IMG/VR virus record: IMGVR_UViG_3300046538_000287
Coordinates: 1-55,902 of that record
DNA: 55,902 bases
Source: a virus
Direction: 5' to 3' (one strand)
Below are positions 1 through 55,902 of this stretch, piece after piece. The stretch's first letter is position 1; the number at the start of each line of letters is the position of its first letter. The notes under the pieces are model-generated. The model searched no databases. It was not told where the DNA came from and was given only the letters and a program-made list of their open reading frames with translations. The position numbers and the translations under genes are program-made.

Positions 1-1050
1 TTGAAAAGATTCAAGAGAAATCCTGAAAAATTTGAAGTAATCGACTTATTTACCGCACTAGGTAGAGACAACAGCTACAAATTAGCTGTAAAAGTTGACT
101 CTGACGATTTTATTGAACGCGTAGCAAAATCTCTAAAATCATCATTTGAAAATGAAACTCTAAAACATGGCAAGCGAATTGAAGCGTTATTTGCACAAGT
201 TGCAGGAGCACTAGGTAAATGCTCGATAATAAAACAAGAAGACTCAGGAGCTTTATTTAGCGATAGGGAAGACATCCAAGCCCCCGACTACAGCATAATA
301 TTGAAGGATGGGCGGCGTTATTTTGTGGAGGTAAAGAACTGCCATTTCCCGAACTATAAATCCAATTACAGCCTGAATAAAAATTACGTAGAAAAACTAG
401 AGAATTATGCGGCAATGCATGGTGCGGAGCTAAAGTTTGCCATTTATTTTTCCCATTTCAATAAGTGGGTACTTCTTTCAAAAGAATTACTCATAGAGCA
501 GAAAAGAAAATTTGCTATAAACTATCTAATGGCAATGACTCGGAACGAAATGGCGACTCTTGGTGATCGAACGATCTGCGTCCAGCCAGATCTATCAGTA
601 GAGTTAATTGCAGATAGAGAGAAAGATCCGAAAATTTTGGATGATGGACAAGCAAGTTTCATAATCTCAGATGTAAAGTTCTACTGTGCGGGCAAGGAAA
701 TATTAAACCAATTAGAAAAAAATATTGCCTTTTACCTTGTGCGCTTTGGTAATTGGATAGAAAGTGATGCAGAAGTAATCCAAGACGGTGAAGACTTTTT
801 AGGCGCCAGATTTATCTACTCTCCAGAAATACCAAATGAAACCCAAGAATGGAATGTTATTGGTGACCTCAGCTCGATGGTAAGCAGGGCCTACAATGAG
901 CACACAGTTTACGAACGGAGCGTCATTGCCCTGGATACTAAGTTTGACCCTGAGGTTTACTCAGTAGAAATACCAGATGGATACAAAGGAGAAGGTTTAC
1001 CTCTCTTGCAGATGATTATTAAACCAAATACTGATTTCAATGCTTGGTGA
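1..1050 (+). CDS. PD-(D/E)XK nuclease-like protein, possibly 5'-truncated by the window edge
   Basis: A 349-residue reading frame opens with TTG at the first base, so the true start may lie outside the window. Residues 95-112 read P-D, then E110-V-K112 after a short hydrophobic strand, the spacing expected of a PD-(D/E)XK nuclease core. The rest has no motif I recognise. The gene is AT-rich compared with the GC-rich prophage and looks horizontally acquired. A DNA-cleaving role in defence or mobile-element biology is inference from the motif only; specificity and partners are unknown. Confidence 0.6.
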   Translation: MKRFKRNPEKFEVIDLFTALGRDNSYKLAVKVDSDDFIERVAKSLKSSFENETLKHGKRIEALFAQVAGALGKCSIIKQEDSGALFSDREDIQAPDYSIILKDGRRYFVEVKNCHFPNYKSNYSLNKNYVEKLENYAAMHGAELKFAIYFSHFNKWVLLSKELLIEQKRKFAINYLMAMTRNEMATLGDRTICVQPDLSVELIADREKDPKILDDGQASFIISDVKFYCAGKEILNQLEKNIAFYLVRFGNWIESDAEVIQDGEDFLGARFIYSPEIPNETQEWNVIGDLSSMVSRAYNEHTVYERSVIALDTKFDPEVYSVEIPDGYKGEGLPLLQMIIKPNTDFNAW

Positions 1051-1532
1051 GAAATTGGCTGCACCTCGTTACTAAATTGACTTAGCTTTATCAACGCTGC
1101 CTGACCACTGTTTGGCTTGATACAGCCTTTCGTTCAGGATAAACGGTTAACGTATCCTGACCTTCCAATGCCATAACACCGCACGTCAAACCAGTCACAC
1201 CAGGAAGGCTGCTGAAGACATGGGTAGCGTCCCCGAATCCGGCAAATTCAGTTTTTTGAACTGCCACCTCAGAATGTGGAGGGGGCAGAACCTTGAAGTA
1301 TTTACTAAGCTTTACCTTCAGTCTGGATCATTAGCAAAGGCTACTAATGGACTGGCGAATAATAAAACCAAGGTTCCTCCTCTGCCTTTAATACATCTTT
1401 ATCGGCCGATTCAATTTTTTGGTTACTAACATATCCGAGGCCCTTTAAGTTCTGCTTTTCCAGAGTGACCAAAATGAAAAATCTAAGCTAGAATCTAAAG
1501 GGCGCCACGGCAACCTTTATTACAACGCCCAG
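1051..1532. other. Intergenic stretch without a supported gene
   Basis: About 480 bases between two forward genes. The only open frame (1220-1429) has no convincing ribosome binding site and an atypical composition. I see no RNA gene, clear repeat or strong terminator. Confidence 0.5.
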
Positions 1533-1814
1533 ATGAGCACTGAATCGATGACCACTTCACCTGATGACAACAGCGCAAACGATAGGATCAACCAGCTTGG
1601 ATTCGACGGCTTGGTCCGTTTGAAAGCGCAAAAAAAGCGAGATTTGGACAATCTACGAGCGTCGTGGCGGGCACGAACAGAGGCCATGTCACCAGCGGAT
1701 AGAGAAGCCGAGGGGGAAAGATTCGACAGAGCATTCAGCAAAATTGCATCTCAGTTCGGAAGGAGCCGCCGTCTAGCAATACCCAACGACGAACGCCAAA
1801 AAGACCCTGAGTGA
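1533..1814 (+). CDS. Small highly charged hypothetical protein
   Basis: Encodes 93 residues rich in Arg, Lys, Glu and Asp, probably helical, with no membrane segment or recognised domain. No strong Shine-Dalgarno precedes the ATG. The reverse frame here (1520-1741) looks like a shadow. It stands alone, convergent with 1841-2263. I do not recognise the family; it could be a remnant. Confidence 0.45.
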   Translation: MSTESMTTSPDDNSANDRINQLGFDGLVRLKAQKKRDLDNLRASWRARTEAMSPADREAEGERFDRAFSKIASQFGRSRRLAIPNDERQKDPE

Positions 1815-1840
1815 TCCCATCGACAGCTAAATGAGTTGCC

Positions 1841-2263
1841 TCACGTCTTAGGGCTGGCTAGTCGCTTACGCATGCTCACTTTGCTTGATCCCGCCCGAGT
1901 AACAATTAGAAAATCCCCCTCCTTTACCGATAACAAATCGGCTAGCTCTATTGGCAATTCTAAACTTAGCCCGCTCTGGTCGTTTTCACGCGTCCCACAG
2001 CGAATGGTCCAGGTAGATGACTCTTCAACGTACTCATTACGGTGGTGTCGTGGACGATATTCAGCTGAAAGGACAGAATATCCACGTCTTGCAGCCTCTT
2101 TAGAACCATCGGAATTATGGATCTCTTCAATGTCTACGTAGAGCATTCCACTTTTCGTAACGTGGATCCCTTTGCCAGAGCCCGATGGAATTTCATCATC
2201 TCGCATGACTTTAGCGAGCAACTCAACAAAAATACCTGCGACTTTACGTAGTAATCGAAGCAT
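1841..2263 (-). CDS. Hypothetical protein, 140 aa
   Basis: Soluble protein with an amphipathic N-terminus and a mixed alpha/beta remainder; no known motif seen. The C-terminal part (positions about 100-140) ends in a short basic tail. A purine-rich G tract precedes the ATG. It lies 14 bases downstream of the gene at 2278-2721 on the same strand, so the two are probably co-transcribed. Function unknown. Confidence 0.55.
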   Translation of the reverse strand: MLRLLRKVAGIFVELLAKVMRDDEIPSGSGKGIHVTKSGMLYVDIEEIHNSDGSKEAARRGYSVLSAEYRPRHHRNEYVEESSTWTIRCGTRENDQSGLSLELPIELADLLSVKEGDFLIVTRAGSSKVSMRKRLASPKT

Positions 2264-2277
2264 CGCACGCCCCCACT

Positions 2278-2721
2278 CTAGAAAGCACCTATGTTTCCAG
2301 CATCAAACAAGACTTCTAACTGGTCTGTAGGACTAGGTCGGCCGTGCGAATAGCACATGCCTTGATAGTCAATTTCATAGATATGTCGGGGCATTCCTTT
2401 GTCAGACTTGAACCGCAGAATTCGATTCACGACGCATGGTTGATAATTGAAAGCACCTTCGCTAGGGGGCTTCATCAGTATGACACTCAATACCCGCCCA
2501 CGGCCCTTTTGAGCGTCGATCAAAGCGTCGAGGCTCAATGGGTTGTACATCATCAGGTATTTTGCTTCTGCCACTGGCCCGCTCTCTGTGGGCACCAGCA
2601 CCTCATTGCAGATATATAACCAACTGAACGGACTGTTATGGCTGACCATTCTCCATGACGTTAAATCGTCATCCAGGAGATTTGCAAATGGAGCGCGAAA
2701 ATTTTCGTGAGTAATGAACAT
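2278..2721 (-). CDS. Hypothetical protein, 147 aa
   Basis: Soluble protein with no recognised domain. An AAGG-type ribosome binding site lies about 6-7 bases before the ATG. First gene of a two-gene leftward unit with 1841-2263, and divergent from the XRE regulator at 2825, with which it shares a 100-base AT-rich control region carrying inverted repeats. That arrangement suggests regulation by the neighbouring repressor-like protein, which is inference. Confidence 0.6.
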   Translation of the reverse strand: MFITHENFRAPFANLLDDDLTSWRMVSHNSPFSWLYICNEVLVPTESGPVAEAKYLMMYNPLSLDALIDAQKGRGRVLSVILMKPPSEGAFNYQPCVVNRILRFKSDKGMPRHIYEIDYQGMCYSHGRPSPTDQLEVLFDAGNIGAF

Positions 2722-2758
2722 ATAATATCGCCTTATCTATAAACTATTTTAAAAAGCA

Positions 2759-2817
2759 CCCTATAGGGAGTCGAATGCTAGCACGATTTCAGGCCCTATC
2801 CATACCTTTTATAAGGG
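2759..2817. promoter_or_regulatory. Palindromic candidate operator in a divergent promoter region
   Basis: A perfect 10-bp palindrome CCCTATAGGG lies at 2759-2768. A related inverted pair, CCCTAT near 2795 and ATAAGGG near 2811, lies closer to the XRE start and overlaps its ribosome binding site (AAGGGG). The placement fits autoregulation by the HTH protein at 2825-3133. No binding data are available. Confidence 0.4.
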
Positions 2818-2824
2818 GCAGAGA

Positions 2825-3133
2825 ATGCCGACGGATAGCGCGAAAGGCACAAACAGTTTTGGCGTAGCACTGCGGGCGATTCGGGTAAAAAAAAGCTTGT
2901 CAATGCAAGACGTCTACACGAAGGCGACTGGCCGCACTTACTACGCTGCTCTGGAGCATGGCCGTAAAAACCCAACATTATCCAAAGTCGATGAAATCGC
3001 GGAGGCTCTAGATTTGCACCCACTCGCCCTACTTCTGCTCACCTACGCGCAGCAAACGGATGAGTCGATGATCCATTTGCTTGCCCGAGCAAAAAACGAT
3101 TTGGACGCGCTAGGCCTGTGGACGGACGACTAA
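2825..3133 (+). CDS. XRE-family HTH transcriptional regulator
   Basis: Encodes 102 residues. Positions about 12-70 carry a Cro/CI-type helix-turn-helix: a start like FGVALRAIRVKKSLS, then a recognition-helix region ending YYAALEHGRKNPTLSKV, then a second helical pair. An AAGGGG ribosome binding site sits 7 bases before ATG. The size fits a compact DNA-binding regulator with a short C-terminal tail and no effector domain. Likely targets are its own promoter and the divergent genes at 1841-2721, given the shared palindromes. The protein resembles small controllers next to defence or mobile genes, but no restriction gene is directly adjacent. Confidence 0.85.
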   Translation: MPTDSAKGTNSFGVALRAIRVKKSLSMQDVYTKATGRTYYAALEHGRKNPTLSKVDEIAEALDLHPLALLLLTYAQQTDESMIHLLARAKNDLDALGLWTDD

Positions 3134-3235
3134 GACCCTGGCTTGGGTCCAGGCTCGTCACTGCAATCACACTAGCGCTCAACGCTCGTGCCTCGTGTTA
3201 GATTGATGATCTTTCAACAGTGGTCCTGCCATACG

Positions 3236-3649
3236 ATGAAGTCAGAACTAGATAAGCTGCTGTGCGACCGCTACCCGAAAATATTTGATCTTCGCGGCTC
3301 AAGTGTCGAACGCTGCGCAATGGGATGGGGGTTTGAGTGTGGGGACGGATGGTTTGATCTGCTCGACGAGCTTTGCACCCAAATCCAAAAGCGCGTTGAC
3401 CAGCAGGGAATCAAACAAGTGGTCGCGCATCAGGTTAAGGAAAAGTACGGTGAACTGCGCTTCTATCATTCCTGTGGCGATGATGTCGTAGATCTAATGG
3501 TGCAGAACGCCGAAGCGAGATCTGAACAGATTTGTGAAAAATGCGGACGGCCAGGAGCGCTCGTAGAAAGTTCAAACGGTTGGCTACAGACACGGTGCGC
3601 TGAACATTCACCGGTGACTAGTCGATCTGACTTACCACCTCATCACTGA
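3236..3649 (+). CDS. Small protein with C-terminal zinc-ribbon-like CxxC motif
   Basis: From the ATG at 3236 the protein is 137 residues; the frame stays open upstream to 3188 but that part reads as non-coding. The core has a GWGFECGDGWFDLLDELC stretch followed by a YGELRFYHSC segment. The C-terminus carries C-x2-C, then C and H (CEKCG ... RCAEH), consistent with one bound zinc. This layout recurs in short uncharacterised phage and island proteins. Function unknown. Confidence 0.6.
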   Translation: MKSELDKLLCDRYPKIFDLRGSSVERCAMGWGFECGDGWFDLLDELCTQIQKRVDQQGIKQVVAHQVKEKYGELRFYHSCGDDVVDLMVQNAEARSEQICEKCGRPGALVESSNGWLQTRCAEHSPVTSRSDLPPHH

Positions 3650-3661
3650 CAAATTCTCATT

Positions 3662-4369
3662 TCATTCAAAGCCACGCTTTTTTATGTCGTTAAAGAGTTC
3701 TAGCCCCTCATCAGCTGCGTTCCGACCATCAATCGTCCCCTGCACTTTGTAGCCGATACCCCTGCCATCCAAGACGCAACCAAGGGCCGCCCAAGTAGCA
3801 CGCATATCAAGGGTCTGCTCCCGCGAATAGATTTCAATACCTTTACGACCATTTAGATCAATGAAACGCATGATCCTATTGATAATACCAAGCATGTCGG
3901 AACAAACTGATTCTGACGTAACATTATCAACAGTCAGGGACGTGCTACCGTTAGAACGCTCACCAGCACTCTGTTCATTTACTAAGCTCTGGATTAAGCC
4001 CTGCGGCAACTCCACAATCGGTACAATTACACCGCTGAATTCACCGACTTTTGCCAGTGGATCGCCATGATCTGAACGCGTCTTAAGTAAAGGTGTTCCG
4101 CCAAATTTCCCGGCAGCAGCGTTCTCGATGAATGTTTTGTTGATACGATAGATCTGGAGTGTTCTCCACTCTTCAAATTCCGATGCTTTGACGTCCGGAA
4201 TTTCCGGATGAGAAATAGGTTCAATTAAATCAAATGAAGCAACCTGAATTGTTGTGTTTTTCCGCAGCCCTTTAAGCTGACTACCTTTACTATCAAAAGC
4301 CATAACAGAGCTAGACACAGACTTAAGCACTACAATCTTGTCGCAATTCTGACTCATACGAATATACAT
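3662..4369 (-). CDS. Hypothetical island protein, 235 aa
   Basis: AT-rich gene with no domain I recognise. The N-terminal 50 residues are beta-rich, the middle (about 125-165) is polar and Ser/Thr-rich, and the C-terminal 60 residues look like a compact alpha/beta unit. ATG at 4369 follows an AAGG element; an in-frame ATG at 4357 is an alternative. It lies downstream of the mobilisation genes on the same strand, separated by 180 bases, so it is plausible cargo of that element. Confidence 0.55.
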   Translation of the reverse strand: MYIRMSQNCDKIVVLKSVSSSVMAFDSKGSQLKGLRKNTTIQVASFDLIEPISHPEIPDVKASEFEEWRTLQIYRINKTFIENAAAGKFGGTPLLKTRSDHGDPLAKVGEFSGVIVPIVELPQGLIQSLVNEQSAGERSNGSTSLTVDNVTSESVCSDMLGIINRIMRFIDLNGRKGIEIYSREQTLDMRATWAALGCVLDGRGIGYKVQGTIDGRNAADEGLELFNDIKKRGFE

Positions 4370-4549
4370 AAAACCTTACTCTATTTATTATTCTTATACT
4401 ATTATTATAACACAGCAAGTTACACTTCCAGCACGCAACCATTAAAAACGCACACATTTTTTCGAGTTAGGCACCGTTTTGTAATTTCTATAAAGTCGAC
4501 ACCTGATATACTCGCAATAGAGCACCATCCAACTTACCTCAATCAATAT

Positions 4550-5971
4550 TTAAAGGCTGTTTGTTAACGCGGCTTCTTTTTCACTTTCTCGGCACATACT
4601 CCATAAGCTCGACAATTGCTTTTTCACCTGTCCAGCAACCGCCTCCTCCCAGTTATGTTCCAGAATAAATTCCCCTGTTTCGTCTAAATCGACTGGCACA
4701 TTTAGCCTCAGCGCGGTCTGAGAGTATTCACTGATGTCGGCCTCATCGTCGAAATGGACCGCCAATCCACCGAATAGACTCTCCATAAAAAGCTGCACTA
4801 ATCTCATTATGGAAGCTACAAGTTTCGCAATACGCTCCTTTTCCCAATCTATTTCAACTTCGGTTCTTGATTTTTTACGCATGCTGTAGGTCATGCCGAA
4901 ATTGAAGCCTATGAAAAACTCGGTTCGGTCGTACGAATGATGCATACCAACACGCCTTGAATTTTTTCTAATGTATGATTTTAAGTTTTTACTAGGAGGA
5001 TTAATCTTTATATACGTACGGAACAATGCACCATCGTTTTGCAATGAGTACACATCAGGATTAGCCGTTGCACTGCCTATACCAAGCTTTGTGTTGTCTC
5101 TAGATGGAAGGTATCTTACGCCGCAATTTTTTTGAAGACTCTGCCAGGTAAGCTTTGTAGACATGATTGTGCTGCCGGTAATCCAACGACCGTATTGCCG
5201 ATCTAGTCTATAACTAATACCTTCTACAACACCAAACTTATCGCGAACTCTAATCTGAACACCACGTTCCGCAAACCTATCAACCAATTGAGACATGTTC
5301 AATGGACGATTGCTCGCTTTGAAGATCTCTTTAGAAATACCGCGAATGATATGTGCCTGGTCTTTTTCAGGATCTCCTTTATACGTTACTTCCTTACTCC
5401 AACCGTCACTAACAGGAGCTTTCAAATCATACTCCCGCTCTATAGCTCTGGCAGCATCCATCCCCTTGAGCCTATCGTTGCTATCACTCACAAGCTCAAA
5501 GTGACCTCCTAGTGCCGCACGTGGACTCGAAGAATTTGACTGCACAAACTTCACTCTCGATGAGACAATATGAACATGCTCCAGCTCAGTATCTCTGTGT
5601 ATAACCGCAACATATTTTGTGGTGTCATCGTAGCCTAAATCCCACATGTATTTTTTTACCACATCTACCCACTCACTTCTTGTAAGCGACTCACCTTTCG
5701 CTAACGACAAAATGTAATGTCCGCACAGCCTATTGCTTTCTCCCTTATATAGTGACGTAAAGGATTCAAATTCCTTGATTATAGGCTCAACATCAACAAA
5801 AATTTTTCTTTCACCTCTATCAAATATTTCGTGAAATGGATTGCTAGAAATCAAATTACCACCGAGAAACTCAACGAGCTTTCTTTTTTCGACATCTTGG
5901 GCTCTTGCTGCGAATTCGTATACCAGTCTATTCCTAAATGTAGCAGAAAATTTTTTACTTTTACTTATCAT
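4550..5971 (-). CDS. Relaxase / mobilisation nuclease (MobP-like)
   Basis: 473 residues. The region around residues 85-140 carries the HUH metal-binding signature of relaxases: H125 followed by H132-V-H134 (HRDTELEHVHIV). Y18 is a candidate catalytic tyrosine by position, not proven. Relaxases nick one strand at oriT, stay covalently bound and start conjugative transfer. The C-terminal half (about 220-470) has no helicase motif, so this is a mobilisation-type rather than a TraI-type protein. The small GRPKK protein at 5993-6349 just upstream fits a relaxosome accessory factor. No type IV secretion genes are in the window, so transfer would need a helper. Confidence 0.82.
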   Translation of the reverse strand: MISKSKKFSATFRNRLVYEFAARAQDVEKRKLVEFLGGNLISSNPFHEIFDRGERKIFVDVEPIIKEFESFTSLYKGESNRLCGHYILSLAKGESLTRSEWVDVVKKYMWDLGYDDTTKYVAVIHRDTELEHVHIVSSRVKFVQSNSSSPRAALGGHFELVSDSNDRLKGMDAARAIEREYDLKAPVSDGWSKEVTYKGDPEKDQAHIIRGISKEIFKASNRPLNMSQLVDRFAERGVQIRVRDKFGVVEGISYRLDRQYGRWITGSTIMSTKLTWQSLQKNCGVRYLPSRDNTKLGIGSATANPDVYSLQNDGALFRTYIKINPPSKNLKSYIRKNSRRVGMHHSYDRTEFFIGFNFGMTYSMRKKSRTEVEIDWEKERIAKLVASIMRLVQLFMESLFGGLAVHFDDEADISEYSQTALRLNVPVDLDETGEFILEHNWEEAVAGQVKKQLSSLWSMCRESEKEAALTNSL

Positions 5972-5992
5972 GGCAACATTCCATTTTTATTA

Positions 5993-6349
5993 TTATTCAT
6001 GAATCAATTTGTGCAATTGCAATAATTTTATTTTTGCAGAATAAGAAAGAGTATAAGCAGCTTCCGGCATGCCAGGACGACTGCACAAATCATACAGAGA
6101 GTTAATATCGCCAGCGATAGAGCCCAAATGAGCAGATACGGCTGCCGATTTTTCATCGATACCGAGACTCTTCTGCCCTGCTAATGCAAATGCGGCAACC
6201 CGTAAAAACTGTGAAAGATATGCGAAGCCGAATTTTTTACTCATCAGCTTCAACTCTTCGGCTTCTTGATGACTCAAATAAACTTCACTTACAATTGTAC
6301 GTGGATATAACTTTTTTGGACGACCGCCCTTAATTTTTACTTTTTCCAT
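5993..6349 (-). CDS. MobC-like relaxosome accessory protein
   Basis: 118 residues from the ATG at 6349, preceded by AAGGTGG; a GTG three codons upstream is an alternative. The N-terminus is basic (VKIKGGRPKKLYPRT) and is followed by a ribbon-helix-helix-like segment (EVYLSHQEAEELKLM), typical of MobC-type proteins that bind oriT and help the relaxase. It lies 21 bases upstream of the relaxase on the same strand, a classic pair. Confidence 0.7.
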   Translation of the reverse strand: MEKVKIKGGRPKKLYPRTIVSEVYLSHQEAEELKLMSKKFGFAYLSQFLRVAAFALAGQKSLGIDEKSAAVSAHLGSIAGDINSLYDLCSRPGMPEAAYTLSYSAKIKLLQLHKLIHE

Positions 6350-6915
6350 TCCCACCACCTTTTTTATTTTTTTGATTGGTGTTGTACGTTTTTATTCTTC
6401 GCGCAGAACCCAACAGGTTTGAGCACAAGCCGTTTCGATACCGCGCCAGACCGAGGAACGAGGTTTGGCACGGGGGAGAAACATAGCTTGCAAATCAACC
6501 CTTACAACTTATTATATCATCTTAATATTAATTTTTATGACGCTATATTGAATTTTAACCGTTATTTTCTTGCAATCTATTCGATTTTGACTATGCTACG
6601 GGGTATGTGAGGTTTTCAGTACGTAAAGTCTGGCGTGTGATGTATGTGTTCTGACCAGCTGACGCTGAAGTGGCCCAGCGGATTGGTGCGCAGCCTGCTA
6701 CAGACTCATCAGTGACGAAAATAGAAGTGAAGTGCAGGCCTGAAAACTTATGGACTGCCTTAGAAACAAGTGAGGTATTGAAAAGGACGGGCATGCACAC
6801 CAGGTAAAATATTTTGCGTATTGAGCAGCCGAAGCAGCATCTGCTTTTCAATATATTGCATTGAGCGTTCGGTCATAAGTCAATTGATTCGAGGCATGAG
6901 AAAGAGGACCCCCCC
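6350..6915. other. Non-coding gap, probable location of oriT
   Basis: About 565 bases upstream of the mob genes without a supported gene. Positions 6415-6485 are GC-richer with direct repeats (ACCGAGG / ACGAGG) inside an otherwise AT-rich stretch. This is where an oriT is normally found next to mobC, but I cannot identify a nic site. The rest (6600-6900) shows nothing convincing beyond the leader of the next gene. Confidence 0.35.
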
Positions 6916-7827
6916 ATGCGGCCGAGAAAAGACGAAGTCAAAAAAGTACTCGACAAGGCCGGAGTCTTGTACTGGAAGTGGCAAGAGCTGCTCGAAAAGA
7001 ATGAAGATGATGTTGAGTCCGAGCGTCAAGGGAACAAGAGAATGGGACGCCCTCCCGTGCCACTCAAAGTCCTTCGTCAACGGGCGCAAGAAGCTTACGA
7101 GGCAAAGCTGGTTGAGCTTCGCGCAATCGAAAAAGAATTCGGGCGAGAAGAAACGCCTGAAGCTGAGGTTATCGAAAAAGGCGAGCAGCTACGTGAGAAA
7201 GGTCCAGGGCGACCAGCGATTAGCGAAATCGGAAGAAAATTCCGGCACTTGCGTAGAAAACTGAAACATCTCGAAGACGCGATGGCCGCTGTCGATGACA
7301 CCGCATCATCCGCCTACGACGGCCTAGGTCGTCCTGCGATGTCATCTCGCGAGCGCGTTATCTATTACCAACGTGATATTGATGCAGTCAAAAAGGACAT
7401 CGAAGACGAGTTGTCAAAAATGTCTTCTGTTGAGCGTACGAAAATCTTACTCGACAACGCACGCATTGATCGACGTGACGCGAACATGCGCTTGAAAAAA
7501 GAGCCGGAAAACGCAGAGACGATTAAGTCGCTACTAGATAGACTTGATGTCGAAATCGAAGCTCTCGAACAGCAGCTTACGGAAGAAGATCGCGCGTCGA
7601 AACCTTTCGTCCAAGCGCCGATGAGAACCCGGTATGAACGAACACAACGTGAGTTGAGTCCACGTATTACTGAGATCGTTCAAGAACTGGAGTCGCAGCT
7701 GATTGTTCCCACCCTTCCTGTTGAAAGGAATAAAACTAGCCTTGAGAAATTTAAGGAAGAAGTTGCTCTGGCCAGGGAATTCAATGCGGCTATCATCGAA
7801 CAAATCGAATCGCTTAAAGCCGTATAA
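6916..7827 (+). CDS. Coiled-coil protein with three GRP (AT-hook-like) motifs
   Basis: 303 residues, strongly charged and almost entirely helical. Three short motifs built on Gly-Arg-Pro occur at residues 44-46 (RMGRPPVP), 98-100 (GPGRPAIS) and 138-140 (GLGRPAMS). Each is followed by a basic segment and a long heptad-like helix; the N-terminus (MRPRK) is also basic. GRP cores are the minor-groove element of AT-hooks, so binding of AT-rich DNA is plausible. The ATG has an AGAGG site 9 bases upstream. An MvaT-family gene follows after 51 bases, probably in the same operon, suggesting a shared nucleoid or silencing role. I do not recognise the family. Confidence 0.7.
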   Translation: MRPRKDEVKKVLDKAGVLYWKWQELLEKNEDDVESERQGNKRMGRPPVPLKVLRQRAQEAYEAKLVELRAIEKEFGREETPEAEVIEKGEQLREKGPGRPAISEIGRKFRHLRRKLKHLEDAMAAVDDTASSAYDGLGRPAMSSRERVIYYQRDIDAVKKDIEDELSKMSSVERTKILLDNARIDRRDANMRLKKEPENAETIKSLLDRLDVEIEALEQQLTEEDRASKPFVQAPMRTRYERTQRELSPRITEIVQELESQLIVPTLPVERNKTSLEKFKEEVALAREFNAAIIEQIESLKAV

Positions 7828-7878
7828 CAGAACATCGCTGTGGACGGCGCCTGATACCCAACCTATTGAGACAAAAAA

Positions 7879-8238
7879 ATGTCGAAGATTGCCGAATTCA
7901 AAGCACTAGAGGCGCAGTTAGCAGAGCAATTGAAACAGCTCGACGCTATGAAAAACGATGACGGGCTCAAACGAGAAATTGAATTTGAGGGCAAGCTTCG
8001 AAAGCTTATGGGTGAATACAACGTCACTCTGCCTGCGATCATCGTCCTGCTCGACCCACACGCTCGCCAGAGCGTCAAACCGGTAGAGACCAAGGTGGGC
8101 CGCAAAGCTCGCGCTGTGAAGAGATACAAGAACCCAAACACAGGGGAAGTGATTGAGACCAAGGGTGGCAATCACAAGCTACTGAAAGAGTGGAAAACTA
8201 AACACGGAGCCGATCAGGTTGAATCCTGGCTCCAGTGA
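7879..8238 (+). CDS. MvaT/MvaU-family H-NS-like xenogeneic silencer
   Basis: 119 residues, close to the usual MvaT length. Residues 1-45 form the N-terminal coiled-coil oligomerisation region. The C-terminal DNA-binding domain has the family signature YKNPNTGEVIETKGGNHK at about 83-100, followed by LLKEW; the GGNHK loop belongs to the AT-pincer that enters the minor groove. MvaT-type proteins polymerise on AT-rich DNA and silence acquired genes, and Pseudomonas islands often carry their own copy. The gene ends 18 bases before a strong intrinsic terminator. Confidence 0.93.
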   Translation: MSKIAEFKALEAQLAEQLKQLDAMKNDDGLKREIEFEGKLRKLMGEYNVTLPAIIVLLDPHARQSVKPVETKVGRKARAVKRYKNPNTGEVIETKGGNHKLLKEWKTKHGADQVESWLQ

Positions 8239-8239
8239 T

Positions 8240-9499
8240 TCACCCTAACTCTAAAGAGGCGCCCTTCCCCGGATCGGCGCCTTTTTCTTTTCCGTTGCCG
8301 GTCAAAAAACCTCTGAGGCGATGCTTAACCGAAGTCTTCGTAAGCGGAGCATCAAATCTGAAATCTACGACTTGGACACCATTGTCACTGCAAAGACGGC
8401 GCTTCAGTTCATCCCGCTCCAGAACACGTCTGTGGGCTTCGTCACCGCCGAATACCGAAATTGGCCTGTAATGCTGCTCACCTTGGTGTTCAACAGCCAG
8501 CTTTAGCTCCGGAAGATAAATGTCTATACGCATCCTGCCCAACCATTCTGGGGTTGCTTCACGCAATATCCTGTGATCGGGAAATAGCTCCCTCACGAAA
8601 CCATAAAGAGCTGACTCTCTCTGCCAACGGCTAAGACCAAGGATATGCATAATCTCTGCGCGAGCGGTCTTTCTATCAACGCCAAGGTCGTACATGACCT
8701 GATCAATATACGCGTCGAAGTTTTTTTCAACCGATGCCCCGTAACGCTCATCCTCTGCGTCCCTCCTCGCAATACAGAGGTGGCAAAGCTCATCGAGATA
8801 TTGGCAAGCCTTGAGCAGATCAGAAAACGTATTTTTAGTGATACCCACTGTATCTATCTGGTCCATGAATCCAGAGTGAAAGCTTCGTGAGCAGCCGCAC
8901 AAATGCTTTTGGCCATTGATCATGTTATCGAACGAGACAACTCGATGGTCAAGCAAGCCCGCCATCGGATCTAAATTGGCAATCAAAGGCTGTGGAGTGC
9001 TGTTGTCTCTAACCAGCGTATCCAGAATCGATTGGAAGACCGATCTTCCGATACTTATATGGTTGATTCGGAAGACATGATTGACCTGGGTTTTCAGTTG
9101 TTTGATTTTCAGCTGGGAGATGCGATTTATCCCACCACCGTAGTTGATGGGAATGAGGCTCATCTCTTCCGCCTCTAGGTGGACCTCATCGAACGTGTCG
9201 TCCAAACGGGTGGACAAGCTAATCTCGCAGTACCACGTCTCGTAGCCCGTCCTGAGAAGCTCTGGAAGCGTGGCATAGCGTCTTTTGAAATACATCGAGT
9301 GGAATTTCACTGCCGGTGGCTTGATCAGTCGATCAGAGAAAGCTTCGGCAAAACGCTCAAAAAGATGAGATTCGATAGCACGCTCAATCGCAAGAACAGG
9401 CGTCATCCCTGGCGTCTCAAGATCGCGAACAACAGGATTAACCAGCCTCATACCGTCAAGACGAACCTGGATTGCACCCTTCCCCTCACCCCCTGCCAT
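8240..9499 (-). CDS. Protein with C-terminal Vsr-like / PD-(D/E)XK-type nuclease domain
   Basis: 419 residues. The C-terminal part (about 320-400) has RMRIDIYLPELKLAVEHQG, then E-R-D-x-L-K-R-x-L-C and VVDFRF, the arrangement of very-short-patch-repair-like nucleases: D at the end of strand 1, E-x-Q in strand 2, then the ERD helix. Residues about 195-275 include several Cys/His (CGC and CHLC motifs), possibly a metal site. The N-terminal 190 residues are unrecognised. Its last codons overlap the terminator of the convergent mvaT-like gene. It is the last gene before the broken tRNA-Leu. Confidence 0.7.
   Translation of the reverse strand: MAGGEGKGAIQVRLDGMRLVNPVVRDLETPGMTPVLAIERAIESHLFERFAEAFSDRLIKPPAVKFHSMYFKRRYATLPELLRTGYETWYCEISLSTRLDDTFDEVHLEAEEMSLIPINYGGGINRISQLKIKQLKTQVNHVFRINHISIGRSVFQSILDTLVRDNSTPQPLIANLDPMAGLLDHRVVSFDNMINGQKHLCGCSRSFHSGFMDQIDTVGITKNTFSDLLKACQYLDELCHLCIARRDAEDERYGASVEKNFDAYIDQVMYDLGVDRKTARAEIMHILGLSRWQRESALYGFVRELFPDHRILREATPEWLGRMRIDIYLPELKLAVEHQGEQHYRPISVFGGDEAHRRVLERDELKRRLCSDNGVQVVDFRFDAPLTKTSVKHRLRGFLTGNGKEKGADPGKGASLELG
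8257..8287 (+). terminator. Intrinsic terminator of the GRP/MvaT-like operon
   Basis: Stem AGGCGCC (8257-8263) pairs with GGCGCCT (8276-8282), followed by a T-rich run. It ends rightward transcription and lies inside the 3' coding end of the convergent gene. Confidence 0.85.
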
Positions 9500-9623
9500 C
9501 GCGTGCCTCCTGCCCCTTCGTGATGGCCAATTGTTACCAAAACGAGCACAGAATCACATCATTAAATCTTACCAATGGCGCGGTGTTACCAATTTGTTAC
9601 TAAGGAGTTTTCTAACTGAAAAC

Positions 9624-9658
9624 AAAAAACCCGCACAGCCTATGAGCCACGCGGGTTT
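9624..9658 (-). terminator. Intrinsic terminator after the truncated tRNA-Leu
   Basis: On the minus strand AAACCCGC (9658-9651) pairs with GCGGGTTT (9634-9627), then a T run. It is positioned as the end of a tRNA transcript. Confidence 0.7.
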
Positions 9659-9691
9659 CAGATAAATACTTTAAGCTTTAATAACTAACAA

Positions 9692-9738
9692 GCGGGGGAT
9701 TTTAAGTCCCATGCGTCTACCAGTTTCGCCATTCGGGC
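9692..9738 (-). pseudogene. Truncated tRNA-Leu(UAA), 5' part only
   Basis: Reading leftward, the fragment starts with the acceptor strand GCCCGAA, has a D-arm containing AACTGGTAGACGC and an anticodon arm GGGACTTAAAATCCC with anticodon UAA. After the anticodon stem the sequence turns AT-rich: there is no variable arm, TPsiC arm (GTTCGA) or CCA. About 47 of the expected 85 or so bases remain. The 3' part was probably displaced by the island to the left. Confidence 0.8.
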
Positions 9739-9889
9739 GGTAGCGCGGTGAAGCAGTCTGAAGACTGTCAAATAACCATCTGGCAGTTCTGACGCCTGTG
9801 CAGCAGAGGGGGAAATATATACATCCCGCTCCGGTGAAGCAAGTTTGCGACTGGCCTTTTCAAGACTAAATCTTGCAGGACAGTGCAAA

Positions 9890-9924
9890 TAAAAAAGCTC
9901 CGTAAATCAAAGATCTACGGAGCT
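9890..9924 (-). terminator. Intrinsic terminator between the tRNA-Cys and tRNA-Leu remnants
   Basis: On the minus strand AGCTCCGTA (9924-9916) pairs with TACGGAGCT (9904-9896), followed by six T. It sits in the spacer of the tRNA cluster. Confidence 0.75.
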
Positions 9925-9933
9925 CGTTTAAAG

Positions 9934-9981
9934 TGGAGGCCGAGGTCGGAATCGAACCGGCGTAGGTGGATTTGCAATCCA
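9934..9981 (-). pseudogene. Truncated tRNA-Cys(GCA), 3' part only (att remnant)
   Basis: Leftward, the fragment begins in the anticodon stem (TGGATTGCAAATCCA, anticodon GCA), continues through the TPsiC arm (GGTTCGATTCC) and acceptor strand to an encoded CCA at 9934. Acceptor 5' strand and D-arm are absent; upstream sequence does not fold with it. A 3' half starting at the anticodon loop is what tyrosine-recombinase islands leave at the distal att site, so an intact tRNA-Cys probably lies at the far end of an island to the right. Confidence 0.85.
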
Positions 9982-10397
9982 TCCACAAAACAAGCTATTT
10001 CAATAGGTTAGCAGCTTTACCGTTCCGCAAGCTACTGATTTTTAACGGCCTGCATCCCACGGCTTTCAAGAGGCCGGTTTTGGGTTGCGGAACGTATTTT
10101 TGTCGCTTTCCCTTCGACATCCATGGATTTGTCGCGCCTGGTCCAGCGTTCGCTTTGGGCATGTCTGCCCCCCCCTTCATCAGAAAAAGCCCCGGCTGAA
10201 CGACCGCGATGAATGCGCTGCCTTTCCAGGCTGCCAGAGAAAAACGGTCTAATCCCTCGGGCGGGTTCAGGAATACACTTAATGAGGGCTCCTGGCCAAA
10301 TGTGTTTAGGGAGCCTACCAAGCATCTACTTTCCAGGAGCTTCCACACCCACGTCTGACAAAAGTCATTTGGCTGACTCCCGTCAAGGTATGTCGCC

Positions 10398-10667
10398 ATG
10401 TTATCGACTCTAGAACTACGCCACCTCGTAGAGCAAAGCTTCCTCCCGACTCGCTGTGACTGTACGGTCGATCCACCTGCAGCGCTGACCGTTCGTTTTT
10501 ATCACGGCACCTCGAATCAAGAAATCCTCACGGTCACCGGGATCCCGATTACCCCGCTCAACAACGGCTTTGCCATCGAAACCCTTATCGCGGATCTGCG
10601 AAACGACCTCGAACGTGTCAGCGCTGCTACTCCTTGTTACTCGGCAAATCACGCTGGCAAAAGGTAG
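10398..10667 (+). CDS. DUF1652 domain protein
   Basis: 89 residues with the family opening LSTLELRHLVEQSFLPTRC, then a C-x-C pair and TVTGIPI, ending in a helical LIADLRNDLE segment. DUF1652 proteins are short, mostly Pseudomonas-restricted and of unknown function. A second, more typical paralog is at 17572-17820. A receiver-domain gene follows 129 bases downstream on the same strand. Confidence 0.8.
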   Translation: MLSTLELRHLVEQSFLPTRCDCTVDPPAALTVRFYHGTSNQEILTVTGIPITPLNNGFAIETLIADLRNDLERVSAATPCYSANHAGKR

Positions 10668-10796
10668 CAGCGAAAGTAGCTCCAACGCTCCTCTTGCCCC
10701 GCATTACCAAAATTATCCTGTGCCTACAGTTCCTAAAAAAGCGCTTACACTGGATTTTCAAAACCCACGATTAATCCAGAAAAGGAGTCCCCTTTA

Positions 10797-11207
10797 GTGA
10801 GCATGAATTGGGATGAGCTAATACCCACCACTCGGCAAGTCGTCGTCATTGAGGATGAGCCAGTGGTTAGGATGCTTCTGGAAGAAACGCTGGCTGAGAT
10901 TGGCTTTTCATCGACGACTTTCGACACTGCTGCCGCAGCGCTCATCCATCTCATCAATGTAAAAGGTGATTGCGCGCTGATCATCGTGGACCAAGGGCTG
11001 CCAGGAGGAGTCCAAGGAGCTGAGTTCATCCACATGGCAAAAGAACGATGGCCAAATATTCCTTCGATCCTCACCTCTGGATATCTCATAGATGAGCAGG
11101 TGATCCCGACGACGGCGACTTATCTACATAAGCCTTACACGTTGGAGCAGTTAGAAAAAACCATCGCTATTGTTCTCCTGCACCAGCGTGCCCTGATGCA
11201 AATCTGA
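10797..11207 (+). CDS. Stand-alone response-regulator receiver domain
   Basis: 136 residues, almost exactly one CheY-like domain with no output domain. The acidic pair is E19-D20, the phospho-acceptor D65 lies in LIIVDQGLPGG, the switch residue is in TSGY (about 93-94) and the conserved lysine is K112 in LHKPY. GTG at 10797 is chosen because AGGAG lies 9 bases upstream; ATG at 10803 is the alternative. Such single-domain receivers act as phosphorelay shuttles or by protein binding; no histidine kinase gene is nearby. Confidence 0.9.
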   Translation: MSMNWDELIPTTRQVVVIEDEPVVRMLLEETLAEIGFSSTTFDTAAAALIHLINVKGDCALIIVDQGLPGGVQGAEFIHMAKERWPNIPSILTSGYLIDEQVIPTTATYLHKPYTLEQLEKTIAIVLLHQRALMQI

Positions 11208-11930
11208 GGGCAACTTCCGCATTCAGATCCGAAGTCGTGCCCCCCATTCCTCCAGGCGCCAAATTGTTTGTAATTAGGAATAGATAGGGATTCGAACCCC
11301 TTCAGGTCTCCCTGAGGACCGCTCCAGACCATACAAAGCGGCGTTTTCTGCCTTCAAATATGGCGTAATGCGGTCCTTATCGGTCCTGAATATGCCCTAA
11401 TTTTGCCCTAAACCTCTCCCGACTCATTAGAGTTAGCAGTGTTGGAATCTGTCGCTTCTGCGTGATTGCCGGTAATCCTAATGGTGGCAATCTAAATTCT
11501 GATGACAGGCTGCGTTCGGCCATTTGCAGTCCTTCGTGACAGGCTTCAAATCGCCAAAAGCGAAGATTGCTCTAGGAAAGATGGCTACCGGCCCCTATAA
11601 CCTTTGAACTTGATACGCTCTCAAATAAGTGGCGGATGCTAATCGTTGCGGTCTTTCGACAGTGAGGCACTTTGGCCACGACACTCACCTTAAATACAGT
11701 TGTTTTAATGGACCACCCTCAAATCCATCTGATACGGTTTTTTTTCGATCATCTGAGCCTTTTTCGTCAACCAACAGTCTATAAAGTGTTGGGCATTCGC
11801 GCGCGATGATAATGGCCAGCCAAATATTCTGAAACATGAGTGATCGCTTGGGCTCGGAAACAGAAAGACGCCGCGATGATCCTTCATTGTGGCCGGTAAC
11901 AATATCGCTTCAAGCGAGCCTAGGAATCTG
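11208..11930. other. Gene-poor stretch with a tRNA-like scrap
   Basis: About 720 bases without a supported gene. Near 11280-11310 the minus strand reads like a TPsiC arm (GGTTCGAATCCC), but no complete tRNA folds around it, so it may be an old attachment site. Otherwise I see nothing definite apart from the promoter region of the AraC-family gene. Confidence 0.4.
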
Positions 11931-12785
11931 ATGTCGATTGCCCAAAGAGTTTTCCACGGCAGGTTTGGCCGGGTCGCCTTGCTGAATATGGATCGTTCGC
12001 TGGTTACCCACACCCATTCCGAATGCCATGTGCTGGTCAAAGTGTCCGGCGCAGACACTTACTTCAACGTCAACGGTCGCCGGGTTCCGCTCAGCGATCG
12101 CACGGCAGTGCTGGTCAATGCCTGGGAGCCGCATTTCTACGATTCGCAGCCGGGTGTCGGGGCCACCCTAATCCTGGCGCTCTACATAGAGCCCGCCTGG
12201 CTGGCCACTGCCCAGCAGTCGCTGTTGCTCAGCAGTCGGCCGGACTTTTTTGCCCAGTCGTGCATCGAGCTGTCGAGTCGTAATCGCACCTTGGCCGACA
12301 TCTTGGTCGCCGAAGCGCATGGCTGCGGGATCGTGCCGAAAGAACGCATGGAATTCATGCTGTTCGACTTCCTGATCGAACTGATCGAGGACTTTTCCAA
12401 TTGGCGGCATTTGTCGCTACTGGGTGCGCGAAACTCAGCTGAGTTCCGGGACGCGCGAGTGCGCCGTGGCACCGCCTGGCTGCTTGAGCACCTCGATGAT
12501 CCGAACCCGATCGACAACGCCGCGCGGGCTTGTGGTCTGTCGCGGGCGCACTTCTTTGCGCTGTTCAAGAAAGATACCGGCATGACGCCAACCCTGCTGC
12601 TTAACGACGCGCGCATGCGCCGGGCTTTTGCCTGGCTTGAGCGTGAGCGCAGTGGAACGTTGGGCCAGTTGTCGGAGCACCTCGGGTTCTCGGAGCAAGG
12701 TCATTTCACACGGTTTTTCCGTCAGCACATCGGAGCTTCACCCAGCCAGTATCGGCGTGTTGTGGATTGTTATGCGCCGGTTTGA
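11931..12785 (+). CDS. AraC-family transcriptional regulator
   Basis: 284 residues from ATG 11931, which has AGGA about 6 bases upstream; a GTG at 11889 would add 14 residues. The N-terminal half is an AraC-type cupin: HTHSECHVLVKVSG, then PLSDRTAVLVNAWEPHFY. The C-terminal 100 residues contain the two helix-turn-helix units, with ARACGLSRAHFFALFKKDTG and, near the end, LGFSEQGHFTRFFRQHIGASPSQYRR, the family signature. Ligand and targets are unknown; no metabolic operon is adjacent. Confidence 0.92.
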   Translation: MSIAQRVFHGRFGRVALLNMDRSLVTHTHSECHVLVKVSGADTYFNVNGRRVPLSDRTAVLVNAWEPHFYDSQPGVGATLILALYIEPAWLATAQQSLLLSSRPDFFAQSCIELSSRNRTLADILVAEAHGCGIVPKERMEFMLFDFLIELIEDFSNWRHLSLLGARNSAEFRDARVRRGTAWLLEHLDDPNPIDNAARACGLSRAHFFALFKKDTGMTPTLLLNDARMRRAFAWLERERSGTLGQLSEHLGFSEQGHFTRFFRQHIGASPSQYRRVVDCYAPV

Positions 12786-12882
12786 ACCTAGGAGGACGGG
12801 GTATTGGGAAAAACTCCCGCCGATGAAGATAGTCTTTCATCTTGAAACTGGCGGCATTTATAGGTTACGAAATTTGAAAAGT

Positions 12883-13176
12883 CTATTTATTGTCCAGAAA
12901 GTCATAAATTTCTTTCATGCGTTCTTCGCGCATCAACTCAAGCTCTTGCTTAGTTTCGGCTACCCATTGCAGGATGAAGTCCCAGCAATCGCAGTCGTGA
13001 GCGTCCGCTTCTGCTTCAAATGCTTCTTTCAGAAATTTAAGGCGATACTCATCTGGCGAGAGCCCACAGTTTTCAGCGAGGCGGTAGTTCAGCGCATTGA
13101 GTTCAAGTTGGATCCACAAGTGGGCGTCCAGGAATTTCTTCAGGGCGAGTTCGCCTCTAAGTTCTTTTGCGATCAT
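12883..13176 (-). CDS. Small hypothetical protein, helical
   Basis: 97 residues, acidic and helical, with a DCDCWDFILQW segment in the middle and no membrane span. It lies 70 bases downstream of the SPOR-like gene on the same strand, so co-transcription is possible. Family not recognised. Confidence 0.6.
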   Translation of the reverse strand: MIAKELRGELALKKFLDAHLWIQLELNALNYRLAENCGLSPDEYRLKFLKEAFEAEADAHDCDCWDFILQWVAETKQELELMREERMKEIYDFLDNK

Positions 13177-13246
13177 GAATGCTCTCTTGTGGCATACAAT
13201 AAGTAGTTGGTTGTTCGAGGTCGGCCCAGCGCTAAATCGGACTAGG

Positions 13247-14038
13247 TCAATTTCCTGCCATCATCCATCCTCGAACGCCATGACGTTCACTCAGTTCTTT
13301 CACGACTCGAGCCGCGTCCTGCTTTTGTTTATACGGGCCGATGACGACAAAGTTGTTTTCTTTACGCGCTACCGGCAACTGCAGCTGCTGAATGGCTTTT
13401 ACTGCGCGATGGCGGCTGGGTGTGTTCAATGCAATTTCGACCACCCACAGGCCGGATGAAGGGCTGGTTGAAGCTTCTTTTTTTGCGTGAAAAATGTAGC
13501 CGCCGCACGTCAAGCACGGGCGTTCTAGCGTGATTAGCGAGCCTGGCACCGTGCGAAACACATGCCATTTCGGATCAATGTTTTTTTTGCGGGCGAAGAG
13601 TGCCAATAGCAGGCCGGCAATAGAAATCAAACCGGTAAGAATAATTGTCCATTTGTGTGCCTGTGTGGGCAATGAAGGCAGCGAAAGTACTGGCGTTTCG
13701 TCTGGCTTTTCGATCAAAAACTGTACGGCGTCAGCCTCCGTTGAGTCGGGTATGCGGGATTCGTTTTTCGCAGGGTGCGCGAGCCCGTCGGAATGTTTTG
13801 TGCTGAGCTCTGTCGCCACTTTATTAGCGGTGTCATCGAGTAGTTGTCCGAACTTTGTTACTTTTTGCTGGATGTATGAATTGTCGACGTTATTTTGACA
13901 ATCTGGTCCTAAGGACGTGTAGGCCCATATTAGTGCTGATAGTTGTCCAAAAACGCCAGTTACCAAAAAGCCCAAACCAAGCTTTCGCACGGCACCCTCT
14001 CCAAAGTCATTTTTCGCAGCTCTTGTGTTATGCAGCAC
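13247..14038 (-). CDS. Membrane protein with CxxC motif and SPOR-like C-terminus
   Basis: 263 residues. Two hydrophobic spans at about 20-40 and 130-149 frame a polar loop of about 90 residues. After the second span there is a C175-x2-C178 motif and then a repeat-like alpha/beta unit (about 197-260: WVVEIALNTPSRHRAVKAI ... NFVVIGPYKQKQDAARVV). That unit matches the SPOR fold pattern, a peptidoglycan-binding module used in cell-division proteins. Topology and a cell-envelope role are inferred. Confidence 0.65.
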   Translation of the reverse strand: MLHNTRAAKNDFGEGAVRKLGLGFLVTGVFGQLSALIWAYTSLGPDCQNNVDNSYIQQKVTKFGQLLDDTANKVATELSTKHSDGLAHPAKNESRIPDSTEADAVQFLIEKPDETPVLSLPSLPTQAHKWTIILTGLISIAGLLLALFARKKNIDPKWHVFRTVPGSLITLERPCLTCGGYIFHAKKEASTSPSSGLWVVEIALNTPSRHRAVKAIQQLQLPVARKENNFVVIGPYKQKQDAARVVKELSERHGVRGWMMAGN

Positions 14039-14162
14039 GAAAGCGTTAGAGCCGAGTGTGCGAGAAAGGCGCAGAAAGCGCCTTGCCTGGGGAGAGGAAG
14101 TTCTGCGCTGGGGTCTGAAAATTTGCCTTAGCGTCTGATTTTCATGAAGGGCAGCAATGGGT

Positions 14163-14181
14163 CCAGGCTGTGTGAAAACGC
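14163..14181 (+). repeat. Left inverted-repeat core of the IS1182-family element
   Basis: Perfect 19-bp match to the reverse complement of 15824-15842. Confidence 0.9.
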
Positions 14182-14229
14182 CTGCGATTGTCTAACCTTC
14201 TGATCGTCTAGATCGTATCGGGGGCGATC

Positions 14230-15666
14230 ATGAAGCGATTCATTAAGGGTGAGGCTCGGACGCAGGTGACGCTGCTGCCGGAGTGCCTGGACGACTACGT
14301 AGCCGAAGAAAATCCAGTGCGCGTGGTCGACGTTTTCGTCGATGAACTCGACCTGGGTGCACTTGGGTTTGAAGGCGTTGATCCTGCTGCAACGGGGCGT
14401 CCGGCCTACCATCCTGCGATCTTGCTGAAGATCTATATCTACGGCTATCTCAATCGGATTCAGTCCACCCGCCGGCTTGAGCGTGAGGCCCAGCGTAACG
14501 TCGAGTTGATGTGGCTGACGGGGCGTTTGGCTCCAGATTTCAAAACCATCGCTGACTTTCGCAAGGACAACGGCAAGGCTATTCGCAGTGTCTGCCGGCA
14601 ATTTGTGGTGCTTTGTCGCAACCTTAACCTCTTCTCCCAATCGATCATCGCCATCGACGGCAGCAAATTCAAAGCCGTCAATAATCGCAACCGCAACTTC
14701 ACTCAGGGCAAGGTGAAGGCACGTATGCAGCAGATCGAGCAGAGCATTGATCGATATCTGGCGGCGATGGATTCAGCGGATCGGGCAACGCCCGAAGTGG
14801 CCGAGGCTAAAGCAGAGCGGCTGAAAGAAAAGATAGAAACACTGAAAAAGCAGATGCAGAAACTCAAGGTCATCGAGGCGCAGCTCCACGACAGTCCAGA
14901 CCAGCAGATCTCCCTCACAGACCCAGATGCACGCTCAATGGCCACGAGCGGCCGAGGCACCGGAACGGTTGGCTACAACGTACAAACAGCTGTCGACGAT
15001 AAACACCATCTGATCATTGCCCATGAGTTGACCAACGTTGGCAATGACCGTGGGCAACTGAGCAATATGGCGAACCAGGCGCGTGAAGAGATCGGCTCTG
15101 AGTCGCTGACGGTGGTGGCCGACCGAGGCTATTACAAAGGTCTGGAAATCCTTGCTTGCGAGCAAGCCGGCATCACTACTTTCGTGCCGAAACCCCTGAC
15201 CTCGGGCAGCAAAGCCGAAGGCCGATTCGGTAAGCAGGACTTCATCTACGTTGCTGCATCGGACGCGTATCGATGCCCTGCGGGACAGTTACTGACCCGG
15301 CGGCATTCGTCGATGGAAGACGGCATGTTCTTGCATTGTTACTACTTCTCGGGCTGCCAGTCCTGCGCAATGCAAAAGCAATGTACGACGGGAAAGGAGC
15401 GCCGTGTGAGGCGCTGGGAACATGAGGCGGTAATCGACGCGATGCAGGTCCGGCTAGAAAATGATCCAGCGATGATGAGAGTTCGTCGACAGACCGTTGA
15501 ACATCCTTTTGGAACGCTCAAATACTGGATGGGAAGTACCCACTTCCTGACCAAAACCCTGCCGCGGGTGAGCACTGAGATGAGCCTTCATGTGCTCGCC
15601 TACAACCTCAAACGAATGATGAGCATCTTTGGCATCGCAGGACTGCTTGAGGCGATCAGGGCGTGA
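14230..15666 (+). CDS. IS1182-family transposase
   Basis: 478 residues, typical of the family. DDE residues are visible as D143 (IIAIDGSKFKAV), D298 (LTVVADRGYYKG) and E424 (EHPFGTLKYWMG). The N-terminal part has the family's RLEREAQRNVELMWLTG block at about 82-98. A helical charged insertion lies at about 160-220 and a Cys cluster (C370, C376, C379, C385) precedes the last catalytic residue. The frame is intact, so the element may be active. Confidence 0.95.
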   Translation: MKRFIKGEARTQVTLLPECLDDYVAEENPVRVVDVFVDELDLGALGFEGVDPAATGRPAYHPAILLKIYIYGYLNRIQSTRRLEREAQRNVELMWLTGRLAPDFKTIADFRKDNGKAIRSVCRQFVVLCRNLNLFSQSIIAIDGSKFKAVNNRNRNFTQGKVKARMQQIEQSIDRYLAAMDSADRATPEVAEAKAERLKEKIETLKKQMQKLKVIEAQLHDSPDQQISLTDPDARSMATSGRGTGTVGYNVQTAVDDKHHLIIAHELTNVGNDRGQLSNMANQAREEIGSESLTVVADRGYYKGLEILACEQAGITTFVPKPLTSGSKAEGRFGKQDFIYVAASDAYRCPAGQLLTRRHSSMEDGMFLHCYYFSGCQSCAMQKQCTTGKERRVRRWEHEAVIDAMQVRLENDPAMMRVRRQTVEHPFGTLKYWMGSTHFLTKTLPRVSTEMSLHVLAYNLKRMMSIFGIAGLLEAIRA

Positions 15667-15823
15667 ATCCAGCCGCTTAGATCGCCCGTTAGTAGCCGTT
15701 TGGGCCGCTGACGCGGCCCAAACGGCATTACAAACGTCTATGTAGCTCACTAAGGTAATTCGCGCTTCTGCCCGCTGATTCCACAGGCAATCCTCGCGAC
15801 TCTCAGTTTTCGACGTATTCAGC

Positions 15824-15842
15824 GCGTTTTCACACAGCCTGG
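15824..15842 (-). repeat. Right inverted-repeat core of the IS1182-family element
   Basis: Reverse complement of 14163-14181, 19 of 19 bases. Confidence 0.9.
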
Positions 15843-16045
15843 GTCGTTTTCTGCCTTTGGACAACGGCAGCTTTGGGGGTCGATAGTAGCCCTAGCGCTC
15901 CCATCAGGATGAAGTACCAGCATGGTCGTCGCCATTGTCGACCAGGAAGGACTTTTGGAGGACGGGGACGCTCATCAGTCCACCACCTTATTCAAGACGA
16001 TTGGTCTATGGTTATCGTCAGATCCAGTCACAGAGGAGATGGGAA

Positions 16046-16234
16046 ATGATTGAGCGCATCAATGAAGAATTAGTAGTTCAGGCTGCTAGGGAATGGGCGG
16101 CGCGGTCAAACAAAAATGATGCAATTGCCGCTACGAATGCACAGGAAACGATTGCCGCCCTAAAGACCAAGCTGACGGGAGAGGAATACGACCGGGCCTT
16201 AGAAAATCTTTATCGTGAATACCATGAGTCGTAG
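16046..16234 (+). CDS. Small helical hypothetical protein, 62 aa
   Basis: Starts at an ATG preceded by GAGGAGATGGGAA, a strong ribosome binding site that decides the start although the frame is open further upstream. Acidic, alanine-rich and probably all helical. Unknown family; probably a genuine Pseudomonas small protein. Confidence 0.6.
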   Translation: MIERINEELVVQAAREWAARSNKNDAIAATNAQETIAALKTKLTGEEYDRALENLYREYHES

Positions 16235-16322
16235 CGGGTTCGTATTTTGCTGATCGTGATCGGTATTCACGAATAAGTCCGGCATGGTTGGCTGAGAAAG
16301 CTATTAGCACGGCCTCTAAAAC

Positions 16323-16544
16323 CTATGTTCCGCCGTCACCACCTTCCACTGCTCGGGCATAACGTTTGGTCGCCTCCGTCACCAGGCGCTTTCGCTCATC
16401 GCGATCGATGAAACCTTGTTTTAGGTACACCTCCGCCAGTCGGAGTAATTCCTCGTATTGCTCTTGCGCAGTCATTTTGATATCAGACCTATCCAGCAAT
16501 TTATGCCAGGTTGCAAGCGCTTGCGATTTCCGGTCTTCGTACAT
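16323..16544 (-). CDS. Small hypothetical protein, 73 aa
   Basis: Charged helical protein (EQYEELLRLAEVYLKQGFIDRDERKRLV), no membrane span and no known motif. It stands alone on the reverse strand among small forward genes. Its composition and codon use look coding. Confidence 0.55.
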   Translation of the reverse strand: MYEDRKSQALATWHKLLDRSDIKMTAQEQYEELLRLAEVYLKQGFIDRDERKRLVTEATKRYARAVEGGDGGT

Positions 16545-16771
16545 GACAACGCCTCCAAAGGACTATATGCGGTAGAAACCTCTGCTAGCGTGACGTTCAT
16601 CGGGGACGACATACGGCAAGTTAACCACATGAGCAATTTTCATCACTGTCCGCCCTGCTACGCTTCTAATTATTCGAATAGAGTCGAGCGATAATTACGA
16701 CTGTTCCCATTGACTGTTGAGGTTGCGGAATGTGAGAGAACAATTGATGGTGGGTCGCCTTCACCCTAGCC

Positions 16772-17155
16772 GTGATTGCTGTGACGACGTATGAGTTTAT
16801 GGAATGGAAAGCTGTCGAGACCGAACGGCAAAATATAGTGTGCAAGGCAGCACATCAGCATTTGGAAACGCTCGAAACTCGAGCGCGCTCGATGGCAGCT
16901 GGTCTGTCTGTCGAAGCGTATGCTGAGGCCGAGACGGCAGAGGTGGACAAGTTAGTCACGGCCCTGGATACCGCAACCGTCATAGACGCCCATGCTGCCG
17001 AGCTGCAGGCGCAAGTCGCCGCCACTGAGGCAGCGTTAGAAAACCAAGGGAGCCAGCAGTTTCTCGAGCAGCAATTCAAAACGCAGCGAATACCCACCGA
17101 CGTAAAACAAGAAATTAAACGCGCGGAGAAGGCCGTCACTGACGCCTGTGACTAG
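16772..17155 (+). CDS. Coiled-coil hypothetical protein, probably N-terminally damaged
   Basis: 127 residues from a GTG without a ribosome binding site. The body is an alanine/glutamate-rich coiled coil. The open frame continues upstream to a stop at 16745 and reads VAFTLAVIAV, which looks like the end of a membrane or signal segment. Another frame just upstream (from 16732) opens plausibly as MREQLMVG. A one-base frameshift may have separated the start from the body. Confidence 0.45.
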   Translation: MIAVTTYEFMEWKAVETERQNIVCKAAHQHLETLETRARSMAAGLSVEAYAEAETAEVDKLVTALDTATVIDAHAAELQAQVAATEAALENQGSQQFLEQQFKTQRIPTDVKQEIKRAEKAVTDACD

Positions 17156-17299
17156 GTCGACTGCGCATTTTTTTCTGTATAGGTCATTCCCATATTTTCC
17201 GTGCGATAACTGCCGACCATCCCTCGACAGCCTGGCCAAGTCTAGCCCATCCAATCAAACATCTTCCTGCTACGCTGAACGTTCCATGGAGGATTCGTG

Positions 17300-17509
17300 A
17301 TGCCAAATTCAGACCTGCTCCCTTCCCTGCATTTCAAGATCAACGAAAACCAACTCGCCCTTGAGGCCGCGATCTTGGAGCTTTCCAACTAGGTCGAGCA
17401 ACGCGGTTCCGCCGAGGTTGCCGACAATGTACGCGGCTCCCTGGAAGCGATCGACCGGAATGAGGAATTCATTAAGCTTACGCTGGCGGTGCTGATGACG
17501 CCGGAATGA
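17300..17509 (+). pseudogene. Small gene interrupted by an in-frame amber codon
   Basis: From ATG 17300 (GGAGG a few bases upstream) the frame reads HFKINENQLALEAAILELSN, then TAG at 17390-17392, then continues in frame as VEQRGSAEVADNVRGSLEAI to TGA at 17507. Both halves read as one helical protein of about 69 residues of a kind I associate with pseudomonads. The stop replaces a codon before VEQRG; a Trp codon TGG to TAG would explain it in one change. Confidence 0.65.
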
Positions 17510-17571
17510 TTTAGCCGCCAAATGGGACGGCCCAGCCTAGTTTAACGGGGCCATACACGCATTCTCAGCGG

Positions 17572-17820
17572 TTATTTAATCGAAGCAAACGTTGATGGTC
17601 TGGCTGTCATTTCAGCTCGAAGCTCACCGATCAGATTTACGATTGCTCGGCTTGTTGTCAGGTTCTGCGAAGACACGCCAGTGACCAATAGTTCAACGCA
17701 ACCTGACGCTGGCTCAATCACCTTGATCATTAGAGAGCCGTCAGGGTTTACGGTGCAAGAACACGAGAGAGGCAGGAAACCACATTCAATGATATGGCGT
17801 AGCTCCAGAATGGAAATCAT
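17572..17820 (-). CDS. DUF1652 domain protein
   Basis: 82 residues from ATG 17820, chosen because GGGGTGA lies about 6 bases upstream; a GTG three codons earlier is possible. Family hallmarks are complete: ILELRHIIECGFLPLSCSC, TVNPDGSLMIKV, ELLVTGVSSQNLTTSRAI and NLIGELRAEM. More canonical than the paralog at 10398-10667. Function unknown. Confidence 0.88.
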   Translation of the reverse strand: MISILELRHIIECGFLPLSCSCTVNPDGSLMIKVIEPASGCVELLVTGVSSQNLTTSRAIVNLIGELRAEMTARPSTFASIK

Positions 17821-17986
17821 GACGTTCACCCCAGGGTCACGTTGTTGATTCTTACCTATTTATAATAGGCACCACCCACCACGACACGGCGAAATGCGAC
17901 GAGCTGGCACCCTGTCCTAAAGATCGGACAACATTCCAGGCTTACAGCTCGTCGCCTCCCCCTCGTCACGAGAGTCGAACCTCGAC

Positions 17987-18006
17987 TACTGTGCATGCAA
18001 CCAGTA
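17987..18006 (+). promoter_or_regulatory. LexA-type SOS box
   Basis: TACTGT-N8-CCAGTA, a 20-bp near-palindrome matching CTGT-N8-ACAG with one mismatch. It ends 22 bases before the ATG of the gene at 18029, so LexA binding would block this promoter. Confidence 0.65.
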
Positions 18007-18028
18007 TTTGTACAGCGAATCCGTTCCC

Positions 18029-18757
18029 ATGAATTTCGACCAGGCTAAAGTGCTGAGGCTCCAGCAGTGGCGCTCGACCCTCCACGACCACGATTTTCGA
18101 ATGCAGAATCCCGAGGCCCACCGACAAACCCTTCACTCAATGAGCTCTGCTCTTGTCACCGAGGGGTTGATCGATGAACTCCAGCAGTTCGACCTGAACG
18201 AGATGGCGAACGCTGCCTACTGGCACGCCGTGGAGGAATTGCAGACCGCCTCGGGCCACTATTGCGGCGCCTCTGCCTACGACGTCATGCGACATGGAAG
18301 CTCCGAGCTGTTCGGCAAGATTGGGCGCTCGATTTTCTATGCCGCGAGCACGCTGGCCGACGGTACGCGATCTTCCTACGACGGGAAGATTTACCGCGAT
18401 GCCACTGGAGCGAACCTTGTGTTCAATTCGTCCGGGGTAGTTGCGAGAATTACCGGGCTTACCTTGACCCTGCCGGATGGGCAGCAGTACAACCTCATAG
18501 AAACTGGAAGAACAGTCGAGGGTGTCAACTACGAGCCGATCGAGGATCCGGACCTCTATCGCGCATTGGTGGATGCCGCCCAAGTTGCCCAGGAGTGCTG
18601 TGATCTACGTGCTTTCGAAAGAGTACGGCCGCGTCTCGATTTGGCCAGGTTCCGCACTTGCCCCGCTTGCCTTGATCGTTTTGATCGGCGTGAAGATTGC
18701 CAAACGTGCACGGGCAGAGGGTTTGTAACGAAGCCTTCGGCCGCTGGTCTACCCTGA
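18029..18757 (+). CDS. Conserved hypothetical protein with C-terminal CxxC zinc motif, SOS-linked
   Basis: 242 residues from ATG 18029. The first 190 residues have no recognised domain. The C-terminus carries CPACLDRFDRREDCQTCTGRG (Cys at about 211, 214, 224, 227), a DnaJ-like CxxCxGxG zinc arrangement. The SRAP gene begins 23 bases downstream and a LexA-type box lies just upstream. The pair therefore looks like a DNA-damage-inducible operon. Its biochemical role is unknown. Confidence 0.75.
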   Translation: MNFDQAKVLRLQQWRSTLHDHDFRMQNPEAHRQTLHSMSSALVTEGLIDELQQFDLNEMANAAYWHAVEELQTASGHYCGASAYDVMRHGSSELFGKIGRSIFYAASTLADGTRSSYDGKIYRDATGANLVFNSSGVVARITGLTLTLPDGQQYNLIETGRTVEGVNYEPIEDPDLYRALVDAAQVAQECCDLRAFERVRPRLDLARFRTCPACLDRFDRREDCQTCTGRGFVTKPSAAGLP

Positions 18758-18780
18758 ATGCACAGCCGGAGGGTTCAACC

Positions 18781-19491
18781 ATGTGCGGAAGACTTTCCCA
18801 GTACCGGGGCATTCACGACTTCGTCGCGGCACTCAGCATTCCCAACGCCTTTCTCAACTATGCCGGCGACCAGCCTTTCGAGCGCTATAACGCTGCTCCG
18901 ACCACGCAGCTCGCCCTCTTTCACCGGGATGGTGAATACCTGCGCGCAGACATGGTTCGTTGGGGTTGGCGCCCGCACTGGGCCGAAGACCGCGCCGCGC
19001 CGATCAATGCTCGCGTTGAGAAGGTCGCCCATGGCCCGTTCTTCAAAGCCATCTGGCCGCACCGAGCAATCATCTCGATCGATAACTGGTTTGAATGGGT
19101 TTATGAAGGCGGGCCGAAGAAACAGCCCTACCTCATTCGCCACCGCGACCGGACACCAATCCTCTGTGCCGCGATTGGCCAGTACCCCATCGCCGAGCGT
19201 GAACCTGGCGAGCATGACGGCTTCGTGATCATCACCGCCGACAGCGCCGGCGGTATGGTGGACATTCACGACCGGCGGCCCGTGACATTGTCGCCGGAAC
19301 TGGCCCGGGAATGGCTGGACCCGGCCACGCCCAAGGAGCGCGCAGAACAGATAATGCTGCTTCAGGGAGAGCAGACCGAGGCGTTCGAGTGGTACCCAGT
19401 AGACCGGGCTGTGGGCAATGTTCGGAATCAAGGGCGAGAACTGATCGAACCGATAGGAGAGCTAAAAAGCCCTGAGGGCGACCTAGAATAA
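18781..19491 (+). CDS. SOS-response-associated SRAP protein (YedK/HMCES-like)
   Basis: 236 residues from ATG 18781, with GGAGG 7 bases upstream. SRAP proteins form a thiazolidine crosslink with abasic sites in single-stranded DNA through Cys2 exposed after Met removal; here the start is MCGR. Other active-site residues are visible: N76 and R78 (INARVEK), E105 (DNWFEWV) and H163 (DIHDRRP). Length is normal. It is the second gene of the unit behind the LexA-type box. Its 3' end overlaps the original stop of the convergent adenine-methylase remnant. Confidence 0.95.
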   Translation: MCGRLSQYRGIHDFVAALSIPNAFLNYAGDQPFERYNAAPTTQLALFHRDGEYLRADMVRWGWRPHWAEDRAAPINARVEKVAHGPFFKAIWPHRAIISIDNWFEWVYEGGPKKQPYLIRHRDRTPILCAAIGQYPIAEREPGEHDGFVIITADSAGGMVDIHDRRPVTLSPELAREWLDPATPKERAEQIMLLQGEQTEAFEWYPVDRAVGNVRNQGRELIEPIGELKSPEGDLE

Positions 19492-20219
19492 TCCTCCCAA
19501 CTCTGCCGGCTCCCAGTTCATGATCACCAGTTCGCCACTGATCTCGGCCTTACCCTGCCGCTGATTGGTGTTGCAATAGCGGATGTCCAGCGACTCGAAA
19601 TGCCCTTGCAACGCCGCATGAAGTCGGCCATGCGCTCGTAATTCTCAAACGGAAAGTCCACGCCATAACCGGCGGTCTGCCAGTAAGGCGGGTCCATGTA
19701 ATGGAAGGTATGGGCACGGTCATAGCGCTCAGCGCATTCGAGCCAGGGTAGGTGTTCGACGTAAGTGCCAGACAGACGCTGCCAGGCGGCCGAGAGATTT
19801 TCCTCGATCCGCAACAGGTTGATGGCCGGGCCGGTGGTGGCGGTGCCGAAGGTCTGCCCAGTGACTTTGCCGGCGAAGGCATGGTGCTGCAGGTAGAAGA
19901 ATCGGGCGGCACGCTGGATGTCGGTGAGGGTTTCGGGACGGGTCATCTTCTGCCACTCGAACACCTGGCGCGAGCTGAGCGCCCATTTGAACTGGCGCAC
20001 AAACTCTTCCAGGTGGTTTTGCACGACGCGGTACAGCGTCACCAGGTCGCCGTTGATGTCATTGAGGACTTCGACCGGTGCTGCCTGAGGCCGCATGAAG
20101 TACAGCGCGGCACCGCCGGCAAAGACTTCGACGTAGCATTCGTGAGGCGGAAAAAGCGGGATGAGGCGGTCGGCCAGACGGCGTTTGCCGCCCATCCAAG
20201 GGACGATGGGTGTAGACAT
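19483..20219 (-). pseudogene. D12-class DNA adenine methylase with internal deletion and frameshift
   Basis: From ATG 20219 the protein starts PWMGGKRRLADRLIPLFP, has the SAM-binding FAGGAALYF (about 33-41) and catalytic DPPY at 176-179, as expected of a Dam-like N6-adenine methylase. After MRRCKG (about residue 206) the frame continues 28 unrelated codons to a stop at 19524. In another frame the true C-terminus follows immediately (LDIRYCNTNQRQGKAE ... GELVIMNW) to a stop at 19483. The segment normally between, containing the SINDHP region, is missing, so a deletion plus frameshift is the simplest reading. The product is probably inactive. Confidence 0.75.
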
Positions 20220-20236
20220 TGAGAGCAAGACCTTTA

Positions 20237-20252
20237 CTGTATGGATAAACAG
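20237..20252 (-). promoter_or_regulatory. LexA-type SOS box upstream of the methylase
   Basis: CTGTATGGATAAACAG has both perfect half sites (CTGT-N8-ACAG) and lies 17 bases before the methylase ATG at 20219. Confidence 0.7.
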
Positions 20253-20325
20253 GTGCTAGGCTCGCCGCGCTTCGTGCACGGAGTAAGAGCCTTGGCTGGA
20301 CTTGCAGGGGCAATCTGCAGGGACG

Positions 20326-20370
20326 GCGACCGGGTTGGATGTTGACGCATCCACCCCGGTCGCTCTTTTT
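20326..20370 (+). terminator. Long hairpin with T tract between Rz and the methylase
   Basis: GCGACCGGGTTGGATG (20326-20341) pairs with CATCCACCCCGGTCGC (20348-20363), nearly perfect over 16 bases. The T run follows on the plus strand; in the minus direction it lacks a T tract, so its effect on late transcription is uncertain. Confidence 0.6.
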
Positions 20371-20912
20371 CACTTCGGTGTTGCGACTTCTTTGGCGTAG
20401 GCCTGACAGGCCGCCAGGGCGATCAGTCCTTGGTCGCCGGCATCGGTGATGCCGATAATTCGTTGAGCATGCGCCGGGTCAAGTTGGGCTCTTGTGGGGC
20501 CATGAACCAAGCCGCCGGTTGGGGTGGCGACTGACACTGTGTCGCCACTGGCTGTATCGGTGGCGTCGAGTAGGACTGACAGCCGTAGGTCAGCAGTGGC
20601 AAGATGATCACGCAGGCGAGCCTGGTTGGTTTGAGCATCGCTCAGTTCCTTGTAGTGGGTTTGTTCGCTGGCCGACAGCCGCTGCTCAAGGGCCAGACGA
20701 TTGTCCTGTGCAATGCGCACCTGGTCAGCCGCGGCGTTACTGATGGCGATCAGATCCTCCTTGTGCAGGCCAGCCTGTTCGGCGAGTTGCTGGCCGTAGC
20801 GCCAGTCCTGAACCTTCCAGGCCGACGCGGCAGATCCGCCGACCAATGTGGTCAGCAAAAAGCCAACGGCCAACAGCCGGTACGGCGCGGGGATCAGGTC
20901 GACGACACACAT
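20370..20912 (-). CDS. Rz: Phage lysis protein Rz (i-spanin)
   Basis: 180 residues from ATG 20912; the frame is open upstream but overlaps the endolysin. An N-terminal hydrophobic anchor (APYRLLAVGFLLTTLVGG) is followed by a coiled-coil periplasmic domain. Spanins join inner and outer membranes and disrupt the outer membrane in the last step of lysis. The gene overlaps the endolysin by 19 bases and contains Rz1 in another frame, the hallmark of lambda-type spanin pairs. Confidence 0.85.
   Translation of the reverse strand: MCVVDLIPAPYRLLAVGFLLTTLVGGSAASAWKVQDWRYGQQLAEQAGLHKEDLIAISNAAADQVRIAQDNRLALEQRLSASEQTHYKELSDAQTNQARLRDHLATADLRLSVLLDATDTASGDTVSVATPTGGLVHGPTRAQLDPAHAQRIIGITDAGDQGLIALAACQAYAKEVATPK
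20423..20638 (-). CDS. Rz1: Phage lysis lipoprotein Rz1 (o-spanin), nested in Rz
   Basis: 71 residues lying wholly inside Rz in a different frame. It begins MLKPTRLACVIILPLLTYGC: a basic start, hydrophobic segment and lipobox LTYGC with the lipidated Cys at 20. The mature part is proline-rich (PPIQPV, SPPQPA), as usual for o-spanins. It partners Rz across the periplasm. Confidence 0.85.
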   Translation of the reverse strand: MLKPTRLACVIILPLLTYGCQSYSTPPIQPVATQCQSPPQPAAWFMAPQEPNLTRRMLNELSASPMPATKD

Positions 20913-21457
20913 AGCACTGCCCTCGCCCGGGTCCAGAGTTGCAGCCGATCTGCCAGACCGTTCAGACCACCGTTGATCTTGCGGGTGATCGCCTCGAACT
21001 CGTCCCGATCCGCCAGGGCGTTCAGCTCGCGCACCCACCAGAACCACGCGGCCGACTCGGCCGCCCATTGCGGCTGCTCGAGCAGCTCAGGGGTGCGCAG
21101 CAAACGCTCGTCACCGAACAGCGCCAGGCTGCAGCGCAGGTAGTTATTACGGCCGGTCACCTGGATCAGGCCGCGACCGCGAAAGCGCTGGCCGTCTCCA
21201 TCCACTTCCGGGGTGTTGCCCAGTTTTGCGGCCAGGTTGCCAGTGTCGTATTTGCTCAGGTACTGATCGCCCCCCAACTCACGGAGGTACTGCAGCTGGC
21301 CAGACTCGTGCCCGACCTGGGCCAGGAACGCCGCCTGCCGCGCCGGTGTGTTGATCTGCCGATGCGCCATGGCCGCATTGAGGGCGGATACAAAAACGCC
21401 CGCTTGGCGGCGGGCGTTCGGGAGGATTCGCAGCAATTGCTGTTCCGTGATGGACAT
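20894..21457 (-). CDS. GH19 chitinase-like endolysin
   Basis: 187 residues. The family core is visible: NTPARQAAFLAQVGHESG (general acid Glu in GHESG, about 51), a second acidic cluster and the RGRGLIQVTGRNNY block, then AAWFW near 138. GH19 lysins cut the glycan strand of peptidoglycan. It has no signal peptide, so release depends on the holin, here at 43182-43526 far from the other lysis genes. Rz/Rz1 follow with overlap. Confidence 0.92.
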   Translation of the reverse strand: MSITEQQLLRILPNARRQAGVFVSALNAAMAHRQINTPARQAAFLAQVGHESGQLQYLRELGGDQYLSKYDTGNLAAKLGNTPEVDGDGQRFRGRGLIQVTGRNNYLRCSLALFGDERLLRTPELLEQPQWAAESAAWFWWVRELNALADRDEFEAITRKINGGLNGLADRLQLWTRARAVLCVSST

Positions 21458-21471
21458 ACAAACTCCTGGTA

Positions 21472-21495
21472 TAAAAAAACCGCACGCAGCGGGTT
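21472..21495 (-). terminator. Hairpin with T run between gpD and endolysin
   Basis: Minus strand AACCCGC pairs with GCGGTT (one bulge), followed by seven T. It lies 14 bases before the endolysin start. Confidence 0.6.
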
Positions 21496-21513
21496 AATGG
21501 GGACGCGATAGCG

Positions 21514-22560
21514 TTAGGCGAGACTGACGACCTTGACCGGCTTCACCTCCTTCTTTTTCTTGCCCTTGGCTTTGGCTTTGCCCTTGTTGCCGCCGTTGCA
21601 CTCGACCGTGGTCGACCAGCCGGCTTGGGTATAAGTCTGCTCCACCGAATCCGCCAGATACTCGCCATCGAGCCCGACCTTGAAGCCCTGGGCATTAATC
21701 GGCCGCTCGGCAAACAGGTCGGTGCGACCGGGCATTTCGAAGCGCACCCCCGCGCCGGAGCGGTTGAACGCCGCCAAGCGCGCCTTGGCCGCCGACTCGG
21801 CGGCGGTCTTGTTCGGGTGAATGTGCCGATCGGTATGCACCGAGGGCAGACCGGCCGGCGCGTCCTCATTGTCCAGGGACACCACCGCGAGCTTGCCGCC
21901 CTTCTTGTCTTGGTGCTTGGTGGCCACCTTGCCGTGCGTGTTGCGATCGCCCAGACGGAACTGCCAGCGGCTGACGTCCTGGCGGGTGATGGTGATCGCG
22001 CCGAACGCCTTGCCGCTTGCGCTCTGTCCGCCCTGGCGCGGCATCACCAACAATTTGCCATCGGCGACCTTGGCCGTGCAGTCGTACTGCTTAGCCAGGC
22101 GCGTGATGAAATTAAAGTCGGATTCGCTGAGCTGGTCCGCCCGCGCGACCTTGGTGGCCACCGGACAACTCGGCTCCCAGCCGTTACGCGCGGCGATATC
22201 GGCCACGATTTTCGACAGTGGCACGTCCTCCCAGCTCCCGCTGCGAATGGTCTTGCCACTGCCGCGCATGTCGCTGGCCTTGCCCTTGATCACCAGCGTG
22301 TCCGGCGGACCCGACACCGTGATCTCGTCAACCACGTAGCGACCCAAACGGGCCAGCCCCGTCTCGACATAGCCCAGGTAGATCTCGATCCCAGCACCGC
22401 GCCGGGGCAGCGTCACCAGGCCATCACGGTCGTCAATGCGTAACTCGAACTCGTCGGAATCCATCCCGGGTTTGTCGGTGGTGCTGAGCTGGATCAGCCG
22501 ATCATTGATCAGGCCGGTGATGTCGGCACCATCGGCGACGACGCGAAACATAGGCGTCAT
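21514..22560 (-). CDS. Phage late control / tail protein gpD (P2 D-like)
   Basis: 348 residues. P2 D-type proteins form the hub at the tail-baseplate junction. Typical features are the opening FRVVADGADITGLINDRL, an SDEFELRIDDRD block, SDFNFITRLAKQYDC at about 150 and a late VGLDGEYLADSVEQTYTQAGWSTTVE segment. The C-terminus is a Lys-rich tail. Order X-D downstream of U matches P2-like tails. Confidence 0.93.
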   Translation of the reverse strand: MTPMFRVVADGADITGLINDRLIQLSTTDKPGMDSDEFELRIDDRDGLVTLPRRGAGIEIYLGYVETGLARLGRYVVDEITVSGPPDTLVIKGKASDMRGSGKTIRSGSWEDVPLSKIVADIAARNGWEPSCPVATKVARADQLSESDFNFITRLAKQYDCTAKVADGKLLVMPRQGGQSASGKAFGAITITRQDVSRWQFRLGDRNTHGKVATKHQDKKGGKLAVVSLDNEDAPAGLPSVHTDRHIHPNKTAAESAAKARLAAFNRSGAGVRFEMPGRTDLFAERPINAQGFKVGLDGEYLADSVEQTYTQAGWSTTVECNGGNKGKAKAKGKKKKEVKPVKVVSLA

Positions 22561-22571
22561 GGGTTTTTTCC

Positions 22572-22595
22572 AAAAAAAAACCCGCGCAAGGCGGG
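22572..22595 (-). terminator. Hairpin with T run between gpX and gpD
   Basis: Minus strand CCCGC-CTTGC-GCGGG followed by nine T, in the 82-base gap between the two genes. Confidence 0.75.
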
Positions 22596-22642
22596 CAAGA
22601 AAGTAAGGAGGTTGAAGCGATGAACAACACGAGTGTAGTCCA

Positions 22643-22849
22643 TCAATCCCACAGGGTGACGTGTTCCTCGACCGCCGCCGCCAACTCCGGCAGGGTGATC
22701 ACCACGCCGGCGCGAAACGGCTGGGCTTCTTCGGCCAACCCCTGATTGGCATCCAGCACCGCCTCGACGCTGCCATTCAGGTGGCCGTAGTAGTTATGGC
22801 AAAGGGTGTCCAACAGATCCCCGTCAGACGTTCTGCATGTCATCGCCAT
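22643..22849 (-). CDS. Phage tail protein X (LysM-like)
   Basis: 68 residues from ATG 22849, overlapping the end of gpU. It shows the gpX pattern: DGDLLDTLCHNYYGH, then VLDANQGLAEEAQPFRAGVVITLP, a LysM-type fold assigned to tail assembly in P2-like phages. The start is uncertain by a few codons. Confidence 0.9.
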   Translation of the reverse strand: MAMTCRTSDGDLLDTLCHNYYGHLNGSVEAVLDANQGLAEEAQPFRAGVVITLPELAAAVEEHVTLWD

Positions 22850-23669
22850 AGCGTACAAACTCCAGGGTGAACTCTTGTTTACGCGGAATCCCGCCTTGCA
22901 TCAGCGCGCTTTGATCTTCGTCGACGCTCTTCAGGCACCAGGTGCCCAGCACGTCGCCATAGCCGGTGGTCAGCGTCAGCGGCCGAAGCCGGGCGCCGAT
23001 CGAGCGCAACGTATCGAGCTGCTTCAGCCCGCCCTTGAAGACCGGGAAAATCTGGCCCTTGAGGGTGATTTTCTCGTCGCCCATACCGACGCCCTGCTGC
23101 GCCGGCCGGCGCGACAAACGCTCCTGCGAAGCCCAGCGGAATTCGGTCGAGCGGCGCAACGAGTCAAAGGCCGCCGTGTCGAGGTTGAAGTAATACGGCT
23201 GCGCCTTGGGATCGAGCGGCTGAAGGATCAACAGGTGCGGGAACGGCTTCACCGCCTCCGGCGCTGGCGTGCCATCGGTGACAAATGCCCACGACGGCAA
23301 CACATTGGTCAACGCCGGACTGACCTTGCCGGCGATCTTGCTGATGGCCGCCGCCGCCCGGGCCGCCTGCGCCTTCAGCACCCCCACGCGCTCGTCAATT
23401 TGCGACACCGCCCGCGCGGCCTTGTTGTAGGTGGCCACCACCTGCCCGACCTTGGCCTGAGCCGCCTGCACCCCACGCATCACGCGCTGAAGCTTGGCCC
23501 CGACCGCTGGCCCGACAAAGGGCAAATCCTCCAGCTCGGACGCCGCCCCGGTGATTTCGCCGATCGCGCCATTCACGGGCCCCAGCATGCCGTCCAGGCT
23601 ACGCCGGCCGGTTTCCCCGGCCGAGGCGAGGTATTTCAGCCCCGACTGTAATTGCTCCAATGCAGGCAT
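22824..23669 (-). CDS. Phage tail protein U (P2 U-like), extended
   Basis: 281 residues, longer than P2 U (about 160) because of an N-terminal alanine-rich helical region (about 1-115). The C-terminal half has the U-type core, including FRWASQERLSRRPAQQGVGMGDEKITLKGQIFP split over about 178-212, and GGIPRKQEFTLEFVRYGDD at the end. It probably acts in tail termination or assembly. It lies 12 bases after the tape measure gene. Confidence 0.85.
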   Translation of the reverse strand: MPALEQLQSGLKYLASAGETGRRSLDGMLGPVNGAIGEITGAASELEDLPFVGPAVGAKLQRVMRGVQAAQAKVGQVVATYNKAARAVSQIDERVGVLKAQAARAAAAISKIAGKVSPALTNVLPSWAFVTDGTPAPEAVKPFPHLLILQPLDPKAQPYYFNLDTAAFDSLRRSTEFRWASQERLSRRPAQQGVGMGDEKITLKGQIFPVFKGGLKQLDTLRSIGARLRPLTLTTGYGDVLGTWCLKSVDEDQSALMQGGIPRKQEFTLEFVRYGDDMQNV

Positions 23670-23681
23670 GTGCCCTCCTGA

Positions 23682-26264
23682 TTAAACATGCGGTTCGTCG
23701 TACAGCTTGCTACTGCCCACCTGCTTGGCCATGTCGCGATAGTGCTGATCGAGCAACGGTTTGAGCTGGTTATAGAGCGTCGCCGCGTCCTTCACGTCGC
23801 CGTTCACCACCAGCGAAAACGGCGCCTGAATGTCCACTTTCGATTCGATGGTGGTCGGTGCCGGCTTGGCCGCCATCGCCAACGGCCCCGACGGCAGGCC
23901 CGCGTCCGCACTGGCCGGGGGTAACATCATGGCCCGGGCGGCGTCACCCGGTTGCGGTGCCGGGGCTTCCAGCCCGGAGCGAATGACCTTGGGCCGACGC
24001 AGCTCCGAACCCGGAAAGCGCACCTTGTTGGCAAAGTGCGGCAGCAACATGGCGTCTTTGGAGTCGAGGTCGCGCGGGTCATACGACACCGGCGGCGCCG
24101 GTGGCGGCTCAAACGCTTTCGGCGCCGTGTCGAACGATTTGGCGATGTCGCCCATCACCGGCGGCACGTTCTTGCCGGCATTGACCATCATCAGCGGCCC
24201 GGCCGCCGGCATGCTCTTCAGCCCTTCGTCCGTGCCGAACATCGATTTGCCGAGGTAACCGCCCAAGGCATCGCCACCCATATTGCCGAGAATGCCGCCG
24301 ACAATGCCGCCGACGACCGTGCCAATAACCGGCACCACGGAACCGATGGCGGCACCGGCAGCCGCACCCGCCAGCGTGCCCGCCAGACCACCCGCCGCCC
24401 CGCCATAGCCTTCGGCTTTCTCGTCCCGCGTCTCGGCGTTCTGGTAAGTGCCGTAGGCCTTAAACCCCGCATCCACCACCGCGACCACCGCCGCGCCTTT
24501 TACCGCCGAGCCGACACCGAAACCTCGACCACTGCCGCCACCCTTGCCGCCTTTCTTGCCCTTCTTGCCATCGGCATCGAGGTCGCCGGCATCTAGACCG
24601 TCACCGCCGCCCATGGCCCCCATGTTGGTCACGATCACCTTTTGCGGGATGTTCGGATTGCCCATCAGCGAGCCACGGCCGATGTTCAGCAGGCCCTTGG
24701 CGATCTTGAAGGTACTCATGGCCGACTGAAAGGCGATCACCGCCGCGACGGCCGCACCGATGCCGGTCACCACCTTAGGCGATTCGTCCGACAGCTTGCT
24801 CAGCCCTTGGGTGACGTAGGTCAGACCGTCCGCCACCTTATCGGTCACCGGCCGGAAGGCATCGCCGATCGCGCGCATGGCATCGTCCATGGACTGGGCC
24901 ATTTCCGACCACTTCTGCGCCGACGACTGCCGGCGTTCCTCCAGGTTCTTGTCCAAAATCCCGGTGGCATTGGCCGACTCCGATTTCAGCTTGGCGTACA
25001 AATCCTTGTTCTGCATGAACGCGGTCAACGCGCCCTTGACCTGCATGTCAGCGAACAGGTCGCCGGTGCGCAAGGCTTGCTCCAGGGACGCAATCATGGC
25101 CTTGGCTTTTTCCGGATCGGTCTCCTGGCTGATCTCGGCCGTGGCCTTCGCCATGGCGGCGGCCTTCTTCGGATCGGTCGCCGCAATGTATTTCTGCGCC
25201 AACTCAAAGCTGGATTCCAGCGTGGATTTACCGTTCTGCAGCCCGGTGTTCATCGAGCCCTGGTAATCAATCCCCGCATCCTTGTAGGCCTTGACCGTGT
25301 CGCCCGAGCCGATCTTTTCCATCCAGTTCTTGAGGTTGCCGGCCGCCTCATCCGAGCCGCCGGCGGTCTTCATTTGCACCTGAAGCATGGCACCCAGTTG
25401 CGTGACCGAATCCATCCCGGTGATGCCTAGCTTGCCCATGCCCGCCAGCAGCTCGGGGAACCAACGCGCCATGTCGGCCGCTTCAAAACTGCCCGCCTGC
25501 CCTTGGTAGGCGATCGCCTCCAGCGCCTTCTGCATTACCGCCGGGTCGGAAATCTTGGCGTTCTGCCCCAGGGCATTGATCATGCGCGCCGTTTCGCCGC
25601 CGTCCGAACCCTGCCCCACGGCGAACTTGGCCGCCGTCGGGGCATATTGCAGCGCCTTGTCCAGCTCCATGCCCGCCCCTACCAGGGCGTTGACCACCTC
25701 GGCCACCTGATTGCGCGCCATGCCAGTGTCACGCGAGGTGTCGACAATCTTCTTCGACAGCTGCGCCTCTTCGGGCTTGTTGGCAATGTTCGACTTGATC
25801 GCAATGTCACGGATGATCGCGCCATAGTCCGCGCTGACCTTGGTCGGAATCGCCATCGCCGCCGTGGCGGCCACCGCCTGGCCGACGCTGCTTTTGAGTT
25901 TCTGCTTGCCTTCGTCGAGTTGCTGGTGACCTTTGGCCTTCAGCTCGGCCTTGTTCGCCGCCTGCCCCATGGCCGTGTAGGCCTTGGTCAGATTGCGGAC
26001 CTCCACGCCTTGCTTTTTCAGGCTGCTGATATTGCCCTCAAGCTGTTTCAGCAGGGCGCCGGCACCCTTCTCGCCCGCCATGTGCGCCTTGCGCCACTCA
26101 TCGCGCAACCGCACGGTGTCGTCAATGGTCTTTTCCAGCACCCGGGCTTTTTTTCCTTCCGCCTCCAGGCGCTTGATGCGACTGGTGACCTCCTTGAACG
26201 CCGAGCCCACCGTGGAGCTGACCGCCCCGCCAATGACCAGGCCTAGCGCGAGTTTGTTCGCCAT
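23682..26264 (-). CDS. Phage tail tape measure protein
   Basis: 860 residues, by far the longest tail gene, in the position expected for P2 T. The N-terminus has basic coiled coils (RIKRLEAEGKKARVLEK), the middle a tape-measure domain, and about 620-720 is glycine-rich with hydrophobic segments (GTLAGAAAGAAIGSVVP, GTVVGGIVGGILGNMGG) suited to membrane insertion during DNA injection. It sets tail length and follows the gpE/E' chaperone pair. Confidence 0.93.
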   Translation of the reverse strand: MANKLALGLVIGGAVSSTVGSAFKEVTSRIKRLEAEGKKARVLEKTIDDTVRLRDEWRKAHMAGEKGAGALLKQLEGNISSLKKQGVEVRNLTKAYTAMGQAANKAELKAKGHQQLDEGKQKLKSSVGQAVAATAAMAIPTKVSADYGAIIRDIAIKSNIANKPEEAQLSKKIVDTSRDTGMARNQVAEVVNALVGAGMELDKALQYAPTAAKFAVGQGSDGGETARMINALGQNAKISDPAVMQKALEAIAYQGQAGSFEAADMARWFPELLAGMGKLGITGMDSVTQLGAMLQVQMKTAGGSDEAAGNLKNWMEKIGSGDTVKAYKDAGIDYQGSMNTGLQNGKSTLESSFELAQKYIAATDPKKAAAMAKATAEISQETDPEKAKAMIASLEQALRTGDLFADMQVKGALTAFMQNKDLYAKLKSESANATGILDKNLEERRQSSAQKWSEMAQSMDDAMRAIGDAFRPVTDKVADGLTYVTQGLSKLSDESPKVVTGIGAAVAAVIAFQSAMSTFKIAKGLLNIGRGSLMGNPNIPQKVIVTNMGAMGGGDGLDAGDLDADGKKGKKGGKGGGSGRGFGVGSAVKGAAVVAVVDAGFKAYGTYQNAETRDEKAEGYGGAAGGLAGTLAGAAAGAAIGSVVPVIGTVVGGIVGGILGNMGGDALGGYLGKSMFGTDEGLKSMPAAGPLMMVNAGKNVPPVMGDIAKSFDTAPKAFEPPPAPPVSYDPRDLDSKDAMLLPHFANKVRFPGSELRRPKVIRSGLEAPAPQPGDAARAMMLPPASADAGLPSGPLAMAAKPAPTTIESKVDIQAPFSLVVNGDVKDAATLYNQLKPLLDQHYRDMAKQVGSSKLYDEPHV

Positions 26265-26300
26265 GTGCGTGCCCTATACGTCGGGGAGTTCAAAGGCGGC

Positions 26301-26441
26301 TCAATCCGTGAGCCACCACAGCATCTGATCAAAGGGCATAGCCTCGATCTCGGCAGCAGAGAAACCCGTCTCTTTTGCCAAGCGCTGGGCCGTGTCCCTG
26401 AGCGTGACGGCGTTAAACGTCGTCTTCTTCGACCAGGCGAA
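26301..26441 (-). other. GpE' extension reached by frameshifting
   Basis: Beyond the gpE stop at 26413 a second frame continues to TGA at 26301-26303 and encodes AWSKKTTFNAVTLRDTAQ ... EIEAMPFDQMLWWLTD. A short segment ending in M-P-x-x-x-x-L-W-W is characteristic of P2-type E' tails. The overlap includes TAT-TTT-CGC near 26436-26441. The E' frame is +1 (equivalently -2) relative to gpE, unlike the -1 shift of P2. Confidence 0.6.
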
Positions 26442-26733
26442 AATAGCCCGCAGAAAGGCGCTGGTAGTCCTTATATTTCAAGGTCAACAGCTCCTCCTCA
26501 GACAGCCCGGTCAGGCTGCTGAACAACGACAGCTCCTGTTTTTCATAGTCGCCATTGCCGGCGATCTTGGAGGCGCGCCAGTCCTTCACGCTGGGCGCGC
26601 GAATGGCCACGGCATCGGTCATGACGCCGCTGATCACGGTGTTGTATTTGAGCGTTACGGTAACGCCCTCATCGGCCAGCTTCAGCCACTTCGGCAAAGC
26701 TGGGACGGTGCTGTCTTGGCTTACTTGATTCAT
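26413..26733 (-). CDS. Phage tail assembly chaperone (gpE-like)
   Basis: 106 residues, acidic. Contractile-tail phages make two chaperone forms between tube and tape measure genes, the longer one by ribosomal frameshift; this gene is in that place. It has the typical VTLKYNTVISGVMTDAVAIRAP and LFSSLTGLSEEELLTLKYKDYQRL segments. See the overlapping E' frame at 26301-26441. Confidence 0.85.
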   Translation of the reverse strand: MNQVSQDSTVPALPKWLKLADEGVTVTLKYNTVISGVMTDAVAIRAPSVKDWRASKIAGNGDYEKQELSLFSSLTGLSEEELLTLKYKDYQRLSAGYFRLVEEDDV

Positions 26734-26745
26734 GTTGGGTAGTCC

Positions 26746-27249
26746 TTAGAGGCCGATGGCCGAGCGTTCTGCGGCCAGTTGATCGACACCGTCGACCACC
26801 TGAATCATGTTGAGCGGGTCGATTTCGTACATCACGCGACCGTCGATTTCGAGCTTGTAGTAAACGGCCTTGATCGCGTGCTTGATTTCCGCCTTGTCGC
26901 CCGGCTTCCAGTCGCCCATGTCGACCTCTTTGATACCGCCGCGCAGGGTCACCACAACCGGCGTCACCACCCCTTTTAAGCCCCGGAAGGCGCCACGAAA
27001 GACGATGGCGCACGCGGTCTGATCGGCCAAGCCGAAGTACTTCAGCGACTCACGGCGCACGCCGTTGGTGGTAAACGCCGCTTCCAGCTTTTCCAGCCCC
27101 ATGGCCATTTCGATCGGGGCGGACATGCCGCCGCCCTGATAGTCGTCGGTTTTTTGCGTCAGCTTGGGCAGCGACAGGGTGGGCACGTCGCCGGCGAAAC
27201 TCACACCGTCGACAAAGGCGTTCATGTTGGAGAGAACTTGAGGAATCAT
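26746..27249 (-). CDS. Phage major tail tube protein (P2 FII-like)
   Basis: 167 residues, normal for the family. Signature segments are the opening MIPQVLSNMNAFVDG, LPKLTQKTDDYQGGGM, an APIEMAMGLEKLEA block and the end YEIDPLNMIQVVDGVDQL. It forms the inner tube inside the contractile sheath, whose gene lies 12 bases upstream. Confidence 0.95.
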   Translation of the reverse strand: MIPQVLSNMNAFVDGVSFAGDVPTLSLPKLTQKTDDYQGGGMSAPIEMAMGLEKLEAAFTTNGVRRESLKYFGLADQTACAIVFRGAFRGLKGVVTPVVVTLRGGIKEVDMGDWKPGDKAEIKHAIKAVYYKLEIDGRVMYEIDPLNMIQVVDGVDQLAAERSAIGL

Positions 27250-27261
27250 TGATCGGCCCCC

Positions 27262-28428
27262 TTAGGCTGCTTCAAGAACTTCGGTCAACCATTCGTTGGT
27301 GACTTCAATGAGGAAATTCGGGTTTTCTGCCGGCGGCACGTCAGTGAAGCGGATGCGCCAGTAAATTTTGCCCTGCTCGATTTGGCTGGCCGTGTTCTTT
27401 TCCTTGTCCGCGTAGACTTCGAAATTGATCACCGCGCCGGCGTTCTTCTGGTCGCGCATGAACGCCTGAAGGCCCTCGGTCACGTCCGCGACATAGGTCT
27501 TGGTGATCGAGCGATCGACCGCCCATTTATGCCCCGCCTGGATCGCATCCATGAGGATGTCGCAGGTCCGCACCCGGGTGACGAACGCCCATTTCGGGTC
27601 GCTGGACAACGTGCGGTTACCCCACAGGCGATAGCCGCCATCCCGGATGATCGTCGCGATGTTCGCGTTGTTCAGCAGGTTGGCCCGACAGGTTTCGTCG
27701 CCGTCCAGGTACTCGATCGGGCGAGTGGTGCCGGTGATGCCGACAAACTCCTTGTTCGACGGCGAGGCCCAGTAGCCGTAGTTGGCATCGGTCCAGGCAA
27801 ACAAACCCGCGACCCAGGCCGAGCCGGGCGCGTCGACGGTCGCGCTCAAGATCGTGTCCCAGAACTGCACCCCCGGATCGACCATGTACAGACGCTTACT
27901 GCCGAACTCCAGGGCGTAGGCCATGGCCGCCTCATCGGTGGTGTTCGGTCCGTCGAGGATGGCGATCGCACGCAACTTGCCGGCCAAGGCATCCATGGCG
28001 GTGGCCACCGCTTGAGTGGCGGAGTGTTTCGGCGCGATCAGCAGTTTCGGCTGGGCGTTGTGCTTGCTCTTGCCGTCGAGCAACGCCTGAAGGCCGGTAC
28101 GCTGGCCACCGGCGAGAACGCCACCAATGATGGCGGACGTTTGCAGCGCAGCGTCCTCCAGCTTAGGCACGCCGACAGCGACAATCACCGCCTTGGCCCG
28201 CACATAGATCGCCGCTGCTGCCTTGGCAATCGCCGAGTCAGCGCCGAACGCGGCGATGGCTTCGCGCTCGGACGTGATCAGCTTCAGCTCGCCGGCCAGC
28301 GCTGTGCCGCCGCCGAGAATGCCGGGGGTGAAGGTGTCGCACAGACCGATGATCGACGACGACGGCAGCGAAATAGTCCGCGCACCGGTGTCGATTAACG
28401 TGGTGGTGACGCCGTGAAAGAAACTCAT
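27262..28428 (-). CDS. Phage contractile tail sheath protein (P2 FI-like)
   Basis: 388 residues from ATG 28428; a TTG three codons upstream is weaker. The opening FFHGVTTTLIDTGARTI, FSWTD-type segments (AGLFAWTDANYGYWASPSN), EYLDGDETCRANLLNN and the end FLIEVTNEWLTEVLEAA are characteristic. The sheath contracts to drive the tube through the envelope. It is preceded by two tandem terminator-like hairpins (28448-28533). Confidence 0.95.
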   Translation of the reverse strand: MSFFHGVTTTLIDTGARTISLPSSSIIGLCDTFTPGILGGGTALAGELKLITSEREAIAAFGADSAIAKAAAAIYVRAKAVIVAVGVPKLEDAALQTSAIIGGVLAGGQRTGLQALLDGKSKHNAQPKLLIAPKHSATQAVATAMDALAGKLRAIAILDGPNTTDEAAMAYALEFGSKRLYMVDPGVQFWDTILSATVDAPGSAWVAGLFAWTDANYGYWASPSNKEFVGITGTTRPIEYLDGDETCRANLLNNANIATIIRDGGYRLWGNRTLSSDPKWAFVTRVRTCDILMDAIQAGHKWAVDRSITKTYVADVTEGLQAFMRDQKNAGAVINFEVYADKEKNTASQIEQGKIYWRIRFTDVPPAENPNFLIEVTNEWLTEVLEAA

Positions 28429-28447
28429 AAGGCTCAATCTCCAGAAA

Positions 28448-28473
28448 CGAAAAAGCCCCGCATAAGCGAGGCT
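28448..28473 (-). terminator. Terminator-like hairpin just upstream of the sheath gene
   Basis: Minus strand AGCCTCGC-TTAT-GCGGGGCT (one mismatch) followed by a T run. Confidence 0.7.
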
Positions 28474-28502
28474 GTCAGGGATGTTCGAATTGCGCGTAAC
28501 GG

Positions 28503-28533
28503 AAAAGAAAACGCCCCGTCAGTGCGAGGCGTT
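28503..28533 (-). terminator. Terminator-like hairpin at the end of the fibre-assembly gene
   Basis: Minus strand AACGCCTCG pairs with CGGGGCGTT (one mismatch), then TTTTCTTTT. It overlaps the stop of the gene ending at 28532. Confidence 0.75.
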
Positions 28534-29131
28534 ATTGGGCCAAACTGGCAATCCATGCCGGGGGCTGGGGGCGGCCTGCCTGATCAGGGAACAGCGTCAC
28601 ATCCGGCCAATCGCGCAATGCCTGGCGGTAGACATACAGGTCGGATCGCTGTTCAGCGGTGATCGGATAATCGGGCATGACCAGATAATCGGTGTCCGCG
28701 ATTTGCGCATTGCGCCACGCTCGTTCGCCCACTTGCGCCGCTGCAATCTGCGACGCCTCATCCAGAACCCAATCCCCACCATCCCACACGTAGAACTGAC
28801 CCGGCCAGCGTTTGGCGGTCAGTCCTTCGGGCAGATCGCCAAGCTTGACATGCTCCTCCTCGGCACCGGTATACGTGTGGTAAACCATGCCGTGATGGTC
28901 GGTCAATTGTTGCGGCTGCGTGTGGTAAACCATGCCGCGATAGTCGGCCAATTGTTGCGGCTTCCCATCGACCAGCACCCATACGTGGCCAGCCTCGGGT
29001 TGGGCCAAAGGATTTTCCAGCTCGATGGTATTGCCCGGCAGATATTGGCCAAACCCCGGGACCTCCGGAAACGCTGACAACTCAAACGGCCCGGTCAGGA
29101 TGCCGAGCGGGTCGAACACATAGATATTCAT
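28532..29131 (-). CDS. Tail fibre assembly protein
   Basis: 199 residues. It sits directly after the tail fibre gene and has the usual layout: an N-terminal fibre-related part, an FYVWDGGDWVLDEASQ segment near 120 and a C-terminal ITAEQRSDLYVYRQALRDWP with a proline/tryptophan-rich end. Such chaperones help fibre trimerisation. Unusually, residues about 56-86 contain a duplicated 15-residue unit (PQQLxDxxGMVYHT). Confidence 0.88.
   Translation of the reverse strand: MNIYVFDPLGILTGPFELSAFPEVPGFGQYLPGNTIELENPLAQPEAGHVWVLVDGKPQQLADYRGMVYHTQPQQLTDHHGMVYHTYTGAEEEHVKLGDLPEGLTAKRWPGQFYVWDGGDWVLDEASQIAAAQVGERAWRNAQIADTDYLVMPDYPITAEQRSDLYVYRQALRDWPDVTLFPDQAGRPQPPAWIASLAQ
28876..28965 (-). repeat. Tandem 45-bp duplication within the fibre-assembly gene
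   Basis: Units at 28876-28920 and 28921-28965 differ at only a few positions, several of them synonymous. Each encodes 15 residues and keeps the frame. Confidence 0.85.
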
Positions 29132-29138
29132 TAGAACC

Positions 29139-30938
29139 TCAGATCACTTTAATTCGGCCAGGCCAGGCGATGTTTTTCGGGACCGTCTCAGCGCCGCCAG
29201 CGGCGCCAGTGCTGCCACCAGTCGGGGTGGCATAGGTGATGCTCCCGCCGCCCATCGCCTGCGTGCCGTAGCCTGTGGAAGATGCATAGTGGGCGTGACT
29301 CTTGTAATCATCGAGCCGATAGCTGCCCGCAGGACGGCCCGGATCAATCCCGGCAGACTCGTCAAGGGGTCGGAAGAATTTACCGCGCGCATCTGGACAG
29401 CGGAACGTGGTCGCACCATCGCCCGAGGTCCAACCGCCCTCCATACCCGCACGAGCGGCTTCCGTAGTCAGCATTCCCGACTGCTGAGCGTGGTCCCACA
29501 ACCATGGCCAATCGGCACGAATAAAGAGGGCATTGCCCAACGGAGCGTGACCACCCGGATTCAATACGGTGATCGTTTCAAACACGGGCCGCCCGAGTGC
29601 CGTACCGTCTAAGCGCGCAATAGGTATCCAGTTGCCCTTGCCATCACTGCGCAAATGCCAATAATCCCCGGCCCCCATCAGGACAAAAAACTGATACCCC
29701 TCGGCCCGCAAGTGCGTGTGGAACTTGATTTTATTGGTACCGGCGGCCTTGATCACCAACCGGTTGCTGGTGTTGTCGACGCGCCGCACCACCACACCAC
29801 GAACACCCAGCGCTGAGTTGGCGTCGGGCAGCTCGACCGTCAACGCCCCTGCGCTGGCATCAATCAGGACAAGCCCCAACTCGTTCGGCACCAGGGACTT
29901 TGATGTGTTGACCTCCACCAAAGGGATTTGGCCCGCGCCGTTAATCAAGTCGATTGTTTCGGTTTTGGTGAAGGCGTCCGTGATCCCATAACCGGCCAGC
30001 GTGGTCGGGTTGGTCCCACCCACCACCCGACCGTATTTGTCCACAGTCACACTGCGGTATGTGCCGGCATTGACACCGGTGCGCCCGGCCGCCATTTCGA
30101 ACAGCAGATCCGTCACGCCCAGGACAATCGGCGCATCCGTCACCAGTTGCCAAATGCTGTCGCCGTTGGTGGTGCCGCGCTCGACATGCACAAACAACCC
30201 GGGCGTAACTTCCAGACTGCTATCAGCATCCGCGCTACGCGTCCACACACCCGCCGCCGACACGCTATACAGGCCGTTATCCTTCGCTGCGGCCTGATTC
30301 TTCACCAACACACGCGCCTCAGCGCTCAAGGCCACACCATCAATGGTCTGAAGGCCGCTTAGCACCACAGGGGCGGTGGTCGCCACCAGCACCGAGTGCT
30401 TAAAGTCCTGCTTGCCCAGCTCCTCCAGCACCTTTTGATCGACGTAGTCCCGTATCCCCAACGTCTTTTGATCGACGTAGGATCGGGTGGCCAGCACCAC
30501 GGACGGGTCAATCTTCAGCTGAATGTTCGCGGTTCCGCTGGTGATGATGTGCATCCTCACCACCTGATTGCGCCCAGAGCCTTGCGCAAGCAATGGCTTG
30601 TAGCTCGGCGCGGCGTTGGCCACCGCCGAAAACACCCCGTCCTTGTCTTCCAGTGCCAGCTCGCGAATCCACCAGCCGCCGACGTCGGGCGGCAATACCA
30701 ACTCGGCGATCAGGATATTGTCGTCCGTCGGCGACACGTAGAGCTGGTTGATTTGAGCCCGATAAACCTGATGGACCAGCTGGGTCTGTGCGGGATTTGG
30801 CACTGGGTCGGTGTCGTTGGCATCGCCGATCAGCATGTAGCGCGGCTCCCACGGGACACCGAGCGCATCGCAGTTGGTTTTCTTGGCGGCCCCTAACGTT
30901 GTGAGCATGCCGCCGAAAATAGAGTTTGCATTAACCAT
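29139..30938 (-). CDS. Phage tail fibre protein (P2 H-like)
   Basis: 599 residues. The N-terminal 160 residues form the tail-collar type attachment region (TTLGAAKKTNCDALGVP ... DPVPNPAQTQLVHQVYRAQIN ... LVLPPDVGGWWIREL). The shaft includes a YRSVTVDKYGRVVGGTNP repeat-type unit at about 294-311. The C-terminal 130 residues form a collar domain with ATTFRCPDARGKFFRPLD and a Gly/Ser-rich tip. The tip probably contacts the host receptor. Confidence 0.92.
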   Translation of the reverse strand: MVNANSIFGGMLTTLGAAKKTNCDALGVPWEPRYMLIGDANDTDPVPNPAQTQLVHQVYRAQINQLYVSPTDDNILIAELVLPPDVGGWWIRELALEDKDGVFSAVANAAPSYKPLLAQGSGRNQVVRMHIITSGTANIQLKIDPSVVLATRSYVDQKTLGIRDYVDQKVLEELGKQDFKHSVLVATTAPVVLSGLQTIDGVALSAEARVLVKNQAAAKDNGLYSVSAAGVWTRSADADSSLEVTPGLFVHVERGTTNGDSIWQLVTDAPIVLGVTDLLFEMAAGRTGVNAGTYRSVTVDKYGRVVGGTNPTTLAGYGITDAFTKTETIDLINGAGQIPLVEVNTSKSLVPNELGLVLIDASAGALTVELPDANSALGVRGVVVRRVDNTSNRLVIKAAGTNKIKFHTHLRAEGYQFFVLMGAGDYWHLRSDGKGNWIPIARLDGTALGRPVFETITVLNPGGHAPLGNALFIRADWPWLWDHAQQSGMLTTEAARAGMEGGWTSGDGATTFRCPDARGKFFRPLDESAGIDPGRPAGSYRLDDYKSHAHYASSTGYGTQAMGGGSITYATPTGGSTGAAGGAETVPKNIAWPGRIKVI

Positions 30939-31542
30939 GGGGGTACACGTCCAATTCGTCGAGGGTGTATTCGCTAACGCCGTGGTAGCCCTGAATCACC
31001 ACGTCAATATCGGGATTGTTCCAGGGGTAAACATCGATCTCGTCGCCGTCATACACAGCGATACCGACATAGGCGTCTAAACGGGTTTCCAGCGTGATAT
31101 CGAGGCCGGTCATGTGCCGAGTTACCGGCTTAGCGTCGTCGATCAGGCGTTCCAGTTCCTGATACATTTCTTCGGTGATCCCGGTGTCCAGCACACCGAC
31201 CTTCAGCGCGAAGGTGCCCGGCTCCCCCTTCGGCACCGTCTCGAACCACTCGATAACTTCGACCAGGTAGCCCAGCGGCTCGACCACGCGACGCAGAGCG
31301 CCGATCGTGCCTTTGCGGGCATGGATGTAATACGACGCGGCAATGGCGCTGCGCTTGGTCGCCTCGGACCACCGATGGTCCCAACGATCGACCGACCACG
31401 CCCACGCCAGATGGGGCAGTAAATGAACCGGACAGGTTTGAGCGTTGTAGAGGGTGCGCAGCGGGATGATCGTGCGCTCGTAAAACGCCGCCTCCAGGGC
31501 GCGCTCCAGTTGCGTGCTATTGCTCGGCAGCAGGCTGGTCAT
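30931..31542 (-). CDS. Phage tail protein I (baseplate)
   Basis: 203 residues from ATG 31542, overlapping gpJ by four bases. The opening LLPSNSTQLERALEAAF and the LPHLAWAWSVDRWDHRW block at about 45-62 identify the P2 I family, part of the baseplate wedge. The 3' end overlaps the start of the fibre gene. Confidence 0.93.
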   Translation of the reverse strand: MTSLLPSNSTQLERALEAAFYERTIIPLRTLYNAQTCPVHLLPHLAWAWSVDRWDHRWSEATKRSAIAASYYIHARKGTIGALRRVVEPLGYLVEVIEWFETVPKGEPGTFALKVGVLDTGITEEMYQELERLIDDAKPVTRHMTGLDITLETRLDAYVGIAVYDGDEIDVYPWNNPDIDVVIQGYHGVSEYTLDELDVYPHG

Positions 31543-32426
31543 GTTGCCCCCGCCGACACCACGGCGAAACCGGTGCAGAACGCCGCCTGCGCCTTGGTCG
31601 GGGCCAGGTCCACCCATCCGGTCAGCTCAACCCGGGAGACGCCGGCCACGTGCAACTGCGCGTCTACCGCCGAGCGCGCCACCTCCACGCCCAAGCGCTT
31701 GCGCGGATTGATCCATGCCGCCAAACGTTTAGTGGCCTCGGTCAGACTGGCGTCGCCCTCCGGCCCGCCGCCGTTCATGTGCAAAATAGCGTCGATGCGG
31801 TAGTGAATAATTTCGGCGCTCTGTACCGTCACAAAGTCCGTCAGGGGCCGCACGTCTTCATCATCCAGCTCCGCCGCCACGGTGGCCAACAACTCGGGGC
31901 TGGCCAGCCCTTCCCCTTCCGAACTCAACACCGTGACCGTAACGCAGCATGGCGACGGGCTTTCCGCCGAAGCATCGGCCACCAGCCCCGAGGCGTTGCG
32001 CGCGTGCAGGATGTAGCTGTTACGCGGCCCTGCCGTGGTCAGCCCCTCAAAGGCCAACTGGATGCGCTCGCGAAACGGATCGTCCTTTTCCTTGATCTCC
32101 GGCACCGGCGGCACCGCCAGCAGATCCTCGGCCTGAATCACCAGGCGCTTGAGGTTGTAATTGGCCCCCAGGTGGTCAAGGTCACTGCCGATGGCGTGCG
32201 CCAGGAGCAAGGCCTTGGCCGCGTCATTAACCCGGGCGCGATTGCCCAGCTTGATGTAGGCCCCGACCTCGATCACCTTGGTGACCGGGTCGCTCTCCAG
32301 CGTGGCGGTCCAGTTGTCGCCCATGTAGCTGCGAAACGTTTCTAGCCCTTCCCCGTAAGTGTCTTCGAAGTCCAGAGGCTCCAGCACTTCCGGCGCCGGC
32401 AGCGCCGACAGATCCAAGCCACTCAT
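31539..32426 (-). CDS. Baseplate assembly protein J
   Basis: 295 residues with the family core: LLAHAIGSDLDHLGANYNLKR (about 73-93), DDPFRERIQLAFEGLTTAGP, YILHARNAS and a late IDAILHMNGGGPEG block. It forms the baseplate wedge with W and I and overlaps both neighbours by four bases, indicating translational coupling. Confidence 0.95.
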   Translation of the reverse strand: MSGLDLSALPAPEVLEPLDFEDTYGEGLETFRSYMGDNWTATLESDPVTKVIEVGAYIKLGNRARVNDAAKALLLAHAIGSDLDHLGANYNLKRLVIQAEDLLAVPPVPEIKEKDDPFRERIQLAFEGLTTAGPRNSYILHARNASGLVADASAESPSPCCVTVTVLSSEGEGLASPELLATVAAELDDEDVRPLTDFVTVQSAEIIHYRIDAILHMNGGGPEGDASLTEATKRLAAWINPRKRLGVEVARSAVDAQLHVAGVSRVELTGWVDLAPTKAQAAFCTGFAVVSAGAT

Positions 32427-32749
32427 ACGCTCACCTCAAACAGAAAGTCGTCGCCGAGGTATTCGCCGGCAATGCTCAGATCGATTTTCCCGCCCAGCAC
32501 CGACAGCACGCGCACGCTCCCCAGCTTCAGGCGCGGCTCCCAGCGCAACAGGGCCCTGGCCGCCTCCGCCTGCACCGAACTTTTCCAACCGGCATTCACG
32601 GGTAAGTCGACAAAGGCGTTGAGCTTGCTGCCGTATTCCGGTCGGTGCCGGCGACTGCCGAGCGGCGTGCCCAAGACGTCGGCCATGGACTGCCGCAAGT
32701 GCTCGATGCCGGAAATGGGTTGGCCGGTGTGGCGATCCATTCCGATCAT
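32423..32749 (-). CDS. Baseplate protein W (GPW/gp25 family)
   Basis: 108 residues, typical length. MDRHTGQPISGIEHLRQSM at the start, the conserved PLGSRRHRPEYGSKL (about 32-46) and WEPRLKLGSVRV are family signatures. It is a T4 gp25-like wedge component. Confidence 0.95.
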   Translation of the reverse strand: MIGMDRHTGQPISGIEHLRQSMADVLGTPLGSRRHRPEYGSKLNAFVDLPVNAGWKSSVQAEAARALLRWEPRLKLGSVRVLSVLGGKIDLSIAGEYLGDDFLFEVSV

Positions 32750-32753
32750 TTGA

Positions 32754-33032
32754 TTACTCCGGCAATTGCTCCAGATCTGGATGCGCTTTCAAAAATGCAT
32801 ATTGATCGTCACCACTTGCAGCGACACGACCAGCAATAACTGGCAGCGTGCCGCCGCCGGGCATAATCAATGTCCGCGAGGTGAAAACCTTGTCGCGAAA
32901 AACGCGCAGCGGCCCGATGGGCTCAACAGCTTCTGCAGTTGCAGGGAATCCGAGCGGCGCCGGTTTCAATCCTGGCACGGCGATAGCTTCGGTGGTCTCG
33001 GTCAATTCGCCATCGGTTCTAGACTTACTCAT
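32754..33032 (-). CDS. Hypothetical phage baseplate-region protein, 92 aa
   Basis: Small proline-rich protein located between gpV and gpW. A DKVFTSRTLIMPGGGTLPVIAGRVAASGD stretch split over about 48-76, plus an ending in hydrophobic and acidic residues, recurs in Pseudomonas phages at this place as I remember them. No enzymatic motif. It may be an accessory baseplate protein. Confidence 0.7.
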   Translation of the reverse strand: MSKSRTDGELTETTEAIAVPGLKPAPLGFPATAEAVEPIGPLRVFRDKVFTSRTLIMPGGGTLPVIAGRVAASGDDQYAFLKAHPDLEQLPE

Positions 33033-33051
33033 AAAGCACGCTCCAGCTGTG

Positions 33052-33073
33052 AAAATGCCCGCGCTGGGCGGGC
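33052..33073 (-). terminator. Weak hairpin between gpV and the small baseplate gene
   Basis: Minus strand GCCCGC-CCAGC-GCGGGC followed by ATTTTC; a strong stem but a poor T tract. Confidence 0.45.
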
Positions 33074-33088
33074 TGTATTGAGATGAAA

Positions 33089-33694
33089 TTAATGCGTGTG
33101 GTGATTGCTGTTACCACTGGTGTCGAGGATCTTGCCGGCACTGGTGATGTCCTTCGTTACGTGTAACGTGCCGTCGATCAGCACCGCGCCGGTCAGCTTG
33201 ATGGCCGTCGACTTAAGCGTGGCTGAATCGGGTGTCAACGCCGCCTCGGTGCCACCGACTTGGGCCGTCACGGCGTTATCCGTAACGACCACCTGCGTGC
33301 TGCCGACCTTGATGGTGACCGTGCCACTCGGCAGGGTGATGGTGTAGCTCTGGGCCTGCCAGTCGTAGACCAACGAGCCGCCATCGTCAAAACGCCAGAC
33401 TTCCACATGATCGCGGTTATCCGGCTGGCCACCGGCATCCCCGTACAACCCCGGGATAAAGGTGCCCATGCCGGCTTGCCCGCTGGGGTTGAACAACACC
33501 CCCTGCTCGCCCAGGCTTGGCGCCCGCCAGTGCCGTGCCTTGCCGGCCGCGAGGCTGTGCCAGCGCACCCAGGCGCTGGTCCATTCGCCATTCGACACTC
33601 GCACTGCCGGTGCCGACAGATCCACCCCGACCACCACGCACGGCATCAACATGGCTGCGATCATGCGGTCATGCTCTGCACTGGCGTAGCTCAC
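33089..33694 (-). CDS. Baseplate spike protein V
   Basis: 201 residues. An N-terminal OB-like part has WHSLAAGKARHWRAPSLGEQG and VLFNPSG (about 47-72); a beta-helical region with GTVTIKVGSTQ and ITAQVGGTE-like repeats follows, ending in HHTH. P2 V-type spikes puncture the membrane, and the terminal HxH binds iron at the tip. The gene starts four bases inside the end of the preceding gene. Confidence 0.93.
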   Translation of the reverse strand: MSYASAEHDRMIAAMLMPCVVVGVDLSAPAVRVSNGEWTSAWVRWHSLAAGKARHWRAPSLGEQGVLFNPSGQAGMGTFIPGLYGDAGGQPDNRDHVEVWRFDDGGSLVYDWQAQSYTITLPSGTVTIKVGSTQVVVTDNAVTAQVGGTEAALTPDSATLKSTAIKLTGAVLIDGTLHVTKDITSAGKILDTSGNSNHHTH

Positions 33695-34203
33695 GGCAGA
33701 TCCTCCGGCGAAACAGGCCCATCCCCCGGCTCAACATCAAGCACCAGCGAGCCCGGCGGTTCGTCCGGCCATGGCCATTCCTCAATGCCCAGGTAAATTT
33801 GGTGCGTCCATTCCACCAACCAGACCACGTAACCATCCAGCTCCGGCTTGGTCCAATCCTGCATGGCCTGGACAAACTCAGCAGGCTCGACCGCAACGCC
33901 CCAGGTTTGCATGCGCAGCAACACGGCCAATTGCGCCGCCAGGTGCGCGGCCTGCTGATGATGGTGAGGCTTGATTGGGTCGACAATGATCCGTGCCTCG
34001 AACTTGCAAATCAGGGTGGTTTCGCCGGTGCCGATGTCCATACCCGGTTCGATCTCGGCCATTTCAATAAACACCACCGGCAGTGCAATCCGATCCTTGA
34101 TGTTCGGCCAGGCCGTCACCGCTTTGATCCCCGATAGGCTGCTCAGCAGGTGCTGTTCAATCGCCTGGTAGAGTTGATCAAGACTAAAAAGCTCGTCAGA
34201 CAT
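33691..34203 (-). CDS. Phage tail-completion-region protein
   Basis: 170 residues. Its N-terminus (LDQLYQAIEQHLLSSLSGIKAV) and mid segment (LPVVFIEMAEIEPG) suggest the tail-terminator type found between head and baseplate genes of such phages. No catalytic motif. Assignment rests on position and general shape. Confidence 0.65.
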   Translation of the reverse strand: MSDELFSLDQLYQAIEQHLLSSLSGIKAVTAWPNIKDRIALPVVFIEMAEIEPGMDIGTGETTLICKFEARIIVDPIKPHHHQQAAHLAAQLAVLLRMQTWGVAVEPAEFVQAMQDWTKPELDGYVVWLVEWTHQIYLGIEEWPWPDEPPGSLVLDVEPGDGPVSPEDLP

Positions 34204-34861
34204 TGGCCGTCCCCTTCAAATACTTCTGCAGCTCAAAGTTGAACTCCTGCTGCAGGATTTCCAGCAAACGCGCATCTGCGCGTTTGACCCACGTGTCGAA
34301 GTGCGGACGCGCCTGCTCCAGTGACACCTTGGCCTTGGCCAGCGGAAAGCGATCGCCGTTTTCTGCGACCCATCCCGAACTGGCGCCGCCACCCGACGAC
34401 ACCGTGCTATCGGGATAATCGTCCGAGTTGAAATGCTTGCTCGCCGTACGAATCCAGATATCGGGCTTGTTGCCGTAAACCTTTTTCAGAAAGGCGCCCT
34501 GGTAACGCCGCCCAGCGACCGACACACCGCTGCCAGACTGTCGCGCTCGACCGATTCGGCTGGACTCAATCGCGTTGAGACCGAACCACAACTTGCCGCT
34601 GGTGGCCCCGCCGGAGACCGGGTAGCTGCGCAAGCGCTGACGCACCGCCGCAACGGCAATGCGTTCTTGCCGGCTGACGGCCCGCGCAATGTGGGTGCGC
34701 AGCCAACCCAACGTTTTGTTGATCGCTCGACGTTGAGCCGCGGCGGCGGCTTTGGGCACCACCTTGGCAAACTCTTCGAAGGCTTTCAGATCCGCCGCAG
34801 AGGACTGGATAGAGAGCATCCCGCCACCGGCCGATGGCTTGAAATAGCTACCGACACTCAT
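34196..34861 (-). CDS. Minor tail protein Z-like
   Basis: 221 residues, basic, with AQRRAINKTLGWLRTHIAR and VRQRLRSYPV at about 42-80, resembling the lambda Z-type tail completion family. It overlaps both neighbours by a few bases. It presumably links the lambda-type head to the P2-type tail together with the FII-like protein upstream. Confidence 0.75.
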   Translation of the reverse strand: MSVGSYFKPSAGGGMLSIQSSAADLKAFEEFAKVVPKAAAAAQRRAINKTLGWLRTHIARAVSRQERIAVAAVRQRLRSYPVSGGATSGKLWFGLNAIESSRIGRARQSGSGVSVAGRRYQGAFLKKVYGNKPDIWIRTASKHFNSDDYPDSTVSSGGGASSGWVAENGDRFPLAKAKVSLEQARPHFDTWVKRADARLLEILQQEFNFELQKYLKGTANV

Positions 34862-35175
34862 GCGCGCATCCTCAGGATCAAGGCGACCAGACCGTCGCCA
34901 CTCGGCTCCAGTTGCAGCAGGTCGTACTCGCCACCGCCGTCCAATGCCGGCAGCTCGATGGTGACCAACAGGCCCTGCTCCAGCCCCTGCGAATCGCTGA
35001 CGCGAATCTCAAACCGAGGCTCACGCAATCCGGTGTTGAGCTTGCCGAACTTCGGCTGCAACCAGGGCGCTGCGAACATGCCGAGGACTGGCTCATCACG
35101 GCCCTCGATTCTCGCGGTGTCGCCCAGCGTTTCGAACACCACCGCGTCAACCTCGGCGATCAGATCACGAAAGCC
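34858..35175 (-). CDS. Head-tail joining protein (lambda FII-like)
   Basis: 105 residues from GTG 35175, which has GGAG 10 bases upstream and lies three bases after the capsid stop; the open frame upstream runs through the capsid gene. VGFRDLIAEVDAVVFETLGD at the start and VLGMFAAPWLQPKFGKLNT are typical of phage head-tail attachment proteins. Confidence 0.82.
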   Translation of the reverse strand, partial: GFRDLIAEVDAVVFETLGDTARIEGRDEPVLGMFAAPWLQPKFGKLNTGLREPRFEIRVSDSQGLEQGLLVTIELPALDGGGEYDLLQLEPSGDGLVALILRMRA

Positions 35176-35180
35176 CACGG

Positions 35181-36176
35181 TCAGAGCTCCAGGAGGATCT
35201 GTGCACGCGGTCGAGTGCACAGGTGCAACGGGTTGGACTGGGCTTCACCGGCCATGCCTTTGTTGAACGGCAGTGGCTCAATCATGCTGTAGTACGGAAT
35301 GCCCTGAGTGTTGACCGTCTCCATATAATCGGCCGGAGCGAACACCGAGATGTACAGATCCGGCACACCTTCAGGGACCAGCAACGCCTTGTCGTCGTGG
35401 ACGAAAGACACCCCGGCGACTTTGCCACGGTAACGTTCCCAGATAATGCCGCCGAACTCGAAGCTTTCCCGGGCATCACCGCGCAACGCTGCCGCTTGCT
35501 GGCTGTTGAGGTAGGTTTCCTTGACAGCCTTGTGAACGATCAACTTGTTCCAGAAGTTCTTGCCGCAGAAGGCGCGAGAGCCGGTACTGGTCACACTGCC
35601 CAGCGCGTCCTCCTGCATATCCAGTGCTTCGCCGCACTTAACCCGCAGCTCCGTGCTCGGCTCCGCCAAGCCCATGGGCAGCTTCTGACGCTGCACACCG
35701 AAGCGGTCGTAAAGGTCCAACAGCACCGTCGAACCATCGGCATCGAGGATCAGGCCATTAAGTGCGCCCATGCGCTGGAACTCATGGGTCGCGTCCAATT
35801 GACGGCGCGCTTTGGCCAGGCGGGCATTGACCACATCCTGCACCGCCTGCAGCTCGGTGCGCGTACCGAAAGCACGAATGCCCTGGATCTCGTCGGCCTT
35901 GATGGTGAAGCGCTCCGGCAGGTGGACGGTGTTGAACGGGATCAGGTTGCGCTTGCTGGCCGCGACCACCAGGCCAGAGCCACCCCGCTCACCGGCAGGC
36001 ACCAGTGCCAGGGTGTCGCCGTCCTTTTCGATCTGTACAGTCAGGGTGGTGATGCCTTCCTCGCGGAACAGGCCCAAAGCGCTGATGCGCCCTGGCAAAT
36101 AGGGTTGATCGTTGAGTGCAGCAGTCAGCGCAGTGACGGTGAACGCTTCGTCGTCAAAAATGGCGATCTCGGCCAT
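35181..36176 (-). CDS. Major capsid protein (lambda E-like)
   Basis: 331 residues. It has the family blocks FTVTALTAALNDQPYLPGR at the start, LPERFTIKADEIQGIRAFG, HEFQRMGALNGLILDADGS near 140 and YMETVNTQGIPYYSM near the C-terminus. HK97-fold capsid. It follows the decoration protein with a terminator-like hairpin between them. Confidence 0.95.
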   Translation of the reverse strand: MAEIAIFDDEAFTVTALTAALNDQPYLPGRISALGLFREEGITTLTVQIEKDGDTLALVPAGERGGSGLVVAASKRNLIPFNTVHLPERFTIKADEIQGIRAFGTRTELQAVQDVVNARLAKARRQLDATHEFQRMGALNGLILDADGSTVLLDLYDRFGVQRQKLPMGLAEPSTELRVKCGEALDMQEDALGSVTSTGSRAFCGKNFWNKLIVHKAVKETYLNSQQAAALRGDARESFEFGGIIWERYRGKVAGVSFVHDDKALLVPEGVPDLYISVFAPADYMETVNTQGIPYYSMIEPLPFNKGMAGEAQSNPLHLCTRPRAQILLEL

Positions 36177-36194
36177 GGGGTACTCTCCAGAAAT

Positions 36195-36216
36195 GAAAAA
36201 ACCCGCTCAAGGCGGG
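36195..36216 (-). terminator. Hairpin with T run between decoration and capsid genes
   Basis: Minus strand CCCGC-CTTGA-GCGGG followed by six T. Confidence 0.7.
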
Positions 36217-36239
36217 CTGGGGAAACGCGGCTGATGGTC

Positions 36240-36584
36240 TTAGCGGACGATCAGAAAATGGGTGGCCAGGTCCTTTTCAGCCTCAGGATCAAGCCCGGTC
36301 AGATGCACTTCACTGACTTCAGCCAAGCGCACCACAGCGCGACTACGGCGCACGATGTCCGACTCTCCCAGCTGCCCGTAGAGGATCGCCACGGCAGCCT
36401 GAGTACCGTCTTCGGCGGCTGGGTCATACGGCGAAAACTCGCCCGTGGCCGTCACCAGACCGAGGACTTGGCCAGGATTCAGCGCAGGGCCAGCGGCAAC
36501 GTTGATCGTTTCCCGCGAGATGGTCCCGGCGCCCTCGGAGAGGAGAAATTCACCCGCGTGGATCGGCTCTTTTTTGATGGTCAT
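36240..36584 (-). CDS. Head decoration protein (lambda D-like)
   Basis: 114 residues. HAGEFLLSEGAGTISRETI, then a LNPGQVLGLVT segment and AVAILYGQL are recognisable. D-type trimers cement the expanded capsid. Overlaps the protease gene by four bases. Confidence 0.93.
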   Translation of the reverse strand: MTIKKEPIHAGEFLLSEGAGTISRETINVAAGPALNPGQVLGLVTATGEFSPYDPAAEDGTQAAVAILYGQLGESDIVRRSRAVVRLAEVSEVHLTGLDPEAEKDLATHFLIVR

Positions 36585-37735
36585 CGTCTTGCTCCTTTCG
36601 CGCCGTGCGCAGTTCCAGATTGAGCCGCTTGTCGCGAAGCCCAGATCGAGTTGGGATCAGGTTGTTTGGCCAGCACCTTCGGTGCTGGGTCGTTGTCCAG
36701 CGGCAGGCTGTTATCGATTTCAAAGCCCTTGCCACTGGTGACGATTTTGTCGAACAGACGCGCCCGGACCGCCGCAGCATCCAGCCCCGCTGAAACGTAC
36801 TCGGCGCTGAACTCCGGCAAACGCGCCGCCACGCAAAGGTCATTCACCACCTTGGCGCGTGCCAGGCCGGCCAGAACAATCTCTTCGCTTTCGAGCTGGG
36901 TCGAGTTGAGCAGCGGCTCGACCAGGTTGCTGATGCCCGCCGCCGTGCAACGCTGGGTGATCATCAGTGCCAACTTGGCCGAATCGACCACCACCGGCAC
37001 TAATGGCGGATCGATCGGCTCCAGCTCCGGATCCGGCTCGGGTGGCTCGTCGAGCTGGGCCAGCAACTCAGCCGGTGCGTGCTGGTAACGCTGCAACACC
37101 GCGCCTTGGCCGAGGCATGCTTTGACCTTGATGCCGTCGCCGACTTCATCGGCCAGGCCCAGGGCCAAAGCTTCATTGGCCGTCAGCCAGGTTTCGGCGT
37201 TGACCATTCGACGCAGCTCGGCGTCATCGATGTTCGGTGCCTTGGCCTTGTAGGCCGCGATGATCGCCTCCAGGGTCTGATCCAGGACATCAGCGACTCG
37301 ACGGAAGTCCTCAGCATCCCCTCCGGCATAGGTGTAAGGGTTGTGAATCATCAGCATGGCGTTCGACGCAATGACTACATGGTGTGCACCGCACACCGCC
37401 ACGCTGGCCGCACTGGCCGCCAAGGCGTCAATCCGTCCGGTGCAACGCTCGCCCAGACGCGACAGCGCGTTGTGCATCGCCAGCCCGTCGAACAAGTCGC
37501 CGCCAATGCTGTTGAATGCCGCAATGACCGGAGAGACTCCATCATCCATCGCACGCAGATCCTGCACGAACTGATTGGCAGTAATGCCCCAGGTACCGAT
37601 CTCGCCATAGACAAAGACTTCGATCACCCGCTCAGCGGCCTCGCCGCTTGCCTGCAACGCGTACCAAGTCTTGTCCTGAACCTGCACCCGCTGGCCCGCA
37701 CGGTTGTAAACGCGCGGTCGCGCTTTCTTGCTCAT
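36581..37735 (-). CDS. Head maturation protease, ClpP-type, with scaffold-like C-terminus
   Basis: 384 residues. The protease part (about 35-200) has FNSIGGDLFDGLAMHNAL, a likely nucleophile S108 in ALAASAASVA and H131 in LMIHNP. The C-terminal half (about 230-384) is helical and probably contributes scaffolding, as in lambda C/Nu3. It processes the prohead before packaging. It overlaps the portal and decoration genes by four bases each. Confidence 0.93.
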   Translation of the reverse strand: MSKKARPRVYNRAGQRVQVQDKTWYALQASGEAAERVIEVFVYGEIGTWGITANQFVQDLRAMDDGVSPVIAAFNSIGGDLFDGLAMHNALSRLGERCTGRIDALAASAASVAVCGAHHVVIASNAMLMIHNPYTYAGGDAEDFRRVADVLDQTLEAIIAAYKAKAPNIDDAELRRMVNAETWLTANEALALGLADEVGDGIKVKACLGQGAVLQRYQHAPAELLAQLDEPPEPDPELEPIDPPLVPVVVDSAKLALMITQRCTAAGISNLVEPLLNSTQLESEEIVLAGLARAKVVNDLCVAARLPEFSAEYVSAGLDAAAVRARLFDKIVTSGKGFEIDNSLPLDNDPAPKVLAKQPDPNSIWASRQAAQSGTAHGAKGARR

Positions 37736-39213
37736 GGTTGCTCCTTGTCATCGTTGGTGACGATGGCGTCGAGAGTGTTGTAATTAAGGCCAAGGGTCGT
37801 GGCGCGTTGCAGATCAGCCGCGTTTTCCGCATCGACCGTTTCCGCGTCATAGCCGGTGCGCAGGACCATCTCGCTACGCGAAGCGAAACCGGCTTGCACT
37901 TCCATGCGACGGGCCTGAACGTCCTGCACCGGCTGGATGTAGGCCCAACCTTGTGGCACCCAACGAGTACGCAGGTATTCACGGCGCCGCTGGGTGTAGT
38001 CCTCCAGCACCAGCACACCCGACAACACGGCCATGTCCATCCAGGCCGCCCGCACTGGGCGGCAGAGTTGGTGCACGTAGACACCGAATTGCAGTTGCTC
38101 AAGCCGACGCCGAAACTCGTTGAGCACCACACGCAGCGCCCGGTCGTTGACCTCGCGCATGTCGCCGGTGAGGATCTCGTAAGGCGTCCCTGTCCCCGCC
38201 GCCGCAGCCATCAGCTGCTGCCGCATGAAGTCCGGATAGTTGTTGCCCGCATCCGGCGGTTTGGAGAACTCCACCTCTTCACCCGGCCCCAGCTCCTGCA
38301 TGGTGCCGGGCTCCAGCGCCACCATCGGCGTGAAGCCATCACGGTCAGTGCTCAACAACTGTCCGGTGAGTGGATCCCTGGGCACTGGTCCGGAGTCCGG
38401 AGCCGGCCGACTGATGAAACCGGCAAACAGGTTGGCCACCTCCTGACGGAACAACACTGCGTCGTCGTAGTTGTCGAGACTGCGCAGACGCTTGAGCACC
38501 GGCGACAATCGCGGCACGCCGCGCAGCTGACCCGGCTCGATCGGCTCAAAGATATGCAGCACCTGTGACGCAGGCACGCGCACCAACTGGTTGTAACCGG
38601 CGTTCAGCGACGACGCATCGCGCGGATGCGACAGGTACATCCAGTACGCTACCCGCTTGCCACCCGGTGTGAACTCGATCCCGGCGCGGATGATGTTGCC
38701 GGTTTTGGTGGTTTCAAACTTGTCATGCGGTACGAACTCCGGGGCCAGGATCTGGAGCTGCAGCGGTACCGCGAGGCCTTCGTCCAAAGCGCGAGGTCGT
38801 AGCCGCACAAAACATTCACCTGAAGTTTCTACCGTGCGCGCCGCCAGCGCCTGCTGGCCGTAGAAGTCGGTGCACTCATCGGCGTCCGACTCATCGACCC
38901 AGTCGTCCCAGAGTTCCTGCAGCAATTTGCGCAGGACTTCGTCGTCGGTTTTCGGTCGCGGCGTGATGCCGGTACCGATCAGGTTGCTGACGCGCTTATC
39001 AATCACGTTGAAGGCATACGGGTCATTGCGAACCGCTGCCCGGGAGCGCGAACGCAAGTTACGCAATGCCGGGGTGTTGATGCTGTTGACCCCGTTGTCG
39101 GGAGCATCCCAGCCAGTGGATCGTCGGCCCTCCCCGGCACCTTCGTAACTGGCCTTGATGTTCGACGGCAACACGAATCCGTTACGGGTGAGCGTCGGAA
39201 AGTGACGGGCCAT
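37732..39213 (-). CDS. Portal protein (lambda B family)
   Basis: 493 residues. RNDPYAFNVIDKRVSNLIG, LLQELWDDWVDESDADECTD split over about 90-110, GKRVAYWMYLSHPRD and FEPIEPGQLRGVPRL are typical lambda B-type blocks. It forms the dodecameric DNA channel and packaging-motor base. It directly follows the W joining gene. Confidence 0.95.
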   Translation of the reverse strand: MARHFPTLTRNGFVLPSNIKASYEGAGEGRRSTGWDAPDNGVNSINTPALRNLRSRSRAAVRNDPYAFNVIDKRVSNLIGTGITPRPKTDDEVLRKLLQELWDDWVDESDADECTDFYGQQALAARTVETSGECFVRLRPRALDEGLAVPLQLQILAPEFVPHDKFETTKTGNIIRAGIEFTPGGKRVAYWMYLSHPRDASSLNAGYNQLVRVPASQVLHIFEPIEPGQLRGVPRLSPVLKRLRSLDNYDDAVLFRQEVANLFAGFISRPAPDSGPVPRDPLTGQLLSTDRDGFTPMVALEPGTMQELGPGEEVEFSKPPDAGNNYPDFMRQQLMAAAAGTGTPYEILTGDMREVNDRALRVVLNEFRRRLEQLQFGVYVHQLCRPVRAAWMDMAVLSGVLVLEDYTQRRREYLRTRWVPQGWAYIQPVQDVQARRMEVQAGFASRSEMVLRTGYDAETVDAENAADLQRATTLGLNYNTLDAIVTNDDKEQP

Positions 39214-39419
39214 TAGAGTCCTTTGCCTCCGTGGGTCAGCCTGACCACGCGCGAGCGCGGCCCGGCAGCATTGATCAGCGACGAGCGGATTTCCTCGCGA
39301 GCCTTGAGCAGCTCGTCGACGGTGCGGTACTCCACGGTGCGGTCGGTGTAGCGCACGACTTTTTCACCACGTGCGATGGCCGCCTCAACCGCATCGAGGT
39401 GCTTCTGGGTAAATGACAT
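39213..39419 (-). CDS. Head-tail joining protein (lambda W-like)
   Basis: 68 residues, matching lambda W in size. HLDAVEAAIARGEKVVRY followed by VEYRTVDELLKAREEIR is the family pattern. W binds the filled head before tail joining. Its stop shares a base with the portal start. Confidence 0.92.
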   Translation of the reverse strand: MSFTQKHLDAVEAAIARGEKVVRYTDRTVEYRTVDELLKAREEIRSSLINAAGPRSRVVRLTHGGKGL

Positions 39420-39485
39420 ATTGGATCTCTTCAGATAGAGAGAGTGAAACGGGTTGGCTTGGGTGCGAAGTCGATAACCAACTGT

Positions 39486-40451
39486 TTAATCGCAGGCTTC
39501 GTCCCAAACCTTTGCCAGCCAGACGTTGTAGAACATCCGCATAAGCGATGCATCGCCATCGATTTGTTTGGCTCTGGCCCATTCATACTGCTTAGCAAGG
39601 TGTGTCCACCCCAGCCAACCGGGCGGCGAATAGAGTGCATTGAGATGGAAACCACTCGTTTCGCCGTCGCCTTCCGAATGAGAACGCCACTCGCCCAGAC
39701 TGAGCATCTCACCCAAATGGTGTTCTGCGATTGGAGAGCTACAGAAGGCGTTTATGCACCGGTAATGCACCGTCTGAAAGTCAGACGAATACTGCATTTG
39801 TTCCCACTCCAAAGTTTGCATGTGGTCGCAATGAGGGCACGGCACGTAGTAGTGGCGCTGATCGCTTGCTGAGAACAAGCTATCAATCTTTGAGTTATCT
39901 TTGATTGTCGGTGTACCAGTGAAATAGAACTTTGGCGCACGGACTGACGTATCGTGGCAACGTTCAGCCAACTCGATTAAGTCGACGCCTTCCTCAGGCC
40001 AATGGTCTATTTGTTCACCACAGACATAATCAACGGGGAACGCTTGACCGACCAACGAGCCTGCCCAAACTAAACGAAGCGAACCGCCTTCAAAAGACCT
40101 GGTGCACGCGCCACCGCGAGGCGAAAAACATTTGTGAAGGATCGGACTCGCCTTAAAGCTTTTGTTGATGCGGTAGCCCAGTCGCGCTGCAAGGCGACCT
40201 GTAGGCAGCAAAACCAATATGTTCGATGGCGATGTATGGACCAGGGATCCGATCCAGTTGATAGCAACCTGAGTTTTCATCAACCCCGAAGCGGCCATGA
40301 CCACCACTCGCTTGCAAGGGTGGGTCAGTGAAAGACACCGCATTGGCTCTTGGGCATATGGTGTTTTTTTTACACGGTACGGACCCGGCTCAAGGCCGGA
40401 ATCTCGCGGGATCCACATATGCTTAGCAGCCCACTCATCGACATAAGTCAT
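39486..40451 (-). CDS. Second terminase-large-like ATPase-domain protein, nuclease-less
   Basis: 321 residues, starting directly after the TerL stop (TAA-ATG) and in the same frame. It aligns with TerL residues 29 to about 345, then stops after LAKVWD, so the whole nuclease domain and the TerL N-terminus are absent. Kept: the deviant Walker A (ASGLMKTQ, about 54-61) and the zinc-like Cys set C205, C208, C232, C237. Changed: Walker B D178-E179 of TerL is E146-Q147 here, and the loop before it (TerL 132-147) is shortened. It is more AT-rich and well diverged, yet the frame is intact. Role unknown; possibly a regulatory or structural motor subunit, or a decaying duplicate. Confidence 0.85.
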   Translation of the reverse strand: MTYVDEWAAKHMWIPRDSGLEPGPYRVKKTPYAQEPMRCLSLTHPCKRVVVMAASGLMKTQVAINWIGSLVHTSPSNILVLLPTGRLAARLGYRINKSFKASPILHKCFSPRGGACTRSFEGGSLRLVWAGSLVGQAFPVDYVCGEQIDHWPEEGVDLIELAERCHDTSVRAPKFYFTGTPTIKDNSKIDSLFSASDQRHYYVPCPHCDHMQTLEWEQMQYSSDFQTVHYRCINAFCSSPIAEHHLGEMLSLGEWRSHSEGDGETSGFHLNALYSPPGWLGWTHLAKQYEWARAKQIDGDASLMRMFYNVWLAKVWDEACD

Positions 40452-42455
40452 TTAACGTCTCTTCAAGTAGCCGCTACTGGAACTACGGCGTTGAGGTAAT
40501 GCCGAGGGTCGCGATTGCACGACTGCAACAGCGGCTTGCTGGGTGGCAGCGGGGGTTGCTTGTTCGGCAGTGAGTCGTTCGCCTTGAACAGGTTTGACGC
40601 TCAAGGCGTCGTCAAATAGACCGGACTGCGCCAGGGACTGACGCACACGCTCCCAGTCGTGTTCCTTGTAACGGTTGAGACCCAGGTAATGCGCCATGGC
40701 CAGGCAATACACCATCAAGTCGAGCGCTTCGTTACGCTCGGCCTTGCCCTTGACCCACTCGATGCGCTTGTGGCCGCGGATGTAGCGCGCAACCTTGCGC
40801 TCCGCGACGCACTGATCAAAGAAGTCGTCCGGCAAGTCATTAGCGAAGTGCAACGCACCTGGCCCGGTAGGGAACGAATAACGGTTATAGATCCAGTCCT
40901 TGGCCGTGTCGGTACCGACGAACCACAGCTCGGCGCCGTTGCGTTCGGTCTGGCCCTTCCAGGTCACGTCGACCATCGACGGGCGCTGAGCAATCACCGG
41001 CTTACCGGGTTTGCTCGCGCCCTTGATGGCGAACACATTTCGCCAGCGGCGAACGCGGCAGAACTGGTAGACCTCATCGGTGTGGTGGCCACCGGAGTCG
41101 ACGGCTACCGCGAGAATGCCAAGACCGACACCGCAGGGATGGCGATATTTAGCCTTAAGCAATTCGTCCAACGCCGCCCAGGTGCGTTCATCTGCGGGAT
41201 CGCCCGAGACCACCTGGTAGTCGACGACCCAGCGCTCCATGCCGACGCCCCAGCCCATGGCCATGAACTCCAGGCGGTTGGCCTGGACGTCGACGGAGCC
41301 GGTGATCATCAGCACCGCCGCCGACAGTGAGCCTAGGGTGAAGCCTTCCAACCGCGCCCGCTGTCTAAGCTCATCGGCTTTGGTTTGCTCTTGTGCGCTG
41401 TCCCAGACCTTCGCCAGACGGGTGTTGTAAAACACCTGCATCGGTTCCAGGTCGCCTTTGGCCTGGGCTTTCTTGGCCTTCTCGAATTGTTTGGCCAGCG
41501 ACTTCCAGTCCATCCAGCCCAACGGCGAATACAGCGCGTTAAGGTGGAAGCCCACCGTCTCGCCATCGCCTTCGGCATGGGCACACCATTCACCTTTGGC
41601 GAGCATTTCGCCTTTATGGTATTCATCGATCAGCACATCGCAGTCAGGACCGGCGCACTGGTAATGCACGACGCTGTAGTCCTTCGAGTAATGCAGTCGC
41701 TCCCACTCAAGGATTTGCATGTGCCCGCAGCTCGGGCACGGCACGTAGTAGTAACGCTGGTCGCTGCCCTCGAAAAGGTCGGAGATCCGCGAGGCGCCCC
41801 TGATCGTCGGCGAGCTGGAGAAATAAAACTTCGCATTGCGGCCGAAGGTACTGCCCCGCGTCTCCGCCAGCTCGATGGGGTCGCCCTCTTCACCGATGTC
41901 CACTTCCCAGCGATCGATCTCATCACCGTAAACGTAGCGCGCCGACAGCTCCGAGAGGTTGGCCGCCGAGCCAGCGGTGGTCACGTACAACGACCCGCCC
42001 TCGAATTCCTTGGTGTCCATGGTGTTGCGCGAATCCCGCGAACGGCTGGACGCCACACGCTCGCGCAGTACCGGCGTGGCCTTGATGGTTTTGCCGATCC
42101 GCGACGACACCCGCTTGGCCAGGCCGAGGCTCGGTAGCAGAGTCAGGATATTGGACGGCGCCATGTGGATCAGACCGCCGATCCAGTTCAAGGCGATCTG
42201 CGTTTTCATCAGCTGCGAGGCGACCATGGTGATCACGCGTTTGCAGGGGTGAGCCGGCGACAGGCAGCGCATGGGTTCGCGGGCATAGGGCGTGCGGGAC
42301 GTGCGGTACTGGCCTGGCTCAGCGGCACCGGTGTCACGCGGGATACGCATGTACTCGTCGGCCCACTCATCGACCCAGACGTCCGGGTCAGGATGCAGCC
42401 CACGAAAATATGCCTCCCGGTACACCTCAGCACCGTCAGGGATTTCCGTGGGCAT
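40452..42455 (-). CDS. Terminase large subunit (lambda A / GpA family)
   Basis: 667 residues. The ATPase half has a deviant Walker A (MVASQLMKTQ, about 77-86) and Walker B YVYGDE with D178 and E179. A zinc-like region follows (CPSCGH at 240-245). The nuclease half shows acidic residues in SVDVQANRLEF, VAVDSGGH and DLMVYCLAM. The C-terminus is Gln/Ser-rich. It cuts concatemers at cos and pumps DNA into the prohead, recruited by Nu1, whose gene lies four bases upstream. Confidence 0.96.
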   Translation of the reverse strand: MPTEIPDGAEVYREAYFRGLHPDPDVWVDEWADEYMRIPRDTGAAEPGQYRTSRTPYAREPMRCLSPAHPCKRVITMVASQLMKTQIALNWIGGLIHMAPSNILTLLPSLGLAKRVSSRIGKTIKATPVLRERVASSRSRDSRNTMDTKEFEGGSLYVTTAGSAANLSELSARYVYGDEIDRWEVDIGEEGDPIELAETRGSTFGRNAKFYFSSSPTIRGASRISDLFEGSDQRYYYVPCPSCGHMQILEWERLHYSKDYSVVHYQCAGPDCDVLIDEYHKGEMLAKGEWCAHAEGDGETVGFHLNALYSPLGWMDWKSLAKQFEKAKKAQAKGDLEPMQVFYNTRLAKVWDSAQEQTKADELRQRARLEGFTLGSLSAAVLMITGSVDVQANRLEFMAMGWGVGMERWVVDYQVVSGDPADERTWAALDELLKAKYRHPCGVGLGILAVAVDSGGHHTDEVYQFCRVRRWRNVFAIKGASKPGKPVIAQRPSMVDVTWKGQTERNGAELWFVGTDTAKDWIYNRYSFPTGPGALHFANDLPDDFFDQCVAERKVARYIRGHKRIEWVKGKAERNEALDLMVYCLAMAHYLGLNRYKEHDWERVRQSLAQSGLFDDALSVKPVQGERLTAEQATPAATQQAAVAVVQSRPSALPQRRSSSSGYLKRR

Positions 42456-42459
42456 GGGT

Positions 42460-43017
42460 TTAACTCGTGGTCAGGGCGTGTTCAAGATCCGCCGAGGACA
42501 AGCGTTCTGCATCCTCAAGCGAGCGACGGATAGCGGCGGTCAGGTGCTTTTCGATTTGCCAGGGATCGGTCATGACGGCCAGTTCCGGTGCCAGTTGCGG
42601 GGGCATGCCCAGCAGCTGGTCCCGCAACAGGCGGCCTGCGTTGAAGGCGCCGGTTTCCACCGCGATACGCTCGACCAAGGTGCCCTGCTGTTTGTGGAAG
42701 TTGGCTTGCTCTTGCAGGGCCAGGTAATGCTCGCGCAGAGCCCGGGACTTTTGGAAGTCCACCGCCTGCCCGACTTGCGGCACCGCAGGTTCTTCGGCGG
42801 CGATTTCAGCCTCCCTTTGAAGGCGAAGCCGTTCGTGTCGGGTGGCGACGGCGGCTTTGCTTGGGTCGGCGGACTCGACCAGCAGGGCTTCGGTGGCTTC
42901 CAGCTCCACCTTGCCATCGTCGGTCAGTACCAATCGATCCTGATTGGCCAACTTGGACACATACGATTTGGCCCAGCCACGCCGTGCCGCAAACTCCGTT
43001 TTGCTGATTACAGTCAT
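42460..43017 (-). CDS. Terminase small subunit (lambda Nu1-like)
   Basis: 185 residues. The N-terminal winged-helix DNA-binding part (about 1-50) reads SKTEFAARRGWAKSYVSKLAN. A long charged helix (about 75-120) and a C-terminal GAFNAGRLLRDQLLGMPP region for TerL contact follow. It should recognise repeats near cos; GTTCAC-type repeats lie directly upstream (43053-43089). Confidence 0.92.
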   Translation of the reverse strand: MTVISKTEFAARRGWAKSYVSKLANQDRLVLTDDGKVELEATEALLVESADPSKAAVATRHERLRLQREAEIAAEEPAVPQVGQAVDFQKSRALREHYLALQEQANFHKQQGTLVERIAVETGAFNAGRLLRDQLLGMPPQLAPELAVMTDPWQIEKHLTAAIRRSLEDAERLSSADLEHALTTS

Positions 43018-43052
43018 GATGGAATGTCCTGTTCAGCTAATGAATACGGGGG

Positions 43053-43113
43053 GTTCACCTGTTCACCCCAGTTCACTAAGCAGGTGAACTGTCCGCTAAC
43101 ACTTTCCCGCGGG
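43053..43113 (-). promoter_or_regulatory. Candidate cos region: repeats upstream of the terminase genes
   Basis: GTTCAC occurs at 43053, 43061 and 43071, and GTGAAC at 43084. GTTCACCTG (43053-43061) and CAGGTGAAC (43081-43089) form a perfect 9-bp inverted pair. A CCCGCGGG palindrome is at 43106-43113. In lambda the terminase-binding cosB repeats lie just before nu1, the same place. No cohesive end can be read directly. Confidence 0.4.
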
Positions 43114-43181
43114 TTTCCGACCCCGTACCCCCCGAATAACCCCAGGGTCCCCGGCAGTTTTCGGCGCCCTGGCGCGATTTA

Positions 43182-43526
43182 TCACCCCTGTTCGCCGCTA
43201 GCAGGTGGCACTTCGGAAACGCCCAGCCGCTTGGCGGCCCAGCGTTCGTAAAGACCGATGGCGACATCTGCGCCGGCCATTGCGGTCAGGCAACCCAAGC
43301 TGCCCGCCGTCCAGATCGTCATGCCCGCGCCGATCATCAGCATCATCGCTGACACGCCGCAGACAATGCAGGCACCGGACCGAAGCGCCAGGCGTCGCAA
43401 CAACGCCCAGCCCCGCGCCCCGTCCTTGTCGGCGCGCCACATCTCTCCCGACACGCCACCGACCAATGCCAGGACGATCACTAACCAGATTGGCATCTCT
43501 GCCAGCGCTTGTTGCTCGTTCGTCAT
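43182..43526 (-). CDS. Phage holin-like membrane protein
   Basis: 114 residues from ATG 43526. Three hydrophobic segments are visible: about 12-28 (MPIWLVIVLALVGGVSG), about 50-65 and about 68-85. Charged C-terminus. Small multi-span proteins in this place of Pseudomonas prophages are annotated as holins; they open the inner membrane to the endolysin. It is the first gene after the terminator at 43546-43570 and the last before the putative cos region. Confidence 0.8.
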   Translation of the reverse strand: MTNEQQALAEMPIWLVIVLALVGGVSGEMWRADKDGARGWALLRRLALRSGACIVCGVSAMMLMIGAGMTIWTAGSLGCLTAMAGADVAIGLYERWAAKRLGVSEVPPASGEQG

Positions 43527-43545
43527 CGCCCTACTCCATAAACGC

Positions 43546-43570
43546 AAAAACCCGGCGCAATGGCCGGGTT
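43546..43570 (-). terminator. Leader terminator upstream of the late operon (tR'-like)
   Basis: Minus strand AACCCGGC pairs with GCCGGGTT, then TTTTTGC. It lies between the Q-like gene and the holin, where lambdoid phages place the Q-antiterminated terminator. Confidence 0.75.
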
Positions 43571-43749
43571 TGGTGTGTGGTGCTTGCCGCTCTTTGCGGT
43601 CGCACCTATCGAAGATGGGTACTTTTTACAGGTGGATTTTACTGGCAGCAAGCTAGTTTTAATGCCATGGAGCAATACGGGTGCAACGTGGGTGTGACGC
43701 AGGTGCAACAGGGGTACAACGCATTCAATCGGCTATCGCTTCTGGTGCC

Positions 43750-44019
43750 CTGTCCTACCTGTCCCACTATGCAGGGGCGAAGTAGGACAGCTACAGGCGC
43801 CTAAATTTGGGGCTCTGCCCTACTGTCCTACTTTATTTACTCTTTTCTTGTGTATAGAGAGAAAGCTAAAAGCACGCGTGCGCGCCATGAGCGCGACTAC
43901 GTGCCCGCTATGCTTACGTGTGCATGGGGCGGGCAGAGGTTGGACAGTAGGACAGTCCAGCAACGACGCGCCTGCACCTGTCCGACTGCATTAAATGGCA
44001 GTCGGACAAGGCCGGACAG
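43750..44019. repeat. Cluster of eight GGACAG motifs in both orientations
   Basis: CTGTCC at 43750, 43759, 43823 and 43978; GGACAG at 43785, 43942, 43950 and 44014. Several are embedded in a longer CCTACTGTCC-like context. Irregular spacing argues against a simple tandem repeat and for binding sites. Confidence 0.7.
43979..44008. repeat. Perfect 11-bp inverted repeat
   Basis: TGTCCGACTGC (43979-43989) and GCAGTCGGACA (43998-44008) around an 8-base AT-rich loop. There is no T tract, so it is more likely an operator or RNA hairpin than a terminator. Confidence 0.75.
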
Positions 44020-44051
44020 CAGGAAAGCAGTAAGCGGAGTGATGCCAGGTT

Positions 44052-44417
44052 TCATGCAGCCTTACCCATCAGCATGCCCTGAATGAACTCATGAGCTTCG
44101 TGCAACCGCATGTAGTAGGTTCGAGAGCTGCATGCACAGTGCAGAAGCTTCTGCGAAAGGAAGCTTTCCTGGTTGCAATAATGCTCCAACACAACCAAGG
44201 CAAGCCGGGGCGGCAAGTGCTTGTGAACAATCAGCTCGATATCCGCCGACTCATCCAGCAGCACCCGACTGCCGCGAGTACCGCGTATTAGCTCGCCCTT
44301 GCACTCCATCAACATGGCGATCATGTTGCCGCCAGTCGATCCGCCGTAGGTCACAGTCATCGGAGAATGCAGATCCTGCGCCCAGAGCTTGAGCATCTCA
44401 TCAATTCGCTTAATCAA
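44052..44417 (-). CDS. Phage late antiterminator Q-like protein
   Basis: 121 residues. It shares the layout of small Q-like regulators: MIKRIDEMLKLWAQ at the start, IELIVHKHLPPRLALVVLEHYC, and a C-terminal sigma-like or HTH segment SQKLLHCACSSRTYYMRLHEAH. Last gene of the leftward early operon and directly upstream of the late control region with its terminator. Assignment rests on motif memory and position. Confidence 0.75.
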   Translation of the reverse strand: MIKRIDEMLKLWAQDLHSPMTVTYGGSTGGNMIAMLMECKGELIRGTRGSRVLLDESADIELIVHKHLPPRLALVVLEHYCNQESFLSQKLLHCACSSRTYYMRLHEAHEFIQGMLMGKAA

Positions 44418-46626
44418 AGCAAGGCACCTCTACCAGGGGCGACTGCAACGCAGACACACGCCCCCAAGTCGCGGGCTTCTGATAGGCCCATTGCCGGATG
44501 CCGCTCTTTACCAACGCCGGCATGCGCTTCTTCCGCCAGCCCAGGCGATGCATGATCGCACCAACCCGCATTTGCTCCGGCTTGCCCCAATGGCCGTAGT
44601 CCAATTTGAGGGCTTGGGTCAGGATCTCGTTGCCGGTCGCGGTTTCGCCGATCTGCGAATCCTCTAACCAAGTCAGGATCGGCCCTTCCCATTCGTCGAC
44701 AACGAAGCGCTCGTCTTGGGCTTCAGCGAACATCCAGGACTCGTCTTTCGTCACCCACCAGATATCGCCGGCCTCGAAGCAGAACACCGCTTCAGCCCAC
44801 AGCTGGTCGCGAATATCACGCAGTGTTTCCAAGTCGACCTTGTTGCAGAACACTGGCCAGTAACGCCGGTTGCCGGTAGCGTCCTTGAGGTATTCCTCTT
44901 GGTTGGTGGTCCCCACGAACACACACTGGCGTGGCACATCGTTTGTTCTGCGGCCGTAGCTTTCGCGGTAGGTGTCAGTGGACGCTGAGAAGAACTGCTT
45001 GGCCTTAGTGCTTTCAGCCTTGTTGAAGCTGTCTAGCTCCCCCAGTTCGACGATCCACTTGCCGCGAATCGCCTGGAAGCTGTCCTTGTCGCCGAGGGCA
45101 AAAGGCGTGTCCATGAACCACTCGCCACCGAGAATGCCCATGGCCGTGGACTTGCCTTCACCCTGCCCGCCTTCAAGGATCATCACCGAGTCAGCCTTGC
45201 AGCCAGGACGCATCACCCGAGCCACCGCCGAGATCGGCCAGCGCTTGCCGACTTTGGCCGAGTATTCGTTGGCATGGACCCCAAGCACGTCCGTCAACCA
45301 GGTTTCCAGCCGAGGCACGCGATCCCATTCGAGCTTTTCCAGATACTCACGCACCGGGTGAAAAGAATGGTCGTGGGCAACCACGCTGACCGCCTCGATC
45401 ACATGGGACGCTTTGACTCGCAGGTTGTATTGCTGCGCGAGCCACTTCATCACCCGCATGTCATCGATGTCGGCCCAGTCGCCAGCACCGCCGCCAAAGG
45501 GCGCCGACCGGAGCTTGACGATCTTGGAGCTGAACACGCTATAACCAATGACTCCTGCCCAGCGCTCATCATTGCCCAAAATCAGCTCGACGTTTTGCAT
45601 GTGCGCAATCAGAGAGCCGTTTTCGGTGCGAGCCAGTTGATCCTTCCAACCACCCGCTGCCGGAGGTTTGACCACCGCCAACACCTGGCGGCGGACAGCC
45701 TCCAAACCTTCAGCAATGTGCAGATCGTTGAAGTCAGTCCACTTGATTTCGCGCTCGCCCGAGAAGACTGGCGCGACTACCTGGCCACCGACGATCAACG
45801 CAGCATTGGTGGCTTTTTCCTCACCTGGGTTCCACGGATCGCCATTCGAACGCTTCGTCTTCCAGTCATCATCCCGGCAGAGGATCAGCGGGCAACCGGG
45901 AAAACGCTCCCGCATGGCCTTGGAGACAGGTAGCAAGTTGCCCGCATCGAAGGCAATAGCGACCGTCAGAGAGGTCGCCATGTGCAGACTGGCGCCTGTG
46001 GCGTAGCCCTCGCACACGAGTACTGGTTCCCCTGGCTCGGGGTGCGGGCCGATCAAATGAAAAGCGCCCTCTTTCGACATGCCGTAGGGCCAGTAGGCTT
46101 TGTCACGACCGGTGCCTTCTTGCTTTGCCGGGAAGATCACCTGCAGGCCGACGATCTGATCCCGCACGTTGCACATAGGCACCAAAAATGCGCCGGTACG
46201 TGGCGCATAGCGAACCTTGAACCCAACGATCTGCTTTCGATCCAGGTAGGCGCTCTTGCCCTTTTCCGGCATACGCTTGAACAAGCCGGCTGCACGGTTG
46301 GCCGCTCGCCGTGCCGCGCTGGCCGCTACTTCTGCGGCCTTACGCTTGGCGTCTTCCTGCCGAGCACGCATGACTTCGCGCTCTTCCGGACTCATGCGCC
46401 CGGCCTTCACCTTGATCTTTTGCGACTCGCCCGAGCGCCAGTCACCAAAGCTGCCGAAGATCAGCGTTTCGTTCTTCTCGGTGCGATGCTCGTGGACGAC
46501 GTACCAACCGTTTTTTTCCTTGCCCTTGTCCTGAGCGGTCTTGCACCTGGTGAGCTTGCCAAAGATCAGCGGCTTTTCAGGTTCAAGGCCGTAGTCTGCG
46601 AATTGATTCAATACCTCATCGAGCAT
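44410..46626 (-). CDS. Phage replication protein: Toprim primase plus VapE-type P-loop domain
   Basis: 738 residues from ATG 46626; upstream codons overlap the DksA-like gene. The N-terminal 130 residues resemble DNA-primase-associated regions. A Toprim domain spans about 200-260, with E206 in CEGYATGAS and D252-D254 in CRDDDW. The C-terminal part is a VapE-like P-loop module with Walker A GGQGEGKS (486-493), a downstream ELGELDSF acidic motif and GTTNQEEYLKDATGNRRYWP. It likely primes and unwinds phage DNA. Confidence 0.92.
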   Translation of the reverse strand: MLDEVLNQFADYGLEPEKPLIFGKLTRCKTAQDKGKEKNGWYVVHEHRTEKNETLIFGSFGDWRSGESQKIKVKAGRMSPEEREVMRARQEDAKRKAAEVAASAARRAANRAAGLFKRMPEKGKSAYLDRKQIVGFKVRYAPRTGAFLVPMCNVRDQIVGLQVIFPAKQEGTGRDKAYWPYGMSKEGAFHLIGPHPEPGEPVLVCEGYATGASLHMATSLTVAIAFDAGNLLPVSKAMRERFPGCPLILCRDDDWKTKRSNGDPWNPGEEKATNAALIVGGQVVAPVFSGEREIKWTDFNDLHIAEGLEAVRRQVLAVVKPPAAGGWKDQLARTENGSLIAHMQNVELILGNDERWAGVIGYSVFSSKIVKLRSAPFGGGAGDWADIDDMRVMKWLAQQYNLRVKASHVIEAVSVVAHDHSFHPVREYLEKLEWDRVPRLETWLTDVLGVHANEYSAKVGKRWPISAVARVMRPGCKADSVMILEGGQGEGKSTAMGILGGEWFMDTPFALGDKDSFQAIRGKWIVELGELDSFNKAESTKAKQFFSASTDTYRESYGRRTNDVPRQCVFVGTTNQEEYLKDATGNRRYWPVFCNKVDLETLRDIRDQLWAEAVFCFEAGDIWWVTKDESWMFAEAQDERFVVDEWEGPILTWLEDSQIGETATGNEILTQALKLDYGHWGKPEQMRVGAIMHRLGWRKKRMPALVKSGIRQWAYQKPATWGRVSALQSPLVEVPCFD

Positions 46627-46843
46627 GCCGGGCCTCCCGCGCTTCGTCGATAGACTGGCAGATGACGCATTGGGTGCATCCCGGCAGAGCCAACCGACGC
46701 GGCTCCGGAATAGGTCCGTCGCAACCTTCACAGAACAGAAATGAATGCGCCACCAAGGCAGGCCTGGCGGCGTTCCGTGCAGCCAGCGCCTGATCAAGCC
46801 GCTCCTGTACTAGATCATTAGCAAAATCTGCGATGTCAGCCAT
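46616..46843 (-). CDS. TraR/DksA-type zinc finger protein
   Basis: 75 residues from ATG 46843. The C-terminus carries CEGCDGPIPEPRRLALPG followed by C-x2-C, the four-cysteine DksA/TraR zinc finger. Short TraR-like proteins bind the RNA polymerase secondary channel and can mimic ppGpp/DksA. It overlaps both neighbours. Confidence 0.9.
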   Translation of the reverse strand: MADIADFANDLVQERLDQALAARNAARPALVAHSFLFCEGCDGPIPEPRRLALPGCTQCVICQSIDEAREARHAR

Positions 46844-47354
46844 TGTTGGCACCCCGCGTTGTTTGATTAACGTAGGTGGCGCGGTTGAACATCCCCAGCA
46901 GTCCTTGAATGCCGCGAAATACCTGTAGGCGAATTGCGGCCAGTTCGTGGTCCGTCACCACGCCGTCGCCGATGCTCTTCGCCCAGGTATCAGCCAAGTC
47001 AGCCACCTGCCGAAAATACTCAGCTATGCCGATGGTCAAGGTTTCGGGCATATCGTTGGTATATGCCTCGGCCAATTCCTGCCAGGTCGTATCCCCCACC
47101 AACGCGTGCACCGCATCCAAAATGCGACGGTCCTTGGTCAGCTCCAGAATTTCGCCGAACTCCTGAATGTTCACTGCATGACCGGGGTGGGTTGGAGACA
47201 GCTTGTGCTGCAGTGTGGTGGCGTTTCTGCCGGTGGTGGCGGCAATTGCAGCAGCGCCACCGGGGTAGTCCCGAGCAGCATGGTAAAGCGCCAAATCGAG
47301 CGGCAGGATTTCCCGCTGTGCTCGTTCAACGCAACTCAGAGCGATTCGGCTCAT
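46836..47354 (-). CDS. Phage regulatory protein, CII family (P2-like group)
   Basis: 172 residues. YHAARDYPGGAAAIAATTG followed by the HTH-like TTLQHKLSPTHPGHAVNIQEF and DAVHALVGDT are hallmarks of the phage regulatory CII family found in Pseudomonas and Burkholderia prophages. It lies in the leftward early operon downstream of Cro, where a lysogeny or replication-control factor is expected. Confidence 0.85.
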   Translation of the reverse strand: MSRIALSCVERAQREILPLDLALYHAARDYPGGAAAIAATTGRNATTLQHKLSPTHPGHAVNIQEFGEILELTKDRRILDAVHALVGDTTWQELAEAYTNDMPETLTIGIAEYFRQVADLADTWAKSIGDGVVTDHELAAIRLQVFRGIQGLLGMFNRATYVNQTTRGANNG

Positions 47355-47599
47355 GGCATTAATCCTTGTAAGTTGCCAGTGCCGCGCGACATGTAGTGGT
47401 GATACATTTGCCGCGTGGCTTGAAAGGGCCCAAAAGCCGGTTAGATCTTCAGGATCGACACCGGCACCGTGCCGAGGCGAACGATCCGTCGTTCACCTCT
47501 GGCGCAACAGCTGTCCAATCTGTGGTGGAAAAGGCAGCAACACCAAGACATCCGTGTCTTGGAAAGCGCGGTAAAGATCGACGGTTCGCATGTGGTGTG

Positions 47600-47681
47600 C
47601 CCGCCTATCTTTATCGCGACCCGACAGCGCTGTGGTGGTGCGTGTCGGGAGGAACTGGGCGGCCCTTGGGTCGCCTTTTTT
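47600..47681 (+). ncRNA. Candidate structured RNA with terminator between cII-like and cro-like genes
   Basis: On the plus strand a 7-bp stem CCCGACA/TGTCGGG (47620-47626, 47643-47649) is followed by a second hairpin GGCGGCCC/GGGTCGCC (47658-47675) and six T. No coding gene on this strand explains the terminator. An antisense RNA against the early leader is possible. Promoter and 5' end are not defined. Confidence 0.3.
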
Positions 47682-47685
47682 CTAT

Positions 47686-47943
47686 CTAAGCTGCTGCTTT
47701 TTGGGGGGTCGAGGCATGAAGCAACCAAGCCGCATCAAAAGCATTGCCCTTTTGCTCTGCAGCAGTCGCCAAAAGCGTGGCGTACTGGGTTTCACCGGTG
47801 TAATCGGTTCGCGGCAGGCTGGCTGCCAGACGCCATTTATTCAGCGCCTGATAGCTCCGGTTGCATACCTTGGCGGCAGCACCGATGCCCCCTACGGCTT
47901 CAAAAGCAAACGCGATGGCATTTGGAAAGTCTGATGGGTTCAA
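47686..47943 (-). CDS. Cro-like repressor (YdaS/Cro-type HTH)
   Basis: 85 residues with a probable TTG start at 47943 and AGAGG upstream. The HTH is FEAVGGIGAAAKVCNRSYQALNKWRL, where AAAKVCNRS is the turn region and YQALNKWR the recognition helix. It is divergent from the CI repressor and separated by the operator region at 47960-48031, as in lambdoid immunity regions. Confidence 0.87.
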   Translation of the reverse strand: MNPSDFPNAIAFAFEAVGGIGAAAKVCNRSYQALNKWRLAASLPRTDYTGETQYATLLATAAEQKGNAFDAAWLLHASTPQKAAA

Positions 47944-47959
47944 TTTTTTGGCCCTCTAT

Positions 47960-47974
47960 TCAACTGTTGGTTGA
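47960..47974. promoter_or_regulatory. CI/Cro operator 1
   Basis: TCAAC-TGTTG-GTTGA, a perfect 15-bp inverted repeat (arms of 5), just downstream of the leftward -10. Confidence 0.75.
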
Positions 47975-48002
47975 TAGTAAAGGTCAACTGACGGATTAGC
48001 AA
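47974..48002 (-). promoter_or_regulatory. Leftward early promoter
   Basis: Minus-strand -35 TTGCTA (48002-47997), 17-base spacer and -10 TACTAT (47979-47974). Operator 2 occupies the spacer and operator 1 abuts the -10, so repressor binding would block RNA polymerase. Confidence 0.55.
47984..47998. promoter_or_regulatory. CI/Cro operator 2 (imperfect)
   Basis: TCAAC-TGACG-GATTA: intact left arm, degenerate right arm. Centre-to-centre distance is 24 bases to operator 1. Confidence 0.55.
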
Positions 48003-48016
48003 CTTCTATGTGATCA

Positions 48017-48031
48017 TCAACTCATGATTGA
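48017..48031. promoter_or_regulatory. CI/Cro operator 3, overlapping the repressor start codon
   Basis: TCAAC-TCATG-ATTGA, matching the operator 1 pattern with one arm difference. The ATG of the repressor (48024) lies inside it. Confidence 0.6.
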
Positions 48032-48749
48032 TAAAGAAAATTTGCGACACATGTTTGCCGAAAGGCTCCACGCTGCCCTAGACGCTAATAACGTCCGCAA
48101 GCATGGGCGAGGTGCTGACGTCCTCAAGCAACTGAAATCAAAAGGCGTTATCAAGACGCCCCAAGCGGTGAGCAAATGGCTCAATGGCGCAGCTATGCCG
48201 GAAGTCGATAGCCTCACTGCGATATCTGATTGGTTAGGTGTACGCAGAGAGTGGCTTGAACATGGCGTAATGCCTGTTTTCCCTGATGAAGCGCCACCTA
48301 GAAGCGTGGCCAGCAATATAGACAATGTGCAGACCACCGATACCAAAATGGGTAAGGTTCCGCTGATCTCGTGGGTTCAAGCCGGCTCATGGTGCGAAAT
48401 GGGCGCTAGTGTCGAGTCCTTCGATGCGGAGCTTTGGCTCCCCTGCCCGGTCAATATCAGCAAATCCGGGTATGCGTTACGCGTTGTTGGTGACTCCATG
48501 ACCAACAACGGCCCAGGCAGAAGTTATCCGGCAGGCTCCGTAATCTTTGTAGACCCTGAGCTTGCTGTAAACAACGGTGATCGGGTCATAGCAACATTAC
48601 CTAGCACCAACGAGGCGACCTTCAAAGTCTTAGTTCAGGACGCTGGGAAGCACTACCTGAAGCCTATAAACCCACAGTATCCGATCATGGAACTCACTGA
48701 AGAAATGCAGATTTGCGGGAAAGTCATCGGCACTTTCACCCCTGAATGA
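48024..48749 (+). CDS. CI-like repressor with S24 (LexA-type) autoprotease domain
   Basis: 241 residues. The N-terminal HTH (about 8-75) includes KTPQAVSKWLNGAAMPEVDSL. The C-terminal peptidase has the cleavage site A120-G121 (VQAGSW), nucleophile S158 (VVGDSMTN) and K201 (EATFKVL). It maintains lysogeny and self-cleaves on RecA activation, making the prophage DNA-damage inducible. The start overlaps operator 3 and lacks a clear Shine-Dalgarno sequence, so the transcript may be leaderless. Confidence 0.95.
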   Translation: MIDKENLRHMFAERLHAALDANNVRKHGRGADVLKQLKSKGVIKTPQAVSKWLNGAAMPEVDSLTAISDWLGVRREWLEHGVMPVFPDEAPPRSVASNIDNVQTTDTKMGKVPLISWVQAGSWCEMGASVESFDAELWLPCPVNISKSGYALRVVGDSMTNNGPGRSYPAGSVIFVDPELAVNNGDRVIATLPSTNEATFKVLVQDAGKHYLKPINPQYPIMELTEEMQICGKVIGTFTPE

Positions 48750-48805
48750 GCCTTTTCCTTTTCCCTAGGCTGTACAGAAAGGCAACAAATTTCACCTGAC
48801 AGTTG

Positions 48806-48834
48806 TTGACATGATTTAACCGATGGTTGATATT
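48806..48834 (+). promoter_or_regulatory. Rightward early promoter of the integrase-side operon
   Basis: -35 TTGACA (48806-48811), 17-base spacer, -10 GATATT (48829-48834). An operator of the CI type fills the spacer. Confidence 0.65.
48816..48830. promoter_or_regulatory. CI-type operator 4 inside the rightward promoter
   Basis: TTAAC-CGATG-GTTGA matches operator 1 with one difference in the arms. It would let the repressor also silence the 48870-52811 operon. Confidence 0.65.
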
Positions 48835-48869
48835 CGCCTCACTCTTCCACCACAGAGCGAGGCAATACC

Positions 48870-49046
48870 ATGCACACCACAGCCACCCTGCACGTCCATC
48901 CGACTGCTGATGAACCATTCCGCATCCTTGAAGTTCGCCGCATTGCACGCAATTGCGGCTGCACGTTCATCCCTAGCAAATCCAAGCCGCAAGCCCGTAC
49001 TGCAACAGCTCCGTTCGATCCAAACGACGGAGGACGGGCAGCATGA
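48870..49046 (+). CDS. Small phage protein, 58 aa
   Basis: ATG with GAGG 7 bases upstream, first gene after the promoter at 48806. The sequence has an EVRRIARNCGCTFIPSKSK core. Its stop overlaps the next start (ATGA). Function unknown; such first genes of the operon are often accessory regulators. Confidence 0.65.
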   Translation: MHTTATLHVHPTADEPFRILEVRRIARNCGCTFIPSKSKPQARTATAPFDPNDGGRAA

Positions 49047-49633
49047 GCAAGTTCAAACTCGACAACCGCACCCTGCAGTTGCTCAACGCCCAGGTCAATT
49101 TGAGCGGCACCTTCAATCACGTACTCAGGTCGGCCCCGAAGCGCGAGTCCGTAGCATTTCGCCTCAAGGTTGAACGCGGCACATCGGACACCCTCTTCGT
49201 CATTGAGCCGGGCAGCGAGCGCCACACGCTAACCCTACCGAACGAAAAGAAGATGCACCTCAAGCTGGCCGACTTCATTGAAGAGATCGTAAACGGCCCG
49301 CTCGACACCTCTGATACAACCGACCTGCAGAACGCTCCACACTCCAACCGCGAATACGCCCGGTTTGATATCGAGCATAAACAGCGAGTGTTCGAGCTAA
49401 TTCGCACCGGCGGTTCCGTGAGCCTCGACATGGGTTTCGAACTGCCCATCCATGTCGCGATCCATCGAACCCAAACACGCACCGGCATCACCACCATCAT
49501 GAGCATCGGCGTGAAGCGCCCGCGCACGAAGTGCTTCAGCGTGTGCGGTACAGATACTGAGATTTACGAAAAGGTTGCCGAATCCATCAACCACCTAGCT
49601 GCAGTGGCGACTCCCGCCGCGCATGCAGCCTAA
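49043..49633 (+). CDS. Hypothetical phage protein, 196 aa
   Basis: Soluble alpha/beta protein without recognised motif. It overlaps the preceding gene by four bases and is followed after nine bases by the KilAC-like gene. It belongs to the CI-controlled rightward operon. Confidence 0.7.
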   Translation: MSKFKLDNRTLQLLNAQVNLSGTFNHVLRSAPKRESVAFRLKVERGTSDTLFVIEPGSERHTLTLPNEKKMHLKLADFIEEIVNGPLDTSDTTDLQNAPHSNREYARFDIEHKQRVFELIRTGGSVSLDMGFELPIHVAIHRTQTRTGITTIMSIGVKRPRTKCFSVCGTDTEIYEKVAESINHLAAVATPAAHAA

Positions 49634-49642
49634 GGGGGAGCT

Positions 49643-49927
49643 ATGGATCGGACGCTTGTTCAAGCCGCAAAATATCTGGGTACCACCCGCCCCAAGCTGA
49701 TCGGCCTCATGCGGGAAAAGGGGCTGCTCGACTCGCAGAAACTTCCGGCCTATCCGACTCGGGATCGCGAATATCTGGGGGTCAAAAACAGTAGCTGGTA
49801 TCACGAGACTTTCGGCACGCAGTACTGCCAGTCAACCAGAGTGAAACAAGCCGGCATCAGCTGGCTTGCCGAGCAACTGGGGCTGAACCTACCAGAAATC
49901 CCGGTAGACAACCGTGACGTGGCCTAG
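49643..49927 (+). CDS. KilAC-domain (phage antirepressor C-terminal-like) protein
   Basis: 94 residues. It has the KilAC pattern: LVQAAKYLGTTRPKLIGLMREKG, then YHETFGTQYCQSTRVKQAGISWLAEQLG. In full antirepressors this module follows a Bro or Ant N-terminal domain, absent here, so it is a stand-alone version. A GGGGGAG site precedes the ATG. Confidence 0.82.
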   Translation: MDRTLVQAAKYLGTTRPKLIGLMREKGLLDSQKLPAYPTRDREYLGVKNSSWYHETFGTQYCQSTRVKQAGISWLAEQLGLNLPEIPVDNRDVA

Positions 49928-50093
49928 GGAGTTCGCCCGCCAGATCGTCGCTATGCCCACACGAGAGGAGCGCAATGCCGCGCTCCTTGAGGTGCCTGAG
50001 CATCTGCGGGAGCTGACAAAACGTCATTGCCTAAACGCCTGGAATCACCCATCAAGACTCAAACGCAAGGAGGCCGAGCAGCCGCATGAATGA
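49914..50093 (+). CDS. Small phage protein, 59 aa
   Basis: GTG start inside the end of the KilAC-like gene and stop overlapping the PrtN-like start. The sequence (WPREFARQIVAMPTREERNA ... LNAWNHPSRLKRK) matches a recurrent short helical type next to replication or regulatory genes in proteobacterial prophages, as I recall. Function unknown. Confidence 0.65.
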   Translation: MTWPREFARQIVAMPTREERNAALLEVPEHLRELTKRHCLNAWNHPSRLKRKEAEQPHE

Positions 50094-50406
50094 CGCCAAC
50101 CAAACACCGCTACGACTACTTCCCGCGCCGGATAACTCTACCGTCGAGATGCTGCACCGCCTCTTCGGCGACGTGCTCATCCCACTCGAAAAGCTGCGCG
50201 TGCACTACTTCAAGAACCTCAATGAAAAGACGTTCACCGAGGCGATCAACAGCGGGCGGATTCAACTACCGGTGACAACCATCGACCACAGCGTGAAGGC
50301 GCTGAGGTACGCCCATATTAGGCACGTAGCAGCATTGATCGATATCCGCGCCTACAAAGCAGACGAAGACATGCCGCGACCGTCAAACGACAAGCCGGAG
50401 GCGTGA
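50086..50406 (+). CDS. PrtN-family pyocin-activator-like regulator
   Basis: 106 residues. The segments TVEMLHRLFGDVLIPLEKLR, HYFKNLNEKTFTEAINSGRI, LPVTTIDHSVKALRYAHIRHVA and LIDIRAYKADE match PrtN, the activator of pyocin genes released by PrtR cleavage. Here it lies in the operon controlled by the S24 repressor, a parallel logic. Its targets are unknown; the late control region is a candidate. Confidence 0.9.
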   Translation: MNDANQTPLRLLPAPDNSTVEMLHRLFGDVLIPLEKLRVHYFKNLNEKTFTEAINSGRIQLPVTTIDHSVKALRYAHIRHVAALIDIRAYKADEDMPRPSNDKPEA

Positions 50407-50490
50407 AATACCTCCCGATCCTGACTACGAATAAAAAACCAATAATCGGCTGCCACCACCAGCCAAGCGAAACCACCAGGAGCACACCAC

Positions 50491-50910
50491 ATGACCGCAA
50501 TACAAATCGGTGCATTGATCGTTCTGATCGTACTTGTCGGCTTCACCTATTGGGCAGGCTATCGCGGTGGCCTTATCGATGGAAGTATCGAAGGCATTGA
50601 CGAAGGCAAGGCCATTCAACAGGCAGACAACTCGGAATCGATTCGGGGACTGCAGCTTATTGCTGATCAATGGCACGGTCATTACGAATCAATCTACGCA
50701 CGCTACATGCGCGCCTTAGAGGCTTCCAAACTGGGAGAGACAGAACGTCAAACCCTACTGGAAATTGCTGAAAAGCTGCGAATCGCTGCCGAGACGTTCA
50801 GCGCATTCCGTACAGGCAAGAAACTCGAACGCGACACCCTTGCGCTACGCGATCAAGCGCTCGCCATGGCCGCTCTGTTGGAGCCAGAGACACAGGAGAA
50901 AGCAGCATGA
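50491..50910 (+). CDS. Membrane-anchored small phage protein
   Basis: 139 residues with one N-terminal membrane span (about 5-25: QIGALIVLIVLVGFTYWAGY) and a cytoplasmic or periplasmic helical domain rich in charged residues. No enzyme motif. Overlaps the next gene by four bases. It might take part in superinfection exclusion or assembly, which is speculation. Confidence 0.7.
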   Translation: MTAIQIGALIVLIVLVGFTYWAGYRGGLIDGSIEGIDEGKAIQQADNSESIRGLQLIADQWHGHYESIYARYMRALEASKLGETERQTLLEIAEKLRIAAETFSAFRTGKKLERDTLALRDQALAMAALLEPETQEKAA

Positions 50911-51128
50911 ATCGCCTTATCCCAATGTTGCGCCTGACTCCCCAGGCAGCCGGCGAGCTGCAGGGGCGATGCACCAAAGCCACCAGCCAGCTGCAGGAGC
51001 TGATGCGCTTTCGCAAAGAGTTCGACCAGCAGCTGGCCGTACTGATCGGCAACGACGCCGTCCACAAATTGAACAAAGACACCAAAAACGCTCTGCTACT
51101 TGCGGACCTAGTCAAGGAGGCAGCATGA
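50907..51128 (+). CDS. Small helical phage protein, 73 aa
   Basis: Predominantly helical (ELQGRCTKATSQLQELMRFRKEFDQQL), no motif. ATGA overlaps link it to both neighbours, showing an uninterrupted translation unit. Confidence 0.65.
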   Translation: MNRLIPMLRLTPQAAGELQGRCTKATSQLQELMRFRKEFDQQLAVLIGNDAVHKLNKDTKNALLLADLVKEAA

Positions 51129-51490
51129 GACGAGATTCTCGCCACCATCGCAACACGGCTAACGCCTCACCAGCGCCTAACGGACCAACTCGCTATAGAA
51201 CACCGGAGGAAAGCGGCATGACGATGGAACTGCACACCACCCAAACATCGACCGCTTTGCTCCGCAACGCTAATGGCGTCAACGCACCAGAAACAAACAG
51301 TCTCTGCTGCGCAGCAGCAGGCATTATTGCCCCTCTCAGCGCCACTGCCGAGGCACTTATACCCCACGAAAAGCTGCGCGAGGCAGCCACACCCGATGCA
51401 ACGCTAATCGCTCAGAATCGCCCGCCCGCGCAGCCTGTTGTGGGGCATACGCAGATGCAAGCTGTCACCATCGCTCAGGAGGCAGCATGA
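51125..51490 (+). CDS. Hypothetical phage protein, 121 aa
   Basis: Begins at the ATGA overlap at 51125; an internal ATG at 51218 is an alternative start. Ala/Thr-rich, low complexity at the N-terminus, no membrane span. The coding signal is weaker than in its neighbours but the overlapping start and stop (51487 next) support it. Confidence 0.55.
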   Translation: MRRDSRHHRNTANASPAPNGPTRYRTPEESGMTMELHTTQTSTALLRNANGVNAPETNSLCCAAAGIIAPLSATAEALIPHEKLREAATPDATLIAQNRPPAQPVVGHTQMQAVTIAQEAA

Positions 51491-51741
51491 ACAAAGAGAA
51501 CTCGTTTCAGCTGCCGAGTGAGACGCTTACAGAAGAGGAGTTAGCCGCTATTACAGGCTACAAGATTCCGTCCTGCCAACGTCAGTGGCTGCAACGCAAT
51601 GCTTGGGAACACGTGCTCACAGCCGCACAACGCCCCGTTGTAGGTCGCGTGTACGCCCGCCTGAAGCTAGCCGGGGTCAAACCATCAGCAACCAATGCAG
51701 TAGCTGAAACCTGGTCCCTTGATCTCTCACGTGTAGGTTAA
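51487..51741 (+). CDS. DUF4224 domain protein
   Basis: 84 residues with ETLTEEELAAITGYKIPSCQRQWL at the start, the DUF4224 signature. These proteins usually precede phage integrases and may act as excision or regulatory partners, but this is unproven. The integrase begins two bases after its stop. Confidence 0.88.
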   Translation: MNKENSFQLPSETLTEEELAAITGYKIPSCQRQWLQRNAWEHVLTAAQRPVVGRVYARLKLAGVKPSATNAVAETWSLDLSRVG

Positions 51742-51743
51742 CG

Positions 51744-52811
51744 ATGCGCCAGAAGAAAGCCGCAAACCGGGATCTGCCGCCACGGATGATCCGCCGTAGC
51801 CGCAAAAGAAAGAACGGAAGTACCTGGGTGGGCTACTACTACAACGGTCGGGACGCCGAAGGGAACCGAGTCGAAATTCCGCTCGGCGGCGACCTCGATG
51901 AAGCCAAAGTCGAATGGGCACGTCTGGATCGCAAAGCCACACCCAAGCCTGCTCACCTGATGGGCAGGTTTTTCGACGACTACGAAAGAAAGGTCATCCC
52001 TGGGCTGAAGCCCGGCACCCAAAAGGACTACTTGAAAGGCCTCAAACAACTACGCAACGCGTTCGAATCGGCCCCTGTAGATGCGGTCACCCCGCAAGTG
52101 ATTGCCCAGTATCGCGACGCCAGAACAGCAAAGGTGCGCGCCAACCGCGAGATCGCCCTCCTCTCAACCATATTCACCTTTGCCCGCGAATGGGGGCTCA
52201 CTGAAAAGGCAAACCCTTGCGCCCGCTTGCGCAGGAACAAAGAAACACCCCGCGACTTCTACGCAGGCAAAATCGTTTGGGATGCGGTGTACACAGAGGC
52301 ACCGCCCGAGCTTAAAGACGCAATGGACCTAGCCTACCTAACCGGCCAGCGCCCCGCCGATGTGCTCAAAGCATCAACTGCCGACTTGAACAACGGGTTC
52401 CTGATGGTAGGCCAGGGCAAGACTGAGAAACGCCTGCGTATCCGACTACACGACGGCGCAGACGCATCAGGGCTCAGCATCTTCCTCGATGCCCTGCTCG
52501 AGCGCAAAGCCATGGCCGGTATCAGAAGTTCAAGCCTGATCACCAACCAGGCGGGCCTGCGAATGAGTTACGCAATGCTGAGAAATCGGTGGGATGAAGC
52601 CCGAGAAAAAGCAGCCGCGAAGGCCGCGGCCGAAGGTGATGCAACGCTTACCGCCGCGATCCGCCAGTTCCAATTCCGCGACATCCGACCAAAAGCTGCC
52701 AGCGAAATTGACGACATTAGTCATGCTAGCCGCCTACTTGGCCACTCAACTCAGGAGATGACGAAAAAGGTTTATCGCCGTGTTGGTGAAATTGTACGAC
52801 CCACAAAATAA
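51744..52811 (+). CDS. int: Tyrosine-type phage integrase
   Basis: 355 residues. An arm-binding N-terminus is followed by a SAM-like core domain (about 70-165) and catalytic residues R203 (LTGQRPADVL), K226, R315 (FRDIRPKAA), H334 (LLGHST) and nucleophile Y344 (VYRRVG). The usual H of the HxxR box is R312 here (RDIR). It integrates and excises the prophage; its 3' end marks the right limit of recognised phage genes. Confidence 0.95.
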   Translation: MRQKKAANRDLPPRMIRRSRKRKNGSTWVGYYYNGRDAEGNRVEIPLGGDLDEAKVEWARLDRKATPKPAHLMGRFFDDYERKVIPGLKPGTQKDYLKGLKQLRNAFESAPVDAVTPQVIAQYRDARTAKVRANREIALLSTIFTFAREWGLTEKANPCARLRRNKETPRDFYAGKIVWDAVYTEAPPELKDAMDLAYLTGQRPADVLKASTADLNNGFLMVGQGKTEKRLRIRLHDGADASGLSIFLDALLERKAMAGIRSSSLITNQAGLRMSYAMLRNRWDEAREKAAAKAAAEGDATLTAAIRQFQFRDIRPKAASEIDDISHASRLLGHSTQEMTKKVYRRVGEIVRPTK

Positions 52812-53056
52812 CTAATGGGCACGATGGATCGCTACCAGCTGGTTATCCCTGAAAGGGCAAATCGACCCATAGCTGCCGGTGACGATAGTCAAAAATGGCG
52901 ATTAGCGGACGGTCGACTAACATCTGCTTCGGGCCAGAAGCAAACGGTCGACCCAGGGGCCACCATCGGGCAAAAGCAGACCTTAACCCGGCCATGCTAC
53001 CGATTCTTTGCTGCCGTTAAGAGGCCATAAGCGAGCGGAATTTTATTCTGATTGCA

Positions 53057-54007
53057 CTAGATTGAAGCACTGAATGGCAATGCTTTAATGTATCGCTCCA
53101 TGAATAGCCAATCTGGCGCGCCATGACCATCGACCGGCAGATACATTAAGGATTCTTTCATCCTCGCTATGCCCCACTTCCTCCCGTAACTATAACGGTA
53201 TCGCTCCTTCTTAATGAGAGCACATAAAAACAGCGCAACATATTTGTTGATATTGAATTTTGGCGTGAATATATGAACGTCTTCAGTCGAGCAAAACGGC
53301 TTATCCTGATAAAACGCATTAGCCACGCTATTTCCGTTACGAACTACGGAAATAACTCCTGCTTGGTGCATTGGCGCATGGTCGGTTTTACTTGTGACGC
53401 CGTTATTAAATTCTGAAGCGCTCACAAAAGGATATTTGCCTACGCCATTTAGCTCTTTTTTTCTCGGTCCGCGCCCTCTATCAATTTCAAATATGTCTTC
53501 ATATTTGAAAGGCTTCAAGGCGCTCAGGTCTAGCTCAACAATTTCGTCAATCAAGCTTTGTGAAATATTATCTGCGGCAGCTATATTGGCGTGCCTCACC
53601 CACTCAGGTACCGAGTCCAACGCAGGAATTTTTATTTCTGAAAGTGTTCTATTTGCCTGTCGACCATAATTATATCTATATTTATTTGCACGCAAGCAGG
53701 CGCAGTAGAATATCTTCTCCTGACTTGACATGTCGACTTTTGCAGTTAAATAATATAAGTCCCGACCACTATAGAAAGGTTCAGATTGCAAGAAAGACTC
53801 CATAACGGAACCTCCGCATGCGACTGTAATTGAACCAGCAGGAAGAGGATTTAAGCCCTCGACCAAGCAGATTCTTGCGGACACTCCGTTATTTTTTGCC
53901 GTTCGAGATACAAACGGCACACCATCAGGATCAACAACTTGCTTGTTTAGTTCAAGATTCGATCCGTATCTAACTTCAAACAAATCTGCAACGCTTACAA
54001 GCTTCAC
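53057..54007 (-). CDS. Specificity subunit of a BcgI-like Type IIB restriction-modification system
   Basis: 316 residues with two similar halves: positions about 1-140 (FEVRYGSNLELNKQ ... SGRDLYYLTAK ... KYRYNYGRQANRTLSEIKIP) and about 165-316 (FEIDRGRGPRKKELNG ... STEDVHIFTPK ... RYRYSYGRKWGIARMKES). Each looks like a target recognition domain of HsdS/BcgIB type. The length is close to BcgI B. It overlaps the methylase/nuclease gene by four bases. AT-rich, unlike the prophage. Confidence 0.88.
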   Translation of the reverse strand: MKLVSVADLFEVRYGSNLELNKQVVDPDGVPFVSRTAKNNGVSARICLVEGLNPLPAGSITVACGGSVMESFLQSEPFYSGRDLYYLTAKVDMSSQEKIFYCACLRANKYRYNYGRQANRTLSEIKIPALDSVPEWVRHANIAAADNISQSLIDEIVELDLSALKPFKYEDIFEIDRGRGPRKKELNGVGKYPFVSASEFNNGVTSKTDHAPMHQAGVISVVRNGNSVANAFYQDKPFCSTEDVHIFTPKFNINKYVALFLCALIKKERYRYSYGRKWGIARMKESLMYLPVDGHGAPDWLFMERYIKALPFSASI

Positions 54008-55902
54008 TCTGGTGCCTCCAAGTCATCCTCAAGCCCAGACTCATCAACTTCTAGAATTTCTTCCTCCCGCAAAATATTGAACACTAGAAATTTCTTTACA
54101 GCCTCCTCGAAGTCAGCCTTCAACACCCCGGAGTAATCTGTTTCCATATAAGCTTCTGCGCACCATTCGTCATCTGCAGTGACTTGTTTTTTAACACATA
54201 AGCCAGGTATATCTTCTCTGTTCTTATAGGAATAAAGCCATTTCTCTCTAATCTCCTCCCAGCGGCCGGAGAAGTCTGTCCGACCTTGCTGCTTGGTTTT
54301 CTCAAACCCATCATCTTTCCAATACCCAAACCACGTTTTTCTGCTTTCAGCTGCATGTGGTTTGTGAGCGGTGAAGACCATAATGCATGTGATAGTCCCC
54401 ACCGGGGTGAAAAGCTCATCAGGCATGGACATAACGGCTTCAAGGCAGTGTTTAGATAATAAGCTATGCTTTGTTTCATGCGGTGTTATCACACAAGACA
54501 TCGGAACAATGGCGATTCCTGTGCCCCCTACTTTCAAACAATCAAGCATGTGCTCAACGAAAGCTAGCTCATGAAGACCTTTCCCCTTCTGAGCATAAGG
54601 TGGATTTATCATTCCTATATCAGGCTGACGAGAAATAATCTCCTTAGTAATCGCATCATCAAAACAGCTTCCTTGATGCAAATTAGCTTTTCCATCACCG
54701 CGAAGAATCATATTACTTGCTGCAAGCGCATACATATTTGGTTGCTGTTCTACACCTATCAACCCGTATTGCTTTACTCTTGATTTCTCCTCATCGGTTA
54801 TGCATTTTTTAAACATTTGATGCATTGCGGAAACAAGGAAACCTCCGGTACCACAGCAGGGGTCAAAAACCGTGCTGTCCTTTTGCACGTTTGCAATTCG
54901 TGAAAAAAGATCTGTAATATGACGAGGAGTTAGAACGATTCCAAGTGCCTTTTTATCACCGCCTGTGTATCGCAGAAACTCGCCATAAAACTGGCCAATA
55001 ATATCGTAATCATGGTAGACACTTATGAACGGCCAGGCATGGATATTAATTTTGTCAATTAAGTTATAAAGCGGACTTTCACCCGTTAGTTTGTCCGCTC
55101 GACTCAATTCTGGATGAACGCGCAGAAATGAGTATGGCTGAATCATGTTTTGTTTTTTTGCGTGAGGTATATCAGACTTCTTGATTTCCTCCTCAATAGC
55201 ATCGCAGAGTTTCTCTGGCAGCTCGTCTGGGGTGTACACAGAAAATACTTTTGAGAAAACAAAATTACTTAAAGCAATCAAAACCCCGCTTACTAAAAGT
55301 GGCTTTTCACTTTCACTGAGTTTTGCGTAATCACGCATGTAATTGTGAAGATCTTTCGAGAAAGACATTAAATCCGAAAGGCGCCCTTTTTCAACCTCTG
55401 GATCGTAGGTTGCATGTTCGATTAGATTCTCAAAACCTATTATTTTATCGATCTGGGTGCCACTTTTATTATTCAAAGGCTTGTAGTCAGGAATTACGCC
55501 CGCTACGCTTCTAGGTTGTAAATATGTCGAAATACGCAAGCTGCCTTTTGTCTGTCCGCTACAGCCTATAGCGATGACATTAAACTCTTTTGCGAGATAA
55601 CTTGCGTAATGGAGAGCACCATCAGCAGCAAAATCTTTGGGGCAGTCCAAGAGTTCGCTAGCGTGCTTTTTATTATCCGCCTTGCATTCAAAAATGATTA
55701 CAAAGTCTTGTATTTTTTTTGATTTTATTATGAATTCCGGAGCACCTACGCCACCCTTTCCAGTTTTGCTTGCACTTCTAAGCAGGCTTTGTATTTTTGT
55801 ATTCTGACTTTTCTGCTCTTCAATTATTATATCTTCATTGTCGAAGTAACCAAGATTTCTGAGCGTATCCCTAACTATATTTTCAGTAATTCTTTCGTTC
55901 AT
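54004..55902 (-). CDS. Bifunctional nuclease/N6-adenine methylase subunit, BcgI A-like
   Basis: 632 residues, complete from ATG 55902 at the window edge. The N-terminus carries P55-E56, 15 residues, then E72-C73-K74, a PD-(D/E)XK variant like the PE...ECK of BcgI. The methylase part has motif I FDPCCGTGGF (346-355) and motif IV NPPY (433-436) of gamma-type N6-adenine methylases. BcgI A is of similar length and likewise combines cleavage and methylation. With its partner it should cut on both sides of the target. Confidence 0.9.
   Translation of the reverse strand: MNERITENIVRDTLRNLGYFDNEDIIIEEQKSQNTKIQSLLRSASKTGKGGVGAPEFIIKSKKIQDFVIIFECKADNKKHASELLDCPKDFAADGALHYASYLAKEFNVIAIGCSGQTKGSLRISTYLQPRSVAGVIPDYKPLNNKSGTQIDKIIGFENLIEHATYDPEVEKGRLSDLMSFSKDLHNYMRDYAKLSESEKPLLVSGVLIALSNFVFSKVFSVYTPDELPEKLCDAIEEEIKKSDIPHAKKQNMIQPYSFLRVHPELSRADKLTGESPLYNLIDKINIHAWPFISVYHDYDIIGQFYGEFLRYTGGDKKALGIVLTPRHITDLFSRIANVQKDSTVFDPCCGTGGFLVSAMHQMFKKCITDEEKSRVKQYGLIGVEQQPNMYALAASNMILRGDGKANLHQGSCFDDAITKEIISRQPDIGMINPPYAQKGKGLHELAFVEHMLDCLKVGGTGIAIVPMSCVITPHETKHSLLSKHCLEAVMSMPDELFTPVGTITCIMVFTAHKPHAAESRKTWFGYWKDDGFEKTKQQGRTDFSGRWEEIREKWLYSYKNREDIPGLCVKKQVTADDEWCAEAYMETDYSGVLKADFEEAVKKFLVFNILREEEILEVDESGLEDDLEAPE

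Follow-up and report, generated by a model that had tools for sequence, protein, structure and literature searches.

Why would a phage that encodes a complete large terminase (TerL) keep, immediately downstream of it, a second terminase-like gene whose product has lost both the catalytic glutamate of the ATPase and the nuclease? The question arises in a viral sequence of 55,902 nucleotides (IMG/VR record IMGVR_UViG_3300046538_000287, positions 1 to 55,902; this whole stretch of DNA is referred to here as the window). The virus record carries a late operon of lambda type, read from the minus strand in the order TerS, TerL, paralog, gpW-like adaptor and portal, and an integrase at 51744-52811. 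The relevant features are as follows:

42460-43017, minus strand: TerS, small terminase, phrog_57
40452-42455, minus strand: TerL, complete GpA-type large terminase with ATPase and nuclease, 667 aa
41919-41924, minus strand: Walker B of TerL, D178-E179
39486-40451, minus strand: TerL paralog, a 321-aa ATPase-core protein without the N-terminal 25 residues, nuclease and C-terminus of TerL (BLASTP, Pfam, AlphaFold2)
40269-40295, minus strand: Walker A of the paralog, AASGLMKTQ, residues 53-61, K59 kept
40011-40016, minus strand: Walker B position of the paralog, E146-Q147, Gln in place of the catalytic Glu (aligned with TerL and lambda gpA D178-E179)
39957-39959, minus strand: C165 of the paralog in place of Arg (TerL R200; alignment with TerL and lambda gpA)
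39741-39839, minus strand: zinc-ribbon-like segment of the paralog, Cys 205, 208, 232 and 237, kept in all paralogs
39420-39485, minus strand: 66-nt spacer 3' of the paralog, holding the gpW ribosome-binding stretch
39213-39419, minus strand: gpW-like head-tail adaptor Ad1, phrog_2545, the usual neighbour abutting TerL
37732-39213, minus strand: portal protein, lambda family

Elsewhere in the window, a type IIG restriction enzyme-methyltransferase with its specificity subunit lies near the prophage integrase (53057-55902, minus strand; PADLOC), and 8240-9499 on the same strand encodes a protein of 419 aa whose C-terminal domain is HNH/homing-endonuclease-like (PHROGs). The segment 4550-5971, also on the minus strand, weakly resembles MobP/TraI relaxases (NCBIfam 1e-9, well short of the cut-off) and perhaps belongs to a neighbouring mobile element rather than to the phage.

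The bounds of the 321-codon, ATG-initiated paralog frame were checked exactly. As a first-pass annotation of this DNA had stated, it begins directly after the TerL stop in the same frame (TAA at 40454-40452, then ATG). The same annotation had aligned the protein with TerL residues 29-345; the paralogy holds, and BLASTP sets the bounds slightly wider (paralog 2-319 against TerL 26-354; 55% identity, E=2e-123). Identity of the paralog to the lambda-gpA-type TerL encoded upstream is 55-57%. In Pfam, the paralog matches GpA_ATPase (3e-50), and its match to GpA_nuclease covers no more than the initial 52 positions of a 294-position model, its frame ending at about TerL residue 354, so that the catalytic nuclease is absent, as had been proposed. 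The AlphaFold2 model of the window paralog is confident (pLDDT 91.6, pTM 0.90), and its nearest PDB folds in Foldseek are the TerL ATPase domains of P74-26 and T4 gp17, with the Avs3-bound PhiV-1 terminase (PDB 8dgc) also among the matches. By sequence, no PDB relatives of the paralog were found, and PADLOC and NCBIfam gave no match to it.

The same gene recurs in nine IMG/VR contigs, window included, which represent three paralog lineages. A scan of viral contigs recovered two copies identical to that of the window (L003, L004), one at 89% identity (L005) and three at 62% (L006, L007, L008), and L091 (66%) and L236 (59%) emerged from two profile scans. TerL, paralog and gpW follow one another in this order in every contig that reaches far enough (the TerL of L004 is cut by the contig end). 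Because this order recurs in eight other viral contigs, the tandem arrangement is not due to chance, and an accident confined to one contig can be rejected. The TerLs of L006-L008, L091 and L236 are only 78-80% identical to the window TerL. A sequencing or frameshift artefact of a single TerL is likewise rejected, the complete TerL and the separate paralog both being open in independent contigs. The two genes lie on the same strand with a gap of 0-1 nt; the in-frame TAA-ATG abutment is limited to the window and L003-L005, and the ATG is one base off in L006-L008, L091 and L236. The +1 shift in L006, L091 and L236 eliminates a read-through TerL-paralog fusion.

In phylogenetic trees, the paralogs form one clade (100/100 support) apart from all TerLs and within the Pseudomonas-type TerL group (89/87); a placement of the clade among those TerLs and one next to them are not distinguished (p-AU 0.36). 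The paralog is carried by rare prophages of Pseudomonas type. It was found in none of 400 sampled genomes of one Pseudomonas-type host genus, 68 of which carry a related TerL, and annotated phage and plasmid records returned TerL matches only, none above 60% identity. A family-level search of 399 genomes at E<=1e-140 also recovered no paralog and, run without a positive control, proves little. A full-text search of open papers, with incomplete coverage of the literature, yielded no description of such a paralog.

Comparison with lambda gpA-type TerLs (PF05876 GpA_ATPase plus PF20454 GpA_nuclease) separates what has been kept from what has been lost. Shared features are the ATPase fold, the Walker A lysine-threonine, the zinc-type cysteines and the gene order TerS-TerL-[x]-W-portal, whereas the catalytic Glu, the nuclease and the N-terminal segment are missing; none of the paralogs has an equivalent of TerL residues 1-25. 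Alignment places E146-Q147 of the window paralog opposite TerL D178-E179, as first proposed, and TerL E179 opposite lambda gpA E179. Of 25 aligned TerLs, 24 have the catalytic Glu, as does lambda gpA, and the TerLs adjoining the paralogs all retain D-E. Every paralog carries an amide instead: Gln in the window and L005, Gln in L091, and Asn in the L006/L236 lineage. Recurrence of the gene order together with loss of the catalytic Glu, which the first pass had named as a check, is thus borne out across nine contigs. Four further positions (R200, G191, P193 and S214), invariant in the 25 aligned TerLs and common to lambda gpA, are replaced in every aligned paralog, R200 by a Cys that is fixed in all of them, and the conserved TerL SRSRD..NT loop is deleted. 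We considered R173 to D as a further inactivating change and discarded it, since lambda gpA has D at the same position.

The nucleotide-binding side has fared differently. The P-loop block (residues 47-74) is the best conserved block of the paralogs, which share 82% identity there; the matching TerLs share 86%. In the stretch that precedes Walker B, identity has fallen to 52% in the paralogs and is 85% in the TerLs. The nucleotide-binding loop has thus been retained while the hydrolysis side drifted. The window P-loop reads SGLMKTQ, and Walker A K84/T85 and the zinc-type cysteines are retained in the paralogs. The lysine and the zinc-type cysteines noted in the first pass (K59 and four Cys) are in place in the window; K59 is also present in L005, L006-L008 and L091, and is Asn in L236. 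The paralog is derived from the GpA TerL family yet is not a functional member of it, the catalytic Glu and the nuclease both being missing.

The L236 allele (IMGVR_UViG_2728368914_000001, paralog at 4578-5678) stands apart. Besides K59N, it has a C-terminal frame change that extends the protein to 366 aa and overruns gpW by ~45 nt. Since this copy lacks both the Walker A lysine and the usual C-terminal frame, either ATP binding is not universally needed or the allele is decaying.

Substitution patterns indicate that the gene has been selected as a protein. Between the window and L005, omega is 0.34 for the paralog (bootstrap 0.22-0.55) and 0.04 for the ATPase part of TerL; other paralog pairs give 0.17 (window-L091; 0.10-0.24), 0.15 (L005-L006) and 0.30 (L006-L236). 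Across all pairs and estimators the range is 0.11-0.48, below 1, so that the dN/dS check named in the first pass is also positive, with dS values near or above 1 being approximate. In neutral simulations, 74 random substitutions on the L005 copy produced a mean of 52 and a minimum of 39 amino-acid changes (2000 runs), compared with 35 observed; 281 substitutions on the L091 copy produced 169 changes and ~9 stops, never zero stops, compared with 108 changes and no stop observed. The paralog is therefore constrained, though in the closest pairs the constraint is far weaker than that on TerL. Forming one clade with fixed residues of its own and an omega of 0.11-0.48, it is neither a fresh duplicate nor neutral junk. 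It fits a conserved pseudoenzyme, a putative pseudo-ATPase in which the catalytic residue has been lost and the fold and frame are under selection. This upholds the earlier proposal of a pseudo-ATPase, now with purifying selection and recurrence across three lineages; the slowly decaying duplicate offered beside it can be rejected for the whole family, the L236 allele alone looking partly degenerate.

How the gene arose is suggested by L091, in which the paralog is flanked by a 24-nt direct repeat (23/24 matching), GTTACCT[A/C]AAGAGACGCTGATATG. The repeat comprises the TerL 3' end and the next start codon, and its second copy closes the spacer 3' of the paralog. Such a trace is expected if TerL was duplicated in tandem long ago and the nuclease part was lost afterwards, and the repeat offers what may be a simple route to precise loss of the paralog. 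Strict co-inheritance of the paralog with its own TerL was considered and not upheld: the tree is broadly consistent with it, but between L006 and L236 dS is 0.20 for the paralog and 0.56 for the ATPase part of TerL, so the cassette appears to recombine between phages too. The paralog is, in sum, an old duplicate of a GpA-type TerL in which purifying selection keeps the open frame and the TerL ATPase fold.

The first-pass annotation took a place among essential head genes as favouring function. We compared 111 TerL-gpW junctions, comprising 31 loci from genomes around one Pseudomonas-type genome and the 80 closest IMG/VR TerL loci. TerL directly abuts gpW in 93 of them (28 genome and 65 IMG/VR loci) and an unrelated ORF is inserted in 15 (3 and 12); the other three IMG/VR loci are two of the paralog contigs counted above and one locus that is cut off at the junction. 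Abutting loci include L144 (G410:C101), where gpW adjoins a TerL whose frame is interrupted by a TGA, a broken prophage terminase. With this distribution, the argument from position fails, the paralog as an essential head gene by position is rejected, and the junction is a site for accessory genes (morons). The paralog is also dispensable, since phages with a 96% identical TerL do without it (in L154, for example, the junction is empty). A core motor role for a protein encoded at an accessory junction is unlikely. The third-position GC content of the paralog is low, as for accessory genes (GC3 0.50-0.60, versus 0.69-0.76 for TerL, in all lineages).

The alternative insert at the junction is an ORF of ~145 aa belonging to a fast-varying family of unknown function (phrog_2266), encoded antisense to the late genes; some loci hold another small ORF (phrog_25421) as well. 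The ~145-aa ORF is found in L115, L127, L138, L180-L182, L185, L190, L204, L211, L213, L216, L220, L226 and L231. These ORFs are probably expressed independently of the late operon and are candidate superinfection or defence morons.

We tentatively favour, at a probability of roughly 40%, a reading of the paralog as an accessory, moron-type, hydrolysis-dead TerL mimic that occupies something that normally binds TerL. Given the gene arrangement, the paralog would be translated right after TerL at comparable levels. Its product, presumably unable to hydrolyse ATP or to cut DNA, would present a TerL-like surface and so could occupy the partners of TerL, which might be TerL-directed immunity, satellites or the terminase itself. 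An outside, variable factor, such as an Avs-type NTPase or a packaging-hijacking satellite, is a more likely target than an indispensable component of the motor that the phage itself encodes, because relatives with near-identical TerLs lack the gene and because the paralog changes more quickly than TerL, in keeping with a gene shaped by conflict. Faster evolution and a patchy distribution also fit relaxed constraint.

P2-like phages and P4-like satellites have antiviral hotspots (PMC9122126). The paralog resembles phage morons and the variable cassettes of phage operons in having one fixed junction, absence from most relatives, alternative cargo and lower GC. It differs from them in being derived from the neighbouring gene and lying on the late-operon strand. 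A consensus scan of 39000-43600 showed no promoter-like site, so the paralog appears to have no private promoter, a further difference from those cassettes. A more specific form of the mimic reading, in which the phage makes, together with TerL, a decoy of its own terminase, as optional cargo beside the gene that is mimicked, against TerL-sensing immunity of the Avs type or satellite hijacking, is rather unlikely when taken by itself. The ligand that Avs3 recognises in PDB 8dgc, the PhiV-1 terminase, has the ATPase fold of the paralog, but the paralog lacks the nuclease domain.

The main rival, itself rather unlikely, is a pseudo-ATPase modulator of the phage's own motor, as the first pass had suggested. 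It would join TerL through ATPase-ATPase contacts to slow, pause or gate the ring, or take part in the maturation complex, and would do so as a subunit that naturally binds ATP without hydrolysing it. Ring motors can hold inactive paralog subunits, for example the inactive AAA+ subunits of clamp loaders. Like these, the paralog is old and conserved and has kept its P-loop, nearly as strictly as TerL, while losing the catalytic Glu; the shared ATPase fold, the retained zinc ribbon and a position suited to translation directly after TerL add to the case. Unlike these, it is accessory rather than obligatory, and its membership of a hetero-oligomeric ring is hypothetical. The N-terminal segment and C-terminus of lambda gpA bind TerS and the prohead, and the paralog has neither. 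Loss of R200 and of the SRSRD..NT loop should weaken ring contacts if these lie at the interface. The missing Walker A lysine of L236 and the absence of the gene from close phages with 96% identical TerLs also count against a motor subunit.

Less likely is a functionless, relaxed or decaying remnant of the old TerL duplication, which would persist because the tandem layout preserves the gpW ribosome-binding site. An omega about ten times that of TerL in recent pairs, the low GC3, the K59N and C-terminal frame change of L236 and the rare, patchy distribution are what such a remnant would show. Against it, the frames remain open at up to ~40% amino-acid divergence, the bootstrap upper bound of omega in the closest pair is 0.55, neutral change to the window-L091 divergence never left a copy free of stops, and paralog-specific residues are fixed across lineages. 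Least probable is that the protein acts as a dominant-negative inhibitor, poisoning the terminases of rival phages during co-infection or on prophage induction. An ATPase core that cannot hydrolyse is the classic dominant-negative subunit of a ring, and competition genes typically occupy accessory sites, but the paralog is equally similar to its own and related phages' TerLs (53-58%), which leaves selectivity unexplained. It is also placed for co-expression with its own TerL, and the consensus scan showed no promoter of its own from which a lysogen could express it.

Viral packaging ATPases have been described as homomeric rings (PMC9410871). A conserved, hydrolysis-dead TerL core encoded beside an active one would amount either to a packaging motor with naturally mixed subunits or to a decoy of a protein read by bacterial immunity. 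Both make it possible to test how subunits are coordinated in packaging motors and by what means phages evade defences that sense TerL.
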